Assembly: GCA_020832285.1 (NCBI GenBank)
Contig: JAFIFB010000129.1
Coordinates: 1 to 64,000, forward strand
Origin: Balneolaceae bacterium
GTDB taxonomy: Bacteria; Bacteroidota; Rhodothermia; Balneolales; Balneolaceae
Direction: 5' to 3'
DNA: 64,000 nt
Part shown: positions 1 through 64,000 of the stretch, in pieces
Layout: each line of letters begins with the position of its first letter
How positions within the stretch are numbered: the stretch's first letter is position 1
The notes under the pieces: generated by a model
Told to the model about the DNA's origin: nothing
The model's input: only the letters and a program-made list of their open reading frames with translations
Database searches by the model: none
Made by a program: the position numbers and the translations under genes

Positions 1-172
1 ATATTACAAACCGGAGGAAGTTATAGGCAAGTCGGTTTGTGTGGTTGCAAATCTGGCTCCCAAAAAGATGATGGGAATTGAAAGCAACGGTATGATTTTA
101 ATGGGTGAAGACAGTAAGGGTAAACTGCATTTTGTAGAAACCGATGCTGAACCCGGAAGCCCCGTCACCTAA
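1..172 (+). CDS. metG: Methionyl-tRNA synthetase C-terminal tRNA-binding domain (partial, 5' end outside window)
   Basis: The reading frame is open from base 2 to a TAA at 170-172, giving the last 56 residues of a protein that begins before the window. It contains GKSVCVVANLAPKKMMG followed by an SNGMILM segment, the signature of the EMAP/Trbp111-type OB fold attached to the C terminus of many bacterial methionyl-tRNA synthetases, where it dimerises and binds tRNA. A stand-alone CsaA/Trbp111-like protein is possible because the catalytic part is not visible. The stop lies only 6 bases before the next start codon, so the two genes are probably co-transcribed. Confidence 0.78.
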   Translation, partial: YYKPEEVIGKSVCVVANLAPKKMMGIESNGMILMGEDSKGKLHFVETDAEPGSPVT

Positions 173-178
173 GCCTCT

Positions 179-2170
179 ATGATTGAAACAAAAGATTTTG
201 TAACCGAATCAAATCCTGGGGTAAACCCGGGCAAAAAATCCACTGCGTTTTGTTTTTACTGCCCGGATGCTTCGGCCGTAAATTGTGTGCTTTTTGAAAC
301 TCATGATGCATCCGAAGGTAATGATCATCCTATGGAAAGAGATGAAAACGGCTACTGGCACCTCACCATTCAGCAAAAACTTACCGGAAAATGGTACGGG
401 TATCGCGTTAGTTTTAAAGAAGGACAACATCCCACAAGCCCATATCAAGATAAAATCTTTGCCGACCCTTACAGCCGTCATGTTACGGTAAAAAACAACT
501 ACCGTCAGGAAGCCAGAACCTACATTTTTGAAGATTCATACGATTGGGAGGGTATCGAACACCAGTTCCCGGAAGACCCCCGGGATCTGATTATTTATGA
601 GACCCACCTGAAAGATATGACTGCCCACCACAGCAGCCTTGCCCGAGGAACAGGTTTCTATCAGAAATTTATCGCCCCGGATCAGGTTGGAGGCATTCAG
701 CACCTGAAAAAACTGGGTGTTAATTGTGTGGAATTTCTTCCTTTGCAAAAATTTGCTACGATTGAGCCCCCTTATGGCCTGGAAACAAAAGAAGGTTTCC
801 ACAACACCTGGAATGTCTACTCTGCCAATCACTGGGGCTACATGACCTCTTTTTTCTTTGCCCCGGAAAACTATTTCGCCTCTGATTATAGCAATACCTA
901 CTCCGGAAAAACCCCCGCTGCTATTCGGGAATTCAAAAACCTGGTTAAGGCTCTGCATAAAGAGAAAATCACCGTTTTGATGGATGTCGTGTACAACCAC
1001 ACATCACTGTTTGATCTGAACCCGCTCACCCATCTGATGCCGGATGTATATCTCCGTCGTGACGACAAGGGAAAATTCATGAACCGCAGCGGAACGGGCA
1101 ACGAATTTAAATCAGAAAGTCCGGTATGCAGAAAGCTGATCATCGACTCCCTCCTCTACTGGATTGAGGAGTATAAAATCGATGGATTTCGGTTTGATTT
1201 GGCCGCCCTGCTGGACCGGTATACCTGGGACGCAATCAAAAAAGCGGTGCATGAAAAATATCCCAATGCCGTGCTGATTGCCGAACCTTGGGGAGGTTAC
1301 TACTCCCCGCACCATTTTTCCGATCACGACTGGGCATCGTGGAATGACCGGATCCGTAACAGCATCAAAGGCTCCGATCCGCTGCATGACCGGGGATTCA
1401 TCTTTTCCGACTGGCAGCACGAAACTCGACGTGAACGGCTTGAAAATGTATTTAAAGGCACCCTTAATCACGGTGAGGGCGGGCTTTATCAATCATCCGA
1501 TCACAGCGTAAACTATCTCGAGAGCCACGATGGCTACACCCTGGCTGATTTTATCCGAATCGGCCTGAATCCGGAGATTTATGACCAGGTAATTGAAAAC
1601 CCTAATGAGTTTGCTAAATTGAATGATCATCAGATGAGAATTGCCAAATTGGCTGCTCTGTCACTCTTTACGGCCCAGGGTATTACCATGATTCACGCCG
1701 GACAGGAGTTTGCACGAACCAAAGTGATCGCCCAAAGTCCGCATGGTGACCCCGATGAAGGCAAAATTGATCACAACAGCTATCAAAAGGACAACCAAAC
1801 TAACTGGCTCAACTACAATCACTTAAGGCTGAATAAAGAACTATTTGATTATTACCGAAGCCTGATCCAAATACGAAAAGAAAGCCCTGCCCTGCGAAAG
1901 TGTGAACCCGCCGAAATTTGTTTCGATTATTACGGAGATCCTCTGCTCATTAGTTTTTATATCAGCGGTAATTCCACAGGAGATATCTATGATTATTATG
2001 TTATTTTGAATGGTAATGCTTATCAGCAAAATGACCAGCATCTGCCAAAAGGTACCTGGGAACAGCTTGCAGATCATAAAATTGCAACTACACAAACTAT
2101 AAATATCATTTCTGGTAAAGCTTCAGTTCCTGCTCAAAGCGGAATCTTGCTTAGAAAGTTGCGTCATTAG
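179..2170 (+). CDS. GH13 glycogen/starch debranching enzyme (isoamylase/pullulanase type)
   Basis: This 663-residue alpha-amylase superfamily enzyme is predicted to hydrolyse alpha-1,6 branches of glycogen or pullulan-like glucans. An N-terminal CBM48-like beta-sandwich (about residues 20-110) precedes the TIM barrel. The conserved GH13 regions are visible: DVVYNHT (269-275), GFRFDLAA with nucleophile D340, IAEPWGG with acid/base E369, and NYLESHDGYTL with transition-state D451. Regions II-IV resemble GlgX/isoamylase, while the YETHLKDMTAH segment (140-150) resembles pullulanases, so the exact subfamily is open. There is no signal peptide, so it should be cytoplasmic and act on storage glycogen. 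The start ATG follows the upstream stop by 6 bases. Confidence 0.85.
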   Translation: MIETKDFVTESNPGVNPGKKSTAFCFYCPDASAVNCVLFETHDASEGNDHPMERDENGYWHLTIQQKLTGKWYGYRVSFKEGQHPTSPYQDKIFADPYSRHVTVKNNYRQEARTYIFEDSYDWEGIEHQFPEDPRDLIIYETHLKDMTAHHSSLARGTGFYQKFIAPDQVGGIQHLKKLGVNCVEFLPLQKFATIEPPYGLETKEGFHNTWNVYSANHWGYMTSFFFAPENYFASDYSNTYSGKTPAAIREFKNLVKALHKEKITVLMDVVYNHTSLFDLNPLTHLMPDVYLRRDDKGKFMNRSGTGNEFKSESPVCRKLIIDSLLYWIEEYKIDGFRFDLAALLDRYTWDAIKKAVHEKYPNAVLIAEPWGGYYSPHHFSDHDWASWNDRIRNSIKGSDPLHDRGFIFSDWQHETRRERLENVFKGTLNHGEGGLYQSSDHSVNYLESHDGYTLADFIRIGLNPEIYDQVIENPNEFAKLNDHQMRIAKLAALSLFTAQGITMIHAGQEFARTKVIAQSPHGDPDEGKIDHNSYQKDNQTNWLNYNHLRLNKELFDYYRSLIQIRKESPALRKCEPAEICFDYYGDPLLISFYISGNSTGDIYDYYVILNGNAYQQNDQHLPKGTWEQLADHKIATTQTINIISGKASVPAQSGILLRKLRH

Positions 2171-2221
2171 TTTACACCAAATATTTTAGTGCATTCATTA
2201 TTAACCTAAACCACAAAAACT

Positions 2222-3589
2222 TTGGCTACTCCTTCATCTTCACGAGGCACCTGGAACACAAAAATAGGCTTCATCCTGGCCGCTGCCGGATCAGCCGTCG
2301 GACTTGGAAATATCTGGGGTTTTCCAACACAAGTTGCAGATAACGGCGGAGCGGCCTTTATCCTCATCTACCTGTTTTGCTGTTTACTTGTTGGATTTCC
2401 AGTCATGGTTGCTGAGCTTGCAATTGGCCGCAGAACTCAAAAAAATCCAGTAGGTGCTTTTAAAGCCCTGAGTAACGGGAATAAATTCGCTTCATTAATT
2501 GGGTACTGGGGAGTCCTGTGCGGGATCATGATCCTTTCATTTTACGTAGTTATTTCAGGCTGGACACTTGCATACGTTTTTGAAGAATTGTTCTACTATT
2601 TTAATTACGATACTGCCGCACTATATGTTGGAGATTTGGGTAACGGGCCTAAAAACGCAGCTTTCACACTCTTTTTTATGCTTTTAACCATCCTGGTTGT
2701 AACCGGTGGTGTAAGTAAGGGGATTGAACGGGCTACCAAAATGCTTATGCCTGTTCTAATTGCAATACTTCTGATCCTGATTGTATATATCATGACACTT
2801 GAAGGTGCCACAGATGGTTTAGCGATGTTTTTTATGCCGGACTTTTCCACTGTTGACGGCAGCCTGCTTTTATCCGCATTAGGCCAGGCATTCTTTTCTC
2901 TTTCTCTTGGAATGGGAGCACTCATTACATATGGCTCTTACCTTAATAAAAAACAGAACATTGTTGAATCTGCAGCCTATGTAACCATATTTGATATAGG
3001 CATTGCAATTATCGCTGGTCTGCTCGTTATACCAGCCATGTTTGTTGCGCAGGCGGCGGGAGTTCAAATATTCAACCCCGAAACCGGAGATCTCTTCTCA
3101 AGTGTAACACTTGTTTTTGATGTGCTCCCCGAAATGTTTCATAATGTAGGCGGATTTATTGGAATGCTTCTGGGTGTTACATTTTTCATTCTTTTAGGCC
3201 TCGCTGCTCTTACATCTTCCATTTCACTTTTAGAGGTACCCACATCCTATGTGATTGATGAGCACGGTGTTCAGCGAAAAAAAGCAGCCTGGCTGGTTGG
3301 CGGATTTGTTGGTATCATTGGAGTTGTGGTATCTTTCGAACTAAGCCTGATTGATCTGTTTGTAGAAATTTTTAACGAAGTAGGCCTGCCGTTGGGAGGA
3401 CTTATGATTTGCCTGTTCCTTGGATACTTTTGGAAAACCGAAAATGCACTGCTCGAAATACAAGACGGTTATCCAACGGTTAATGATGGAAAATTCCGCA
3501 TCTTTTGGATCATCATGATTAAATTTATTTCACCTGTATTAATCGCACTGGTTCTCATCACCACAATCTGGACATTATTCTTTGCCTGA
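2222..3589 (+). CDS. Sodium:neurotransmitter symporter (NSS/SNF) family transporter
   Basis: This is a 455-residue integral membrane protein of the LeuT-fold NSS family, which uses Na+ to import amino acids or related compounds. The family hallmark WNTKIGFILAAAGSAVGLGN lies at residues 11-30 and is followed by a GFP motif in the unwound first helix. About eleven hydrophobic segments can be counted. The start is TTG: the frame has a TAA at 2207-2209 and no ATG between that stop and the conserved N terminus. The substrate cannot be read from the sequence. It sits 51 bases downstream of the debranching enzyme. Confidence 0.9.
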   Translation: MATPSSSRGTWNTKIGFILAAAGSAVGLGNIWGFPTQVADNGGAAFILIYLFCCLLVGFPVMVAELAIGRRTQKNPVGAFKALSNGNKFASLIGYWGVLCGIMILSFYVVISGWTLAYVFEELFYYFNYDTAALYVGDLGNGPKNAAFTLFFMLLTILVVTGGVSKGIERATKMLMPVLIAILLILIVYIMTLEGATDGLAMFFMPDFSTVDGSLLLSALGQAFFSLSLGMGALITYGSYLNKKQNIVESAAYVTIFDIGIAIIAGLLVIPAMFVAQAAGVQIFNPETGDLFSSVTLVFDVLPEMFHNVGGFIGMLLGVTFFILLGLAALTSSISLLEVPTSYVIDEHGVQRKKAAWLVGGFVGIIGVVVSFELSLIDLFVEIFNEVGLPLGGLMICLFLGYFWKTENALLEIQDGYPTVNDGKFRIFWIIMIKFISPVLIALVLITTIWTLFFA

Positions 3590-3653
3590 CAGAACTGTTG
3601 TTATCTACCGGCATCCGCAGTATTTTTGGGCATAATTTCAATCAAGCAATAAT

Positions 3654-4223
3654 ATGGCAAAAATTAACACCTCCGATTTCCGCAATGGAATGAATATTCT
3701 GATTGACGGAGAAATTTACACGATCGTCGAATTTCAGCACGTGAAACCCGGAAAGGGTGGTGCTTTTGTACGAACAAAACTGAAAGGTGTTGAAAACGAT
3801 AAAAATATCGACAAAACCTTCAGAGCAGGTGAAAGTGTGGAATCGGTACGGGTGGAACGTCATCCTTACCAATTTCTTTATGCTGATGGGAACATGTACT
3901 TTTTTATGCATCAGGAAACGTACGAACAGATACCACTTGAAAAATCCAGAGTGGAAAAATCTCAGTACCTGACAGATGGCATGATCTGCACACTGTTTGT
4001 GGATGTTGAAAACGACCGGGTTCTTTACGCCGAACCACCGGATCACATAGAAACGGAAGTGACAGACACCGATCCCGGCCTGCGCGGAGATACCGCACAG
4101 GGAGGCAGTAAACCCGCAACCGTTGCAGGTGGCGCCGTAGTTCAGGTACCGCTTTTTATTGACAAAGGTGAAAAAATAAAAGTAGATACCCGAACAGGGG
4201 AATATGTAGAACGTGTTAAATGA
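3654..4223 (+). CDS. efp: Translation elongation factor P
   Basis: This is a 189-residue EF-P, a three-domain tRNA mimic that relieves ribosomes stalled at polyproline stretches. The length matches the family. The domain I loop reads KPGKGGAF with K34 exactly at the position that is beta-lysylated in E. coli-type EF-P. The C-terminal RTGEYVERVK ending is also typical. The modifying enzyme EpmA is not in the window. The gene is followed after 131 bases by accB-accC, an efp-acc neighbourhood seen in many bacteria. Confidence 0.97.
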   Translation: MAKINTSDFRNGMNILIDGEIYTIVEFQHVKPGKGGAFVRTKLKGVENDKNIDKTFRAGESVESVRVERHPYQFLYADGNMYFFMHQETYEQIPLEKSRVEKSQYLTDGMICTLFVDVENDRVLYAEPPDHIETEVTDTDPGLRGDTAQGGSKPATVAGGAVVQVPLFIDKGEKIKVDTRTGEYVERVK

Positions 4224-4354
4224 GAGGGTAAATTTTGGGCTACTGCGAGTACCTGAAATGCATCAAATTTCTCGAACCGTTTTTCAATAACTGCTCCGGA
4301 CTTCTCCTGAATTATTCAGGTTCACATACTTCAAACTTGTAACTAAAAAATACT

Positions 4355-4834
4355 ATGGACTTAAAACTTGTAAAGCAACTGCTCAACCTGATATCGGAAA
4401 GTGATGTGGATGAAGTAGCTATCGAAGAGGGCGATTTTAAAATCAAAGTGAAGAAAAAATCAGACCTGCCGGCCCAGTCGTTTCAGTACAATATTCCAGC
4501 TCAGGCACAACAACCGGCACAATCCGCCCATAATACAACTTCTGCATCGCCCGGTGAAGCAAAGGCCGGTGACAGTTCAGAAGCCAAGCCCGATGGTGAT
4601 GTTGTAAAATCCCCGATCGTCGGAACGTTTTATGAAGCCCCGTCTCCCGACACTGATCCTTTTGTAAAAGTAGGTGACCAGATAGAGGCCGGTGATACTC
4701 TCTGCATCGTTGAAGCCATGAAAATCATGAATGAAATCGAAGCTGAATTCTCGGGCACCATTCAAAAAATCCTGGTGAACAACGGTTCACCCGTAGAGTA
4801 CGATCAGCCACTTTTTATCATCAAAAAAGATTAA
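4355..4834 (+). CDS. accB: Biotin carboxyl carrier protein of acetyl-CoA carboxylase
   Basis: This 159-residue BCCP carries the biotin that shuttles CO2 from biotin carboxylase to carboxyltransferase in the first step of fatty acid synthesis. The C-terminal biotinyl domain contains EAMKIMNE, with K123 the biotinylation site. An N-terminal helical part (1-30) is joined by an Ala/Pro/Gln-rich linker (about 40-80). The protein is encoded 6 bases upstream of accC and must be co-expressed with it. A small hairpin (CCTGAA...TTCAGG, 4306-4320) lies in its leader, with no clear role. Confidence 0.96.
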
Positions 4835-4840
4835 CCCCGT

Positions 4841-6193
4841 ATGTTTAATAAAATTTTGATTGCAAACCGGGGAGAAATTTCTCTCAGGGTGATTCGTACC
4901 TGTAAAGAGATGGGCATCAAATCGGTAGCGGTCTATTCCACGGCCGATGAAAATTCCCTTCACGTAAAGTTTGCCGATGAAGCTGTTTGCATCGGCCCCC
5001 CGCCAAGTAAAGAAAGCTATCTAAAAATTCCATCCATTCTGGCCGCAGCTGAAATAACCAATGCCGAGGCGATTCATCCCGGTTACGGTTTTCTTGCCGA
5101 AAATGCTGAATTCAGCCGCATCTGCAGTGAGCACGATCTAAAATTTATCGGCCCATCGCCTGAAATGATCAGTACTATGGGCGACAAAGCCACGGCCAAA
5201 ACAACCATGATCAAAAACGGTGTACCTGTGGTTCCCGGCTCAGATGGAATTGTAAAGTCCTACGAAGAAGCTGAGAAAGTAGCAAAAGAGATAGGCTTTC
5301 CCGTTATCATAAAAGCCACTGCTGGCGGCGGCGGACGCGGAATGCGTGTGGTCATGGATCCTTCGAATTTTAGAAATGCATTCAATACCTGCCGGAATGA
5401 GGCAGAAACCGCCTTTGGAAATGCCGATGTATACATCGAAAAATTTATCGTAGACCCGCGACATATCGAAATTCAGATACTTGGCGACCAGCACGGCAAC
5501 GTTGTGCACTTGGGTGAGCGGGAGTGTTCACTGCAGCGGCGCCATCAAAAAATACTGGAAGAAGCCCCCTCGCCTGTCATGACACCCGAAGTTCGTGAAA
5601 AAATGGGTGAAGCCGCTGTAAATGCCGGAAAAGCGATCAATTATGAAGGTGCCGGAACAATTGAATTTATTGTAGACAAAGACCTCAACTTCTACTTTAT
5701 GGAGATGAATACCCGCATCCAGGTGGAGCATCCGGTTACAGAAGAGATTACATTCAGCGACCTGGTTAAAGAACAGATCATGGCCGCGGCCGGAGAAAAG
5801 ATAACCACCAAGCCTTTAAAAATGCGGGGCCACGCTATTGAGTGCCGTATCAACGCTGAAGACCCGGCTCATAATTTCCGGCCTACACCCGGCACCATTA
5901 CCACATTCAACATTCCCGGTGGCCGCAGTGTCAGGGTGGATACACACGCTTATGCGGGATATAAAATTCCACCACATTACGATTCCATGATTGCCAAACT
6001 GATCGTAAGTGCACCAACCCGCGATGAGGCGATCAAAAGAATGAGGAGGTCGCTTGAAGAATTTGTTATTGAGGGAATCAAAACCACCATTCCTTACCAC
6101 CTTCAGTTAATGGACGATCCCAATTTTCAGAAAGGGGAGTTCAATACACAGTATCTTGAAAAATCATTCAAATTCAATCCCGATAAAATATAA
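4841..6193 (+). CDS. accC: Acetyl-CoA carboxylase biotin carboxylase subunit
   Basis: This 450-residue ATP-grasp enzyme carboxylates the biotin on AccB using bicarbonate and ATP. Visible features are the N-terminal [11 protein letters not shown]-type motif ([16 protein letters not shown]), the glycine-rich ATP loop GGGGRGMRV, the catalytic [14 protein letters not shown] segment and full family length. It lies between accB (6-base gap) and gcvH (3-base gap), so accB-accC-gcvH form one transcription unit. Confidence 0.97.
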
Positions 6194-6196
6194 ACG

Positions 6197-6583
6197 ATGT
6201 CTATGAAATTTCCAGAAGATCTGAAATATACCAAAGAACATGAGTGGGTCCGCGATAACGGAGACGGTACTGCTACGGTTGGCATTACCGAATTTGCCCA
6301 AAGTGAACTGGGCGATATCGTTTTTGTGGAACTCGAGCCCGAAGGTTCTGGATTTGAGCAAGATGAAGTATTCGGCACCGTTGAAGCGGTAAAAACCGTA
6401 TCTGAGCTCTACTCTCCGGTTTCAGGTGAGATCACCGAAGTCAATGAAGAGCTGGAAGATGATCCCGAGCTTGTTAACACCGATCCCTATGGAAAGGGCT
6501 GGATGGTGAAAATTAAAATGAGCGACACCTCCGAACTGGATGATCTGCTTTCTGTGGATGATTATAAGGAAATGGTCGGATAG
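6197..6583 (+). CDS. gcvH: Glycine cleavage system H protein
   Basis: This is a 128-residue lipoyl carrier protein that moves the aminomethyl group between P, T and L proteins of glycine cleavage. The lipoylation site K66 lies in [11 protein letters not shown], and the N terminus (KYTKEHEWV) is typical. A second ATG two codons downstream could also serve as start. It is encoded directly after accC, so two swinging-arm cofactor systems (biotin and lipoate) share a transcript. A strong intrinsic terminator follows. Confidence 0.95.
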
Positions 6584-6614
6584 TTCGTTGACTTATTCAC
6601 AATGATTAAAATCG

Positions 6615-6647
6615 GGTGCGGCCACAAATCCGCACCTTTCTTTTTTT
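6615..6647 (+). terminator. Intrinsic terminator of the efp/accBC-gcvH unit
   Basis: A perfect 7-bp stem (GGTGCGG at 6615-6621 with CCGCACC at 6630-6636) has an 8-base loop and is followed by TTTC and seven T. It lies 32 bases after gcvH and before guaA, marking the end of this transcription unit. Confidence 0.9.
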
Positions 6648-6766
6648 GATATCTGAGACATTTGTGTCTGTTACAGGTTCACCCCGAAAAACTTCTCCGC
6701 TTCCACTGCTGAAATTCGTATTTTCAGCATCTATTTTTCGATCTTTTATCAATCAAATTGTTTTCC

Positions 6767-8317
6767 ATGCATACTCATCATGATGAGTGGATCCTCATCC
6801 TTGATTTCGGCTCTCAATACACACAGCTCATCGCCCGAAGAATCCGGGAACTGAATGTTTACTGCGAAATTCATCCCTACAATGTGGACCTGGATCAGTT
6901 TTCCAGCCATCCTCCAAACGGTATTGTACTATCCGGCGGACCAAAAAGCGTATACGATGAAGACGCTCCTGTCCTGAATCCGAAAACACTGGAAATGGGG
7001 AAACCAGTTCTGGGTATCTGTTACGGGCTGCAATCACTGGCTCACTCCATATCTCAGAATAGTGTGGAAAAAGCGGAAAAGCGGGAATTCGGGCGTGCAA
7101 ACATTTTGGTGGATGATGATTCCGATCTGCTCCGAGACATAACATCAGGCTCGGTAGTATGGATGAGTCATGGCGATCATATCAAACACCTGCCCCAACC
7201 TTACGAGACGATTGCCCACACATCAAACGCGCCGGTAGCGGCCGTTCGCCATCGGGAAAAGCCGTTTTTTGGTGTTCAGTTTCATCCAGAAGTAGTACAT
7301 ACGGAAGAGGGCAGTCAGATTCTGGAAAATTTTGTGAAGAAAATATCGGGATGCAAAGGCACCTGGACTCCAGCCTCATTTATCGAAACGGAAATCAAAG
7401 CTATCCGGGAAAAAGTTGGCAAAGATAAGGTGCTCTGTGCACTTTCCGGAGGTGTGGATTCGACGGTTGTGGCCACGCTTATTCACAAAGCGATCGGCGA
7501 TCAGCTTCTCTGCATTTTTGTGGATAATGGACTTCTCAGAAAAAGTGAGTTCAAAACCGTACTGGAAACCTATAAAAAACACCTTAAACTGCCGGTGAAA
7601 GGCATTGACGCTTCTCAACAGTTTCTCGACAATCTTGAAGGTGTTTCCGATCCCGAGAAAAAACGAATTATCATTGGAAACACATTTATTGATGTGTTTG
7701 ATGAGGCCGTTTCCAAGCAGAAAGAGTTTAAGTACCTTGCTCAGGGAACCCTCTACCCCGATGTGATTGAGAGTGTTTCTTTTAAAGGGCCGTCTGCCAC
7801 AATCAAATCGCACCATAACGTGGGCGGATTGCCGGAAAAAATGAACCTTAAACTGATCGAACCGGTCAGAGAGCTGTTTAAAGACGAGGTGCGCCGCGTG
7901 GGCCGCGAGCTGGGAATCCCTGAAAACTTCATCGGCAGACATCCCTTCCCCGGACCCGGCCTGGGAATTCGTGTTCTTGGAGGCCTGTCAAAGAAAAAGC
8001 TGGACCTTCTCCGAGAGGCCGATGCTATCTTTATTCAGGCCCTGCATGATTACGGCTATTACAACGATGTATGGCAGGCCCTGGCCGTGCTGCTTCCGGT
8101 ACAATCTGTCGGTGTGATGGGTGATGAACGAACTTACGAATACACTATCGCCCTCCGCGCCGTTACAAGTGTGGATGGCATGACAGCCGACTGGGCTCAC
8201 CTTCCTTACGATTTTCTCTCGGAAGTAAGTAACCGAATAATCAATGAAGTTCGGGGCGTGAACCGGGTTGTGTATGATGTGAGTTCCAAACCTCCTGCTA
8301 CAATAGAGTGGGAATAA
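6767..8317 (+). CDS. guaA: GMP synthase (glutamine-hydrolysing)
   Basis: GMP synthase converts XMP to GMP using glutamine and ATP. The N-terminal class I glutamine amidotransferase domain shows [16 protein letters not shown], the nucleophile motif GICYGLQ and the His-Glu motif FHPEVVHTE. The ATP-pyrophosphatase domain shows the PP-loop [12 protein letters not shown], and the C-terminal dimerisation domain ends KPPATIEWE. The ATG at 6767 gives 516 residues. A TTG three codons upstream also opens the frame but adds nothing conserved. Confidence 0.97.
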
Positions 8318-8529
8318 TTGGTCTGTTTGCCGAAAACCAGGAACATCTGAAACCGGCAGCTGGTATACTTGTGATTGCTCAGGACAATTATCAATCCTGA
8401 AAAATTCACAAATTAGAATTAAAAGACATTTAAAGTAAAATTAAACAATTGTTTAGTTTAAATTAAAATGGGGATTTAATTTCGTGCATACTTTGCTGCA
8501 TAAGTTTTATGTGGTGAATAATACAGGCT

Positions 8530-10308
8530 ATGAAAAAAACATTTATCACACTTTTTCTTACTGCTTTTTTTGTTTTTCCGGTTGTATCGCAATCGTTTGA
8601 TGAAGCCATGGTGCTATACGCATCCGAGGAGTTCGCAGATGCCGCCGGTATTTTTTCTGAACTTGGCGATGATCAATCTGCACTATTTGCCGGAAAAAGT
8701 TATCTTGCACTTACCGACTATGAAAACGCCAATGACTACCTGTACCGGGCATCTGAAAGTCCTCAGGCAGGTATTCGATACGAAGCACTCTACTCACTTG
8801 CCCTATCCCATTACGGACTAAAAAAATTTGATAAAAGCCTGGAGTATCTATACGGTGTCATCCAGGGTAATCATCCCGGCCTGCGATCCGATTCCCGGCA
8901 GATGTACAGCCAGATTCTGCACTTTCTGAGCCCTCGTCAGCGATTTGAAATCCTTCCGAAGCTGGAAACATCATCCGTCCGGTACGATGTCGTCCGGATA
9001 TCGCGTTCATATATGCAGCCCGAACATTACCAAAATCTGGTTTCAGAACTTTTAGAACTCACTCCGGAAGCCTCCGACAGAAACCGGCTTCGCGATGAGC
9101 TCCTGGATGACCTGGTGCAGCTTCCGATCCCCTTTCAGTACCCCGCTGCGCCTGCCGGTACCATTTACAATATAGGTGTGATACTGCCAACTTTTGATCA
9201 AAGTGATCCCGATTTTACGATCCCACGAAACCTCTATTTCGGTATGGTTCATGCTGCCGAGGAGTTCAACAGCCGAAATCCGGACAAAAAGGTAAATCTC
9301 ATCTTCAGAAATTCAGCAGAGCACCCCGATACCACCGAAGCAGCTTTGAATGAACTGGTTGAAACCAAACGAATTGATGCGGTTATCGGACCTCTTTTTT
9401 CCGAACCGGCCACACGAATGGCTGCTTTGTCCGAACAGCTTCAGCTTCCGATGATTGCACCACTGGCCAACTCTGCAGAGCTATACAGAAATTACAGCAG
9501 CACTTTTCAATTAAACCCCACTTTTGTAACACACGGCAGGGAAATGGCACGTTTTGCTGTGCGGGAACTCGGCCTTACCAACCTTGGAGTGATTATTGAT
9601 CAGGGCTCGCCCCACAGACCGGTGGCCATGGAATTCAGAAGAGAAGCAGAACGATTGGGTGCTCGTATCACTCATTTCATCGAACAAAATTTTGAAGTAA
9701 TCGGTTATGATTTTAGTGAGGCAACACAAGTTTTCGAACGGCAAGTACAGTCTGGATCAGATGATGAAATTCTTACAGTAAATGAAACTCAGGCCATTTA
9801 CGCCCCATTCACAGGTCAGGCATCAAGTACCATGATGAATCTGCTGATGAACGAACTTGAAAGTATGCGCAGTAATCTGATTATACTTGGCACAGAAGAA
9901 TGGGAGCAACACTCACTGTCTAATTTCCAGGAGAATTTTTTTGAAGTTTACTACTCTCAGGCGTTCTTTGAAAACAAGAGCACTCCCGATTCCGAACTCT
10001 TTGAGCAGGAATATCAGGTACGATTTGGTTTAGCACCTGACCGTTTTTCCCGTGTAGGATTTGATGCGGCAGCTTTTCTTTTCAAACAGCTTGAAAGGGC
10101 AGGAAATCCGGAGTATCTCCCCAATGCACTTCTAAGCAGTGACCCATACCAGGGGCTGGCCTACCGTATTCATTTTGAAGGCGAACGGATCAATCAGCGA
10201 CTCTACATGCAACCCCTCTCCCAAAAAGCAAAAGTCCGACTTGAGGCACTGAGACAGATAGAGATTCCTGGTGCGGAAATCGAAGATGAAGATGTATTTG
10301 AAGAGTAG
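8530..10308 (+). CDS. Secreted TPR plus type I periplasmic-binding-fold protein (LpoA-like architecture)
   Basis: This 592-residue protein begins with a clear signal peptide (MKKTFITLFLTAFFVF, cleavage near residue 20) and no lipobox Cys. Residues about 21-130 form TPR-like helical repeats (DEAMVLYASEEFADAAGIFSEL and following). From about residue 190 it matches the ligand-binding fold of branched-chain amino-acid receptors (YNIGVILPTF, IDAVIGPLFSEPA, GVIIDQG). The same order of a TPR-like domain followed by a PBP-like domain occurs in LpoA/LppC, the outer-membrane activator of penicillin-binding protein 1A. No ABC transporter genes are nearby, while mltG, a cell-wall gene, lies just downstream on the opposite strand. 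A cell-wall role is therefore possible but inferred; a solute receptor is the alternative. Confidence 0.7.
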   Translation: MKKTFITLFLTAFFVFPVVSQSFDEAMVLYASEEFADAAGIFSELGDDQSALFAGKSYLALTDYENANDYLYRASESPQAGIRYEALYSLALSHYGLKKFDKSLEYLYGVIQGNHPGLRSDSRQMYSQILHFLSPRQRFEILPKLETSSVRYDVVRISRSYMQPEHYQNLVSELLELTPEASDRNRLRDELLDDLVQLPIPFQYPAAPAGTIYNIGVILPTFDQSDPDFTIPRNLYFGMVHAAEEFNSRNPDKKVNLIFRNSAEHPDTTEAALNELVETKRIDAVIGPLFSEPATRMAALSEQLQLPMIAPLANSAELYRNYSSTFQLNPTFVTHGREMARFAVRELGLTNLGVIIDQGSPHRPVAMEFRREAERLGARITHFIEQNFEVIGYDFSEATQVFERQVQSGSDDEILTVNETQAIYAPFTGQASSTMMNLLMNELESMRSNLIILGTEEWEQHSLSNFQENFFEVYYSQAFFENKSTPDSELFEQEYQVRFGLAPDRFSRVGFDAAAFLFKQLERAGNPEYLPNALLSSDPYQGLAYRIHFEGERINQRLYMQPLSQKAKVRLEALRQIEIPGAEIEDEDVFEE

Positions 10309-10356
10309 AATAGGGTTTAACGTCTGGAATTTATTTGATATCCAAAGCAGTAGATT

Positions 10357-10489
10357 TTCAGCATTCAGCGTTTAGCCATCAGCTTTTAGTGGTCAGCAGT
10401 CATCCGATCAGTAATCAGCTTGATTTTATCGGTTACTGGCATGAAAGCATGAATTGGACAATCTGATTGCTCATAGCTGATAGCCAGCC
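10357..10489. repeat. Degenerate TCAGC-rich intergenic repeat
   Basis: The gap between two convergent genes holds many copies of a TCAGC/AGCTGA-type word: TTCAGCATTCAGCG, CCATCAGC, GGTCAGCAG, AATCAGCTT, then TAGCTGATAGCC. A related stretch on the opposite strand lies at 47362-47406. It looks like a low-complexity dispersed repeat rather than a gene. Confidence 0.45.
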
Positions 10490-10499
10490 TAACTGGGCT

Positions 10500-11561
10500 T
10501 TATAAATCGCTTTCGGCCTCTCGCTCTCTCTGATCCCTGATGCGGTGCTGTTCTCGTATCCAGCGCCTCCACTCTTCGCTTGCCTGCCGGTGTTCTTCAA
10601 ATGTTCTTGAAAACCGGTGGGATCCCTCGGGTGTGGCCACCATATAGAGATAATCGTGATTCTCAGGGTTAAGTACAGCACGGATGGATGCCAGATCAGG
10701 ATTGGTAATAGGCCCCGGTGGCAAGCCCTCTATCAGATAGGTATTGTAGGGATGATCTACTTGATAGTCTTCAAAAAAGAGTCTTCTGCGTTCGCCAAGA
10801 GCATAAATTACAGTTGGATCAGCCTGAAGCATCATATTGCTTTCGATGCGGTTTAAATAGAGGCCGCTTATGCGAGGTTTTTCTTCATTGTGACGCGCTT
10901 CCCATTCCACAATGGAAGCCATGATAATGATTTCCTCAAGTGACATGTCGTGCTTTTCTATCTCTTCGCGGTACCCTTCACCCACCGTTTGATCAAATTC
11001 TCTTAACAGGCGTCTCACTACATTTTCGGCGGAGGAGGTCCAGTACATATCATAGCTGTTGGGCAGCATTCGCGAAAAGAGCTCTTCTCCGGTTAACCCC
11101 GCCTCAAGTGCAATTTCCGAGCTGTCGGTAAAAACCTCACTGAATCGCAAACTGTCTGGTCTCATCTGAAAAGCCATACTTCTCGAAAATCGTCCTATGT
11201 CAGTTCCGGGTAAAATGGTTACCCTGGCGGGGTCCTGCAAACCCCGGGCAAGCTTTGATAAGAAATCGGAGTACGATATATGCCCCTCAATTTCGTATCT
11301 GCCGGGGCTGAATGATCGCCAGCGAAGGGTTTCGCCTGCCCATTTCAGTTCAGCTTTATTTACATCGATCCCCAGACTGTCGAGTTTTTCTGAGAGTTCC
11401 TCAAGGCCTGTTCGTTCATACAAAAAGAGCACACGATCCACATCAGATTCAATAGCAAACTGGGTATAAAGCCGATGTGTACGAGACCCGAGAACAGCTA
11501 AAGCTACCACCAAAAAAAGTAATAACAGTATTATAGACTCACTTTTTGAAAAATGCTTCAT
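10500..11561 (-). CDS. mltG: Endolytic transglycosylase MltG (YceG family)
   Basis: This 353-residue protein cleaves nascent peptidoglycan strands and helps terminate glycan chain growth. A single N-terminal transmembrane helix (about residues 9-25) anchors it in the inner membrane. A LysM-like region follows, then the YceG catalytic domain. ASIVEWEARHNEEKPRISG contains E219, the equivalent of the catalytic glutamate in SIVEKET of E. coli, and the LQADPTVIYALG motif is conserved. The tail (about 335-353) is charged and rich in Arg and Glu. It is transcribed toward the PBP-fold gene, leaving a repeat-filled gap. Confidence 0.93.
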   Translation of the reverse strand: MKHFSKSESIILLLLFLVVALAVLGSRTHRLYTQFAIESDVDRVLFLYERTGLEELSEKLDSLGIDVNKAELKWAGETLRWRSFSPGRYEIEGHISYSDFLSKLARGLQDPARVTILPGTDIGRFSRSMAFQMRPDSLRFSEVFTDSSEIALEAGLTGEELFSRMLPNSYDMYWTSSAENVVRRLLREFDQTVGEGYREEIEKHDMSLEEIIIMASIVEWEARHNEEKPRISGLYLNRIESNMMLQADPTVIYALGERRRLFFEDYQVDHPYNTYLIEGLPPGPITNPDLASIRAVLNPENHDYLYMVATPEGSHRFSRTFEEHRQASEEWRRWIREQHRIRDQREREAESDL

Positions 11562-12060
11562 TTAAAAGATGATTTCAGTTTCCCTGCATTATTCATAAAA
11601 AATATTTAAATTCCCTTATTTCCATGTCCATCAGTAATTTACATCAAATAATAGATTTAATTTTATTCAGCAATTTGTCACAAACCGGGAACTTTATCTG
11701 TAAGATTCGTTGTCTCAAAAATAGTTCTGCAAACGTAAAACTACTCAGAGCATATTTACTTAATTCAACTGCCCTGTGAAACTATCCTGAACCTTAAAGT
11801 TTCAACGTTGAGGGCAGCTTAGTAATGTATTACCCAGAACCAAATTACGTCTCGAAGGTTAAAAGATGAACTTGGTGAATTATACCGGTTTCACCAGCGA
11901 AATAAATATACGGCTTATTTCAACTTTTCAGGTAAATTTTTGTTTCAGGATGGCAAGAAACCCGAGACAAAGTTAACAGACTTTTACGCTTTATATATCG
12001 CAATTACCCATTGGCACGCAACAAAATTGGAACATATTCGTATATTCACCAGATATGATT
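11562..12060. other. Gene-poor intergenic stretch, no recognisable gene
   Basis: This AT-rich 500-base stretch between the mltG start and the structured 3' element at 12.06 kb shows no credible ORF, tRNA or known ncRNA signature (tmRNA, RNase P, SRP and 6S were considered). It may hold the body of an unannotated + strand transcript that ends at the terminator downstream. Confidence 0.5.
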
Positions 12061-12134
12061 TTTGGTAACCGAAAGGTACCAAATGCCCTAAAGAACAGTC
12101 TCAGGCTTTGATCGGTCTGAGACTTTTTTATTTT
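12061..12134 (+). terminator. GAAA-tetraloop hairpin followed by an intrinsic terminator, 3' end of a possible small RNA
   Basis: TTTGGTAACC (12061-12070) pairs with GGTACCAAA (12075-12083), leaving one bulged A and a GAAA tetraloop. Thirteen bases later AGTCTCAG (12097-12104) pairs perfectly with CTGAGACT (12117-12124), followed by a T tract. No + strand protein gene lies upstream within 500 bases, so the terminator probably ends a non-coding transcript. The two hairpins are directly visible; the RNA itself is inference. Confidence 0.55.
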
Positions 12135-12371
12135 CATTCTCATTCATTCTGCTATTTGATAATGCATGCTTTTTATTTGAGCTTGACCCCGGGGCTCTGA
12201 TCACATAAATAAGAATGGCTTCTCTTGGATGAGCTAATTGTTAAATTAATCGCAGATGATTTGATTGAAGGATTCAGAAGAGATCCCAATATTTGATGCA
12301 GAAGCTTACATCCTTACGCAATTGAAACAAGTAACAGGCTTTTTATAAGTATTATTGTAACCCGTTACTCT

Positions 12372-13763
12372 TTAAAATGTGGGGTTCAGCCGTACCCAGA
12401 AGACGGGAGAGGAATCGAATGTACGGAGCGGCCAGGCCAGTTCGAATCTGAGCGCACCGGTGCCGATGCCAACGCCCGCATCATGCTGAAGGTTGGTAAA
12501 TGAAAAATGATTCAATCCGGAAAACGGGTTGCTTGATGTGATCAACTCCGGAATCTCACGTGCCCAGCCGGAATCGAGGAATAGCAGAAGGTGCAGGTTG
12601 TAATCTCGTATCCATTCACCAGCTCTTTGCGATGGCCGCCCGAACTGAACTTCAAGGTTGCTGGCCAACATCTGGTTTCCCTGGAAAAACTTATAGGGAG
12701 ATCCCCTCAGTGTGCCTATTCCGCCGAGATAAAAATCTTTGAAATCGGGTGTATTACCGGTAATACCGCCGGCGTGTATTCTCCACCGAAGAACGGAACC
12801 CGGTTCAAAATTGTAAAACAGTTTCAGCTCCGTTCGGTATCTGTTGAAACGGTACTCTTCATCACTGGCTCCATTATCGGCCAGCTCAGCAATTACGGTT
12901 CCGGATGCGGTAAAACGATTGGTAATAAGTACGTTACGCGGGTTCAGTGATAGGGATAAACCGTAGACATCCAGATTGATTTCGTCTGATAGTGCGTCAA
13001 CAGGCGGATTGGGACGATAGGTTGAAGAATAACCGAACATGGTGTAACCGGTTTTCTGTTCCAGTGATGAAAATTCACTGCGATTGTAAGAAAACGCCGC
13101 TTCAAGCCAGCGTTGAGTCCGGTACACCGTATAGAGGCCAAATCCTTCCATCATTTGATAATCCAGATAATCGTACCCTGCAAAAAATGATGTAAATGTG
13201 GACTCTACAAGCCCTGCCCGCTTGAAATCTTCCGTACCGCTTGCCTTGTGATATTCGGCTCCGATGATAAACCTGTTGTTCTCCCCGATCAATTTTTCCA
13301 GCCCTACTGCATACTCCCATCGTTTGGAAGCTGTTCCCCAACCGATAAACCCGTGAGGTTGTATCTGAGGAATTTCAAGAAAGGAACTGTAACGGTGCCA
13401 CTGCATTCTCTCTTTCCGAAGACCAATAAACAATCCATTCACCCGGTTAAAATGAAACATTGGCAGGTTGGGGTACTGGCTGTAGAGAGCATTGCTGTAA
13501 TACGGGCCCGCCTCAAAGCTTCCGCCCAGATCAAGGCCGGTAACGGAAAGGTGGCGAACCGCGCGGTCAAAATCCTGGGAGTCGTCTCGGTGCCAGGGGT
13601 CCTCCTCCTCAGGCTCAGAAATACCGATCAGCTCTTCAATAGGTTTGGTAAAAATCGGATCACGCTTGAACGGATCGTCCTGATCAGCCTGCCGTGCAAA
13701 AAGCACAGCGGGCAGAAAGACCAAAAATAAAAGAGCTAAAGTTATTTTTTTCATCGCGTACAT
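12372..13763 (-). CDS. Outer-membrane beta-barrel protein, Omp85/surface-antigen (BamA C-terminal) type
   Basis: This 463-residue protein has a signal peptide (KKITLALLFLVFLPAVLFA) and alternating beta-strand patterns throughout. The C-terminal part reads FYLGGIGTLRGSPYKFFQGN, followed by a strand ending in VFWVRLNPTF with terminal Phe, as in Omp85-superfamily barrels (LRG-Y element, C-terminal aromatic insertion signal). No POTRA domains are apparent; residues 25-70 are acidic and probably flexible. It is therefore more like a stand-alone surface-antigen barrel than BamA itself, and its function is unknown. The second Met three codons in may be the true start. Confidence 0.72.
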   Translation of the reverse strand: MYAMKKITLALLFLVFLPAVLFARQADQDDPFKRDPIFTKPIEELIGISEPEEEDPWHRDDSQDFDRAVRHLSVTGLDLGGSFEAGPYYSNALYSQYPNLPMFHFNRVNGLFIGLRKERMQWHRYSSFLEIPQIQPHGFIGWGTASKRWEYAVGLEKLIGENNRFIIGAEYHKASGTEDFKRAGLVESTFTSFFAGYDYLDYQMMEGFGLYTVYRTQRWLEAAFSYNRSEFSSLEQKTGYTMFGYSSTYRPNPPVDALSDEINLDVYGLSLSLNPRNVLITNRFTASGTVIAELADNGASDEEYRFNRYRTELKLFYNFEPGSVLRWRIHAGGITGNTPDFKDFYLGGIGTLRGSPYKFFQGNQMLASNLEVQFGRPSQRAGEWIRDYNLHLLLFLDSGWAREIPELITSSNPFSGLNHFSFTNLQHDAGVGIGTGALRFELAWPLRTFDSSPVFWVRLNPTF

Positions 13764-13890
13764 TTCTCATTCAATACGATTTGCCGGGAAAAGGGTTACA
13801 GCCAATTCATCCTTTCAAAATTTATATTTATGGTAATCATAAAATGACTGATATAACCTGTATTCTATTCTATATAAATTGTGACCTTCT

Positions 13891-15978
13891 TTAATTTTGA
13901 TTACCAGGAATTTTTAAAACCATAAAGGTGATATCATCTTCAGGTTCGCCGCTGCCTTTCCACTTGCCAATCAGTTGTTTCATCTTTTCCACAATTTCTT
14001 CCGAACAGCTGTTTGCTGAATTTTTCAGCACTTGTTCGACTCTTCTGATACCAAGTATTTTACGTTCCGGATCAAACAGTTCAGTTAATCCGTCGCTCAT
14101 CAGCAGAAGCACGTCCCCTTCACGAAGTTTTAAGCTTTTTTTGGAATAGGGAAAATCCACATGGCTTCCCAGCGGCAATCCCTTCAGTGTGATTCGTTTC
14201 ACGCGGTTTTCGGCCTGGCAGTAATGTAATGCAGGTGGCATTCCGGCCGTGGCGATGTCCACCTCATATCCGCGGCATCGCACCAGCATAAGGCCCATGT
14301 ACATCATTCTCATATTCATGCTGCGCAGTCCTTGAGACATCCGCCTGAGTATCATTAAAGAGTCGCTTTCGTGAACAAATGAATGAAAATAACTTTTCGC
14401 TGCCGCTACCATAATTCCCGCTTTCATTCCGTGGCCGGTGGCATCTCCCAGTGCGAGAACAAGATCCCCGTTCTGTTCGAGGCTGTAGTCGTAGTAATCG
14501 CCTCCCACTTCGGTGGCGGTTTCCATAAAGAATGACATATCGTAGCCGTTAACGGAAGGCAGTGTTTTGGGGAGCATAGAGAGCTGTAGTGCCCGGGCTT
14601 CTTCCAGTTCACGGGTTTTGCGTTCGTTTTCGGCTTCCAGAAGGCGCCGTTCAATCTCTCTTTCCTTGCTGATTCGTTCCTGCTCCAGAGTTTTCCGGGA
14701 GAGTACCTGCACTTCCTTCAGTTTCGATTCGAGATTTTTTTGAGTGTAAGCAAAGTTCCGTGATAGAAAAATCGACATTGAAAGCACCAGCCCTCCTGAT
14801 CCGGCCATGTTAACGAGCTGGACATTGCCCGATATTAAATCGAAGTTAATCATAACACTAAACAACAACGCCCCTACAAAGAAAAGAACTCCTGATCCCA
14901 ACACCCAGATCCCGCCACGCTCTTTATAGAGCATTACTGCCACGGATCTGACGATTTCAACGACAAATACCAGAACAGTAAGTTCGCGAAGCCATACCAG
15001 CTGGTCTGGGTAAAACCAAAGCAATCCCCCAATCATCACTCCCAACATCACCAGGGAATTGGAGTATTTTGGCGTGAAATTTTTATCGATACTGTGGGTG
15101 AAGCGGACCGCAAAAGTCAGCACCAAAATCTCCGTAACAATCAAAAACCGGTAGAAAAGAAGCGTATCGATGGTGTGTTCGTTCAGTTCCATTCGGAAAT
15201 AGAAATAGGTGAGTGCTGCCAGCAATCCGACAAAAACGGAAAAATAGAGGTTCCTTCTTTCGGATGAGTAAAATACAAAAAGAAGAAAATGGATTACTGC
15301 AAAGGCCAGCAGCATTCCAATGTAAAACATATTTCTCGATGACCACCCCGCAACAAAAGAGTAGGCTTTATCCTGGTGTATTTGCCAGTCTCCCAGTAAA
15401 AACCGAAAGCCGTTGTATCCCATCAACCGGCCGGTCATTGCATATTCCGGGTTGATGAAACGAACAGCCAGGGTTTGAATCTCATCATCCGAAAAAACAA
15501 TTGGTACAGGTTTTTTACTGCTGTAGGTAACCACAGATTCAGGGTCGGTTGAAAATTCACCCAGTTCATACATTTTCTCGCCGTTCAGATAAATCTCAGA
15601 TGCGCCGAGATGGCGGTCAACAAGAAATGCAATCGGTTTACCGGTCAGATCGGGATGAACGCGAAAATCACGGCGGAACCAGCCGATCCCGTTCCATTCG
15701 ATAAAGGAGAGGTCAGCCTGGGTTAAATTGGTGCTGACCGTTTCCCAGTCACTGTCGTCGTAATCGGATGCCGCACGGCTCTGGTCATCACCTGCTTTAA
15801 ACTTCCAGCGATCCTGGATATAGATAATACCCTCTTCATTCAGCAGGCTTTCCGGGCTGATCACTTCAGCAGGTGCATCTGGGAAATGAAAAAAAGGCAT
15901 CTCCTGGGCAGCCAATGAACCAGGATTCATCCCTGTAATTCCCCAAATCACAATAATGATATAAAAAGACCTGTACAC
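13891..15978 (-). CDS. 7TM-DISM membrane sensor with SpoIIE-type PP2C phosphatase output
   Basis: This 695-residue sensor-phosphatase has a signal peptide (1-24) and a periplasmic jelly-roll, galactose-binding-like domain (about 50-190, with DYDDSDWETV and GIGWFRRDF). Seven transmembrane helices follow (about 215-410, 7TMR-DISM type), then a cytoplasmic coiled coil (412-465) and a SpoIIE/PP2C phosphatase domain (about 470-690). Metal-binding motifs are VGGDYYDY (491-498), LGDATGHG (510-517), MSDGLTELF and EDDITFMVLK. Such proteins normally dephosphorylate anti-sigma-factor antagonists in partner-switching pathways, but no anti-sigma or STAS gene lies in the window. It starts 12 bases after the DUF4097 gene and is probably translated from the same mRNA. 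Confidence 0.9.
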   Translation of the reverse strand: MYRSFYIIIVIWGITGMNPGSLAAQEMPFFHFPDAPAEVISPESLLNEEGIIYIQDRWKFKAGDDQSRAASDYDDSDWETVSTNLTQADLSFIEWNGIGWFRRDFRVHPDLTGKPIAFLVDRHLGASEIYLNGEKMYELGEFSTDPESVVTYSSKKPVPIVFSDDEIQTLAVRFINPEYAMTGRLMGYNGFRFLLGDWQIHQDKAYSFVAGWSSRNMFYIGMLLAFAVIHFLLFVFYSSERRNLYFSVFVGLLAALTYFYFRMELNEHTIDTLLFYRFLIVTEILVLTFAVRFTHSIDKNFTPKYSNSLVMLGVMIGGLLWFYPDQLVWLRELTVLVFVVEIVRSVAVMLYKERGGIWVLGSGVLFFVGALLFSVMINFDLISGNVQLVNMAGSGGLVLSMSIFLSRNFAYTQKNLESKLKEVQVLSRKTLEQERISKEREIERRLLEAENERKTRELEEARALQLSMLPKTLPSVNGYDMSFFMETATEVGGDYYDYSLEQNGDLVLALGDATGHGMKAGIMVAAAKSYFHSFVHESDSLMILRRMSQGLRSMNMRMMYMGLMLVRCRGYEVDIATAGMPPALHYCQAENRVKRITLKGLPLGSHVDFPYSKKSLKLREGDVLLLMSDGLTELFDPERKILGIRRVEQVLKNSANSCSEEIVEKMKQLIGKWKGSGEPEDDITFMVLKIPGNQN

Positions 15979-15990
15979 GGTTTCTGCTGG

Positions 15991-16977
15991 TTATTGATTT
16001 TCTGAAATCCTGATTTGTCCCGACACGGTTGAAAGCTGGACCGGAAGCCCGCCATCCCTGATGACGATTTTGCGCTCTCTAAAGTTTTGTGACTGCTCCG
16101 AAATAGATGATTGATGAATGCCAGCAAGATCAAACCGCATCGCCTGTCCGCGTATTTCATAGCCGTTTTGCACCGGAATAGTTAACTGTATATCTCCGCT
16201 GACCGATTCAAGATAAATACCTTTTCCAACCTGTTTAAAGTCTGTGGTAATATTCCCGCTTGTGGTTGCTGAAACAAGAGTTCCGTTCATTCCCGTAGCA
16301 TGAATCGCTCCGGAGATCGAACGAACGCGTACCTCACCCGAATTTTCTTCAATTCCGATGTTTCCGCTTACGGTTTTTGCAAAAATGTTACCTTTTAGCT
16401 TTTCGAGGTAAATATTTCCCGTGGTTGAAGCAGCCTGAACATCTCCACTCACCCCTTTGACAATTAAATCACCGTTTTGATTTTGCAGAAAATGTTTACC
16501 CTGCACATCTTCAAGTGTAATACTGCCATTAACCGTCCGGAGTTCTGTCACCGCATTATCCGGCACCTGAACCATAAAATAGAACTGAACATCTGATCTT
16601 TGCCTTGATGTGCCTGATCTGCGGTCTTCTACCGAAGCAATGATCTGATCTCCCTGCTGCTGCATGATGATGCGGTAGTTATCGAGGCTGCGGGTGCCTG
16701 ACCAGAGTGAAAATCCGCGCTCCACATAGAGATCAACCTGAACTCCGTTGATGGATGAGTTTTTAACCACATGTATGTCACCCGAAATGGTATTCACCAA
16801 TACCTGCGGGGTGCCGCGAACACGAAACAATCTGGACTGGTAAGGGTCCGTTTCCTCATCTATTTGAAGAGCAGCCATTTTCACCGGTTCCTGCTGTGCG
16901 TAAGCTATCTCCGAAAACAGAAGCATGGCCGCTATCAGCAAAGAGAACTTAAACACCCATTTTCTTACATTTTCCAT
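15991..16977 (-). CDS. Secreted DUF4097-type beta-helix (adhesin-like) protein
   Basis: This is a 328-residue secreted protein. The ATG at 16977 is chosen because it starts a good signal peptide (MENVRKWVFKFSLLIAAMLLF, ending AYA-QQ); a longer frame to 17070 would put a charged 31-residue tail before it. The body is built of short repeated strands of the type SGDI/SGNI (VSGDVQAAS, TTGNIYLE, VSGNIGIE, ISGAIHAT, TSGNITTD, VSGDIQLT, VSGQIRIS). This is the right-handed beta-helix pattern of DUF4097. Its role is unknown. Co-transcription with the downstream sensor phosphatase suggests a link to envelope sensing. Confidence 0.78.
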   Translation of the reverse strand: MENVRKWVFKFSLLIAAMLLFSEIAYAQQEPVKMAALQIDEETDPYQSRLFRVRGTPQVLVNTISGDIHVVKNSSINGVQVDLYVERGFSLWSGTRSLDNYRIIMQQQGDQIIASVEDRRSGTSRQRSDVQFYFMVQVPDNAVTELRTVNGSITLEDVQGKHFLQNQNGDLIVKGVSGDVQAASTTGNIYLEKLKGNIFAKTVSGNIGIEENSGEVRVRSISGAIHATGMNGTLVSATTSGNITTDFKQVGKGIYLESVSGDIQLTIPVQNGYEIRGQAMRFDLAGIHQSSISEQSQNFRERKIVIRDGGLPVQLSTVSGQIRISENQ

Positions 16978-17422
16978 AGTTTTTAAATTTTTTAAATGTG
17001 GCTCTCCTAATCTGCACCGTGGCAACCCACATCTCCTGGTCAATACGCTGTAGAAATCAACAGGTTTCATCTGGGACTTTTTTTCCTCATCACATGATAA
17101 AGCGAAATATTACCAAATAGAATAACAGCCTGTAAGAGCTCCAAAATCAGCTAATCAAAAAAAAACTGTAAGGAAATTAATTTTTCAGGTTCATATTAAA
17201 TGAACAACAGAGTGTTAATGAGTCAGAAAAAGATGATTTCTGAAAAAATTTTGTAAGGGACTTCAGAAATTTGGTTCATACATACAATACACATATATTC
17301 GTTTTCAGGCCGACCTTAATTTTATTTTGAAATAAGTTAAGGGCAATGACACTATGTTGTCACTTGCATTCACTATTTTCAGGTAAATAAATTCAAAACA
17401 AACTCATTTCAGAACAAACGCT
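16978..17422. other. Divergent promoter region between DUF4097 gene and recA
   Basis: This 445-base AT-rich gap separates two divergent transcription units. No ORF of note is seen. It contains a 17-base inverted repeat (17189-17205), listed separately, and a purine-rich stretch before recA. No canonical LexA box of the E. coli, Bacillus or alphaproteobacterial type was found. Confidence 0.5.
17189..17205. promoter_or_regulatory. Candidate operator upstream of recA (GTTCAT-N5-ATGAAC)
   Basis: GTTCAT and ATGAAC are perfect inverted arms around ATTAA, 218 bases before recA. The symmetry suggests a dimeric repressor site, possibly for SOS control, but it matches no LexA consensus I know for related groups. 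Confidence 0.3.
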
Positions 17423-18478
17423 ATGGCAGCTTCAAAAGACGACAGAAAAAAAGCAATTGATATCGCTATCGGACAGATTGAAAAACAGCATGGTAAAGGC
17501 ACGGTGATGCGCCTGGGCGACCACAACCCAAATGAGGTACCTACTATCTCCACCGGCTCCATCATGGTGGATTATGCTCTCGGTGTAAACGGAATTCCGC
17601 GAGGAAGAATTACCGAAATTTACGGACCCGAGGCCAGCGGGAAAACCACGCTTGCTCTTCAGGTGATTGCACAGGCTCAAAAAACGGGCGGATATGCTGC
17701 TTTTGTGGATGCCGAACATGCGTTTGACCCCAAATATGCACGTGCACTCGGTATCAACACCGATGAACTCCTTGTTTCTCAGCCCGACAGCGGGGAGCAG
17801 GCTCTCGAAATTACCGAAACATTGATTCGTTCCGGTGCCCTGGATGTGATTGTTGTGGACTCGGTTGCTGCCCTGGTTCCACGGGCCGAACTGGAAGGAG
17901 AAATGGGAGATTCACACATGGGTCTCCAGGCACGGCTGATGTCACAGGCTCTCCGGAAAATTACCGGTGTTGTGAGTAAAACCCGGACATCCTGCGTTTT
18001 CATTAACCAGGTACGTGAAAAGATCGGCGTAATGTTCGGTAACCCCGAAACCACTACCGGCGGGCGCGCACTCAAGTTTTACGCTTCAGTACGGATCGAC
18101 ATCCGCCGGATCGGATCCATTAAAAAAGGAGATGAAGTACTTGGTAACCGGACCAAAGTAAAAATTGCAAAAAACAAAGTAGCTCCCCCATTCAAAGTAG
18201 TCGAATTTAATATTCTTTACGGGCAGGGTATCTCACGCATTTCTGAAATTCTTGACCTGGCAGTGGAGTACGATATCATAGAAAAACGGGGAAGCTGGTA
18301 CCGTTATGATGGAGAACCGATCGGCCAGGGAACCGATGCGGCGATGCAGTTCCTGGAAGAGGATGAAGAACTTTGTAACAAAATTGAGGCGATTGTCCGC
18401 GAAAAACTGATGCCCGTAGAAAAGGAGGAACCCGCCAAAGAAAAATCTAAAAAAGAAACCGCTGAAGCTGATGCTTAA
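17423..18478 (+). CDS. recA: Recombinase RecA
   Basis: RecA forms filaments on single-stranded DNA, drives homologous strand exchange and triggers SOS induction. The 351-residue sequence shows Walker A GPEASGKT (68-75), [15 protein letters not shown], the loop-2 region with [15 protein letters not shown], and a lysine/glutamate-rich C-terminal tail (about 325-351) typical of RecA. Its last codons GAT GCT TAA contain the ATG of recX, so the two genes overlap by 8 bases and are translationally coupled. Confidence 0.98.
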
Positions 18479-19169
18479 AAGTCCCGGGAATAGCACTCAA
18501 ACAGAGGATTTCGTTTACGAGCGCCTGCCTTTGGAGATTACCAAAATTGTATTTCAAAAGAAAAACAGTGAGAGATATTCCCTTTATCATAAAGATGAGT
18601 TTCTGGCTGGAGTGAGTGGAAAAACTCTCACTGAATACTCTCTGCAAAAAGGCGTCGAACTGACGCCTTCTTTGTTTAAAGAGATTAAAAAAAAAGAACA
18701 GGTTCACGCTGTTAAAGAAAAATGCCTCCGCTATTTGGGGCGGAGAGACCACGCATCGTTTGAACTCAAACGCAAACTGAAGCAAAAAGGGTTTGATAAA
18801 AAAACCATTACCCGGGTAATAGAAGACCTTTCATCCCGTGGATATATAAATGATAAACAATTTGCCTTAAAGTTTGCCTCTGAAAAAGCTGAATTTAGTC
18901 ACTGGGGACCTCATAAAATAAAAGCCGCACTTTTAAAAAAAGGTGTTTCTAAGGCATCTGCTGATCATGCAATAAAAAAAGCAATTGAAAATTTACCTCA
19001 ACAACAGATTTGCGTAGATTTGGCGTTGAAAAGGAGCCGTCATTTCCTCAGAGAGAATGACACCTATAAGCGCAAACAAAAAATTTACAATTATCTTGCG
19101 GGACGCGGTTTTTCCGGATCCATTATCCAAAAATCACTTCCGCAAATTACGGCCAAACTGGATGCTTAA
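18471..19169 (+). CDS. recX: RecA regulator RecX
   Basis: This 232-residue RecX modulates RecA filaments. Its helix-repeat core contains [38 protein letters not shown] and a third repeat near the C terminus, as in the three-helix RecX repeats. The first about 80 residues are a variable extension common in longer RecX proteins. The start overlaps the recA stop (ATGCTTAA). The RecX stop overlaps the next gene by the identical sequence. Confidence 0.9.
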
Positions 19170-20262
19170 AAATCTCACATTAGAAAAGATTATCAAATCC
19201 GCTCTTTTCATCACGGGTTTGATTGTAGTATGGATGATTGTAAATCACTACTTTAATCTTGCTATTTACGCCGTTATTGCCCTTCTGTTTAGTTATCTGC
19301 TCGATCCCGTGGTAAACCGGATGCAGGCCGCCGGAATTAACCGTACTCTTGCAATAGGAGTTACTCTTGCGACCGTTCTTTTGGCACTCATTTGGGTTTC
19401 CACAAGTATCATACCCATTGTTGGCCACCGAATTGCCATGCTTACCAGGCAGCTTCATACGGAAAACCTGGTAATGATTGCCAATCAAATTGAGATTCAC
19501 CTTCGTTCTAATTTTGAATTTATCCCACAGGGTTATCTGACTGAAAATGTGGCTGTATTTGTAGAAAATCTGTTCGATTTCGGAAGAATTTCTGATTTTG
19601 TGGGTGATTTAATAGGAATTTTTACAAATTTGTTTGCTGCCTTTCTGGTGATACCCTTTGCAACCTTTTTCTTTCTGAAAGATGGACATAAAATCCGCAG
19701 AGATCTTCTTCAGCTGGTTCCTAACAAATACTTTGAAACTGTTCTGAGCCTTGTTGATAAAATTGAAACACGACTTGGTTATTATTTCAGAAGTGTATTG
19801 TTACAGTGTACTCTGGTGGGTATCGCCTCGTGGATAACACTCTCTGTGGCAGGACTGAATAACGCCGGCACAGTGGGTTTCACCATTGGGGTTGCAAACA
19901 CCATACCCTATTTCGGACCCATAATTGGTTACCTGCTTTCAATCGTGATTGCTATTATCGAAACAGGTGATTTTTCGCTGGTCATTCCCTGCATCCTTGC
20001 TGTCATGATTGCTCAGATATTAGACAATGTAGTTCTTCAGCCGCTCATCTTCTCTAAATCTGCCGATATTCATCCAGTAGCCATACTATTCATCATCATG
20101 ATCGGTGCCCAGACAGCCGGTATCCTCGGAATGCTGGTAGCTATTCCCATCGCCACCATCATCAAAATCACGGTGAACCAGATCTCATGGAGCTTCAGTA
20201 ATTATCACGTATTCAGGATGAACAATCCTCCGCCCGAACCAGTAGAAAATATACCAAAATAG
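19162..20262 (+). CDS. AI-2E family (TqsA/YdiK-like) membrane permease
   Basis: This is a 366-residue polytopic membrane protein of the AI-2 exporter family, now linked to transport of diverse small molecules and cations. It has about eight hydrophobic segments; FATFFFLKDG and ANTIPYFGPIIGYLLS are family motifs. The ATG at 19162 is chosen because it overlaps the recX stop in the same ATGCTTAA arrangement as the recA-recX junction and starts just before the first membrane helix. A longer frame from 19057 would lie wholly inside recX. The substrate is unknown. Confidence 0.88.
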   Translation: MLKNLTLEKIIKSALFITGLIVVWMIVNHYFNLAIYAVIALLFSYLLDPVVNRMQAAGINRTLAIGVTLATVLLALIWVSTSIIPIVGHRIAMLTRQLHTENLVMIANQIEIHLRSNFEFIPQGYLTENVAVFVENLFDFGRISDFVGDLIGIFTNLFAAFLVIPFATFFFLKDGHKIRRDLLQLVPNKYFETVLSLVDKIETRLGYYFRSVLLQCTLVGIASWITLSVAGLNNAGTVGFTIGVANTIPYFGPIIGYLLSIVIAIIETGDFSLVIPCILAVMIAQILDNVVLQPLIFSKSADIHPVAILFIIMIGAQTAGILGMLVAIPIATIIKITVNQISWSFSNYHVFRMNNPPPEPVENIPK

Positions 20263-20283
20263 TTAATTGGTAAGATGTCCAGA

Positions 20284-21644
20284 CTAATCCTGAAGTGTAA
20301 ACCGGTATTGCTGTCCATTCTGCTTCAGTACAAATGATCGGTAACGTCCGTTTTCATTTTCATCAAATTCTATTTCAATTCCGGCCGGGTCAAACTTCAT
20401 AATAATTTCGCTGACTGGATGAAGCGGGAATGCATCCTGATCTGTAGCCTGTGCCATTAACCGGCCTCCCTCCTCAAAAAGTGATATCACGAGTGCCATC
20501 TGCTCTGATGAATAATCTCCTGTGTATAGAGCGATCTGATCCGCAGTGAGTTGCAAGTACTCTTCGTTTTCCTCAAAATCGGTAATGTCAAAATCGTAAC
20601 CGAATAAGACACTCAAAAGGCCAATAGATATATCGTTCATCACATAATTGAGTCCATTGCTGAAAATGGCAAACGTTACATCCTGATCAGGAAAATGGGC
20701 AGCTATTGTCTGAAATCCATCAATTCCCCCGGTATGGCCGTATGCCGTCTTATCATGAAATGGCACAGAAAAATACCCATTCCCATTCCGTCTTTTGCTT
20801 CAATCATTCTTTCAAGGGAACTTTTTGAAATCAGGTTTCCACTGAACAAGTATCTGTAAAACATTGCTGTTTCTGCAGGCGTGGAAGATACTGCACCGGC
20901 ACCGTGCGGAATGAACATATTTGTTTCCGGAGCTTTTTGCCAGCCACCGTTTCTTACGAATGATTGTGCCTCATTATTTTCGAAGGAAATGGTGCTCCCG
21001 TGAAAGGTTCTTTCCATGCCAAGTGGTTCAGTAATGTAGGTATTCAGAGCCTCCTGGAATGTCCCGCCGGTTATATCTTCAATAATATACCCGAGCAATA
21101 CATAACCCGTATTACTGTACTGCATCTTCTCATCCGGGTTAAACTCAGTGCCGTAGCCCACAAATCGTTCCAGCATTTCCTCTTTGGTAATCTCTCCTGT
21201 GTTATAATCTGCATATTCGGGCATGTTTGTAAAACTGACAAGTCCTGACCGGTGCCGTAGCATCTGTTCGATCGTGATTTCGCCAGAATTGGGAATTTGC
21301 GGATAATATTTATCAAGTGTCTCGGACAGATCCGTTTTCCCCTCTTCCGCAAGACGAAGAAGAATAGCTGAAGTAAACGTTTTGGTAATAGAGCCAGTCC
21401 GATAGATTGTTTCAGGAGTTGACAGAGTTTTCTCTTCATCTATGAATCCGTAAGCACGGCTGAAGATAATTTCGTCATCGCTTAGTACGGCTGCGGAACC
21501 CATAAATTTATCATGCTCGAAAAGATTGGTCAGAAATCTGTCCAGTTTGTCAAGATCCGGGTCAACCTGCGTATAGGCTGATTTGGAAAACGGAACAAAC
21601 CAGACAAGAAAAAATATGGTTAGTGTTTTGGTAAATTTGTTCAT
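20284..21644 (-). pseudogene. Class C beta-lactamase-like serine hydrolase, frameshifted
   Basis: Two overlapping frames together encode one protein of about 450 residues of the beta-lactamase/PBP4/esterase family. The upstream frame starts at 21644 with a signal peptide (MNKFTKTLTIFFLVWFVPF). It carries the SITK nucleophile motif and YSNTGYVLLG, and runs into a stop at 20703. The downstream frame (to 20284) resumes with PFHDKTAYGHTGG, supplying the third motif HTG. Adding one base to the run of five A on the + strand (20769-20773) restores IFSVPFHDK and a single frame. The gene is either inactivated, phase-variable or affected by a sequencing error. Its role would be peptide or ester hydrolysis in the periplasm. 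Confidence 0.85.
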
Positions 21645-21725
21645 ATCTGCAGCTTTAATTAATACGGCCATACTTTACGGTGTTTTACTTATTCGGTTTC
21701 AATCTGAATATAGGGAATAGCCATC

Positions 21726-22984
21726 TTACCGATTATAGGGAAATTCATTGATCCAATTGAATCCACGGCTTAATAATCTGAAATTATTGGTATCAAACTT
21801 TGTTAATTGAACCGAAATAGAATCATCTTGAGCTTCACCGTTCAATTTGAGCCTGTTGCCTGTTTCTTCAAAACTGAAAAATTTACTTTCATTTTGGAGA
21901 TTCATTGCTATCGTCTGATCTATACTATCAACCTGGACATTGTAATGAATACGTTCCTCATTAATACGAATGAGAGTAGCCCTACCTGGATGTTCAAAAA
22001 TCAGGTATCGCCAGCGTCTGTCATCTGTAAGTATTGGTGAAACCGTTTCTCCGTTCAGGATAAATTCTTCAACTTCCCAGATACCATACAGGGGAACCGT
22101 TTCGGGTCTGTTCTCCATCTGCTTATACCAGTTCCATGTATTTATGGTCTGCGGAATCACGATTGAAGCCACAAATATCACTTTAAAAATCAATACTCCA
22201 TAAATGTGTTTTTTTTCTGAGAAAACTTGCTGAATCTCAGCAGTTGGAGTCTGTCTGTTCAGCAAAAAAACATTCAGAAGACGTTTACCATCGGGTGCCA
22301 GCAAAAAGAGACTAAAGAGAACGATGTGAATTGAGAAAAGCTTAACCGGGATATCGTAACTGAAATTCATAACAACGACATGAACCATCACGACTGTGCT
22401 GATCAAAGCGCCCAAAGTTGTGGTTTTCCTGAAAAGTAACAGCACTGCCGGGATAAGCTCCATCAGGCCGGCAAAAAAGTATAAGATGCAGAATAACCCA
22501 TGTACGTCCAGGCAAGTCCCATCGGTGAAGCATCTCCGAACGGCTGAAGAAAGCGCCAAAGGTCGGGAAACGGAAATTGTGTTTTAATCACCTTCACAAT
22601 TCCGTATGTAAAGAGTACTGCAAACAGATAGTAACGAACCAACAGCCGAATCCAGTAAACTAACCCTGGATAATTCTTGCGATACCTGTCTAAAGCATTC
22701 CAGATAATGCTTCCAGTGAAGGCCAAAAAGTTAAAAACAAACAGATTAATATAATCAATGGTTCGGTCTCCGCTGCCGGTAAAATTTGTATTGATGGGAC
22801 CTTCAATCCCCAGCACCTGAGTTCCGAACCAAACTCCAAGGGAATTCAGGAGCTGCCCGATATAATTGAAGCCTGCGATAAAGGTAAATGCATCCGAAAA
22901 AACGTAAATTATGATGTAGATACACGCAAACCGAAAGAAGAATTTTTTTACAAAACCCCATTCTCTATCTGAAGTTTTCATCAT
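21726..22984 (-). pseudogene. DoxX-like integral membrane protein, frameshifted
   Basis: An upstream frame (from ATG 22984, MMKTSDREWGF) encodes about four hydrophobic segments, including YYLFAVLFTYGIVKVIKTQF. It ends prematurely after WTYMGYSASYTF. The downstream frame continues with FAGLMELIPAVLLLFRKTTT and further membrane segments, then a soluble C-terminal beta-rich domain (about 130 residues, WEVEEFILNGE...). Adding one base to the run of six A at 22473-22478 fuses them into one protein of about 418 residues of DoxX-like topology. It is the immediate neighbour of another frameshifted gene. Function is unknown. Confidence 0.78.
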
Positions 22985-23194
22985 AACGTAGATGGTATAA
23001 TATGATCCGTTACATTCAATAAAATGAAATTTATACAAAAACTGAATTCGGCTCTGATCTTCAGCCTCAATTTCAGCTGATTTGGATCACACTTCACCCG
23101 GAGATGAACCGGTTTTAAATTTGTCGCTTGTGATTTGGCAATCTGAACCTGAATTTTCGGCACCAAAAATTTCAACCTGAAAAATCTGTTCCTC

Positions 23195-24139
23195 ATGTCA
23201 TCCTGGACACTAAAATCTATTCCCCCTCACGACTGGTTTATCTGCCTCGACATAGATCCCTATTTTGACCACGAACACAATCCTGAAAACATTTTCGAAG
23301 AGGGTTTCACTCGTCCGCTGCCACTGGATGAACGAGATATTGTTGTAACGGTTTTTTTTAACGGTGATCCGGAAAAGCCCGAATTTCAGATCGAAACAGC
23401 AGAAGATCTCACCAAAGAGGAGGTTGTTCAGGCAAACCGCACACTTGGGCGGATTTTCGGCACAGAGATTGACCTGAGGTCGTTTTACGACCAGGCAGCC
23501 AACGATCCGGTTTTGGAACCAATGATGAAAGAGTTTTATGGATTAAAGCGAATGTCGCGGGGATCACTCCTTGAAGATATCATGAACCGGATCATCCAGA
23601 TGCGGCTCTCGCACAAACCTACGGCCAAAAAAATGGCTTTTAAAGTCCGTGAAGCATACGGCACTCACCTGATTCATAACGGCAAAACCCTTCCTGCCTG
23701 GCCGCGTCCGTTCCAGCTTGCGAAGGCCAACCCTGCTCAGATACGAAAACTGGGCCCCACCCTTAAAAAAGGAGAATACCTGGTTGGACTGGCACAGGAT
23801 ATGCTCGCTAAAGAAGTGGATCTGAACTATCTCGACAAAGAAGCCGAGCCTCTGGAGTTCTATGAAACGATCTCAAAAGTTCGGGGGATCGGCCCCACAT
23901 CTGCCCAGGACCTGATGCTCTTTCGCGAACGAACCGATGCTGTTTTTCCGAGTAACATGCAGAAAGGAGCCGAAAAAGGCCTTAGAAAGTGGATCATACT
24001 GAGTTATGGCGGCGATCCGGCAAATACACCGGAGGAGGAATTTCAGCAGATGATCAAAAAATGGACCGGTTACGAAGCCGCAGCGATAGAATTTATGTTT
24101 GTAAACTGGATTATTGGCAGTAAAAAGAAAAAATCCTGA
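23195..24139 (+). CDS. HhH-GPD DNA glycosylase-like protein (AlkA-type), catalytic Asp apparently absent
   Basis: This 314-residue protein resembles 3-methyladenine DNA glycosylase II/AlkA-type enzymes that excise alkylated bases. A beta-rich N-terminal domain (1-90) precedes the helical part. The helix-hairpin-helix reads ISKVRGIGPTSAQDLMLF (226-243). Functional family members carry an Asp a few residues after the following FP (FPxD or FPxxD). Here the sequence is VFPSNMQKG (250-258), with N254 and M255 and no acidic residue. It may be an inactive or DNA-binding relative, or use another residue. The lysine-rich C terminus is unremarkable. It is a single gene with no operon partners. Confidence 0.72.
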   Translation: MSSWTLKSIPPHDWFICLDIDPYFDHEHNPENIFEEGFTRPLPLDERDIVVTVFFNGDPEKPEFQIETAEDLTKEEVVQANRTLGRIFGTEIDLRSFYDQAANDPVLEPMMKEFYGLKRMSRGSLLEDIMNRIIQMRLSHKPTAKKMAFKVREAYGTHLIHNGKTLPAWPRPFQLAKANPAQIRKLGPTLKKGEYLVGLAQDMLAKEVDLNYLDKEAEPLEFYETISKVRGIGPTSAQDLMLFRERTDAVFPSNMQKGAEKGLRKWIILSYGGDPANTPEEEFQQMIKKWTGYEAAAIEFMFVNWIIGSKKKKS

Positions 24140-24246
24140 ATAATGCCTAACTCATTATTGATATATAAAAACAGTGCTCCTTATTATTACCAACTTTAAA
24201 TAAAATTGGCTTGACAAACCATTCTCAATTCAGCACTTTTTCCAAA

Positions 24247-24268
24247 CCATTATTTTGACAGATAATGG
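24247..24268. promoter_or_regulatory. Inverted repeat upstream of the isomerase cluster
   Basis: CCATTAT (24247-24253) and ATAATGG (24262-24268) are perfect inverted arms with an 8-base spacer, 46 bases before the first gene of the + strand cluster. It could be an operator or an mRNA leader hairpin. Confidence 0.3.
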
Positions 24269-24313
24269 ATCAATGATCTTACTATTAATTATCAACTGAA
24301 AAACTGCTCTGAT

Positions 24314-25198
24314 ATGGAACTTGCTATACACAACTGGATGCGTGCCGAACCGATTGAAGCGACCGTTAAACGAATATCCGAACTGGGTTATGACCGGCTG
24401 GAAATCGCCGGAGAACCCGATGCTTATGACACGGATAAAATCGGTAAGCTGCTGAAAGATCACGGACTTGGCTGCTGGGGATCAGTTACACTGATGATGG
24501 AAAAAAGAAACCTGCTTGCCGGAGACCCGGAACAGCGTGCAATATCGGTCCAATATGTGAAAGATGTGGTAAAGATGGTGCATGAACTGGATGGTCAAAT
24601 GGTTTCTGTAGTACCCGGAACCGTTGGCAAACTTGTGCCCGATGCACGGCCTGAAGAAGAGTGGCAGTGGGCCGTTGAAGGTATGAAAGAAATTTATGAT
24701 TACGCTGAGCCGCTCGGCATTCAGCTGGGCATTGAACCGATTAACCGGTTTGAAACGTACTTCATCAACCGTGGTGATCAGGCTCTGGCACTGGCTAAAG
24801 AAGTGGGACCAAACTGCGGGGTTTGCCTGGATGTGTTTCACATGAACATTGAAGAAGACGATATTTATGAAGCAATCCGGCGGACCAAAGGGCGACTGGC
24901 CGGATTTCACGTGGCCGATAACAACCGAATGGCCCCGGGTATGGGAACATTCAACTGGCAAAAAATCGTGGATACACTCAAAGAGGTCGGGTACGACGGA
25001 GCCCTCTCCGTTGAATTCTGTGCTCCAGTAGACCGAACCCCGGCAAACCCATATCCAAATTCCATTGATGAAAATCCGGTCGGACTTACCAATGAACAGA
25101 AAAAATTTATAGAAGATCACGGCAGCACATCGCTCACTGAAGAGTTTTATACCCGCCTCACACGCGAGTCGATAGAAACGCTTCGACCGCTCATTTAA
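24314..25198 (+). CDS. Sugar phosphate isomerase/epimerase (AP-endonuclease-2/xylose-isomerase-like TIM barrel; ketose 3-epimerase type)
   Basis: This 294-residue TIM-barrel protein resembles D-tagatose/D-psicose 3-epimerases and related isomerases. The expected metal and substrate ligands are visible: GIEPINRFE (Glu), CLDVFHMNIEE (Asp), GFHVADN (His) and SVEFCAP (Glu). It is probably cytoplasmic. It begins a four-gene + strand cluster with an enolase-superfamily dehydratase, a VOC protein and a D-2-hydroxyacid dehydrogenase, which suggests catabolism of an uncommon sugar or sugar acid. The substrate is not readable. Confidence 0.85.
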   Translation: MELAIHNWMRAEPIEATVKRISELGYDRLEIAGEPDAYDTDKIGKLLKDHGLGCWGSVTLMMEKRNLLAGDPEQRAISVQYVKDVVKMVHELDGQMVSVVPGTVGKLVPDARPEEEWQWAVEGMKEIYDYAEPLGIQLGIEPINRFETYFINRGDQALALAKEVGPNCGVCLDVFHMNIEEDDIYEAIRRTKGRLAGFHVADNNRMAPGMGTFNWQKIVDTLKEVGYDGALSVEFCAPVDRTPANPYPNSIDENPVGLTNEQKKFIEDHGSTSLTEEFYTRLTRESIETLRPLI

Positions 25199-25300
25199 TA
25201 AATTCCGGCTGAACCGATCATATATTATTCCCAAACTATAAACCTGTACCGGACATCCGACACATTTTTTAAAGAAACATTTACAAATTAAACAGAACGA

Positions 25301-26467
25301 ATGATTATCAGTGATGTAGAAGCGATATGGCTTCGAAGCCCGATTTCCGTTGAAAAACAGCACGTTTCCGATTTTGGACGTCTCACTCATTTTGATATGA
25401 CCCTGGTTGTGGTCACTACCGAAGATGGCCGCCAGGGATTTGGTGAAGCCAAAGCGGCCGTGGGATCAGCCGGTGTTTGCGCATCGATTGTAGCTTGTGT
25501 TAAACATGAACTGAAACCCGCACTGGTCGGAAAAGATGCACGGAATATCACTAGGATTTGGGAGGAGTTATACAACGGCACCCGTGACCATTACGCTCTT
25601 GCCCGTGGCCGGAAATTTCCGATTCTGGGACGGCGCGGCCTCACTATTTCCGCTATCAGTGGTGTGGATACAGCTCTCTGGGATCTGAAAGGTAAATCAC
25701 TGAATGTTCCGGTAGTAGATCTGCTTGGCGGCCCCTGCCGTGACAAGATGCCAGCCTACGCCAGCGGCGGTTGGGCTGATGCTGACGGAATCGGAGAGCA
25801 GCTTCAGGGTTATGTTTCAAAAGGATTTACCGGTGTAAAAATGCGAGTGGGTGTAATGGATGAAACGGTCGAAAACAGCATTATACGGGTGAAAGCCGCC
25901 CGCGAAGCCCTCGGGCCGGAAATCAAAATTATGGCCGATGCACACGGCACCTACAGCGTGCCCGAGGCAAAACGATTTTGCCGCGGTGTGGAAGACTCGA
26001 ATCTCTACTGGTTTGAAGAACCCGTAAACTCCGACAATCCCGAAGGCACAGCAGAAGTAAGAGCCTCCACCGCCACTCCCATTGCCTTGGGAGAAAGTGA
26101 ATTCACTTGTTTTGATATCCGTGATCTCATTACTCACCGCGCTCTCGATGTAGTTCAGCCTGATGCAGCTATTATCGGCGGAATTTCCGAAGCGATGAGA
26201 GTGGGGCACCTTGCCCAGGCGTGGCAACTCGAACTGGCTCCGCACTGCTGGGGATCGGCTTTTTCATTCAGAGCTGGTGTGAGTATTGCATTTGCCTCAC
26301 CTTCGGCCACAATTATAGAATTTTCTCTTGGCGGCAATCCGATGATGTATGACCTGGTTCAGGAAAATATTGAAGCGAAAAACGGCATGATCCCTGCACC
26401 GACGGAACCCGGGCTTGGCCTGACGCCAAACTGGGACTTTGTGAAAGAATATCGACAGGATGTTTAG
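25301..26467 (+). CDS. Mandelate racemase/muconate-lactonizing family (enolase superfamily) protein, probable sugar-acid dehydratase
   Basis: This 388-residue enolase-superfamily enzyme abstracts a proton alpha to a carboxylate. Catalytic and metal residues can be placed: the KMRVG lysine, metal ligands in MADAHG (Asp), WFEEP (Glu) and GESE (Glu), and the PHCWGS histidine. The Lys plus His pattern fits mandelate racemase-like acid-sugar dehydratases. The substrate is unknown. It lies 102 bases after the epimerase gene. Confidence 0.88.
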   Translation: MIISDVEAIWLRSPISVEKQHVSDFGRLTHFDMTLVVVTTEDGRQGFGEAKAAVGSAGVCASIVACVKHELKPALVGKDARNITRIWEELYNGTRDHYALARGRKFPILGRRGLTISAISGVDTALWDLKGKSLNVPVVDLLGGPCRDKMPAYASGGWADADGIGEQLQGYVSKGFTGVKMRVGVMDETVENSIIRVKAAREALGPEIKIMADAHGTYSVPEAKRFCRGVEDSNLYWFEEPVNSDNPEGTAEVRASTATPIALGESEFTCFDIRDLITHRALDVVQPDAAIIGGISEAMRVGHLAQAWQLELAPHCWGSAFSFRAGVSIAFASPSATIIEFSLGGNPMMYDLVQENIEAKNGMIPAPTEPGLGLTPNWDFVKEYRQDV

Positions 26468-26496
26468 ATTTTTTTTATAGTTTGTTTATATCAAGT

Positions 26497-26637
26497 ACTA
26501 GTGTTGTGTCAATTCTGAAGTTTCGTAAGTCATCAGACGAGTTCTTCAAATAATATACCAATGACGATAATTGGGATGATCGCGGATTGACTCGTCTGAT
26601 GACTCTCTCACACTTTTACAGTTGACACGACACTAGT
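26497..26637. repeat. 141-bp MITE-like nested inverted-repeat element
   Basis: Outer arms ACTAGTGTTGTGTCAA (26497-26512) and TTGACACGACACTAGT (26622-26637) are inverted with one mismatch. Inner arms AGTCATCAGACGAGT (26528-26542) and ACTCGTCTGATGACT (26590-26604) are perfect. No coding capacity is seen. The core sequence AGTCRTCAGACGA recurs at 44438-44450, so this belongs to a dispersed family. It sits inside the + strand catabolic cluster and may form a large RNA hairpin. Confidence 0.75.
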
Positions 26638-26712
26638 GACAATGCAAAATTCCAGATAATCTTGAAAAGTCTGATATTTAAAAAAAAGTGAACCTCAAAT
26701 CCCGAACTAATT

Positions 26713-27210
26713 ATGGCACGTGCAGTCAGAATCAATCACGTAACGCTCATTGTAGATAACCTCGAAGAAGCAGGAGAATTTTATGAGAAGGAACTGGGAC
26801 TGGAGCCGCTTCCAGCGTTTAATTTCGATTACCCGGTACTGTTTTTCAAAATCAATGAAGAACAACAGCTCCACCTCTCCGAGTGGGAAGACACTCCCTC
26901 CTTCCGCGGGCATATTTGCATGCAGGTGGATGACATCAACAGCCTCTTTTACCGAATGAAAGAGCTGGATGCGATCGATATCAAACCGTGGGGACATGTT
27001 CGCCGCCTGCCTGATGGCGCTATGCAGATGTTCGTCCGCGATCCGTCTGGTAACCTTGTAGAACTCTCCTCTCATCCCGATGCCGAAATTGATCCGAAAA
27101 TATTTGATGATGAACTCTATAAGGAAGGCCTCTACGAGTCAAAAAGAAACGACTACCGCGGCTTAAAAAGTGACGATGCCTCACTCTACCACGGAGAAAA
27201 GAAAAAATAA
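26713..27210 (+). CDS. VOC (glyoxalase/bleomycin-resistance) superfamily protein
   Basis: This 165-residue protein has the paired beta-alpha-beta-beta-beta pattern of the VOC fold: INHVTLIVDNLEEAGEFYEKE at the start, then HICMQVDDINSLFYRMKE and MQMFVRDPSGNLVEL. Metal-ligand candidates are H9 and the Glu of LVELSSHPD. A charged tail of about 40 residues follows the fold. Members include isomerases, dioxygenases and lyases; here the catabolic context suggests an epimerase or lyase step, but nothing fixes it. Confidence 0.85.
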   Translation: MARAVRINHVTLIVDNLEEAGEFYEKELGLEPLPAFNFDYPVLFFKINEEQQLHLSEWEDTPSFRGHICMQVDDINSLFYRMKELDAIDIKPWGHVRRLPDGAMQMFVRDPSGNLVELSSHPDAEIDPKIFDDELYKEGLYESKRNDYRGLKSDDASLYHGEKKK

Positions 27211-27315
27211 CAATCAAAAAAACTGATGCCGTATTCGGATACATGCAGAATCCATTATTTTAGAATGGTTAGAACATCTATCCGGTGACTCAATCTCCCT
27301 TCTGTTATTCAACCT

Positions 27316-28287
27316 ATGAAAAACGTACTCCTGCTCGAAACCGTTGCTGAAGACGCGGATGAAATTCTTCGTAAAAATACCCGTGTAATTGAAGCCTATC
27401 ATCCCGAAAATCCTCTTGAAAAATCACGCCAGCAGCCTATTCATGCGATTGTTACCCGCGGCAAAGGACAAGTAAACCGAAAACTTCTGCAGTCCTGCCC
27501 TGATTTGGAAGTGGTAGCACGCTGTGGTGTAGGGCTGGACAATGTGGATGTGGATGAAGCGACCCGGCAAAACGTACGTGTAATCAATGCACCCGGTTCC
27601 AACGCTGCCACCATCGCCGAACACACACTCACGCTGATGCTGATGAGCGTACGTAATGCATGGAAATCAGCCGAACGGGTTAAGGCTGGTGACTGGGAAT
27701 GGCGGAATCAATATACCGGGGATGAACTTTCAGGCAAAACACTCGGAATTCTCGGCATGGGCAACATTGGAAAACGTGTAGCCCGGCTCGCTGATGCGTT
27801 CGGGATGGCCATCCTGTACTGGGATAAGTTTACTGTTGAATCGGAGCATCCATCTGCTTCAATGGAAGACGTCCTGAAGCAGGCTGATGTAGTAACTGTG
27901 CATGTGCCGCTTGTAAAAGAGACTGAAAAAATGATTGGCGAAAAAGAGTTCGGATTTATGCAGCCCCACGCATTTCTCATCAACACGTCGCGCGGTGCAG
28001 TCATCGATGAAGAGGGTCTGATTTCTGCGCTCAATCAAAAAAATATTGCCGGTTTCGCAGCTGATGTACTTGCTGAAGAACCACCTGAACCGGATCACCC
28101 GCTGATCAATCATCCCAAAACACTGATCACACCACACTCAGGAAGTTTAACGGCGTCTACGTACCGGTTTATGTGCGTATCGGCCGTAAATAATGTTATT
28201 GCAGTATTATCCGGTGAAGAACCTGAACCTCACTCTGTTTTTAACAGGAAAGATTTAGTCACAAAGCAGTCCCAAAAAGACAGATGA
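27316..28287 (+). CDS. D-isomer-specific 2-hydroxyacid dehydrogenase (phosphoglycerate dehydrogenase-like)
   Basis: This 323-residue NAD-dependent dehydrogenase interconverts a 2-hydroxy acid and 2-keto acid. The Rossmann motif is LGILGMGNIGKRVARL. The catalytic triad is Arg in INTSRGAVID, Glu in DVLAEEPP and His in LITPHSGS. The N-terminal catalytic domain carries RCGVGLDNVD. It lacks the C-terminal ACT domain of serine-pathway SerA, so a catabolic role with the preceding genes is more likely. It is the last gene of the + strand cluster and converges on the sulfur operon. Confidence 0.9.
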   Translation: MKNVLLLETVAEDADEILRKNTRVIEAYHPENPLEKSRQQPIHAIVTRGKGQVNRKLLQSCPDLEVVARCGVGLDNVDVDEATRQNVRVINAPGSNAATIAEHTLTLMLMSVRNAWKSAERVKAGDWEWRNQYTGDELSGKTLGILGMGNIGKRVARLADAFGMAILYWDKFTVESEHPSASMEDVLKQADVVTVHVPLVKETEKMIGEKEFGFMQPHAFLINTSRGAVIDEEGLISALNQKNIAGFAADVLAEEPPEPDHPLINHPKTLITPHSGSLTASTYRFMCVSAVNNVIAVLSGEEPEPHSVFNRKDLVTKQSQKDR

Positions 28288-28412
28288 TTGTGCAGAGTTG
28301 TTCCATTCAAATCGCAGTCCTTCTTTCAGTTGAAACGGTATGGCAGACAGAAAGACTTTCTTTGAACATCTTGCCCTTACCCATTGGCACAGAATGTCTT
28401 TAAATGTAGTAG

Positions 28413-29084
28413 TTATTCAGTAACAGTCAGCTCCAGAACTTCATCAGCCACTTCATCCCCTACAATCTGCCGCATTTTCTGCAAAGCTTGATCTGTTTGC
28501 CCTTTGCGAATCAAATCCAGAACATCAGAATCGACCAATTGATACCAGGTATCTTTTCGCTGGTCAAAATCGGAGTAATGCTTTTTCATTGGATCCCGCA
28601 TCTTATGCATCAGCGTCAAAAAAAGATTGTACTCTTCACCGAACTCCTTCTCGAACCGCTCCCGCAGCCGAACTGCCAAAGTAGGTGCAGCTCCGCTTGT
28701 GGAAATTGAAAGGGTCAGTGGTCCGCGTTTTACCAAAGATCCGAATGAAAAATTGGCGTGTGGAATATCATCCATTACATTCACAAGAATTCCGAGTCTC
28801 TCAGCTTCCCGGTAGACTTGCTCATTGGTATTTCCTTCAAATTCTGCTACAATCGCCATAAATGCGCCTTCCAGGTCACCTTCTTTATAGTGGCGCGGAA
28901 TCCATTCAAAGCGGCCATCTTCTGCCCATTTTCGCAAATCATCTGTCAAATGCGGACTGATGACGGTAAGCCTGGCTTTGGCTTCCAAAAGTTCCGCAAT
29001 TTTTCTTTCTGCTTCGTGATCTCCGCCAAGCAGCACAGTATTCTTCTCATGAAGGCGGGTTAAATAAATCGGGTAAACATTCAT
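28413..29084 (-). CDS. Precorrin-2 dehydrogenase/sirohydrochlorin ferrochelatase (Met8p/CysG N-terminal type)
   Basis: This 223-residue protein finishes siroheme synthesis by oxidising precorrin-2 with NAD+ and inserting iron. NTVLLGGDHEAERKIAEL is the NAD-binding motif. GSLVKRGPLTLSISTSGAAPTLAVRLRE spans the conserved siroheme-synthase central segment. The ATG at 29084 is used because conservation begins at MNVYPIYL; an earlier ATG at 29108 adds eight residues. It is the last gene of the - strand sulfur operon and complements CobA encoded two genes upstream. Confidence 0.88.
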   Translation of the reverse strand: MNVYPIYLTRLHEKNTVLLGGDHEAERKIAELLEAKARLTVISPHLTDDLRKWAEDGRFEWIPRHYKEGDLEGAFMAIVAEFEGNTNEQVYREAERLGILVNVMDDIPHANFSFGSLVKRGPLTLSISTSGAAPTLAVRLRERFEKEFGEEYNLFLTLMHKMRDPMKKHYSDFDQRKDTWYQLVDSDVLDLIRKGQTDQALQKMRQIVGDEVADEVLELTVTE

Positions 29085-29240
29085 ATATCTATATTTTGAT
29101 GGTGGCAAGGAAACTATGCAAAACCTCAGGGATGGTATGTTTCGCTACACTGTATGCCAGGCGTAAATGTATTTAACGTGACAGATTTTTGCTATCTAAT
29201 TCCAACCTCAGGCTTTGCTTCCGGGTATTCCACCCTGCTC

Positions 29241-30032
29241 CTAACTCTTTACATTTTTATAGTATTGCGCAGACAGATGAATACCACACTCCGTTTTTTC
29301 CCGGTTTTTCCACCGTCCGTTTCGCTCATCTTCCTGGTGGTTATCAATCGGCTGCGTGCAGGGAATACAGCCAATAGTTGGGTAACCGTGGTCGTGCAGT
29401 GGATTATAAGGAAGATCGTACCTTTCGATATAATCCCATACATCGTCCCGGTTCCAGTTCGCTAACGGATTAATTTTTACCACTTCGTTCAGCGGATCCC
29501 ACTCAAAAATTTCGGTCTGCTTACGTGTGTCAGACTGGCTTCGCCGGATACCTGTAACCCATGCTTTTTTATCGGCCAGATAATTCTTGAGCGGAAGCAC
29601 TTTTCTCAAATAGCAGCATTTATCGGGATCACTTTTCCATAGTTCATCACCAAACTGCTCTGACTGGTCATCCAGTGTAAGTGATGCATTTACACGCTTA
29701 ATATTCAGACCAAACCTTTCTTCGAGATCATCGCGCAGTTTATAGGTTTCGTTAAATAAAAGATGTGTATCAAGGTAAAATACGGTTAAGGGAATCTGAT
29801 GTGTTACCAGTGTATGAATCAATAGCACACCAGATGGACCAAAACCCGTTCCCATAACCATCTCATTGCCAAACTGGCGGTAACCCCACTCCAGAATTTC
29901 ATGAGGCTGGCTGTCTTTAAAACGGGCGTTCAGACCGTCCAAATCGTCATAAGAAATGTTGTCCATCTTACTGTTTCCGTTTGCGACAAGCTGTGTTTGT
30001 GAAAAATCGATCAATCCGTCAATAACATTCAT
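29241..30032 (-). CDS. cysH: Assimilatory adenylyl-sulfate (APS) reductase, CysH family
   Basis: This 263-residue reductase converts activated sulfate to sulfite with thioredoxin or glutathione. The paired cysteine motifs DKCCYL (C139, C140) and IGCIPC (C222, C225) bind a 4Fe-4S cluster and mark APS- rather than PAPS-reducing enzymes. The catalytic Cys lies in KTECGIH (C249). The ATG at 30032 with AGG upstream is preferred. A TTG at 30062 would overlap the cobA stop by 8 bases and cannot be excluded. ATP sulfurylase is not in the window. Confidence 0.93.
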   Translation of the reverse strand: MNVIDGLIDFSQTQLVANGNSKMDNISYDDLDGLNARFKDSQPHEILEWGYRQFGNEMVMGTGFGPSGVLLIHTLVTHQIPLTVFYLDTHLLFNETYKLRDDLEERFGLNIKRVNASLTLDDQSEQFGDELWKSDPDKCCYLRKVLPLKNYLADKKAWVTGIRRSQSDTRKQTEIFEWDPLNEVVKINPLANWNRDDVWDYIERYDLPYNPLHDHGYPTIGCIPCTQPIDNHQEDERNGRWKNREKTECGIHLSAQYYKNVKS

Positions 30033-30054
30033 GATTTCAGGCCTGTTTATGATT

Positions 30055-30867
30055 TTATCCAACTACTGCACTTTGTATTTCAGTTTCTTTATTTATATCT
30101 ACATCAACCGGTTCGGTAAACCAGGCAAGGGTGTCAGCCATCGATGCCAGTTCTCCGATTATGATTGTTGCTGGTGGTGTCAGGTATTGAGCCTTATCGA
30201 TAATCGTTTCCAGCGTGCCGGTAATCGTAATCTGATTTTTATATGAAGCTTTTTCAACGATAGCGACCGGAGTCTCAGGCTTTCTGCCCAGAAGAACAAG
30301 CTGTGTGACAATAAGCTCCAGGTTTTTCATTCCCATCAGAACCACCAGAGTATCGGCATGTGCAATGTGCTGCCAGTTCTTAAAAAGGTCTTTTTTATCG
30401 CGCGTATATCCTGTTACCACGGTAAAAGAGCGGGCTTTGCCCCTGTGTGTGACCGGAATACCTGCATAGGCAGGTGCTGCAAGTGCACTGCTGATACCGG
30501 GAACGATCTCGAAAGGAATCTTCTCTTTAGCCAGCGCTTCGCACTCCTCACCACCCCGTCCAAAGACAAATGGGTCGCCCCCTTTCAGGCGCACAACCAC
30601 TTTTCCTTCTTTTGCTTTAGCCACAATAATGCCATTAATCTGCTCCTGCGAAACCGATGGTTTGCCGGGCCTTTTACCAACATAAATACGCTCGGAATTT
30701 ACCGGTGCGTATGATAGCAGCTCAGGGTTAACAAGGCGGTCATAAATAAGAACCTGAGATTTTTTGATGGTGTTAATTCCCCTTAGTGTAATCAGGTCGG
30801 GGTCTCCCGGCCCGGCACCTACCAGGTAAACTGTTCCATTTCGTTGAAATTGATTTCTGTTAATCAC
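30055..30867 (-). CDS. cobA: Uroporphyrinogen-III C-methyltransferase (SUMT)
   Basis: This 270-residue SAM-dependent enzyme methylates uroporphyrinogen III twice to precorrin-2, the first step toward siroheme. Motifs are GTVYLVGAGPGDPDLITLRG, VRLKGGDPFVFGRGGEE and GIPVTHRG. It lies between sulfite reductase and APS reductase, both in the same operon; siroheme is the cofactor of the sulfite reductase. Confidence 0.95.
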   Translation of the reverse strand: MINRNQFQRNGTVYLVGAGPGDPDLITLRGINTIKKSQVLIYDRLVNPELLSYAPVNSERIYVGKRPGKPSVSQEQINGIIVAKAKEGKVVVRLKGGDPFVFGRGGEECEALAKEKIPFEIVPGISSALAAPAYAGIPVTHRGKARSFTVVTGYTRDKKDLFKNWQHIAHADTLVVLMGMKNLELIVTQLVLLGRKPETPVAIVEKASYKNQITITGTLETIIDKAQYLTPPATIIIGELASMADTLAWFTEPVDVDINKETEIQSAVVG

Positions 30868-30898
30868 TTTTCTTTATTTATTTGTTAAATCCTCAGTT

Positions 30899-32569
30899 CT
30901 AAACGGCCACTTCTTCGACCTGACCAATAACCTCACGCTCCCAGTAATCGCCGAATGATTCACCATTTTTCCTGTTCACACTATATCTTTCAAGCAGTGG
31001 ACGCACTTCACTTACCAGTTCTTCAAGAGGCACAAGCTCTTTATAGAGTTTGTTCAGCCGGGTACCTGATGGGTCTCCGCCAATAAAAATGGAATATTTG
31101 TTTAGCGATTGTCCCACAAAACCGATGTCTGCGACATAAGGACGTGCACAGCCGTTGGGGCAGCCGGTCATACGAACGGAGAGTTTTTCATCTTCCAGTC
31201 CCAGTTCGTTAACCACTTTTTCAAAGTCGCGGATTATATCGGGAAATACTCTTTCAGATTCGGTAATTGCCAGTCCGCAGGTGGGCATTGCGGGGCAGGC
31301 CATTGAAAGCTTTAATAAATTAGAATAATCCTCACCCCAAACTATACCATAACTCTTTAACTGCTCTTCTACCCCTTTTTTGTCTTCTTCGCTGATATTT
31401 GTCAAAAGCAGGTTGTGATTCGGAGTGAATCTGACTTCTGGTTTAAACTTCTCGATCGTTTCCCGGAGTCCTGTTTTTAACTGACGGTTTTCATCATCTT
31501 TGATGCGGCCATTTTCGATGGAAAGGCCTAAAAACCACTTGCCGTCGGATTGTTTATTCCATCCCAGGTAAAGATCGAGCTCAAATTTTGGTATCTCTTT
31601 AAATGGATCTAACTGGTATCCAATACGGCTCTCCAGTTCCTTTTTAAACTTATCTATACCCCATTTATCCACCAGATATTTCATGCGAGCCACTTTACGG
31701 TTTTTACGCTCGCCATTATCACGCTGGATGGCAATAATTGCCTTCACTACTTCAAGAACTTTATCAGATGTGATGTATCCTAAATGATCACCAAGACGCG
31801 GAAATGTGTTCGCTTTACGATGATGCATACCCATTCCACCGCCAACAACCACATTAAATCCTTTGATTTTGTGATCCTCATCAAATATTGCTACCAGCCC
31901 GATATCCTGTGTGTAAAGATCGATACTGTTATCACCCGGAAGAGCAACACCAATTTTGAACTTACGCGGCAAATATGATTTTCCATAAAGAGGCTCTCCA
32001 ACTTCTACTTCTTCCTCGCCACTGTAAATTTTTTCGCCATCCAGCCATAATTCATGGTATGCATTGGTTGCAGGCAACAGTTCATCGGAAAGCTGATCGG
32101 CAAAAAATTGAACCTGTTCTTGTCTACCGTCTACATCGGGAACCGGAGTTGCCATGACATTTCTCACAATATCACCACAGGCACCAATTGTTGAAATCAT
32201 CGATTGGTGCAAATCACTTAATGTGCTTTTCAACTCTTTTTTGATAATTCCGTAAAGCTGAAAGGTCTGTCGTGTGGTCGCGCGAATAGTATGATCTCCA
32301 TAGCGATCGGCAATGTCATCAATGGCAAGATATTGCTCAGCAGTAATTTTTCCAGCAGGTATACGTCCGCGAATCATAAACATGTAATGTCTGTCTCTGC
32401 CTTTTCGAAGATCCCGGTCATCCTGCTGGTACGAACCGTGAAACTTTAAAATCTGATAAGCTTCCTTGCTAATGAAAGGTTCATCATTTTTCATTTCATC
32501 GGCAAGAGGGCCTCGCAAATAATTACTGTCTTCTTTTATGACTTCAACTTTACTTTTTTTGGTGCTCAT
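30899..32569 (-). CDS. cysI: Assimilatory sulfite reductase, siroheme/4Fe-4S hemoprotein (CysI type)
   Basis: This 556-residue protein reduces sulfite to sulfide with six electrons. Two pseudo-symmetric halves are visible, each with a ferredoxin-like and a siroheme-binding part. Cluster ligands are C425 and C431 (CPAMPTC) and C470 and C474 (CPNGC). Siroheme-contacting basic residues lie around RATTRQTFQLYG and MGMHHRK. The N terminus EDSNYLRGPL is typical of CysI. No CysJ flavoprotein is encoded nearby, so electrons must come from ferredoxin or a flavoprotein elsewhere. A strong hairpin lies between it and the sulfurtransferase gene. Confidence 0.94.
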   Translation of the reverse strand: MSTKKSKVEVIKEDSNYLRGPLADEMKNDEPFISKEAYQILKFHGSYQQDDRDLRKGRDRHYMFMIRGRIPAGKITAEQYLAIDDIADRYGDHTIRATTRQTFQLYGIIKKELKSTLSDLHQSMISTIGACGDIVRNVMATPVPDVDGRQEQVQFFADQLSDELLPATNAYHELWLDGEKIYSGEEEVEVGEPLYGKSYLPRKFKIGVALPGDNSIDLYTQDIGLVAIFDEDHKIKGFNVVVGGGMGMHHRKANTFPRLGDHLGYITSDKVLEVVKAIIAIQRDNGERKNRKVARMKYLVDKWGIDKFKKELESRIGYQLDPFKEIPKFELDLYLGWNKQSDGKWFLGLSIENGRIKDDENRQLKTGLRETIEKFKPEVRFTPNHNLLLTNISEEDKKGVEEQLKSYGIVWGEDYSNLLKLSMACPAMPTCGLAITESERVFPDIIRDFEKVVNELGLEDEKLSVRMTGCPNGCARPYVADIGFVGQSLNKYSIFIGGDPSGTRLNKLYKELVPLEELVSEVRPLLERYSVNRKNGESFGDYWEREVIGQVEEVAV

Positions 32570-32584
32570 AATAAATGTAAGGGT

Positions 32585-32619
32585 AATTCCTCCGGAGCTG
32601 TTTTAACTCCGGAGGAATT
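32585..32619 (-). promoter_or_regulatory. Perfect 13-bp intercistronic hairpin in the sulfur operon
   Basis: AATTCCTCCGGAG (32585-32597) and CTCCGGAGGAATT (32607-32619) form perfect inverted arms around a 9-base loop between the sulfurtransferase stop and the sulfite reductase start. There is no U tract on the - strand, so it is unlikely to terminate this operon; processing, mRNA stabilisation or control of downstream translation is more likely. Confidence 0.6.
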
Positions 32620-32636
32620 AATTTTTCTATTTTAAG

Positions 32637-33479
32637 TTATCGTTCAATTGGTGCATCAATCAGGTTGCCCCATTCTGTCCACGAACCGTCGTAATTGCGA
32701 ACATTTGGAAAATCGAGCAGCTCCTTTAAGACAAACCAGGAGTGCGCAGACCTCTCCCCGATTCGGCAGTAAGAAATGATATCCTTATCCGGTGTAATGC
32801 CTTCTGCTTCGTATAAAGCTTTAAGTTCTTCTTTTGATTTAAAGGTTCCGTCGTCGTTCACGGCTTTCGACCAGGGAATATTTTTTGCCCCGGGTATGTG
32901 ACCGGCGCGCTGGGAAAGTTCATCCAGCCCGGGTGGTGCCAGGATTTTTCCTGTAAATTCATCAGGTGAACGAACATCGACCAAACCGTGTGCCTGGCTT
33001 CCCAATGTCTCAGCAACATCATCGCGGAAAGCTCTGTACTCTTCATTGATCTCCCCGATTTTGTACTCAGCCGGTTCAACTTCAGTTGTTTCGGTGGTCA
33101 GTTCACGATTTTCGGTTTCCCATTTTTTTCGTCCGCCATCCAGAATTCGTACATCATCGTGGCCATAATACTTCAACAGCCAATATGCCCATGCGGCAAA
33201 CCAGTTGTTATTGTCGCCATAGAGAATGATGGTGGTGTCATTACTGATTCCGGATTTCGAGAGCAATGTCTCAAAATCTTCTTTGGAAGCGATAGTGCGG
33301 CGCAATTGATCCTGCAGCTCGGTTTTCCAGTTCCATCCGATGGCTCCGGGAATATGTCCCGAATCATAGGATCTTGTATTCACATCTACTTCTACTAACC
33401 GGACTCCGGTATTCTCAAGGTGCCCTGCGGCCCATTCAGTTGTTACTACTACTTTTGATTTTGTTAGTGTTTCAGGCAT
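32637..33479 (-). CDS. Rhodanese-type thiosulfate/3-mercaptopyruvate sulfurtransferase
   Basis: This 280-residue two-domain rhodanese has an inactive N-terminal domain (about 10-140) and an active C-terminal domain (about 145-280). The catalytic loop reads YCRIGERSAH with C238. The CRIGERS loop is characteristic of SseA/CysA2-type thiosulfate sulfurtransferases, which move sulfane sulfur to cyanide or other thiol acceptors. It is the first structural gene of the sulfur-assimilation operon and is preceded by the Cys-rich leader and attenuator, with 77 bases between terminator and start codon. Confidence 0.92.
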   Translation of the reverse strand: MPETLTKSKVVVTTEWAAGHLENTGVRLVEVDVNTRSYDSGHIPGAIGWNWKTELQDQLRRTIASKEDFETLLSKSGISNDTTIILYGDNNNWFAAWAYWLLKYYGHDDVRILDGGRKKWETENRELTTETTEVEPAEYKIGEINEEYRAFRDDVAETLGSQAHGLVDVRSPDEFTGKILAPPGLDELSQRAGHIPGAKNIPWSKAVNDDGTFKSKEELKALYEAEGITPDKDIISYCRIGERSAHSWFVLKELLDFPNVRNYDGSWTEWGNLIDAPIER

Positions 33480-33556
33480 TTCTGTTAAACTTTGTGTTTT
33501 TGATTATTGACGAGTGCGTGATTTCACAAAGCCATACCTGATTCAGGGACACAGGC

Positions 33557-33592
33557 AAAAAAAAAGCCCACTACCTGAATCAGGTAGTGGGC
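33557..33592 (-). terminator. Attenuator terminator in the leader of the sulfur operon
   Basis: Read on the - strand, GCCCACTACCTGA (33592-33580) pairs perfectly with TCAGGTAGTGGGC (33578-33566) across one unpaired base and is followed by nine T (33565-33557). It lies between the leader ORF and the first structural gene, inside the transcript rather than at its end, so it can only act as a conditional stop. Its mirror-symmetric T/A tracts would also let it work on the + strand. Confidence 0.9.
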
Positions 33593-33647
33593 TTTTTTCT
33601 CGAAAACTCTTCGTCAGAATTTAATTGAACATTTCGCTCCACTACCT
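33582..33647 (-). promoter_or_regulatory. Predicted antiterminator pairing overlapping the leader ORF
   Basis: The leader ORF contains AGGTAGTGG (33647-33639), identical to nine bases of the terminator 3' arm. It can therefore pair perfectly with CCACTACCT (33590-33582) in the terminator 5' arm and prevent terminator formation. A third element, CCTGAATCAGG (33547-33537), is complementary to the terminator apex. The complementarity is directly visible; the regulatory switch is inferred. Confidence 0.7.
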
Positions 33648-33694
33648 TTCGGCATACACATACAACACATCATAGCACAACAAGTGTGCATCAT
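33614..33694 (-). CDS. Cysteine/methionine-rich leader peptide of the sulfur-assimilation operon
   Basis: This is a 26-residue ORF beginning MMHTCCAMMCCMCM and ending at TGA. Six of its 26 residues are Cys (5, 6, 10, 11, 13, 22) and six are Met (1, 2, 8, 9, 12, 14). All Cys codons are TGT. It lies immediately upstream of an intrinsic terminator in front of genes for sulfide production, and includes the 9-base antiterminator strand in codons 16-19. This matches a transcription-attenuation leader whose ribosome would stall when Cys-tRNA is scarce. Cys-rich leader ORFs are known as attenuators in mycobacteria; I know of none described in this group. A tiny metal-binding protein is an alternative reading. 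Confidence 0.75.
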   Translation of the reverse strand: MMHTCCAMMCCMCMPKGSGAKCSIKF

Positions 33695-34066
33695 GTAGCA
33701 GATAGCGGAATTAAAATGTTGGGTATTCATCAATTTTTTTATTCTTTCAGTTCCTTTATTCTGAACTGTGTTAATGTTAGTGACTTTATCCGATTAAATC
33801 AAAAATAAATGAAAGAATTTTCTTTCGCTTTTATAATAAATTCCAAATACCACAATAAAAAGAAAAAAAAGCGCTTACAGGCTTACAATAAGTAAACCAA
33901 TTAAGCTGTATTTATCTTGAAATCAGACCTGGTAGTCTTATAATCAGTTAACTTACTACTCCATGTTGTGCGTGTATGAATGAAAATAAGCGAGTGATAC
34001 TACATTTGGTTCACAACGCTGACAGATCCGATGGGCACCTGTCAGGTTGTTTGATACGACACGACA
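33695..34066. other. 5' leader/promoter region of the sulfur operon with two palindromes
   Basis: This 372-base AT-rich gap should contain the promoter for the sulfur operon on the - strand; I could not fix a convincing -33/-7 pair. It includes CAGTTC (33748-33753)/GAACTG (33763-33768), a possible operator or leader hairpin, and the dispersed CTGACAG palindrome described separately. No ORF is supported. Confidence 0.5.
34019..34045. repeat. Dispersed CTGACAG...CTGTCAG palindrome, copy 1
   Basis: CTGACAG (34019-34025) and CTGTCAG (34039-34045) flank ATCCGATGGGCAC. A related copy with a similar spacer lies at 55351-55377. It sits just downstream of the YicG-like gene. Because the spacer is also similar between copies, this looks like a small dispersed repeat family rather than chance. 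Confidence 0.5.
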
Positions 34067-34699
34067 TTATCTGACCGGATTCTCACTGAATCTCGGAAGT
34101 CCAAGTTCGTATTTTACGGAAATTACGCGAATCAGAATAATTACAGCTATGCCCAGGATCTGTGCGACAAACAGAGAATCAAAATATTGCAGTATCAAAA
34201 GAAAGAGAATACCACCGGTAATGGCGGCCATTGCATACACTTCTTTTTGAAAAATAAGCGGCTTATCACCAGCTAAAACATCTCTCAGAACTCCTCCAAA
34301 ACATCCGGTTATCACACCCAGAGCAACAGATACACCACCACTCATACCTACCTCAAGTGCAATTTGGGCTCCCATCACAGTAAAAAGTCCAAGGCCGGCA
34401 GCATCAAAGGTAAAGAGCCAGCCCTCCAGTTTATTCATTCTGTGATAAACCGCCAGGCTAAATATGAATCCGGTTGTTGCTGAAGTGATGGCCAGTGTAT
34501 CTGTCAGCCAGTTTACAGGCAAGTTGCCGATCAGAAGATCCCGGATAGTACCACCCCCTATGGCTGTAACAAATGCCAGAACAAAAATACCGAAAATATC
34601 AAAACGTTTCCGGATAGCTGCCATCGCACCCGAAACGGCAAATGCAAACGTTCCGGCTGCTTCAATCATCAATAGAAATGTATCACCGGGAATTTCCAT
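34067..34699 (-). CDS. YicG/UPF0126-type membrane channel protein (TRIC family)
   Basis: This 210-residue protein has about seven hydrophobic helices arranged as two similar halves. The first half carries AIGGGTIRDLLIG and the second CFGGVLRDVLAG, the paired Gly-rich G-x-x-R-D motifs of UPF0126. Homologues are described as glycine transporters or TRIC-like cation channels. It is upstream of the sulfur operon on the same strand but separated by 587 bases from the sulfurtransferase gene. Confidence 0.9.
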   Translation of the reverse strand: MEIPGDTFLLMIEAAGTFAFAVSGAMAAIRKRFDIFGIFVLAFVTAIGGGTIRDLLIGNLPVNWLTDTLAITSATTGFIFSLAVYHRMNKLEGWLFTFDAAGLGLFTVMGAQIALEVGMSGGVSVALGVITGCFGGVLRDVLAGDKPLIFQKEVYAMAAITGGILFLLILQYFDSLFVAQILGIAVIILIRVISVKYELGLPRFSENPVR

Positions 34700-34739
34700 A
34701 TTTTCATTTTTGAGCTGGCAGCTTGGATTAAACTACATT

Positions 34740-36449
34740 TTAATACCCGGCAGCCTGTCCATCTTTTCGGGAGTCAGACGCACCGTAATAAAAAGTGCCA
34801 TCGAACAAAATTCCCTGAAAGCCACCGAACCTTTCAAACCCATACTTCACATCGTGACCCATTTTAAGGAGTGAGCGAACTGTTTCATAGCTGAAACCGG
34901 ACTCCAGTTCCACAGCTCCTTCACCACCACCTGCATGACGGATTCGCGGCGCATCGCTTGCTTCCTGGAGGTTCATCCCAAAATCCACAACGTTCATTAC
35001 GATCTGTACATGGCCCTGAGGCTGCATATCTCCGCCAGTCAGCCCAAAACTTATGTACGGCTCCCCATCTTTGGTTACAAAGGCCGGAATAATCGTGTGG
35101 AAGGGTCTTTTGCCCGGTTCAAACGTATTTACGTGGCCTTCTTCCAGGGTGAATCCGGTACCCCGGTTTTGAAGAGGAAAACCCAGCCCGGGCGGGGTAA
35201 TAAGCGACCCGAACAGCCAGGAATTACTTTGGATCAGCGATACCATATTCCCGTCGCCATCGGCTACAGTCAGATAGATGGTATGGCTGTCTGCTTCAAG
35301 TCCCGGCCCGTAACTGCCCGTCCAGTCCTCCCTGATTTTTTGCCGTCTTTCATCCGCGTATTCTTTCGAGAGAAGCTCATCTACCGGAAGGTCGTTGAAA
35401 TCGGGATCTCCGTAAAAAGTTTGCAGATCGGCGTATGCGATTTTTTTTGCTTCCGAGAAATAGTGGATATGCTCCGGACTGCCGAAACCATATTTCGCCA
35501 GATCGTAACCCTCCAGAATGTTAAGCATCTGTAAAACAGACATCCCCTGAGTAGGCGGCGGAATCTGCCAAACATCATATCCGCGATAATTAACCGAAAT
35601 CGGATCAACCCATTCAGATGAATGGGTTTCAAGATCTTCCATCGATAAAAACCCGCCTTTTTCCTGAATATGTTCGGTGATTCTCTGCCCGATCTCTCCC
35701 CGGTAGAATGCATCCCTGCCGCCTTCGGCCAGAATTTCCAGTGTAATGGCAAGATCTTCGTTCTTGAACAACTCTCCTTTTTTCGGGAAACGCCCCCTCT
35801 CACGATAAAGAGTGCTGAAATAGTCGAGTTGTTCCCATTCAAAATCATCGGACAAGCCGTAAAAACGGATCAGATCGCGATCCAGGAAATCCATCAGGTC
35901 GGCAATTTCAGCGTGCACAGCTACTCCCTGCCTTGCGTATTGAATCGCGGGGTTCAACAGAGCCTCAAAATCAATCCTTCCAAACTTATCATGCATTTCA
36001 AACCAGCCGTCAACAGCTCCCGGAACCGTTACGGCGTGAGGGCTTGAGGCTGATATGCTGCCAATTCCTTTTTCCAGGAAATAATCATAGGTCAGATTCT
36101 GTGGCGATTTTCCGCTTGCATTCAGTCCGTACAGTTTTTCATCATCTGCACTCCAGATGATGGCGAACAGATCTCCGCCAAGCCCGTTCATGGCCGGGTC
36201 AGCAAACCCAAGAAATGCATTGGCTGCAATGGCGGCATCCACAGCACTGCCGCCCTGTTTCAGAATATCCACAGCAATCTGACTGGCAAGCGGATGATTC
36301 GTAGCCGCCATTCCATTTTTTGTAATTACTTCTGAACGGGTTTCAAAGAGTTCGCCCGAAAGACGATCCTGGGCCTGCATATCGGCTGAAAAAAGGATTA
36401 GAATAGTACAAACGGTGTAATTGATGACAAAAAAGAGAGACTTGTACAT
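34740..36449 (-). CDS. ggt: Gamma-glutamyltransferase (secreted)
   Basis: This 569-residue N-terminal-nucleophile hydrolase cleaves gamma-glutamyl bonds of glutathione and related compounds. A signal peptide (about 1-26, ending QAQ) predicts periplasmic location. The mature proenzyme shows GGSAVDAAIAANA and NGLGGDLF. The autoprocessing site is SHTIYLTVADGDGN, with the Thr spaced seven residues before Asp as in E. coli GGT. Glycine-rich GLTGGDMQPQGH completes the active site. Release of cysteinylglycine would feed sulfur metabolism encoded next to it, an inferred connection. Confidence 0.93.
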   Translation of the reverse strand: MYKSLFFVINYTVCTILILFSADMQAQDRLSGELFETRSEVITKNGMAATNHPLASQIAVDILKQGGSAVDAAIAANAFLGFADPAMNGLGGDLFAIIWSADDEKLYGLNASGKSPQNLTYDYFLEKGIGSISASSPHAVTVPGAVDGWFEMHDKFGRIDFEALLNPAIQYARQGVAVHAEIADLMDFLDRDLIRFYGLSDDFEWEQLDYFSTLYRERGRFPKKGELFKNEDLAITLEILAEGGRDAFYRGEIGQRITEHIQEKGGFLSMEDLETHSSEWVDPISVNYRGYDVWQIPPPTQGMSVLQMLNILEGYDLAKYGFGSPEHIHYFSEAKKIAYADLQTFYGDPDFNDLPVDELLSKEYADERRQKIREDWTGSYGPGLEADSHTIYLTVADGDGNMVSLIQSNSWLFGSLITPPGLGFPLQNRGTGFTLEEGHVNTFEPGKRPFHTIIPAFVTKDGEPYISFGLTGGDMQPQGHVQIVMNVVDFGMNLQEASDAPRIRHAGGGEGAVELESGFSYETVRSLLKMGHDVKYGFERFGGFQGILFDGTFYYGASDSRKDGQAAGY

Positions 36450-36664
36450 AAAATTTTATCAGGTTCAAACGGGATTACTTTCTCGAAGATCTGTTTTTAT
36501 CCTGAAAAAATCAGCTTTTCTGCAGATATTCAGCCAAAAAAGAAATCCCGAACAACAATCAGCCGTCCGGGATTTAGAATCCACATAATTGTGAATTTGA
36601 ATGTCTATATTTTTTTCGAATATGGACATTTTTCCAGCTGCGGAAATCAGTCAACCGAACGTTG

Positions 36665-38506
36665 TTAAACTTTTCGGTACAGGGGCCCAAACGCATTGCA
36701 CGCCCTGTAATCGGCGCTTTCGGAATCAGTGGTACCAAAAGCTGCCCAGGCACTTGGTCTGAAAACCCGTTCGTCGGGAACATTGTGCATCGAAACCGGA
36801 ATCTTCAGCATGGATGCCAACGCTATGAACGCCCCCCCAATATGGCCATAACTGATCACACCGTGATTGGATCCCCAGTTGTTCATCACGGTGTAGACCG
36901 AGTTGAAAGCGCCCGATCCTGTTACATTAGGAACAAACCAGGTGGTTGGCCAGGTAGGATCGGTACGACGGTTTAGCACATCATACACCTCATCAGGCAG
37001 ATCTACGGTAAATCCTTCAGCAATCTGCAACACCGGCCCCAGCCCTTTAATCAGGTTGATCCGCGTCATAGTTACCGGCATCTCCCCTTCTGTAAGAAAC
37101 TGTGAGGAGTATCCACCTCCGCGAAAATATTCCAGATTAGCTGGGCACCACCGAGTAGCTTCCAGGCAGTTCTCAGCTTCCTGTTCGCTGATTTCCCAAA
37201 ACGGTTTAATGACTGAATTGCCTTCTTGTTTTTGCCGTCCTGTACCATCGAGCGATGCTGAGCCGGAGTTCAAAAAATGAATGATTCCCCCGGATGCTTT
37301 TCCACTAAGTTCATGACCGGTTACGCGCTTCACCGAATCGGGACTCCAGTAGGTACGTATATCCCCGAAAATCGGAGCTGTGTTCGTCAGTTGATGCCCC
37401 ATCAGCATACAAACACCGTTGAGAGTATCATTCTCGGTTGCCACAATGAAGGGTTCGCGGATACCATTCCAATCAAATGATGAGTTGAGAATCGCCTCTG
37501 AAAAATCACCGTTTGGAAAGTGATCGGTCCACTGGCGCTGACCCTGAAAGCCAGAAGCAATCGCATTGCGCCCCAGTGCCTCTTCTTCATAACCGATCTC
37601 GTTCAGTTTTGGGTTGCCGATCATCAGGTCGCGGATAATCAGCGTCATCTTCACAACAATTTCCCAATTTTCATCTTTCTCTTCACGTGTTTGTTGTCTT
37701 TCCGGTGGGTTGATGTCTTCACCTTCTTTGCACTTCTCCTTCACCCAGGCCATCGCTTTTTCAAACTCTTCTTTATCGTAGATCTCTTCTTCAATCCTCC
37801 GAACCAGCTCGGTCATATCCACCGCTTCGCACCGCATTCCAAGGTAATCTTCAAAAAAATCTTCCTGGATCATCGAACCCACAATGCCCATCGAAACTGA
37901 ACCAATCGCCAGGTACGATTTGCCACGAATTTCTGCAACAGTGAGTCCCGCCTTCACAAATATCAGAATTTTTTCTTGTACATCTTCAGGTATCGAGGTA
38001 TCCCCGGCATCCTGCACTTCACTTCCATAGATGCTGAAGACTGGCAGCCCTTTTTGATCGTGTGCCGCTTTAGTGGCAGCAAGGTAGACTGCCCCGGGGC
38101 GTTCACTTCCATTGAAACCCCAGATCGCCTTTGGATATCCTGGATTCATATCCATTGTTTCGGAGCCGTAACACCAGCAGGGAGTCACCGTCAGTGATAA
38201 ACCAACGCCTTCCTCCTCAAACTTTTGTGCTGCCATGGCCGCTTCAGCCACTCCCCCAATGCAGGTATCTGCAATAACACACTCCACCGGTCTGCCATTG
38301 GTATGGCACACGTGCTCTGAAATAAAAGCTGCGGCTGATTTTGCCATTTTCATCGTCTGATCTTCCAGGGATTCCCGAACCCCTCGTCTTCGGCCGTCAA
38401 TAACAGGCCGGATACCGATCTTCGGAAGCCTGCCGATCAGTCTTTTTTTACCGGCATCAGATATGTTTGTTGAGTTCGCCTGTTTCATTTTATTTACTTC
38501 TGTCAT
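36665..38506 (-). CDS. fucI: L-fucose isomerase-family ketol isomerase
   Basis: This 613-residue protein has family length and matches L-fucose/D-arabinose isomerase, which converts the aldose to L-fuculose or D-ribulose. Mn2+ ligands can be placed in [10 protein letters not shown] (Glu), IFGDIRTYW (Asp) and SYGHIGG (His). The N-terminal [20 protein letters not shown] motif is typical. The gene follows the FGGY kinase on the same strand (69-base gap), forming an isomerase-kinase pair for deoxy-hexose or pentose use. No fuculose aldolase is in the window. Confidence 0.93.
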
Positions 38507-38575
38507 GATTTTCTTCGTTTTTTTGTTGGGGTAAATATCTGGTATATAATCAGGAGAGCTGCTTTCAGGAGTGCT

Positions 38576-40264
38576 TCATTCTTCGCTTTTCTTCATTAAC
38601 TCTGTGTAAGAGCGTTCATCCTCATACATTTTGTGAAACACTCTATATTTCTGCCGATGATACCGCTCAGTTTCTCCGTGTTTTGGTTCAATCACCCTGC
38701 CAGATTGATTCATTGCTCCCATTGCATTAAAAATATCGGAGTAAATTCCTGATGCAACCGCTCCTAAAACCGCACTACCCAGTAACACGGCTTCCTGCTC
38801 CTTCGGCAGAACAAGCGTGCAGCCGGTGATATTGGCATGCTCCTGCAAAAACAGTTCGTTTTTTGTACCTCCGCCCGTTGCCATGATTTGCCGGATAGAA
38901 TAGCCATTTTCATTCATCGTTTCAATGATGTGCCTCGTCCCATAGGCCACACCCTGAATGGCCGATAAATACAGCAAGGCAAGATCATCAATAGTATTCG
39001 ATAACTTGAGCCCACTCACCATTCCGTTCAGCGATGGATTGGCGCGCGGTGACCGGTTCCCGTGAAAGTAAGGAAGCGTGTGCAGATTGCCTGTGAGCAT
39101 ACCCGGATCATCGAGGTTCCGTTCATTGGCCATTCGATTCAATCGTACATTCAGCAAGTGATAGATGGTGCTGTTTTCTTTTTCAGCCTGCCTTTTGAGT
39201 TCTTCAGCGTGGTTAGATGAAAAAATCACATGGTCGATCAGAGCTCCGGTAGCTGACTGTCCTCCTTCATTCAGCCACAAACCGGGCAGCATAGCTGAGA
39301 AGTAGGGGCCCCACACACCACTTATGAACCTGGGCTCTTCCGACACCGCCATGTGGCAGCTTGAAGTACCCCCGATCAGCGCAATTTTTTCATCAAACTT
39401 ACTGGAATTGTCACCTGCAGGGTTCATCCCGAGCAGGCCCAGTCCGCCGGCATGAGCATCTATGATAGAAACTCCAACTGCAGTACCAGGTAAGAGTCCC
39501 AAATCACGGGCAGCATCACTTGTGAGTCCCCGTCCAACCGTTTCGCCTACCGGGCGTACTTTTTGACCGATGCGCTTATAACCTTCATCGGCCAGATCCC
39601 CGAGTCCGATCTCCCGAAAATAGGAATCATCCCACCGTCCGATACTCGCTTCGCTTTCCGATTCTTCATGGCAAAGATAGGTCCATTTGCATGTGGTGGT
39701 ACAGGCTGAGCGGACATCCTCTCCCGTAGCTCTGTACACCAGATAATCGGGCAGATCAAAAAAGAGAGCAGCTTTTTTCCAGGCATCCGGCATGTGCCGT
39801 TTAAGCCAAAGAAGTTTGGGTGTTTCCATCTCCGGGCTGATGATCCCGCCTACATAGTCCAGTACTTTATGGCCGGTTTTATTAATCTCCTCCGCTTCTT
39901 TTTTGGCGCGGTGATCCATCCATACGACAATGTTCTGCTCTTGCGAACCATCGGGACTCACACTCACAGGCTGATTTACTTCATCCAAAACCACTAATGA
40001 ACAGGTCGCATCAAATCCAATCCCTTTGATATCCTCGGGATTAATACCTCCCTTTTTCACAGCTTCTTTCGCCGAAGCCGAGCAAGCTTTCCAGATATCT
40101 TCCGACGACTGCTGTACAAAATCGTTCTGAGGCCGCCACATTTTAATCGGATGGTTTGCCTGGCCAGCCATATTTCCATTTTCATCAAAAATACCGGCCC
40201 TTGCCGATCCTGTCCCCACATCAATCCCTAAAAAATATTTTTTCTTCATCTGTTTTTTCACCAT
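38576..40264 (-). CDS. FGGY-family pentulose kinase (ribulokinase-like)
   Basis: This 562-residue sugar kinase phosphorylates a ketopentose or similar sugar. [15 protein letters not shown] is the N-terminal phosphate-binding motif. [12 protein letters not shown] and [13 protein letters not shown] are typical of the D-ribulokinase (YpCarbK/human FGGY) branch, and [13 protein letters not shown] is the C-terminal ATP-site motif. With fucI it would convert L-fucose or D-arabinose to a ketose phosphate. The first ATG is used; a second at 40249 starts [12 protein letters not shown] LacI-type operator lies 39 bases upstream. Confidence 0.9.
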
Positions 40265-40303
40265 ATCATTTCGACCGCCAAAGCAGGAACTAAATTCTAA
40301 GAA

Positions 40304-40317
40304 TGTAATCGTTTACA
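40304..40317. promoter_or_regulatory. LacI-type operator TGTAATCGTTTACA, copy 1
   Basis: This 14-bp near-palindrome with a central CG lies 39 bases before the kinase start codon. It is flanked by AAT/ATT, extending the symmetry to 18 bases. The same 14-mer (reverse complement TGTAAACGATTACA) occurs at 48961-48974 and 56674-56687. It fits the general LacI/CcpA (cre) pattern TGWAANCGNTNWCA. Confidence 0.8.
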
Positions 40318-40326
40318 TTGAAATTT

Positions 40327-40355
40327 AATAAATAAAACTTCCCTGATATTGTCAA
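40327..40355 (-). promoter_or_regulatory. Possible promoter for the kinase-fucI operon
   Basis: On the - strand TTGACA (40355-40350) is followed after 17 bases by TTTATT (40332-40327). The operator at 40304-40317 would then overlap the transcription start, a sensible layout for repression. Groups related to this organism often use a different consensus, so the match is tentative. Confidence 0.35.
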
Positions 40356-40505
40356 CAGTTTGGGCATTAATCCCGCTTTTCTCACATTAAAAAAATTGAA
40401 TAAAATGTAAATTATTGACATATCATATTTTATGATCCAATTTTGGAATCTGTTTACACTTTTCAGAGCCAGATACATCGGAAAAATATCACATCATAAA
40501 ATCCT

Positions 40506-41600
40506 TCATTGGATCTTTTCCCGGCGTTCCATTACTTCTCTCCAGGTTGTTAAAATGATGTTCTCTTTTTCTAAAAAGTCCTTCAGTTTTGGGTCCAGCA
40601 TTGCCAGCAGGTCACCTTTTCTTCGCTGTCCGGATGTTGAAATATCTTCAAACTTTTCGGATGGATCGGTGCAGTGCATAATCACCATTGTTAAACCCGG
40701 CTCGAGTATTTTTATCGTTTCGATATAATTTTGTGTGTAAAACTGCTGAAGCTCTTTATCTGAAGCCTCCTCCATATCAGGAAATCGCCATCCGTAACTT
40801 ACGTTGTGCAGATCATCCAGAACCGGAAGGCCCGCTTTCCAGACTTGCCTGCCAAGCTCCGTAGCCTGATCCAGAATTTCCGGTACCGGCACGTCCATTC
40901 CCTCTTCCCACTCACCCCGTTGCTTCAACTCTTCAATCGCCTGTTTCCGGTAGTCATACCTGAGAAAAGAGTTATGCCCTCCGGGAATCATAACCGGAAT
41001 CTGGTAGTCGGCACCTGTTGCAATATATGCCTGCAAAAATTCCGGATCAGCAAATAGTGTTCCCATGTGCGAATCAAGATGCGTTGGCTGAAATCCCATT
41101 CCGATTGCAAAATCTACCTGGGCACGAATCTCTTTTTCTACTTCTTGAGGGGATGCATTTGCTACCACATCACGAACCGAACCCCACAAATATCCATCTT
41201 CATCCACAAGTCCGGGAACAGCGGGTTTTCCCACCACCGGCCCCCAGCGATAATCGTCCCACTCGGAAGTGAGTGTCAGGTGAAGGCCCGCATCAGCTTC
41301 CGGATTTTCCCTGATATATCTGACGATTCCCGGAACCCACGGGGTTGGCATCATTACGCTGAAAGAGTTGGCCACTCCTTCTTCAATCGCCCTGATGGTA
41401 CCCCGGTTAGAACTCCAGGACATCCCTGCATCATCCACGTGCATAATCAAGACTCTCGCATGCGCCGGGTACCCCAGTTTTTCTGCATAGGTTTGATCCT
41501 GGGCAAAAATAGAAGGCACTGTCCAGATAAATATGGCAAGCACCAGCATTAGGTTTGTAAAAATGTGTATAGTGTTTGACAAAAATCTTTCACTTATCAT
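40506..41600 (-). CDS. Secreted YdjC/ChbG-type carbohydrate deacetylase
   Basis: This 364-residue protein starts at the ATG of a signal peptide (MISERFLSNTIHIFTNLMLV, ending FAQ); the longer frame to 41681 lacks any conserved residues. The YdjC-like domain begins RVLIMHVDDAGMS, with the catalytic and metal Asp pair, followed by GLHLTLTSEW (His) and THLDSHMGTL (Asp/His). Family members remove N-acetyl groups from chito-oligosaccharides and related sugars. A periplasmic location is unusual compared with cytoplasmic E. coli ChbG but common in polysaccharide-scavenging bacteria. Confidence 0.85.
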   Translation of the reverse strand: MISERFLSNTIHIFTNLMLVLAIFIWTVPSIFAQDQTYAEKLGYPAHARVLIMHVDDAGMSWSSNRGTIRAIEEGVANSFSVMMPTPWVPGIVRYIRENPEADAGLHLTLTSEWDDYRWGPVVGKPAVPGLVDEDGYLWGSVRDVVANASPQEVEKEIRAQVDFAIGMGFQPTHLDSHMGTLFADPEFLQAYIATGADYQIPVMIPGGHNSFLRYDYRKQAIEELKQRGEWEEGMDVPVPEILDQATELGRQVWKAGLPVLDDLHNVSYGWRFPDMEEASDKELQQFYTQNYIETIKILEPGLTMVIMHCTDPSEKFEDISTSGQRRKGDLLAMLDPKLKDFLEKENIILTTWREVMERREKIQ

Positions 41601-41723
41601 TCGTAAAGTACAGATTGATTTAAATTGATAAACATTTGAATGTAAAATCGACAGACGACATACCTGGAATAAAAATAACATTTAATTATTCAGGATTGCT
41701 CATTGCCGATAAGCGGGATAATA

Positions 41724-42431
41724 TTACAACAAGTTCATGTTTTCATCCCACTCTGCGATTCGGTTTCGATCTTCCTCTTTGATACATTCGTCAAGAGTTT
41801 TTTGATCATACTCCAGGCCGTGCTTCTCCAGTACATCTTCCGGTACTCCATCCCAGAATCCCGGCCGGTTTCCGCGGTAATCCAGATACTCTACACCGAT
41901 TTGTGATGTAAAAAATCCGGTTGCTGTCAGGTCGCGCATACGGTTAAAAAAACGAACCCCGTACTGCATCTCAGGAGCCGCTTCATCTGGCCATGCAATT
42001 TCGTCAATAATCGTCGATCGTTCATCTTCACTGCAATCCAAAAACGGATTACCAAACCGTGAATTACACTGACTGTTGAGCCACATAAGACCACCCCGGG
42101 TTACCAGTTGGAGTTGTGGCTGATCTTTCATCATAAACTCGATAAAATCGGGTACGCCAGCATCCAGGGCTCCGCCAGATTCCTCATCGGCCGGAATAAT
42201 GATGTCGGCCAGTATGCTCACCATTTCAAATTCCGTTTCGGTAAAAAACTGCTCCTCCATCAACCGGGAATCCCGCTGTTCCTCCTCTTCAGTGCGGCCA
42301 TAGCTAAGTCCATTCTGAGCCAGTATTTCACGGCTGGCTTCTTCATCTTCGGTACTGCAGCCGGTGGCTATAAACAGTCCGGCTCCTGCACTTCCGGCAA
42401 GCAGCAGTTTCAGGTGTTCTCGTCGGTTCAT
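41724..42431 (-). CDS. Gluconate 2-dehydrogenase subunit 3-family lipoprotein (partner of GMC oxidoreductase 1)
   Basis: This 235-residue protein has a twin-arginine start (MNRREHLKLLLAGSAG) and a lipobox TGC at about residue 25. The following acidic linker leads to the subunit-3 domain (FETEFEMVSILADIIIPADE-like segment and DFIEFMMKDQPQ). In sugar dehydrogenases such small subunits escort the flavin subunit through the Tat pathway and shield its Fe-S cluster. It lies downstream of the GMC gene at 42609-44348 on the same strand, separated by a hairpin-forming repeat. Confidence 0.85.
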   Translation of the reverse strand: MNRREHLKLLLAGSAGAGLFIATGCSTEDEEASREILAQNGLSYGRTEEEEQRDSRLMEEQFFTETEFEMVSILADIIIPADEESGGALDAGVPDFIEFMMKDQPQLQLVTRGGLMWLNSQCNSRFGNPFLDCSEDERSTIIDEIAWPDEAAPEMQYGVRFFNRMRDLTATGFFTSQIGVEYLDYRGNRPGFWDGVPEDVLEKHGLEYDQKTLDECIKEEDRNRIAEWDENMNLL

Positions 42432-42551
42432 ACTATTCGCTTTAATTTTTTTGTTACTCGATTTACATCACCATCTGACCAATGCCATCATGGCCTGACG
42501 AATGGATGCTGTCTCAGATTTTGTGTTGGTCCTACATGTGCATGGTTTGGA

Positions 42552-42584
42552 TTCGACAGACGAGGAGAGCACTCGTCAGTCGAA
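42552..42584. repeat. Hairpin with CAGACGAG/CTCGTCAG arms
   Basis: TTCGACAGACGAG (42552-42564) and CTCGTCAGTCGAA (42572-42584) are inverted arms with one mismatch and a 7-base loop, in the gap between GMC 1 and its subunit 3. Related to the CGTCAGACGA elements at 26.5 and 44.4 kb. On the mRNA it could tune the ratio of large to small subunit. Confidence 0.5.
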
Positions 42585-42608
42585 GTTCGAATTTGAACGT
42601 TTTAAGAT

Positions 42609-44348
42609 TTATATATTTCCCTGTCTCATCTGGTCCACAATGTAGTCCGATGTTCTCCAGGAAAGGGCCATGATGGTCCATGTGGGATTTTTATCCGCCT
42701 GGGAGACAAATTGCCCTGCATCCACCACAAACAGGTTTTCACACTCGTGAGCCTGGGCGTACTCGTTAAGTACCGAATTGCCCGGGTCATTTCCCATCCT
42801 TGTAGTCCCAACTTCATGAATTATTCGGCCGGGAGCTTCCAGTCCGTATTGAGAGTCGGCTCCTGGCTTTTCACCGAGGAGAATTCCGCCAAGACTGGTC
42901 AATAAATCTTCGAACGTTTCCTGCATGTGGCGTGCCTGTTTCACTTCATGTTCGGTCCACTGGTAGTGAAACCTGAGAACGGGTATTCCATACTTGTCAA
43001 CCGTATCGGGGTCGATTTCACAATAATTGGTATATTGGGGAACACTTTCTCCCCGGCCTACCACCCCGATGGTAGAACCATATAATTTATAAATATCCCT
43101 TTTCAGGCCGGTTCCATAACCTCCGTTCTGTGAGGGATTTCCAAACTCATCCATAATATATTGCCTCATCGAATCCATCCCGAAACCAATGCCATATAGC
43201 GGCATGCCCATGCCTCCTCCGAACTCCAGATGATAACCCCGGGGAAAGTCAAGCTGGCTGTTGTCGAGCCACCAGGGAGAATAAACATGAATTCCCCTCG
43301 CTCCATCTTCATTATATCTGTCGCGGTCGATCAGTGAAGGCACGATGGCTGACCGTCCAGCGCCGGTGGAATCGTGCAGATACCGTCCAATCAGGCCGCT
43401 GCCATTGGCCAGTCCGTCGGGATGCCGGGCCGATTTGGAGTTAAGAAGCAGTCTCGCAGTTTCACAGGCAGAGGCCCCCAATACTACGGTTCGTCCCTGT
43501 ACGTCGTATTCCTTCATATCCTGAGTATTCACATATACAACTCCGGTTGCCAATCCGTCACCATTGGTGGTAACCTCACGAACCATTGCATTCGTATAGA
43601 GATCCACATTGCCTCGCTTCATAACGGGCTGAATGAGACAGCTTCCGGACGAGAAATCAGCCAGCACATTACAAGCGCGGTTACATTGGTTGCAGTAGTA
43701 ACAGACCCCTCGCTCCTGGTTGATGCGTCGGGTGAGAACCGATTTTCTTGCAGGTATCACAGGAATCCCGGCTTTTTCTCCTCCTTTTTTGATATAAAGT
43801 TCATGCAGTCGCGGCTTAGGAGGCGGTAGAAAGTAACCGTCGGGATCATCTTCCAGTCCTTCGTTGGTTCCGAAAATACCGATCAGTTTATCCACCTTAT
43901 CATAGTATGGGCTGATATCCTCATACCCGATCGGCCAGTCATCTCCGAGCCCGTCGATGCTTTTTCGTTTAAAATCTTTTGGACCGAACCGCAGAGAGAT
44001 CCGCCCCCAGTGATTGGTTTTACCACCCACCATCCGCGAACGGAACCAATCAAATTCTGTACCATTTGCCCGTGTGTAGGGTTCCCCTTCAATTTCCCAC
44101 CCTCCCCAGGCTGCATCAAAATCGCCAAACGGACGAACGGTTCTGGCGCCTCTTCGGGGTGATTCCCAGGGCCACCGGAGCTGAGTTCTGTACTCTTCCT
44201 TTTGCGGATCAAAATCCCCGCCGGCTTCCAGAACAGCTACCGATAAACCGGCATCAGCAAGTACTTTAGCGGCCATTCCACCCCCCGCACCGGAACCTAC
44301 AATAACGGCATCGTACTGTTCCCCGGATGATTTTATTTCAAAACTCAT
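42609..44348 (-). CDS. GMC-family flavin oxidoreductase 1 (sugar/glycoside dehydrogenase large subunit)
   Basis: This 579-residue FAD enzyme has the dinucleotide motif VIVGSGAGGGMAAKVLADAG (15-34). Substrate-domain motifs are VGGKTNHWGRISLRF and the active-site HEVGTTRMGNDP, and the C-terminal NPTWTIMALSWR is typical. Residues 216-226 contain C-x2-C-x2-C-x3-C (C216, C219, C222, C226), a ferredoxin-like cluster motif also compatible with the 3Fe-4S site of bacterial FAD-dependent sugar dehydrogenases. There is no signal peptide; export as a complex with the Tat-signal subunit 3 encoded next is expected. It probably oxidises a sugar hydroxyl to a ketone. Confidence 0.9.
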   Translation of the reverse strand: MSFEIKSSGEQYDAVIVGSGAGGGMAAKVLADAGLSVAVLEAGGDFDPQKEEYRTQLRWPWESPRRGARTVRPFGDFDAAWGGWEIEGEPYTRANGTEFDWFRSRMVGGKTNHWGRISLRFGPKDFKRKSIDGLGDDWPIGYEDISPYYDKVDKLIGIFGTNEGLEDDPDGYFLPPPKPRLHELYIKKGGEKAGIPVIPARKSVLTRRINQERGVCYYCNQCNRACNVLADFSSGSCLIQPVMKRGNVDLYTNAMVREVTTNGDGLATGVVYVNTQDMKEYDVQGRTVVLGASACETARLLLNSKSARHPDGLANGSGLIGRYLHDSTGAGRSAIVPSLIDRDRYNEDGARGIHVYSPWWLDNSQLDFPRGYHLEFGGGMGMPLYGIGFGMDSMRQYIMDEFGNPSQNGGYGTGLKRDIYKLYGSTIGVVGRGESVPQYTNYCEIDPDTVDKYGIPVLRFHYQWTEHEVKQARHMQETFEDLLTSLGGILLGEKPGADSQYGLEAPGRIIHEVGTTRMGNDPGNSVLNEYAQAHECENLFVVDAGQFVSQADKNPTWTIMALSWRTSDYIVDQMRQGNI

Positions 44349-44390
44349 AAATGATCATTGATTTGATTTAAGTATTTTATAAGACGTCGA

Positions 44391-44452
44391 TTCGTCAGAC
44401 GACTTATTTTTCTGCAGATAAATTCTCGATGTCTCTAAAGTCGTCAGACGAA
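44391..44452. repeat. Inverted-repeat element with CGTCAGACGA cores
   Basis: TTCGTCAGACGACTT (44391-44405) and AAGTCGTCAGACGAA (44438-44452) are inverted with only the central base mismatched. GACGTCGA/TCGATGTC nearby adds nested symmetry. The right arm and flank (AAGTCGTCAGACGAAGTACT) resemble the left inner arm of the 141-bp element at 26.5 kb (AAGTCATCAGACGAGTTCTT), so both are copies of one family. It fills the gap between the isomerase and GMC genes. Confidence 0.65.
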
Positions 44453-44467
44453 GTACTCCAAAACAGA

Positions 44468-45364
44468 TTACTGATGATCTTGCGGCCAGTAATGATCCAT
44501 TTTCTTCCGAAGAAATGACACACTCCGTTCAAGCTGATCCATCCCTTCCACACCATCTTCGATGCTGATCCAGCCGTCAAAACCTGCCCGTTTGAGCTCC
44601 GAAAAGATGGCGTCATAATCGTTCAATCCTTTCCCGATTTCACCGTGACTGAGTCGTTTTGCATAACCGGTGGCCCCGCCTTCTTCTCTTCTTAAATCTT
44701 CGATAGTACCTTCTTTCAGGTACCGGTCACTGGCATGCATAGTCAACACTCGCCCCGACACCCTCTTCAGCAGTTCGATTGGATCTTCCCCAGCCAGATA
44801 CGTGTTGCTCGGATCGTAGTTTACACCAAAATTGGGATGGTCGATCCGGTCCACAATACGGCAGAAAATGTCCATTTTTTGGGCAAATTCAGGATATTCC
44901 CAGAAATCATCTTTGTAGTGATTCTCGATGATCAGTGTAACTCCATGTTCTTCTGCAAAGGGCAGACACTCTTCGATACAGGAAACGGTAAGCTCAATTC
45001 CCTCCTCAATCCCGATTTCCGGTCGTTTTTGTCCCGAAAGAACCCGGCAATAGGTTCCTCCAAGTTCAGAAATCATATCAATCCACTCCTTCTGCTGTTC
45101 AATTTGTGCAGTCCTGAAATCTGCATCGGGATGGGTAAAATCGGGTGAACAACAAAGCATCGGTATCTCTTTACCATGATTTTCTACCTGTTCCCTGAAT
45201 TTCTGCCAATGGGTACGATCTTCCATTTCAAGAAATCCTGCGTACCATTCCAGGCCCTCTACATCGAGTTTTACGGCTATCTCAATCCACTCGGATAATT
45301 TCATGGAACCATCTTTACATAGTTCGTTCATAAACGCTTTTGGAAATGCAGCAAGTTTGGGCAT
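44468..45364 (-). CDS. Sugar phosphate isomerase/epimerase (xylose isomerase-like TIM barrel)
   Basis: This is a 298-residue TIM barrel with the metal-ligand pattern of the family: LIIENHYKDD (Glu), GVNYDPSN (Asp), TMHASDRY (His/Asp) and SIEDGVEG (Glu). It lacks a signal peptide. Members of this family next to GMC/subunit-3 pairs and DUF1080 proteins are associated with 3-keto-sugar processing, which would fit here, but isomerisation of a free sugar is equally possible. Confidence 0.82.
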   Translation of the reverse strand: MPKLAAFPKAFMNELCKDGSMKLSEWIEIAVKLDVEGLEWYAGFLEMEDRTHWQKFREQVENHGKEIPMLCCSPDFTHPDADFRTAQIEQQKEWIDMISELGGTYCRVLSGQKRPEIGIEEGIELTVSCIEECLPFAEEHGVTLIIENHYKDDFWEYPEFAQKMDIFCRIVDRIDHPNFGVNYDPSNTYLAGEDPIELLKRVSGRVLTMHASDRYLKEGTIEDLRREEGGATGYAKRLSHGEIGKGLNDYDAIFSELKRAGFDGWISIEDGVEGMDQLERSVSFLRKKMDHYWPQDHQ

Positions 45365-45429
45365 GTTTTATAATTTGGATTCAAAGACCTCCACGGTTTG
45401 AAAACCTTGGATGTCTCTATTCTAAAAAG

Positions 45430-46230
45430 TTACTTTTTCCTCAATATCATATCGATATTTTTGGGTGGATTTCGGCCGATAAAAGGATGCTGTTCAAGTT
45501 CAACAGTTTGACCGCTCACCGGGCCACTTTCATCACTCAGCCAGTAAACCGCAGCGGCTGCGATCTCTTCAGGCCAAAGAATTCGACCGGCAGGAGCAAA
45601 TTCATCGGGGATTTTTTTATACCAGTCATCGGGCAGGCCATGTTCGCGTTTTCGGTCAATCTCCTTTTCGGTAAGTACCCAGCCAGGATTGATCTGATTG
45701 ACACGGACTCCGTTTTCACGATGAAGTGTGTCCCCCAGGTTCCGAGTCATCGTCATCAAAGCGCCTTTGGATACGCTATAGGCAAACAAATTCGGCTCTC
45801 CGCTCCAGGCATTTACCGATCCGATGTTGAGAACAGAGCCACCCGTTTTGGTCAGGTGAGGCAGCCCCTCCCGGATAAGAGCAAAGGGAGCCAGGGTATT
45901 CACCTCAAGAACATTTCGGAAAAGTGGTAAATCGGTCGTTTCAATATTGGATGAAACCACAGCCGCGGCATTGTTCACGATGGCATCCAGTTTCCCAAAC
46001 TTTTCCACGGCCAGGTTTACCAGCCGTTCAGGTGCCCCGTCATTTGTGAGATCTTCGATGTAAAGGGCCGTTTTGTTGCTTCCAAGTTCTTCCGCAACCG
46101 ATTTCCCCAGCTCTTCCTCAAGTCCGTTAATCACAACACTGGCTCCTTCATCCACACAGCGCCTGGCAATCGCCTTCCCGATCCCCATTGTGCTTCCGGT
46201 TACGATGATTACTTTGTCTTGTAGACGCAT
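45430..46230 (-). CDS. Short-chain dehydrogenase/reductase
   Basis: This 266-residue SDR has the NAD(P) motif VTGSTMGIGKAI, the NNAAAV motif, an active-site Ser in NIGSVNAW and the catalytic YSVSK. The ATG at 46230 (MRLQDKVIIVTG) is preferred; an in-frame ATG at 46272 adds 14 residues without conservation. It lies between the isomerase and a zinc dehydrogenase, so redox steps on a sugar alcohol or keto sugar are likely. Confidence 0.9.
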   Translation of the reverse strand: MRLQDKVIIVTGSTMGIGKAIARRCVDEGASVVINGLEEELGKSVAEELGSNKTALYIEDLTNDGAPERLVNLAVEKFGKLDAIVNNAAAVVSSNIETTDLPLFRNVLEVNTLAPFALIREGLPHLTKTGGSVLNIGSVNAWSGEPNLFAYSVSKGALMTMTRNLGDTLHRENGVRVNQINPGWVLTEKEIDRKREHGLPDDWYKKIPDEFAPAGRILWPEEIAAAAVYWLSDESGPVSGQTVELEQHPFIGRNPPKNIDMILRKK

Positions 46231-46254
46231 AATGCCTGTATTTATTGATCCTTT

Positions 46255-46290
46255 AACTCTCCGGAGTTTCACAATCCCCGGAGGGTTTTT
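46255..46290. promoter_or_regulatory. Intercistronic hairpin with CTCCGG core
   Basis: AACTCTCCGG (46255-46264) and CCGGAGGGTT (46278-46287) pair with one G-T/mismatch and a 13-base loop, followed on the + strand by TTTTT. It sits between the zinc dehydrogenase and SDR genes of a - strand operon. It shares CTCCGG arms with the hairpin at 32585-32619. Confidence 0.45.
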
Positions 46291-46303
46291 ATGCTTATTC
46301 TTC

Positions 46304-47326
46304 TTAAGGTTTTAAAATGCTTTTCACAACATGTCCGTGATGCATCTCTTCAAATGCTTCGTGCCATTGCTCAAGGTGCCAGACTCCGCCAATCAGCGGT
46401 GTAACATCCAGATCACCGGAAGCAAGCATGGCAAGTACCCGTTCCCATACCGGCCAGTTGTGACTGAAACTACCCTGAAGTGTCACATTTTTCTGTACGA
46501 GCGGATCAAGTGAAAAATTAAGAGGCTTCGGACCCCAGCCCACTTTTGTAATTTGTCCGTTCGGGCGAACAAGTTCCAATGCAGCTTTCAGTGTTGCGCT
46601 GACCCCGGCCGCATCAATCACAGAATCTGCACCCAGTCCGTCGCGCTGCATCGCCCACTCCATCGCATCTCCGGTAAACGTTTCACACCCGTATTGACGG
46701 GCAATCTCAAGTCGCAGTGAATCTGACTCCAAACCAACAACAGCCACTTCTGCACCGCAGCTTTTTGCCACAGCCGCACACAGCAATCCAATGGTACCCG
46801 GACCAATCACAATCACACGGTCACCCGGTTTGATACTGGAATTTTCAACTACCGAGTTATACGCCACACAACACGGTTCGGTAAGGCAGGCTTTTTCCAT
46901 TTCGAGTCCTTCAGGCACACGATGCAGACACCGGGCCGGGACGCGCACGTATCGCGTCATTGCTCCGTTCACGCCATACCCAAACCCTTTCCGGGTAGGG
47001 TCGAGATTATAGAGACCTTCGCGGCTCATCGGGTTTAGTGGATCAATCACTGCCGCAGTTTCACTGACGACCCGATCCCCTTCTTTCCAGCCCGTCACAC
47101 GGTTGCCAAGTTCCGCTATTGTTCCGCCAAATTCATGACCCAACACAACCGGATAGTTCACCGGCCAGCTGTGATCGGCCGTCCACTGATGAAGATCACT
47201 GCCGCAAACGCCTACATTGGCCACTTCAAGCAGGATTTCCTCTTCTCCGATTTGTGGTTTTTCAATATCCCGGAGTTCAACGGATCCTTTTTCCGGGGCG
47301 TAGTTTACGACTGCAGGTGATTTCAT
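46304..47326 (-). CDS. Zinc-type medium-chain alcohol/polyol dehydrogenase
   Basis: This 340-residue MDR-superfamily protein resembles sorbitol or threonine dehydrogenases. Catalytic zinc ligands are C41 (GVCGSDLH), H64 and E65 (LGHEFGG). The Rossmann motif is VIVIGPGTIGLLCAAVAKSCGAE. The lobe that usually carries four structural-zinc cysteines (here ETAAVIDPLNPMSREGLYNL) contains no Cys, so structural zinc is absent. The likely role is oxidation of a sugar or polyol in the same operon as the SDR. Confidence 0.9.
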   Translation of the reverse strand: MKSPAVVNYAPEKGSVELRDIEKPQIGEEEILLEVANVGVCGSDLHQWTADHSWPVNYPVVLGHEFGGTIAELGNRVTGWKEGDRVVSETAAVIDPLNPMSREGLYNLDPTRKGFGYGVNGAMTRYVRVPARCLHRVPEGLEMEKACLTEPCCVAYNSVVENSSIKPGDRVIVIGPGTIGLLCAAVAKSCGAEVAVVGLESDSLRLEIARQYGCETFTGDAMEWAMQRDGLGADSVIDAAGVSATLKAALELVRPNGQITKVGWGPKPLNFSLDPLVQKNVTLQGSFSHNWPVWERVLAMLASGDLDVTPLIGGVWHLEQWHEAFEEMHHGHVVKSILKP

Positions 47327-47361
47327 TTTTAGATGTAATTTACTTGAATATTTATTAATTG

Positions 47362-47406
47362 ATGCTGTCAGCTGTCAGAATAAAACAAATGACTGAATGC
47401 TGATAG
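47362..47406. repeat. TCAGC-type intergenic repeat, second location
   Basis: GATGCTGTCAGCTGTCAG and GACTGAATGCTGATAGC lie in the 83-base gap between two - strand genes. The reverse complement TATCAGCATTCAG resembles the stretch at 10357-10425. It is probably a degenerate dispersed repeat. Confidence 0.4.
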
Positions 47407-47409
47407 CTT

Positions 47410-48117
47410 CTACCCCCGCCCAACCGGAATATCTCCGTATGCATGAACCTTCTCACAGATCAAACGGAGAGAGCCTTCCAGGTCACCATCAGCGGTTTTA
47501 AAAGCATCTGCATCAATTGTAAGAGGAGCTCCGAGTACCACCAGAGGTGCACCAAATTCAGGACATCTGATCGCCTGTTCCAGCGAGAGTCCTCCGACAG
47601 CCTGTACCGGGATATTCACAGAGTTCACAACCTCTTTGAGCTGATCGAGCGGGCTTGGCATCCGTTCACCCCGGGCTGCTATTCCCCGGCGTTCGTCATA
47701 ACCGATGTGATGAATCACATAATCACATCCAAGATCTTCCAGCCATTTGGCTCCCTCTACCATATCCGGACATCCAAGATTATCTCCCATCACTTCCACA
47801 CCAAAATCTTTTCCGGCCTGTACAACACAGTGAATCGTTTCTTCATGGGCACGAGCCATCACTACCACGTGGGTTGCCCCTGCTTTGGCCATCATTTCTA
47901 CTTCAAGGTAACCACCGTCCATCGTCTTCAGGTCAGCCACAACCGGCACTTCGGGAAAGGCAGATCGTAATTCCCTCACGCAGTGCAGGCCTTCGGCAAG
48001 AATCAGCGGAGTTCCGGCTTCGAGCCAATCTACCCCCGCCCGGATAGCGATTTCGGCGGTTTCAAGTGCTTCATCAATATTGGTTAGATCAAGTGAAATT
48101 TGTACTACGGGTTTCAT
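47410..48117 (-). CDS. OMP decarboxylase-fold enzyme: 3-hexulose-6-phosphate synthase or 3-keto-L-gulonate-6-phosphate decarboxylase type
   Basis: This 235-residue TIM-barrel protein belongs to the OMPDC suprafamily. The Asp-Lys-Asp catalytic motif is VADLKTMDGG (D62, K64, D67). Other features are GVDWLEAGTPLILAEG and the phosphate-binding VVLGAPLTIDADAF. Enzymes of this type perform aldol condensation of formaldehyde with ribulose 5-phosphate or decarboxylate keto-gulonate phosphate. No PHI isomerase (HxlB) or methanol dehydrogenase is nearby, so a sugar-acid catabolic role fits better, as inference. Confidence 0.8.
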   Translation of the reverse strand: MKPVVQISLDLTNIDEALETAEIAIRAGVDWLEAGTPLILAEGLHCVRELRSAFPEVPVVADLKTMDGGYLEVEMMAKAGATHVVVMARAHEETIHCVVQAGKDFGVEVMGDNLGCPDMVEGAKWLEDLGCDYVIHHIGYDERRGIAARGERMPSPLDQLKEVVNSVNIPVQAVGGLSLEQAIRCPEFGAPLVVLGAPLTIDADAFKTADGDLEGSLRLICEKVHAYGDIPVGRG

Positions 48118-48273
48118 GCAACTTATTTTGAATAATTTCTGTATGAGTACGAAAGGTCCAGGGCATTACCAGGTGTTTTATCGGGTATTAAAACTGAAAC
48201 ATCCGGCAGATCAGTTAAAAAAATCGCCCCTTTTAATTATTTGTCCATGAATCGTTTATGAAACAATCATGGA

Positions 48274-48927
48274 TTACGGTAGTGGCCGAACGTAAATATC
48301 CTTAAAGAACATCACACTGTTCGGATCGTGTCCCTGCAGGGCAAAGGTACCACTGTTCAGCACTCGATTTTGCATAGCGCCATCAGCTCTTAGCGGATTT
48401 TCCGGTTCATGATAGTGCAGCACCTTTGTGCCGTTGATCTTTACCTCCACATCTTTTCCATCCACTTTAAAATAGAGTTCAAACCACTCATCATCATCCA
48501 CATAGGTTTCTTTAATATCCATTACATCCCAAAGGCTTCCGGTTTTTCTCCAGTCACTATGAGAATTATTTACCTGTACTTCATAACCTACATCCGGCCA
48601 GCCCGTCTCACGATATTCTGTATGAAAATAAACACCTGAATTCGCCTCCGGTTTGGTTAGTACCTGCGTTTTAAATTCAAAGTTAATGAAATTGGCATTT
48701 TCAACCTCTCCAACATAGTAAAGATGGGCTCTCGGCCCGTCGATTCTGATATAGTCTTCTTCCACCCAGATGGTTTCTGCATTTTCCCCGACCTGCCAGC
48801 CGTCTAAAGATTCACCGTCAAAAAGTGAAATCCAGCCGTCATCATTTTCTGAGTTTTCAGTTCCGGCACAAAATGTAAAACCCAAAAAGGCAAAAACAAG
48901 AAGGGCAGTAAGATTTAGTTTTGTCAT
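48274..48927 (-). CDS. DUF1080 (3-keto-disaccharide hydrolase family) lipoprotein
   Basis: This 217-residue lipoprotein has a signal peptide and lipobox-like Cys at residue 20 (FLGFTFC). The concanavalin-like DUF1080 domain shows WISLFDGESLDGWQ at its start, then SGVYFHTEYRE and YEVQVNNSHSD, and ends FALQGHDPNSVMFFKDIYVR. The family is named for hydrolysis of 3-keto-glycosides. It is expressed from its own operator-bearing promoter and lies between the two GMC/subunit-3 pairs, matching the proposed 3-keto-sugar pathway. Confidence 0.88.
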   Translation of the reverse strand: MTKLNLTALLVFAFLGFTFCAGTENSENDDGWISLFDGESLDGWQVGENAETIWVEEDYIRIDGPRAHLYYVGEVENANFINFEFKTQVLTKPEANSGVYFHTEYRETGWPDVGYEVQVNNSHSDWRKTGSLWDVMDIKETYVDDDEWFELYFKVDGKDVEVKINGTKVLHYHEPENPLRADGAMQNRVLNSGTFALQGHDPNSVMFFKDIYVRPLP

Positions 48928-48960
48928 AATAAGGCTTCAACTGTTATTAAGAATCAATTT

Positions 48961-48974
48961 TGTAAACGATTACA
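48961..48974. promoter_or_regulatory. LacI-type operator TGTAAACGATTACA, copy 2
   Basis: The site is identical to the other two copies in reverse-complement or direct form and lies 33 bases before the DUF1080 start codon, in the 100-base gap following the BNR lipoprotein gene. Confidence 0.8.
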
Positions 48975-49027
48975 TTTTAAAGAAAAAAGTTTAAGATTTA
49001 AAAAGAAATCTTCCATCATTACCTTTT

Positions 49028-50209
49028 TTATTTACTAACCAGTCTGAAATAGTACAAATCTGCCTGTTCTGCCCCCTCCATTGTTGCCCGCTCGGTGAAA
49101 ACCACCAAATATTCGTTTTCATTGATGGGAGCAATTGTCGGATATCCGTAAAAAGAGAGGTTTAAAGGCCGGATATCTCTGTACATTTCATCTGCCCAGG
49201 GCCTGGTAATTTCATACTTAAAAGACCAGTTTCCGGGATTTTTGTACACCTCATCCGGGCGGGCAGTATAAATGAAGAGACTGTTTTCGGAATGATCCCG
49301 TGTGTTTCGATCACTGACCATTGCAATCAACAGGTCCTGGGGTTGGTCGTATATCAACTGAGGGGCCGCTCCCCAGTGATTTTCGGGTATATTGGTTCGC
49401 TGTGGCTCCGACCAGGTTTCACCGTTATCATGACTCTCTATTTGCAGCAACTGGTGCTCGGGTTCTGTCTGGTTATCCCGGATCAATGCAATCAGGCGTT
49501 GATTTCCTGTCCATACCGCGGCAATTTCGGTCAGCACCCTTTCTTCATCCTCTTTCACAAAGCTGATCTCATCCCAGTTGCTTCCGTCTTCGCTGTGCGT
49601 CATATAGAGAATATGATTACCATAACCGGGCATGGAGTACCGGCTGATCTCTTCATTGTAAAACATCTGCCCGGTTCCCCAGACTCCGAAACGGGGATCG
49701 GGTTCTTCAGGGGATGACCACGACTCCGACCTGTGCGGGCCACTCCATGATTCACCGTCATCATCGCTATACATAAAATAACGCTCCACTGTAATATTCC
49801 TTCCGTCAACAATATCCATGTGGCGAAAGAAGAGTACCACCCTCCCATCATTGGTGATGCCTCCGTGAATATTCCTGTCATCGTAGCGATGGCTGTTGTA
49901 CACTTCCTGTACCTCACCCCACCTCTCTTCATCCGGATAATATGTGATCTGGGCAATGTACCCATCCGTGCCGGTATGGCTTCCCTCTATACCGGGGTCA
50001 ACCCTGAACAGCAGCAGAAGATTTCCATCACTTTTTTGAACCAGAAATCCTTCAGAGTTGTGATTCTCATTAAACAAAGCGGGTTTTACATCGGTGATGT
50101 GAAAATTTTTCTCAAACTGTTCTGCAGGAGTCTTTGCATCACATCCGGCAAAAACAATCAAAAGTGCAGCCAGGTGAATCCGGTTAAAAGAGTTCCATTT
50201 CTGAAGCAT
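49028..50209 (-). CDS. Sialidase-fold (BNR/Asp-box) lipoprotein 1
   Basis: This 393-residue lipoprotein starts at the ATG of its signal peptide (MLQKWNSFNRIHLAALLIVF, then AGC lipobox). A longer TTG-initiated frame to 50299 lacks conservation. The beta-propeller carries Asp boxes SDDDGESWSGP, SEDGSNWDE and SHDNGETWSEP. Such proteins are exo-glycosidases of the sialidase clan, though many act on other sugars or only bind them. It is divergent from GMC oxidoreductase 2 with a 150-base shared promoter region. Confidence 0.8.
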   Translation of the reverse strand: MLQKWNSFNRIHLAALLIVFAGCDAKTPAEQFEKNFHITDVKPALFNENHNSEGFLVQKSDGNLLLLFRVDPGIEGSHTGTDGYIAQITYYPDEERWGEVQEVYNSHRYDDRNIHGGITNDGRVVLFFRHMDIVDGRNITVERYFMYSDDDGESWSGPHRSESWSSPEEPDPRFGVWGTGQMFYNEEISRYSMPGYGNHILYMTHSEDGSNWDEISFVKEDEERVLTEIAAVWTGNQRLIALIRDNQTEPEHQLLQIESHDNGETWSEPQRTNIPENHWGAAPQLIYDQPQDLLIAMVSDRNTRDHSENSLFIYTARPDEVYKNPGNWSFKYEITRPWADEMYRDIRPLNLSFYGYPTIAPINENEYLVVFTERATMEGAEQADLYYFRLVSK

Positions 50210-50359
50210 AAGTAAGCAGGTAAGTGTGAGATCACTGATAGCAATCCCGGTTGATTTTGATTTTGTACAAAACAGATCTTCCGTTTGTACTTCAGGCAAA
50301 GTTTGCTAATTTATTCCGACAGATTCAAACCTTTTTGCTCCATAACCACATTTTTATCA

Positions 50360-52066
50360 ATGAATAACAACCTTAAAGCCCGTCGCAATAGAACTTTTGA
50401 TGCAATTGTCGTGGGCACCGGCATCAGCGGGGGATGGGCCGCCAAAGAGCTGACCGAAAAAGGCCTGAACACTCTTGTTCTTGAAAGAGGACGGATGGTG
50501 CGCCATGTTGAAGATTATCCCACCATGCTGAAACATCCGTGGGAACTGCCTTATGCAAATGAGCTTACCCACAAAGAAAAAACCGAGATTTACCCGGTAC
50601 AGAGTCGCACGGCTTACGCCGTAAAACAGGATACCAAACACTTTTTTGTAAAAGACATTGAACACCCTTACAAACAGCAAAAACCGTTTTTGTGGACACG
50701 CGGCTACCAGGTCGGCGGACGTTCACTGATCTGGGGGCGCTGGTCGTACCGCCGGGGTGATACCGATTTTGGAGTGTACGAACGTGATGGTATCGGAATT
50801 GACTGGCCGATACGGTACAACGATATTGAACCCTGGTACGATTATGTGGAATCGTTTATCGGCGTGAGCGGAAACCGGGACGGACTTCCGCAAATACCCG
50901 ATGGCAATTTTTTACCTCCCTGGGAAATGAACTGCCTTGAAAAACATGTTAAACAAAAACTTGCCGAAAATTACTCAGACCGGCAGCTCACCATCGGAAG
51001 AACATCGAATATCACCCGATCGCATGGCGGACGAGGGCGCTGCATGGCCCGCAATCTCTGCCGGAGAGGGTGCCCGTATGGCGCCTATTTCAGCAGCAAC
51101 TCTTCCACCCTGCCAGCAGCAGAAGCCACCGGCAATATGACACTGAGGCCGAACTCTATCGTCCACACCATCCTTTATGACAAAGAGAAACAGAAAGCTT
51201 CGGGTGTAAGAGTTGTGGATGCCGAAACCAAAGAAACCATTGACTTTTATGCGGATGCGATCTTTTTATGTGCCTCAGCCCTGGGCTCCACATCCATCCT
51301 TCTGCATTCCCTCGAGAATTCGTTTCCTGATGGGCTGGGTAACAAGAGTGGTGAACTGGGACACAACCTGATGGACAATCACTTTGAGATCGGTGCAAGC
51401 GGAATGTTTGACGGTTTTGAAGACAAATATCATAAAGGACGAAGACCGGTCGATACGCTTGTACCGCAATTTCAGAACATTGATGAAGAGACAAAACGCA
51501 GCGATTATGTGCGCGGATTTTCTACCTACGGATGGTCCGGAAGGCAGGGAACCGGGCAGGGTGACACCTTCGATTTCGGAAAAGATTTTAAAGATAACAT
51601 CGCAACTCCCGGCCCCTGGCAAATGACTTTTCTTGCATTTGGAGAATCGATTCCCCGTCATGAAAACCGTGTTTACCTTGATCATGACGACAAAGACTCG
51701 TGGGGAATTCCTAAACTGGTCATTGATATGGAGTTTGGTGAAAATGAAAGAGAAATGCGCAAGGAGATGGCATCCTCCAGTGCGGAGATGCTGGAAGTAT
51801 CCGGATTTCGGGATATCAGCACATTTGACGGGGAAAGTCCGCCGGGCCTCAGCATTCATGAAATGGGAACTGCACGGATGGGACAAGATCCCAATACATC
51901 TGTTCTGAACAAGTGGAACCAGATGCACGAAATTCCCAATATTTTTGTGACCGACGGTGCCTGCATGACATCCAACGGGTGGGGTAATCCATCACTCACC
52001 TACATGGCACTGACCGCCCGTGCATGTAATTACGCAGTTGAAGAAATGAAAAAAGGAAATATCTGA
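50360..52066 (+). CDS. GMC-family flavin oxidoreductase 2
   Basis: This is a 568-residue FAD-dependent sugar dehydrogenase-like protein. The FAD motif is AIVVGTGISGGWAAKELTEK (15-34); VGGRSLIWGRWSYRRG and HEMGTARMGQDP are conserved active-site segments. A cysteine group C-x5-C-x3-C (C228, C234, C238) lies where Fe-S-binding members have theirs, but with different spacing from GMC 1. The ATG at 50360 is preferred over an upstream in-frame ATG at 50285, which adds a 25-residue non-conserved tail. The stop TGATG overlaps the subunit-3 start. Confidence 0.9.
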   Translation: MNNNLKARRNRTFDAIVVGTGISGGWAAKELTEKGLNTLVLERGRMVRHVEDYPTMLKHPWELPYANELTHKEKTEIYPVQSRTAYAVKQDTKHFFVKDIEHPYKQQKPFLWTRGYQVGGRSLIWGRWSYRRGDTDFGVYERDGIGIDWPIRYNDIEPWYDYVESFIGVSGNRDGLPQIPDGNFLPPWEMNCLEKHVKQKLAENYSDRQLTIGRTSNITRSHGGRGRCMARNLCRRGCPYGAYFSSNSSTLPAAEATGNMTLRPNSIVHTILYDKEKQKASGVRVVDAETKETIDFYADAIFLCASALGSTSILLHSLENSFPDGLGNKSGELGHNLMDNHFEIGASGMFDGFEDKYHKGRRPVDTLVPQFQNIDEETKRSDYVRGFSTYGWSGRQGTGQGDTFDFGKDFKDNIATPGPWQMTFLAFGESIPRHENRVYLDHDDKDSWGIPKLVIDMEFGENEREMRKEMASSSAEMLEVSGFRDISTFDGESPPGLSIHEMGTARMGQDPNTSVLNKWNQMHEIPNIFVTDGACMTSNGWGNPSLTYMALTARACNYAVEEMKKGNI

Positions 52067-52605
52067 TGGAGAAAATTGACCGAAAAGAGGCGATTCGAAG
52101 AACTGCCCTGATCATGGGCGGAACACTCAGCAGTCCGCTGATTGCAGCCGTTTTATCTGGTTGCGAGGCCCAGAGAACAAATGACTGGAACCCGGAAATT
52201 TTATCTGAACAGCAGTTACAGACAACGGCTGATCTTGCAGAAGTGATCCTGCCGAGCACTTCCACTCCCGGAGCGAAGGATGCGAAAGTGGAGCTTTTTA
52301 TTGACAGTATGATCGCTGAATGGATGAGCCCGGAACAGAAAGAAATCACCATCACAGGACTTAATCATCTGATCAGCCGGGAATTCTCCGGCCTATTATT
52401 TGAAGAGCAGACTCAGTTCATACAGGATATACTGGATGATGAAGATGGAAGAAATTTTTTCCGCCTGTTCAAGCGGATGGCCATGCTTGGCTTTTATACT
52501 TCAGAAACGGGAGCCACTCAGGTCCTTCAGTATGATGAAATCCCCGGTGATTATTACGGGTGTGAAGATCTCGAAGATCTGGGCGGCAGAACCTGGGCAA
52601 CGTGA
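52066..52605 (+). CDS. Gluconate 2-dehydrogenase subunit 3-family lipoprotein (partner of GMC oxidoreductase 2)
   Basis: This 179-residue protein starts inside the stop codon of GMC 2 (TGATG), so translation is coupled. The signal is Tat-like (RKEAIRRTALIMGGTL) with lipobox LSGC at about residue 29. The helical subunit-3 domain follows (TTADLAEVILPSTSTPGA, ending YYGCEDLEDLGGRTWAT). It would carry the flavin subunit across the membrane and anchor the complex at the periplasmic face. It is shorter than the subunit-3 protein of the first pair. Confidence 0.87.
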   Translation: MEKIDRKEAIRRTALIMGGTLSSPLIAAVLSGCEAQRTNDWNPEILSEQQLQTTADLAEVILPSTSTPGAKDAKVELFIDSMIAEWMSPEQKEITITGLNHLISREFSGLLFEEQTQFIQDILDDEDGRNFFRLFKRMAMLGFYTSETGATQVLQYDEIPGDYYGCEDLEDLGGRTWAT

Positions 52606-52936
52606 TGAATTGAGAAGCAGAAAATTCACAAACAGTAAGAAGTATTTTTTCAACCACTAAAGGAAGATATTCAGGGCTGATCTGAAACGATCGCCGTGAT
52701 AACTATTTTTGGGAGTTGATTCTGTCGATTTCTCAATGGTGTTTCCCGGTTTTGGGTAAGATGTGGGCTAGATGCTGGATACGGGATACTGGTTGCTGTG
52801 CCTCTTGACTGATGACGCACAACAGAAGCTAGTTGGGACGGGGAGATGGAGTGACGGGGTGAGTATCAAGCGGCGCAACGGTGAGCGTTGGGTTAGCTGT
52901 GAATGGTGTGCGCCGCCATTCTACCCAAACGCGCCT
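52606..52936. other. Intergenic stretch, no gene seen
   Basis: No credible ORF in 331 bases downstream of subunit 3. It begins AT-rich and becomes G-rich toward the palindromic repeat that follows. Confidence 0.45.
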
Positions 52937-53086
52937 TGTCATTTCGACCGGAGGCCCGCTTTTTGGGCCGGAGTGGAGAAATCTCCTTGATTATTGGAAA
53001 GAGTTTGGTAAGGCGTTGTTTACGTTTGATCCCATCGCAGGGAGATCTCTCCATGCACTCGCTCCGCTCGTTTAGTCGAGATGACA
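52937..53086. repeat. 150-bp dispersed palindromic repeat of Bacteroidota type
   Basis: Ends are TGTCATTTCGAC (52937-52948) and GTCGAGATGACA (53075-53086), inverted with one mismatch. Inside are a GGCCCGCTTTTTGGGCC hairpin and GGAGAAATCTCC/GGAGATCTCTCC palindromes. This closely resembles the non-coding TCATTTCGACC...GGTCGAAATGA element found in many copies in Bacteroidota-related genomes. No ORF is supported in it or in the 210 bases to its right. Confidence 0.7.
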
Positions 53087-53298
53087 GTGGGCGCTATTAT
53101 CTACAGTTGCGACGTATAAGAATCCCAAATTTGCACCTTCCTGATTTACTCCGCTGCCATGATTTTTACAACAACGTCCTTGCTGGCAAGCTGAAGCTTG
53201 GTTCGCAAAGACCTGCTGATTATTAAACTCTGCATTACACCGCGATTCATCCGCGCAACTCTGCGAGAACCCTCCTCGTTAACTGGCAAATACCCGTC

Positions 53299-55245
53299 TT
53301 ACCGCTCAATCAATGCCACTTCGATATCGGAGTTGAGTACCAACCACCAGCGGTTTCCGTGGCTGCTGTCGAAGCCAACGACGGTTTCACCTGAACATGC
53401 ACCATCAAGTGAAAGATTTTCTTCCACTTCTATAAAACCTTCTTCGTATGGCATTTCCAGAACACACTCTGCACTTGTAAACGGTTGCCATGAAACTCCA
53501 TCGTAGTAAGCTGGAATAACTCGATCCGGGTCTGTATCAGAGTCGCCATCAAACTGAAGCACGTAGGTATCTGCTACAGCTGATTCAACATCCCAGCCTT
53601 TTGTGGCATAAGAAGGCAGTGTATGTGGCTGTTTAGCAGTGCCATCGGGCTGGCTTTTTGGATAGCCGGTATCGGTTTCGATATCTTTTTCCTCACCCCA
53701 GGCTCCGCTATACACTCCGGAGTGATTTTGCGTGCCGCTCACAATCATAATATCAGACACTGTTTCGTTTGTAGCAGGTAACCAGCTTAACGTAATATGC
53801 TCTTTCAGATCGATCGTTGTAGCCGGAATCTCTATCTCATATTCATTTTCGCCCGCTTCCAGCCGTTCATTCCGGTTCAGGTTAGGGTCCCACGGCCGGT
53901 GGTCCTGAAACAGGTATTGGTACGCAAGCCGGGCAAGATCCATCTGGCTTTGTGCCCGGCTGAAACCCGGTCTCCAGCTCAGGGTACGAGGAGTGGTGTC
54001 CACGCGGTTAAAAATATTATTGGTACCGTCAAGCAAGCGGGCTGTGCTGCCATCGTCTGCGAAACATTCATTGGTTCGGTACGAAGCGTTGTACACCATC
54101 ACCGGACGAGTGGATTCAGGAATGGAGTTCGGATATACAATCCGCTCACAACGGTTTGTGGTTCTGGAGAAACGGTCCATTAGCGTCCATTCCGGGTTTT
54201 CCAGTTCTTTTCTTCCCTGGTCGTTGTCGGTCACCGTATGAGATGTAAACCAGGATTCATAGTCCACCCGGCTGTTGTCAAAAAACAGAACGGAAGCGTT
54301 CGCATCCAAAGCTTCAGAGCCATTTTCCATTGTATTCATTTTATGCTGAATCACTGCCTGTACTTTTTCCCGCTCCCCGTAGCGATATTCATACCCTTTG
54401 TAGGAAGCGTTCCCCGACACGATCTGTGTATATTGCGGCAGCCGGTAATTCCCATCGGATAGCATCCATGAACCAGTGTTTAGGTGAATCGGAGCTTCAA
54501 TGACCGAACGCTGATACATATGTTCATGCCCCTGAACCCAGATCACATCATGCCTTGAAAAGAAAGACCGGATATCATCCCACTGATCCATCAGCAGATC
54601 GTTTCCTTTTGTGCCCTCCACAATCATTTCGCGGGTCTGTCCGTACTTGGCCCCGATCAGTCCGTCATGGCTGCCGATGATGATGTGATCCACATCACCC
54701 CGGTGCTCCTCCACCACTTCCTTAATCCACTGAAACGCGATCGAAAGATGATAGTATTTCAGCACTATGATCAACACATTTTCTCTTACCACATAGTAGT
54801 TCAGATACTGCGCATCCTGCATATGAACCGCATCTTCGGGAATGAAATCCTTCATGTTTTCAATCCATTCTACGGTATAGGCAAAACTTCTTTCATGATT
54901 TCCCATTAACGGAAGAAATTCCATACCGGCATCGCGATATTTTTCTGCGGTTCGTGTCCAGTCTTCAAACTCATGAGTTGCTCCCTGGTTGACCAGGTCT
55001 CCCACCGGAATCACAATGTCCACCCCCAAGTCCCGGAACTTTTGCAGCACCGTATCCATCGGGTAGATCGAAACCATCTCACCGCTGCCCTGAGTATCCG
55101 GAAGCAATCCCACACTAATCGGGTTGAAGATTTCTGATTGAGCCGGTTTTTTTGTATCAGAAGCAAACCCTGTTGCGAAGATGGCAATGAAAATCAGCAT
55201 GATAAACGTTCGTGTATACCTAATCTTTGATGAAAGAAACTTCAT
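53299..55245 (-). CDS. Secreted calcineurin-like metallophosphoesterase
   Basis: This 648-residue protein begins with a signal peptide (MKFLSSKIRYTRTFIMLIFI, cleavage near FAS-D); the frame to 55314 adds an unconserved 23-residue tail. Metal-binding motifs are SVGLLPDTQG, PVGDLVNQG, LMGNHE, IIGSHDG and VQGHEHMYQR, the full set for a binuclear phosphoesterase. About 300 C-terminal residues are a non-catalytic region of beta-rich character with several Cys. The likely role is phosphate release from organic substrates in the periplasm or outside the cell. Confidence 0.87.
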   Translation of the reverse strand: MKFLSSKIRYTRTFIMLIFIAIFATGFASDTKKPAQSEIFNPISVGLLPDTQGSGEMVSIYPMDTVLQKFRDLGVDIVIPVGDLVNQGATHEFEDWTRTAEKYRDAGMEFLPLMGNHERSFAYTVEWIENMKDFIPEDAVHMQDAQYLNYYVVRENVLIIVLKYYHLSIAFQWIKEVVEEHRGDVDHIIIGSHDGLIGAKYGQTREMIVEGTKGNDLLMDQWDDIRSFFSRHDVIWVQGHEHMYQRSVIEAPIHLNTGSWMLSDGNYRLPQYTQIVSGNASYKGYEYRYGEREKVQAVIQHKMNTMENGSEALDANASVLFFDNSRVDYESWFTSHTVTDNDQGRKELENPEWTLMDRFSRTTNRCERIVYPNSIPESTRPVMVYNASYRTNECFADDGSTARLLDGTNNIFNRVDTTPRTLSWRPGFSRAQSQMDLARLAYQYLFQDHRPWDPNLNRNERLEAGENEYEIEIPATTIDLKEHITLSWLPATNETVSDIMIVSGTQNHSGVYSGAWGEEKDIETDTGYPKSQPDGTAKQPHTLPSYATKGWDVESAVADTYVLQFDGDSDTDPDRVIPAYYDGVSWQPFTSAECVLEMPYEEGFIEVEENLSLDGACSGETVVGFDSSHGNRWWLVLNSDIEVALIER

Positions 55246-55332
55246 AGAAATAAATTGTTTGAATTCGCCTGGCAATTGAATGACTCTATTGTTAAAGATT
55301 ATCCCGAAAAGCATACCGGGTTTGAAAATTTG

Positions 55333-55377
55333 CGGTTTTAAAACCGAACACTGTCAGGTCCGGATGGACGCTGACAG
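55333..55377. repeat. Palindrome cluster with CTGTCAG...CTGACAG, copy 2
   Basis: A perfect 14-bp palindrome CGGTTTTAAAACCG (55333-55346) is followed by CTGTCAG (55351-55357) and CTGACAG (55371-55377) around GTCCGGATGGACG. The second structure is the counterpart of the element at 34019-34045. It lies in the gap between two - strand genes. Confidence 0.5.
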
Positions 55378-55440
55378 GTTCTCAGTTTCACGTTTCAAAC
55401 ACTAAACACGTTTTTACTTTTGAGAAATAAGAAATGCTGC

Positions 55441-56637
55441 TCAATCTGAATACCTTGACGGATCAACAATGGAAGCTGCGATGTATCGGTATGGGGTTTT
55501 ATCTTCTCTCAGATCGTGATTCCAATAGTAGACAATTACCAGTTTGCCATCTTCGCGCTGAAGCATCCGGGGATAACCGATGTCGGCATTGGCCCCATCA
55601 CCGTAGCGTACCGGAATCTCATGCCCCCAGCTTTCTCCGTTATCGGAACTGATACGCATCGCAATTCTGGAACCGTACATGCTTCGGTAGGCATAAGTAA
55701 TAGCCAAGCGCCCGTCTTCCATCTGAATCATGTGTGGAGGAGCTCCATAATGGCCGGTATCATTTACCGGTGCTGTACTTACTTCCCAGGTTTCACCGTT
55801 ATCGTGCGATCGATACGCCTTCACATAATCTCTGACCGGATCAGTTTCTCTGACTCTGAGAACAGTTAAAAGCTCGGAATCAGAAAGCCGAACGGTGGAA
55901 GGCATGATCTCAAAACCTTCCGGTTCAGGCCCCAGCCACGAAACCCGCTCCCAGGTAACGCCACCATCTGTCGTCCGGGCGTGCAAAACTCTTCCTTCTC
56001 TTCCATTTTCTTTAGCCGCATTATGAAAAGCACTCAGTTCCTGCGGACCGTTTACCAAGTAGTCAGTCCGGGTGCCAATTCCGTAAGTATCAAGATTTGG
56101 GAACTCGTACGGTCCGTGCCATTCATGGCCACGATCATTCGAATAGTAAAAAATAGATGGGCCGTCGTGGTAGTTATACCTCATCCATGTGATAATAAAA
56201 TCGGGATCTGTAAAATCTTCAATGGGTTCTTCGAGCGGGACAGGATCTTCAGCTTTATCATCAGGCAGACTATTATCGAATGCCCAGCCGGTTTGTCCAA
56301 GCTCGTAGGCATCTGTAATCTCCCACGTTTCTCCGCCATCCAGGCTGCGGGCATACCTGTTTCGGGCCGAATCGCGATTGTAGGTGTGGAAGCCGTCGGT
56401 TGTCAGGTGATCGGCCTCCACAAAACCGACCAGAATTTCATCGCCCCAGTTCCATGCTGCATTATTGGCAGGCCATCCGGCAAAACGCCCTTCTTCGTAA
56501 AATACTTCAATGTGCCGGATACCATCCCACGATTCTTCAGAGGATGATTCTATATGAGTTTCAGAATAATTTTCATTGCAAGCCAGTACCAGGGCGGCAG
56601 TAGCGAAAAACAAAGTGAGCTTTTTCAACAGATTCAT
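55441..56637 (-). CDS. Sialidase-fold (BNR/Asp-box) lipoprotein 2
   Basis: This is a 398-residue lipoprotein with signal MNLLKKLTLFFATAALVLAC (lipobox Cys 20). Five Asp boxes mark a six-bladed propeller: SLDGGETWE, SNDRGHEWHG, TTDGGVTWER, SHDNGETWEV and SSDNGESWGH. It is probably a surface exo-glycosidase or glycan-binding protein. It has its own LacI-type operator 36 bases upstream although it follows the SSS transporter on the same strand. Confidence 0.83.
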   Translation of the reverse strand: MNLLKKLTLFFATAALVLACNENYSETHIESSSEESWDGIRHIEVFYEEGRFAGWPANNAAWNWGDEILVGFVEADHLTTDGFHTYNRDSARNRYARSLDGGETWEITDAYELGQTGWAFDNSLPDDKAEDPVPLEEPIEDFTDPDFIITWMRYNYHDGPSIFYYSNDRGHEWHGPYEFPNLDTYGIGTRTDYLVNGPQELSAFHNAAKENGREGRVLHARTTDGGVTWERVSWLGPEPEGFEIMPSTVRLSDSELLTVLRVRETDPVRDYVKAYRSHDNGETWEVSTAPVNDTGHYGAPPHMIQMEDGRLAITYAYRSMYGSRIAMRISSDNGESWGHEIPVRYGDGANADIGYPRMLQREDGKLVIVYYWNHDLREDKTPYRYIAASIVDPSRYSD

Positions 56638-56673
56638 AGTTTTAATTTTGTCAGTTTAATAATGATATTAATT

Positions 56674-56687
56674 TGTAAACGATTACA
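56674..56687. promoter_or_regulatory. LacI-type operator TGTAAACGATTACA, copy 3
   Basis: The 14-bp site lies 36 bases before the start of BNR lipoprotein 2 and inside the 91-base gap after the SSS transporter stop. It is identical to copies 1 and 2. Confidence 0.8.
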
Positions 56688-56728
56688 TTTGAAAAGGAAA
56701 AAATGAAATCAGCCTTTGATTGTCAATT

Positions 56729-58192
56729 TTATTTTTTGATAGCGAGTAAAAATCCGGTCAGAAAAATGACCATCGTTCCCACCACGATTGTCAGGTAACT
56801 GTGAAGCGGATTTTGCAGGTTTTCAAGCGGCCCGGAAAAATAGGCCGGGGAAAGACTCATCCAGATGATTACCAGCAGACCCAGTACCACCCCGATAGCA
56901 GCCTGTGTATTTTCCACTTTCTTTGAAAAGAAACCAAGCAGAAACAGTCCCAGCATTCCTCCGCTGAAAATTCCCGCCAGGTTCCACCAGATATCCAGCG
57001 CACTTTCCACCTGAATGATGTAGAATGAAATCATCACCCCAAGCACACAAATCAGAGCCGAAGCCAGATAGAGCACCCGGACAGACTCCTTTTCACTCAC
57101 ATCTTTTTTATAGCGCTGGTAAAAATCACTCAGGATCACAGTCGCCCCGCTGTTAAGGCTCGTGGAGATAGTACTCATTCCTGCTGAAAAGATGGAGGCG
57201 ATCAGCAGACCTGTAATCCCCACGGGCAGGCCGTTGACGATGAAATAGGGGAATACGCTGTCGGACATGCCCGTTTCACGAAACTCGCCAGGCAGCAGAT
57301 CCGGATAAACCTGGTAATAGACAAACAACCCGGTACCGATCATAAAAAAGAGAAGCGAAACAGGGATATAAAGCAGTCCTCCGCCAAAAGCAGATGAGAT
57401 CGCCTCCTTCTCATTTCTTGCACTCATGTAACGCTGAATGTAGTTCTGGTCAATTCCGTAATTTTGAAGGTTGATAAAAATCCCATAAATAAACACGATC
57501 CAGAATGTGGATTCGGTCAGGCTCATCCCAAAACTTCCCAGGCTGAATTTATCGTGTAGTGCGGCAACCTCGAAATACTGACGGGGCCCTTCCGGCAGTG
57601 AAAACATCAGGATACCCAGAGTTACTACAGCGCCAGTGATCAGTATAATAGCCTGTATGGCATCAGTCCAGATCACCGCTTTGATTCCGCCAAGAATGGC
57701 ATAGATCATCACGCTGATTCCTGTGATAATTATAATCAACCGCATATCCCAGCCAAGGATTACATACATTGGCAGGGCAAGAAGATAGAGGATCACCGCT
57801 ACACGCATCACCTGGGTAAGCAGCCAAAAAATAGCCACGTAATTTTTTGCCCAGGGCCCAAATCGCTCCTCCAGGTATGTATAAGCCGACGGGCTTCCCA
57901 CGTTTCGGTAGAGCGGGATAAAAAATTTGATCGCCATAAAAATCGCTATCGGAATAGAGAGACTGAATACAAAAGCATTCCAGTTTCCGAGAAATGCCGC
58001 ACCCGGCAGGGCGAGATAGCTAATGCTGCTTACAAAGGTAGCAAAAATGGAAAGGCCGATCACCCAGGCCGGCAAGGTGCCTGAACCGGTTGAAAAATCC
58101 CGCGACGTCCTCTCCTTCCGGTAAAATGAGATTCCGAAAAGGACAATTCCAAGCAGATAAACCACAAAAATGGTAACGTCAACAGGATTCAT
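56729..58192 (-). CDS. Sodium:solute symporter (SSS family)
   Basis: This 487-residue transporter has about 13 hydrophobic segments. It shows the SSS features FATFVSSISYLALPG near the Na+ site, YTYLEERFGPWAKNYV and SAGMSTISTSLNSGATVILSDFY. Family members import sugars, sialic acids, proline and others. Its position between two sialidase-fold lipoproteins and a NanA-type aldolase suggests a sialic-acid-like or keto-sugar substrate, as inference. Confidence 0.9.
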   Translation of the reverse strand: MNPVDVTIFVVYLLGIVLFGISFYRKERTSRDFSTGSGTLPAWVIGLSIFATFVSSISYLALPGAAFLGNWNAFVFSLSIPIAIFMAIKFFIPLYRNVGSPSAYTYLEERFGPWAKNYVAIFWLLTQVMRVAVILYLLALPMYVILGWDMRLIIIITGISVMIYAILGGIKAVIWTDAIQAIILITGAVVTLGILMFSLPEGPRQYFEVAALHDKFSLGSFGMSLTESTFWIVFIYGIFINLQNYGIDQNYIQRYMSARNEKEAISSAFGGGLLYIPVSLLFFMIGTGLFVYYQVYPDLLPGEFRETGMSDSVFPYFIVNGLPVGITGLLIASIFSAGMSTISTSLNSGATVILSDFYQRYKKDVSEKESVRVLYLASALICVLGVMISFYIIQVESALDIWWNLAGIFSGGMLGLFLLGFFSKKVENTQAAIGVVLGLLVIIWMSLSPAYFSGPLENLQNPLHSYLTIVVGTMVIFLTGFLLAIKK

Positions 58193-58298
58193 AAAGCAGG
58201 TTTGTTAGTTCGTATTTGATATATTTACTATTGAGCCGAATCAAGTTCAGGATTCTTTTGGTCCCATTCCTGTCCATTTTCTGTTTGAAAAATGAAAG

Positions 58299-60791
58299 TT
58301 ATTGTTCATCAGCAGAAATCATAAATGTTCCGTTTTCGAAAGTTGCAGTGGAATATCGGTCGTCACTAAAAAGAAACTGGCCGGATCGCACATAGTCTTC
58401 ATCAAACATGACATGGCGCATGGTTGATTTGTTGTTGTGGGAATAGCCGAGATGGATCATTCCGTCGCTTGCCTGAATTATATATGGATAATCGTACCGG
58501 CCTTCAAGATTCGTCTCCACATCTACCCAGTATGGCCAGGTGTCTCCACCATCTTCGGAAAGCGAAACCCGCAGCGGAGTCCGCGGTGAGTTGGGTGTGG
58601 GATTGTGGGCCATCAGCAGGTTGCCGCTGTCCAGTTTGATCAGGGCGATTCTCGACCACGGGTTTGGATGATCGGTTTCAACCGGATCGCTCCAGGTTCG
58701 CCCGAAGTCGGAAGAACGGGTTTCAAGAATACGCCCGGAGTAGCGGATATAACCCAGCAGCTCTCCCGCGTCCAGCTCCACGACCGATGCCATGATTCCC
58801 GGCCGCGGCCACTCCCCGGGATCAGATGGATGAACCTCCCACGTTTCAAACCCGTCATCCGAGATCATAAATCCCACTCCGTGGGGTGAACTTTCCTTGT
58901 AAACAGGCAGCAAGACTTCACCATTGCTCATTTCCAGCGGATTTGTCCCGAACATCCAGCCCCACTCTTCACGGAGTGTTCGCGGTTCCGACCAGGATTG
59001 TCCATTGTCTGAAGATATGATCAGGTCGAGCGTGGAGTCTTCGTGCCCAAGCCCTTCCAATGTGGTATAAAAAAGGTAGAGTACCTCATCATAAACCCAT
59101 AAAACGGAGTTATGAATTTCAACCGGATCGCCCCTTTCCATCACCTGTGGTATGGTCCAGCTCTTTTCGTCTGAATCTAACCGGGACATGAAGAGTCGAC
59201 TTGCCGGATTTTCACCCCATTTGGTTTCGGAAACGGGGCCTTCAAGATGCTGCGCATTAAATGAGAATAATATTTCTCCATCGGGGAGTTCCATAAGTGA
59301 TGCGGCATGAGACCCAGCTGGTGTTTGATCCGGGTCTTCCGGAAAGAGATCCTGCCTCAGTGCATAGCCCGGCTCACCCTCTTTCACCCACGCTTCATTG
59401 AAATGGGCCCATTTAATGGTTCGATGGCGGTCAGGACGGTCATTGTAGAAATGGCTGTACACCACATGGATGGTTCCGTCATCGGCCTGTATGACTGCAG
59501 GGTAATGACTTGTAGTGGCACCATCGCGCCAGTCGAATTCGAGAATCCGGGTCCACCGCCAGGTTTTACCTTCATCATCCGAAATGGAAACGGTCAGGCT
59601 GTGTCGTCCGCTTTCGGTGTTGTTGTATACCATCAGCCAATTCCCGTTATCGAGAGTGACGATATCACTGCCGGAACCGGGATTGGGAAGTTCGGAATAG
59701 GTGACGGTGCTCCAGGTTTCTCCGCGGTCAGATGAACGGCTTGTATGCAGCCGTTTCGGCGGAGGGCCGTTATCGCGCATATAGATCACCAGTTCACCCT
59801 CCGATGTTTCAGCAATACCCGCCTGGATGTTACTATTTCCGATTATCGGTTCGCTGTAGGTCCAGGTTTCGCCCCAGTCATCGGTAATGGCCATGAGGGA
59901 ATTCCAGAAACCATCGGAATAGAACGGGAGAATCATCCGGCCGTCATCCAGGATAACCGGCTTGTTGTAGGTTTGCCAGCCGATTCGGCGCATCAGCGGG
60001 TAGCCGAGATCGGCATCGGTATAGCTACCATCTTCATCATAAATCCGCCCGCTGCGAACCAGGTGCTGCCCTTCGGCGCGATAGATCATCTCCTCCACGC
60101 GTTCATCAAACCAGGCGCGGCTGCCTCTTGCCGTTTCATCACCGGGTATAAATGAGTTAATTCGTTCCAGATATTCTTTGTACTCCTCTGTTTTGGATTT
60201 AACAGCTTCAACAAAGCGGTCTCCGGGCTGCATTCCTCTTTCGGTTTTATCCCCGGGTTTAACCAGAAGAACATCCTGCCAGTCCCACTCAGGCGGACCA
60301 CTATCCATCATATAGTTGGTACTGATCCGGTATTTCGGCAGGGACGTTTCCCACTGGTTCGCGATCACCGCATACCAGAAAAGCCACAACCGCTCTTTGC
60401 CGTCGATGAACAACACCGGGTTGATATCGGGGTATCCATCGGTATTTGCCATTTCGAACGGTTCTCCCCAGCTATTTTGCTGCTGACTAAACCGTGCTCC
60501 GCGAATACGGACATCATCGGCCCAGCGTTCGCCGGTTCCTTCGAACCAGGCAGCCAGTAAATCCCCGTTCGGCAGATCCACGATGGTACCTCCGTGTGTG
60601 TGAAGATCGATCGGATCAAAAATTTCTTCCGATTGGAAAAACGATTCCGAAGATTCTGCTGCTACCCGATCCCCTTCAACCTGACAGGAAACCAGTATCA
60701 GAAACAAACTGAAAAGTGTGGCTGAGATGACCGGGTTTGAGAAGTTACCCCTAAACAAATCCCGCATAATGTTCGATTTTACGTTTTCCAT
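58299..60791 (-). CDS. Double sialidase-fold (two BNR propellers) lipoprotein
   Basis: This 830-residue lipoprotein has a signal with lipobox LVSC (Cys 36). Two propellers are fused: about 64-480 and 492-804. Matching elements show the duplication: LPNGDLLAAW versus LPDGEILFSF, LDNGNWLMVYNN versus LDSGNLLMAHNP, and YPAVIQADDGTIHVVYSH versus YPYIIQASDGMIHLGYSH. Propeller 1 also contains a helical, charged insertion (about 183-262). Asp boxes such as SSDRGETW and SSDNGQSW occur in both. The first ATG (60791) overlaps the upstream aldolase gene by 13 bases; an ATG at 60767 is an alternative start. Confidence 0.85.
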   Translation of the reverse strand: MENVKSNIMRDLFRGNFSNPVISATLFSLFLILVSCQVEGDRVAAESSESFFQSEEIFDPIDLHTHGGTIVDLPNGDLLAAWFEGTGERWADDVRIRGARFSQQQNSWGEPFEMANTDGYPDINPVLFIDGKERLWLFWYAVIANQWETSLPKYRISTNYMMDSGPPEWDWQDVLLVKPGDKTERGMQPGDRFVEAVKSKTEEYKEYLERINSFIPGDETARGSRAWFDERVEEMIYRAEGQHLVRSGRIYDEDGSYTDADLGYPLMRRIGWQTYNKPVILDDGRMILPFYSDGFWNSLMAITDDWGETWTYSEPIIGNSNIQAGIAETSEGELVIYMRDNGPPPKRLHTSRSSDRGETWSTVTYSELPNPGSGSDIVTLDNGNWLMVYNNTESGRHSLTVSISDDEGKTWRWTRILEFDWRDGATTSHYPAVIQADDGTIHVVYSHFYNDRPDRHRTIKWAHFNEAWVKEGEPGYALRQDLFPEDPDQTPAGSHAASLMELPDGEILFSFNAQHLEGPVSETKWGENPASRLFMSRLDSDEKSWTIPQVMERGDPVEIHNSVLWVYDEVLYLFYTTLEGLGHEDSTLDLIISSDNGQSWSEPRTLREEWGWMFGTNPLEMSNGEVLLPVYKESSPHGVGFMISDDGFETWEVHPSDPGEWPRPGIMASVVELDAGELLGYIRYSGRILETRSSDFGRTWSDPVETDHPNPWSRIALIKLDSGNLLMAHNPTPNSPRTPLRVSLSEDGGDTWPYWVDVETNLEGRYDYPYIIQASDGMIHLGYSHNNKSTMRHVMFDEDYVRSGQFLFSDDRYSTATFENGTFMISADEQ

Positions 60792-61717
60792 TCATTCCCC
60801 AGATCTTCAATCGCTTTTTGGATCATCTTTTTCTCTTCGGATGAGTGCGGTTTTCCTGGCAGAGCCATTTTATCACTGCAAATTCCCATCAACGAAAGCG
60901 CACTTTTCACACCCTGCAAATAGCTCCAGGGAGATTCCCCAACGGAGTAGATCGTTGAACTGACCTGCATGATGATTTTCTGAAGCTTCTCCATTTCATC
61001 AAAATTTTGAGAACGGGCCGCTTCGTACATCTTCACATACAATTTCGGAAACATATTGGCACCGCCATTGACTCCACCGTGTGCGCCTGACAACATAGAA
61101 TGCATCAACAACTCTTCCGGGCCAACCAGCAGAGAGAATTCGGAGAGCGACTCCATCAGCCTCACCACTTTCTGAAAGTAAACCATATTAGCCGAACTGT
61201 CTTTCAGGCCGATGATATTTTCATGATCCGACAATTTCAACACCGTTTCCGCCGCGATGTTTACCTTGGTATGCGACGGCATATTATATAGGAAAAGGGG
61301 CAGCGGGGATTCGTCGGCCAGAACACGAAAATATTCTGCCAGCTCGGACTGATTGTTTGTAAAATAGTAGGGAGGAGCAGCCACCACGGCGTCGGCTCCC
61401 GCTGAATTTGCTTTTTCAGCCAATTTGACACTTTCCGACAATGAAGTGTCCGTAATCCCCACCAATACAGGCAGTTGTGCGTTTACCAGATCGCATACCC
61501 GTTCTGTGATTTCATAGCGTAATTTATAGCTGAGGGAAGGCCCTTCTCCGGTCGTTCCGAGAATAAACAGGCCGTGAACCCCGCCCGAAATCATGTGATC
61601 GACAAGCCGATCCAAGCCGGGTTGGTCCAGCTCATTTTGAGCAAGCAGAGGTGTAATGACAGGTGGGATGATTCCCCTGAGGGGATGGCGGACAATGTTA
61701 TACTGAATCTTTTCCAA
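60779..61717 (-). CDS. DapA/N-acetylneuraminate lyase-family aldolase
   Basis: This 312-residue Schiff-base aldolase has the GTTGEG motif (54-59), the tyrosine of LYNMP (Y144) and the lysine of IIGLKDSS (K172). Members either synthesise dihydrodipicolinate or cleave pyruvate-containing sugars such as sialic acid and 2-keto-3-deoxy acids. The position directly upstream of sialidase-fold lipoproteins and an SSS transporter favours a catabolic lyase over lysine biosynthesis. Confidence 0.87.
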   Translation of the reverse strand: MEKIQYNIVRHPLRGIIPPVITPLLAQNELDQPGLDRLVDHMISGGVHGLFILGTTGEGPSLSYKLRYEITERVCDLVNAQLPVLVGITDTSLSESVKLAEKANSAGADAVVAAPPYYFTNNQSELAEYFRVLADESPLPLFLYNMPSHTKVNIAAETVLKLSDHENIIGLKDSSANMVYFQKVVRLMESLSEFSLLVGPEELLMHSMLSGAHGGVNGGANMFPKLYVKMYEAARSQNFDEMEKLQKIIMQVSSTIYSVGESPWSYLQGVKSALSLMGICSDKMALPGKPHSSEEKKMIQKAIEDLGNEWKT

Positions 61718-61755
61718 TCTATTCTTCGTTGTTTTTTATCTGTGAGGACTTAATA

Positions 61756-61917
61756 TAGTGTTGTGGCAAATTTAAAACACCTTAATAAAACTCATGCCAA
61801 AGGTATACCGCGGGACAATGTTTATTTTCTTAAAAGACAATCATATTAAAAAATCTAACAGGTTTAAAAAAAACATGGCGGGTTTTACTCATCATTTGAT
61901 GACTGGCACAACAATAC
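61756..61917. repeat. Possible divergent copy of the 26.5-kb inverted-repeat element
   Basis: TAGTGTTGTGGCA (61756-61768) resembles the outer end of the 141-bp element (TAGTGTTGTGTCA). On the right, GATGACTGGCACAACAATACT carries an imperfect inverted counterpart. The internal sequence differs and the arms are imperfect, so this is a weak match. The rest of the 217-base gap is AT-rich with no ORF. Confidence 0.35.
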
Positions 61918-61934
61918 TTTAGTTGTTCGAAATA

Positions 61935-63305
61935 TTATTCACTATCCATTTCCTCATCTTCATTTGATTCGGTTTCTTCTGCAGGAAGCCAGGGTTCTGC
62001 CATTCTCACCGGGCTGAAATCGGTGTGAGGGGTTTGGGGATACTCATCGATGATCTGTCCATCTTCATTAATCATTAAGAAATGCTGATGCGGCCCGTGA
62101 ATGGTTGTCAGAATGAAGTGGCGTTCAGAAGCAGCTCTGTCGAGATACCAGGCATACTCTTCATGGCTTCTGCCGATTTCTCGCACACCAACCCCCCACG
62201 CTCCATCTCCGATATAAACAATTCCATTACTGCTGATCTGGTCATCTTTAATCGGAAAAGTTCGCTTATAGGAATGATCGTGTTTTTCAAAGACCACCCG
62301 CACTCCGTATTCTTCAAATAGGGGTACCCAATGTTCGCGCACACGAACCGAAGATTCCCAGTCCGGATTCCTCACTGATGGATAGGCCGGAACATGAAAA
62401 GTTGGAAATACATGAGGAACATTCTCTCGTTCACTGAGCACCTCTTCAAGCCATTCTGCCTGCTCTCCATCCATCGGGTTATTGTGATCGGTATCCAGGA
62501 GAACGATACTCATGTACTCCCCGAAATCGAGCACTCCGTATCCCGGATGTCCCGGAAATGCGAATAATGCGTAATAATAAGGTGATATCAGCTCCTTGTG
62601 TTCTTCCGATCCGTCAAAATCAGGGACCCCTTCTCTTCGATCATGGTCATCACGTTCGTAATATCCTCCTAAAACTTCATGATTTCCGAGGGATGCTATA
62701 ACCGGAATCACACGTCCGTCATCTGTGAGCAGTGTACGCATTGTGGACTCCAGAAATTCGTACCACCTGTAAACCCTCTCTTCCATTCCATCTGCATAGG
62801 CCAGATCGCCTCCCCAAAGCACAAAATCAGGACTGTACCGCGCTGCACGGCGGTTGGTTTGATCCATCCATTCAATCCTGTGGCGCACATCTCCGCCCAC
62901 GGCTATACGTACTGGTCGCAACGCATCTGCCGGCATAGTTCGGAATTTTCTGATTCTTGTAAACTCACCAACTCTGAACTGGTATTCTGTGTCAGGTTCA
63001 AGTCCGGTAACCTCCACGCGATGAATCAGCCGTTCTGAAAAAGGGAAATCAAAACGTTCACCTGTTGCAACGATCCATTCATCCTCTTCTTCATCGAAGG
63101 GAATTGCTCTGTATTCTATGAAAGAGTTCTGATCATCTGCATGGGTGTACCAATCCAGAGTCATCGTTGTGGTCGGATCCTGTTGCCAGGTCAGCATCAT
63201 ACCGAGAGGATCGAGCTGAGCCTGAACAGGTTGACATAAAAAGAGTAATAACAGTGTTTGAAGCCAGATAAAGTGAATTTTATGGGTGATTTTTTTACCG
63301 TTCAT
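61935..63305 (-). CDS. Purple acid phosphatase-like secreted metallophosphoesterase
   Basis: This 456-residue protein has a signal peptide (ending VQAQ) and an N-terminal fibronectin-III-like domain (about 35-125, VEVTGLEPDTEYQFRVGE), the order typical of purple acid phosphatases. Metal-binding motifs are VGGDVRH, WGGDLAYADG, SLGNHEVLGG, TFHVPAYP and EKHDHSYKR. It is probably exported to the periplasm to hydrolyse phosphate esters or nucleotides. The last 25 residues are Glu/Asp-rich. Confidence 0.87.
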   Translation of the reverse strand: MNGKKITHKIHFIWLQTLLLLFLCQPVQAQLDPLGMMLTWQQDPTTTMTLDWYTHADDQNSFIEYRAIPFDEEEDEWIVATGERFDFPFSERLIHRVEVTGLEPDTEYQFRVGEFTRIRKFRTMPADALRPVRIAVGGDVRHRIEWMDQTNRRAARYSPDFVLWGGDLAYADGMEERVYRWYEFLESTMRTLLTDDGRVIPVIASLGNHEVLGGYYERDDHDRREGVPDFDGSEEHKELISPYYYALFAFPGHPGYGVLDFGEYMSIVLLDTDHNNPMDGEQAEWLEEVLSERENVPHVFPTFHVPAYPSVRNPDWESSVRVREHWVPLFEEYGVRVVFEKHDHSYKRTFPIKDDQISSNGIVYIGDGAWGVGVREIGRSHEEYAWYLDRAASERHFILTTIHGPHQHFLMINEDGQIIDEYPQTPHTDFSPVRMAEPWLPAEETESNEDEEMDSE

Positions 63306-63451
63306 ATTGCAGGATTAGTAGTTTGAATGATACGAAGGCCCCTTTATTTAATAGCAGGGTTTAAAAATTTTGAATAAAAGTTTAATCGTTTTTTGTCTCA
63401 ATTTCTTCAACTAATAATTTTTTCGCCTGGTGTGAATGGTTGTATACTGCA

Positions 63452-64000
63452 CTACTCCAAAGGTATAATTACACCAAGATACCGTCCCATCCAGTAGGGC
63501 AAAAGAAATTCGTCGCCGGCCAATTCCCGGAGGCCGCCTCGTCCTCCGTCAATACTAAATGGGTTAGCATTGTAGCGAATCGTTGGCCTTTCCAGGGGCG
63601 AAATAAGTTCTTTGGTTGTCTGTCCGCGGAAGTTGGGTTCCAGATAATCCAGATCCTTGCGGTGGGAGTTTTTCATATCCCAGCGGACCATGTCAAGCTG
63701 AAATTCTCTTAAGTGCCATTTCACCGATTCAAGGTCGATGTCACCACTGGTTCCGTAGGCGATCAGGCTCCATACTGAATTTCGTTCCGGCAATTCAATT
63801 TTCCAGTGATCGGTAATTACATCTGCATAAATTCGCTTGAAATCATCATTAAAAGCGTAGTGGTAGAGCACCCAATAGGTTAAAAAGTACATCTCATCAT
63901 CCGAGTGGTTCCATCCGCCATCCCCCATATCAAACTCAAACGGGTATGGATGATCCCCCTTGTAAATTACACCGGGAGTCGGGCCAATGTTTTCCATCGG
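63452..64000 (-). CDS. C-terminal part of an unrecognised large protein (runs off the window)
   Basis: The frame is open to the window edge, so the N terminus lies beyond 64000. The visible 182 residues contain GDGGWNHSDDEMYFLTYW, then RIYADVITDHWKIELPERNS and HLREFQLDMVRWDMKNSHRKD, a helix-rich pattern with repeated aromatic and acidic residues. Proteins of this kind occur in polysaccharide-degrading bacteria and resemble alpha/alpha-barrel glycan enzymes, but no family can be assigned with confidence. Confidence 0.6.
   Translation of the reverse strand, partial: PMENIGPTPGVIYKGDHPYPFEFDMGDGGWNHSDDEMYFLTYWVLYHYAFNDDFKRIYADVITDHWKIELPERNSVWSLIAYGTSGDIDLESVKWHLREFQLDMVRWDMKNSHRKDLDYLEPNFRGQTTKELISPLERPTIRYNANPFSIDGGRGGLRELAGDEFLLPYWMGRYLGVIIPLE

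Follow-up and report, generated by a model that had tools for sequence, protein, structure and literature searches.

Ribosome-mediated attenuators of the trp and his type, which occur in Proteobacteria and other bacteria, comprise a leader ORF with codons of the pathway concerned, three mutually exclusive RNA pairings (1:2, 2:3 and 3:4) and an intrinsic terminator placed before a biosynthetic operon. Among leaders built on Cys codons, the uORFC-8-2 motif, located upstream of cysS in Rhodobacterales, combines a Cys-codon leader ORF with an intrinsic terminator and has been predicted to act by ribosome-mediated attenuation (PMC8632094). Poly-Cys leader ORFs have been also found before cys/cbs genes of mycobacteria, Propionibacterium and Bifidobacterium, where no conserved terminator accompanies them (PMC1262725), and the mycobacterial ones are presented, in the statement by which PMC13236596 cites Canestrari 2020, as cysteine-responsive, leaderless ORFs that work by translation attenuation. 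Leader peptides that act as attenuators ahead of amino-acid operons are also noted for Flavobacterium psychrophilum in a paper whose main text gives no particulars (PMC9723704). The mechanism class, the mycobacterial Cys leaders on cys operons and the terminator-based Cys attenuation of cysS in Rhodobacterales are therefore already known. On the other hand, in the open-licence literature we found no report of sulfate assimilation being attenuated through Cys in Bacteroidota or Balneolota, which is weak evidence of absence, and no regulator of cysteine synthesis is described for Balneolales in the literature searched.

On the minus strand of the window (the whole stretch of 64,000 nt of DNA that was analysed), a glycine-transporter-type gene is followed by a leader ORF, a terminator and a sulfurtransferase-cysI-cobA-cysH-met8 operon, with the terminator lying about 470 nt beyond the first of these genes and about 80 nt ahead of the sulfurtransferase start (Table 1). 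The initial annotation had described the ORF as one of 26 codons with six Cys and six Met. A Cys/Met-rich ORF is indeed present, but the conserved version has 38 codons with seven Cys and seven Met, since relatives use the ATG at 33730, 12 codons earlier than the internal ATG that opens the shorter version. The full peptide is MNTQHFNSAICYMMHTCCAMMCCMCMPKGSGAKCSIKF, with Cys at positions 11, 17, 18, 22, 23, 25 and 34. It is the richest in Cys among the 460 ATG ORFs of 20-60 aa in the window (seven Cys, versus four in the next best), and dinucleotide shuffling of the intergenic region produced a small ORF with at least seven Cys in 13 of 5000 cases, a rate at which the window sequence by itself would not be conclusive; the case is carried by conservation. 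Scans of the window leader for sigma-70 and Bacteroidota-type promoters gave nothing above shuffles.

Table 1. Positions of the features of the window, followed by two further leaders of the same genome
Feature	Position	Strand	Basis or remark
Glycine-transporter-type gene, upstream	34699-34067	-	
Leader ORF, 38 codons, 7 Cys and 7 Met	33614..33730	-	start ATG and Cys/Met cluster conserved in relatives
Segment 1 (protector), partner of segment 2	33699..33721	-	folding
Cys/Met stall cluster, codons 11-25 (CYMMHTCCAMMCCMC)	33656..33700	-	stalls modelled at Cys 11-23 free segment 2
Segment 2 (antiterminator strand AGGTAGTGG-A-GC)	33636..33647	-	conserved complementarity, folding
Small hairpin within 2:3 loop	33604..33622	-	stabilises antiterminator in fold model
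Segment 3, terminator 5' arm	33580..33598	-	inverted repeat, conservation
Segment 4, terminator 3' arm	33560..33578	-	inverted repeat, conservation
U-tract of nine T	33557..33565	-	sequence
Inverted repeat GCTTTGTG...CACAAAG, sulfurtransferase 5'UTR	33490..33532	-	conserved
Sulfurtransferase, two rhodanese domains, first gene of operon	32637..33479	-	
cysI, assimilatory sulfite reductase hemoprotein	30899..32569	-	NF010029, 775 bits
cobA, uroporphyrinogen-III C-methyltransferase	30055..30867	-	
cysH, (phospho)adenylyl-sulfate reductase	29241..30062	-	
met8-like protein, siroheme synthase N-terminal domain	28413..29108	-	
Cys/Met leader and terminator directly upstream of SAM-I riboswitch, locus L174	G000:C108:38612-38334	-	window's own genome
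Trp leader (MKSIMIHTNWWWPGRTYQAVESL) and terminator before trpE-trpS, locus L175	G000:C107:1266-1387	+	window's own genome

The leader RNA has, as predicted from its sequence, all four segments of a trp-type attenuator, and the helices 1:2, 2:3 and 3:4 that they would form are mutually exclusive. The 3:4 hairpin is a predicted, near-perfect intrinsic terminator. It had been annotated as a perfect 13-bp stem with nine T; both the stem and the T-run are there, but the arms extend to 19 nt each and are 100% complementary with the A/U flanks counted. The 9-base strand that had been noticed within the ORF as a complement of the terminator 5' arm is the core of segment 2 (AGGTAGTGG, 33647-33639, extendable by GC), which pairs with segment 3; shuffling the stretch between ORF and terminator 5000 times yielded such an exact 9-mer in 4 cases. 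Segment 1 is a further, upstream paired segment inside the leader ORF. Computed fold energies are -28.2 kcal/mol for the 3:4 terminator, -26.3 kcal/mol for 1:2 and -23.4 kcal/mol for the span of the 2:3 antiterminator including its helper hairpin. Folding of the leader region, which had been proposed as a check, gave z = -8.7 for the 179-nt leader.

We interpret the window element, with high confidence, as a ribosome-mediated (trp-type) transcription attenuator, in which a ribosome stalled on the Cys/Met leader very probably switches the sulfate-assimilation operon on when cysteine is scarce. The sensor input would be charged tRNA-Cys, possibly with tRNA-Met as well. When Cys-tRNA is scarce, the ribosome would stall in the Cys/Met cluster and mask segment 1, upon which segment 2 would pair with segment 3 to form the antiterminator, and RNA polymerase would read into the sulfurtransferase-cysI-cobA-cysH-met8 operon. 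When Cys is ample, the ribosome would reach the stop codon, and either 1:2 would re-form behind it or the ribosome itself would screen segment 2; with segment 2 unavailable, the 3:4 terminator would form and transcription would stop. Modelling that assumes a 15-nt ribosome footprint downstream of the A site agrees with these steps for most of the cluster: a stall at Cys codon 11, 17, 18, 22 or 23 leaves segment 2 exposed, and the uncovered RNA then adopts the 2:3 fold; a stall at Cys 25 covers the start of segment 2; once the ribosome has arrived at the stop codon, the RNA in front of it takes the terminator fold. Since in relatives about 6-17 nt separate the end of the cluster from segment 2, a stall on most of its Cys codons would mask segment 1 and free segment 2. 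The initial annotation had placed the stall at a TGT cluster in codons 5-13; in the full ORF, the stall cluster occupies codons 11-25. It had also pointed to a complication, namely a stop codon about 22-23 nt past the antiterminator strand; the spacing is as described, but the difficulty is answered by segment 1, which had been overlooked, because it would recapture segment 2 behind the ribosome and thereby leave the terminator free.

Compared with trp/his-type attenuators, the window leader shares the ORF with pathway codons, the three exclusive pairings and the terminator before the operon, but it differs in its Cys/Met codons, in its association with sulfate assimilation, in its occurrence in Balneolales and in the greater distance from segment 2 to the stop codon. 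With uORFC-8-2 it shares the coupling of a Cys-codon ORF to an intrinsic terminator. That motif, however, has two tandem Cys codons (positions 14-15) and is found on cysS only, in alphaproteobacteria, and not on sulfate-assimilation or metY operons, whereas the window leader precedes sulfurtransferase-cysI-cobA-cysH-met8 and has no tandem Cys at positions 14-15.

The search of related genomes that had been suggested at the outset was carried out with the sulfurtransferase as the query against 129 genomes of the same order, 27 of which had a match. A Cys/Met leader, segment 2 and terminator were found together at 21 Balneolales loci, a set that includes the window itself and a near-identical relative (sulfurtransferase 98% identical), as well as Gracilimonas mengyeensis (L013/L031), a relative that puts the window in the family Balneolaceae, and that reaches into another family at one locus (L023). 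At six loci from other families (L024-L029), the leader is absent directly before the sulfurtransferase. In one genome, a second copy of the sulfurtransferase gene (L015, G016:C43:151678), beside L030, has kept the hairpin and lost the Cys ORF.

In the alignment of these loci, 95.8% of cells are paired in 2:3 and 93.3% in 3:4, and these fractions fall to 27-60% and 31-47%, respectively, when the partner is slid. Both sides have changed in three pairs of 2:3 and in five pairs of 3:4, counts of non-independent events given that the loci are phylogenetically related; the 2:3 count is not extreme against shuffles (53 of 500). Segment 2 follows the terminator of its own locus: GATAGCGG matches CCGCTATC in L005, GATAGTGG matches CCACTATC in L008, and GGCAGTGG matches CCGCTGCC in L006, and the complementarity to the own terminator beats dinucleotide shuffles in all 18 cysI leaders tested. 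Pairing of segment 1 with segment 2 is better than in shuffles (p<=0.1) at 15 of the 21 loci, with sequences varying between genomes, and is no better than in shuffles in L006, L007 and L011. Homologous leaders that kept neither the Cys codons nor the complementary strands had been named as the finding that would speak against attenuation; the homologues keep both.

A covariance model of the element was searched in the order, and the stronger matches were inspected for neighbouring genes. In a class-wide search, matches of the model (R1) with E<=1e-6 were confined to two families of the order; its weaker matches, mostly generic terminators and the antisense of the symmetrical hairpin, were left out of the counts. 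Across the order, Cys/Met leaders precede cysI or cobA-cysH-met8 operons and a permease with CitMHS and sodium:sulfate symporter domains that is followed by cysD; in the window's own genome, no Cys leader was found before cysD. They also precede TonB-dependent receptors (L148, L150, L159 and L164), where the pairing of segment 2 is bulged and weak; their presence suggests that these receptors import a sulfur compound. At L162 (G124:C179:4639-4768), a Cys/Met leader with weak 2:3 complementarity and a terminator stand before a luciferase-like monooxygenase gene followed by one for an FMN reductase, a pair that perhaps serves the use of sulfones or sulfonates when sulfur is limited. The model also matched architecturally similar elements reading NWWWP before trpE-trpS, both in relatives and in the window's own genome (L175, Table 1). 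These provide a natural control for the attenuator interpretation, because the identity of the codons follows the pathway, Trp before trpE-trpS and Cys/Met before sulfur genes.

Permease-cysD leaders (L151, L152, L157 and L161, all on the minus strand, and L155) have a second Cys run, of the GSGCCMC-stop type, right after segment 2. Segment 2 would be covered by a ribosome that stalled on this run, an effect for which the simple model offers no explanation.

The window's own genome contains another Cys/Met leader (peptide MKSSDKNISCCLCMMCMRCSA), which is accompanied by a terminator of its own and immediately followed by a SAM-I riboswitch (RF00162, 71.4 bits; L174, Table 1). The genes that follow encode, in order, what we take by eye from their sequences to be a CoA-binding protein, then MetY, which was confirmed, and then presumably a flavin reductase, an OsmC-type protein and MetX. 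At 36 of 51 loci examined in the order, the SAM-I riboswitch is preceded by a leader ORF that holds three Cys or more, a biased frequency, because the first 30 were the best-scoring riboswitches and the last 20 were picked partly through weak matches to the model. No Cys leader was found at any of the nine SAM-I loci whose first downstream ORF begins with MGTMIQRY or MGTMIQRF; the two of these nine that were checked are both metH. Of 25 tandem leaders tested, 15 have a segment 2 whose complementarity to the terminator of the same leader exceeds that of shuffles, and the sequences of segment 2 here (CCGAAGG, AAGGGCT, GAGAGCC) are unrelated to those of the cysI leaders. A leader-peptide attenuator in series with a SAM-I riboswitch would constitute a natural two-input gate: each has its own terminator, and metY/metX would be transcribed only when charged tRNA-Cys and SAM are both low. 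No report of such a tandem was found in the open-licence literature. While many Balneolales genomes have this tandem, the window element itself is not a riboswitch: an Rfam scan of the whole window gave no match at the family gathering score, SAM-I included, and a known riboswitch was rejected as its identity.

It is likely, if less secure than the attenuator at the window itself, that Balneolales have a sulfur regulon, with the window element as one of its members, controlled by attenuation at Cys/Met codons in several operons, and that metY/metX are gated by two serial attenuators, a Cys/Met leader and then a SAM-I riboswitch. The scope proposed for this regulon covers sulfate uptake and activation, sulfite reduction, TonB receptors and the luciferase-like monooxygenase. 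Both the regulon and the tandem arrangement are unreported in the open-licence literature searched, and the recurrence of the leader before several sulfur genes makes the regulon a testable prediction. Balneolales could control sulfur assimilation in this way without a protein regulator, by reading the charging of tRNA-Cys on the ribosome.

In the wider phylum, the element occurs before metY and before cysH-cysD-cysN in a few genomes and is absent at most loci examined; before metY in the order of genome G308, Cys leaders are present at only 3 of 15 loci, all of one genus, so that their occurrence before metY elsewhere in the phylum is sporadic. A strict scan of the 350 nt upstream of 80 named sulfurtransferase relatives revealed Cys leaders at four loci, in Gracilimonas, two Acidobacteria and one member of Chloroflexi, and none on the opposite strand; other thresholds add a third locus from Acidobacteria (L035) and one from Anaerolinea (L049). 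In the three Acidobacteria (L032, L035 and L044), the Cys cluster is followed by a strand of 8-9 nt, (G)CTCTGGCG, exactly complementary to the terminator arm. Such Cys leaders with matching antiterminators before a homologous sulfurtransferase suggest that cysteine attenuation may be more widespread than reported.

The initial annotation had called the element a Cys-responsive transcription attenuator; the ORF, antiterminator and terminator are conserved and co-varying, but Met is as enriched as Cys, and the signal could be both. The leaders of the cysI set contain 15.8% Cys and 15.5% non-start Met, as compared with 0.7% and 1.6% in the sulfurtransferase and CysI proteins. Cys is quite probably the main signal of the window attenuator. 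A stall signalling a general shortage of sulfur amino acids (Cys and Met), or mainly of Met, instead of Cys alone, is the less likely reading but a serious one, as Met is the other sulfur amino acid and the metY/metX operon has the same kind of leader. It fits less well with the distant leaders of Acidobacteria L032, L035 and L044, which are Cys-rich without enrichment in Met, and with those leaders of Balneolales that hold Cys runs with few Met (e.g. ICMCCC in L023).

Control could instead be exerted mainly on translation or through Rho, the mode proposed for Actinobacteria, and the hairpin would then be of secondary importance. The mycobacterial poly-Cys leaders, which are likewise Cys-rich and precede cys operons, are reported to attenuate translation (Canestrari 2020, cited through PMC13236596), and a conserved inverted repeat stands before the sulfurtransferase start; nevertheless, such control is improbable here, given the strong intrinsic terminator with its U-tract and the co-varying antiterminator, whereas the actinobacterial leaders lack conserved terminators (PMC1262725). 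Even less probable is a functional Cys-rich small protein, for instance a metal-binding one, with the terminator incidental to it. Metal-binding peptides are typically high in Cys and Met, as this ORF is, but the N-terminus and the order of the cluster vary among relatives, and the ORF has no Pfam match. Besides, the codons across segment 2 spell GSG in most relatives and KVV or VVD in L010-L013, i.e. in different frames, which argues that the RNA pairing and not the peptide is selected. Least credible of all is an ordinary terminator of the upstream transcription unit next to a chance ORF, for although intergenic terminators are common and the glycine-transporter-type gene ends on the same strand at 34067, the hairpin lies far from that gene and close to the sulfurtransferase start, and the ORF, segment 2 and terminator have been conserved together, co-vary and recur before unrelated sulfur genes.

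Downstream of the putative attenuator, the inverted repeat GCTTTGTG...CACAAAG is kept in most Balneolaceae leaders, about 15-55 nt before the sulfurtransferase start, and is possibly a second regulatory or stability element.
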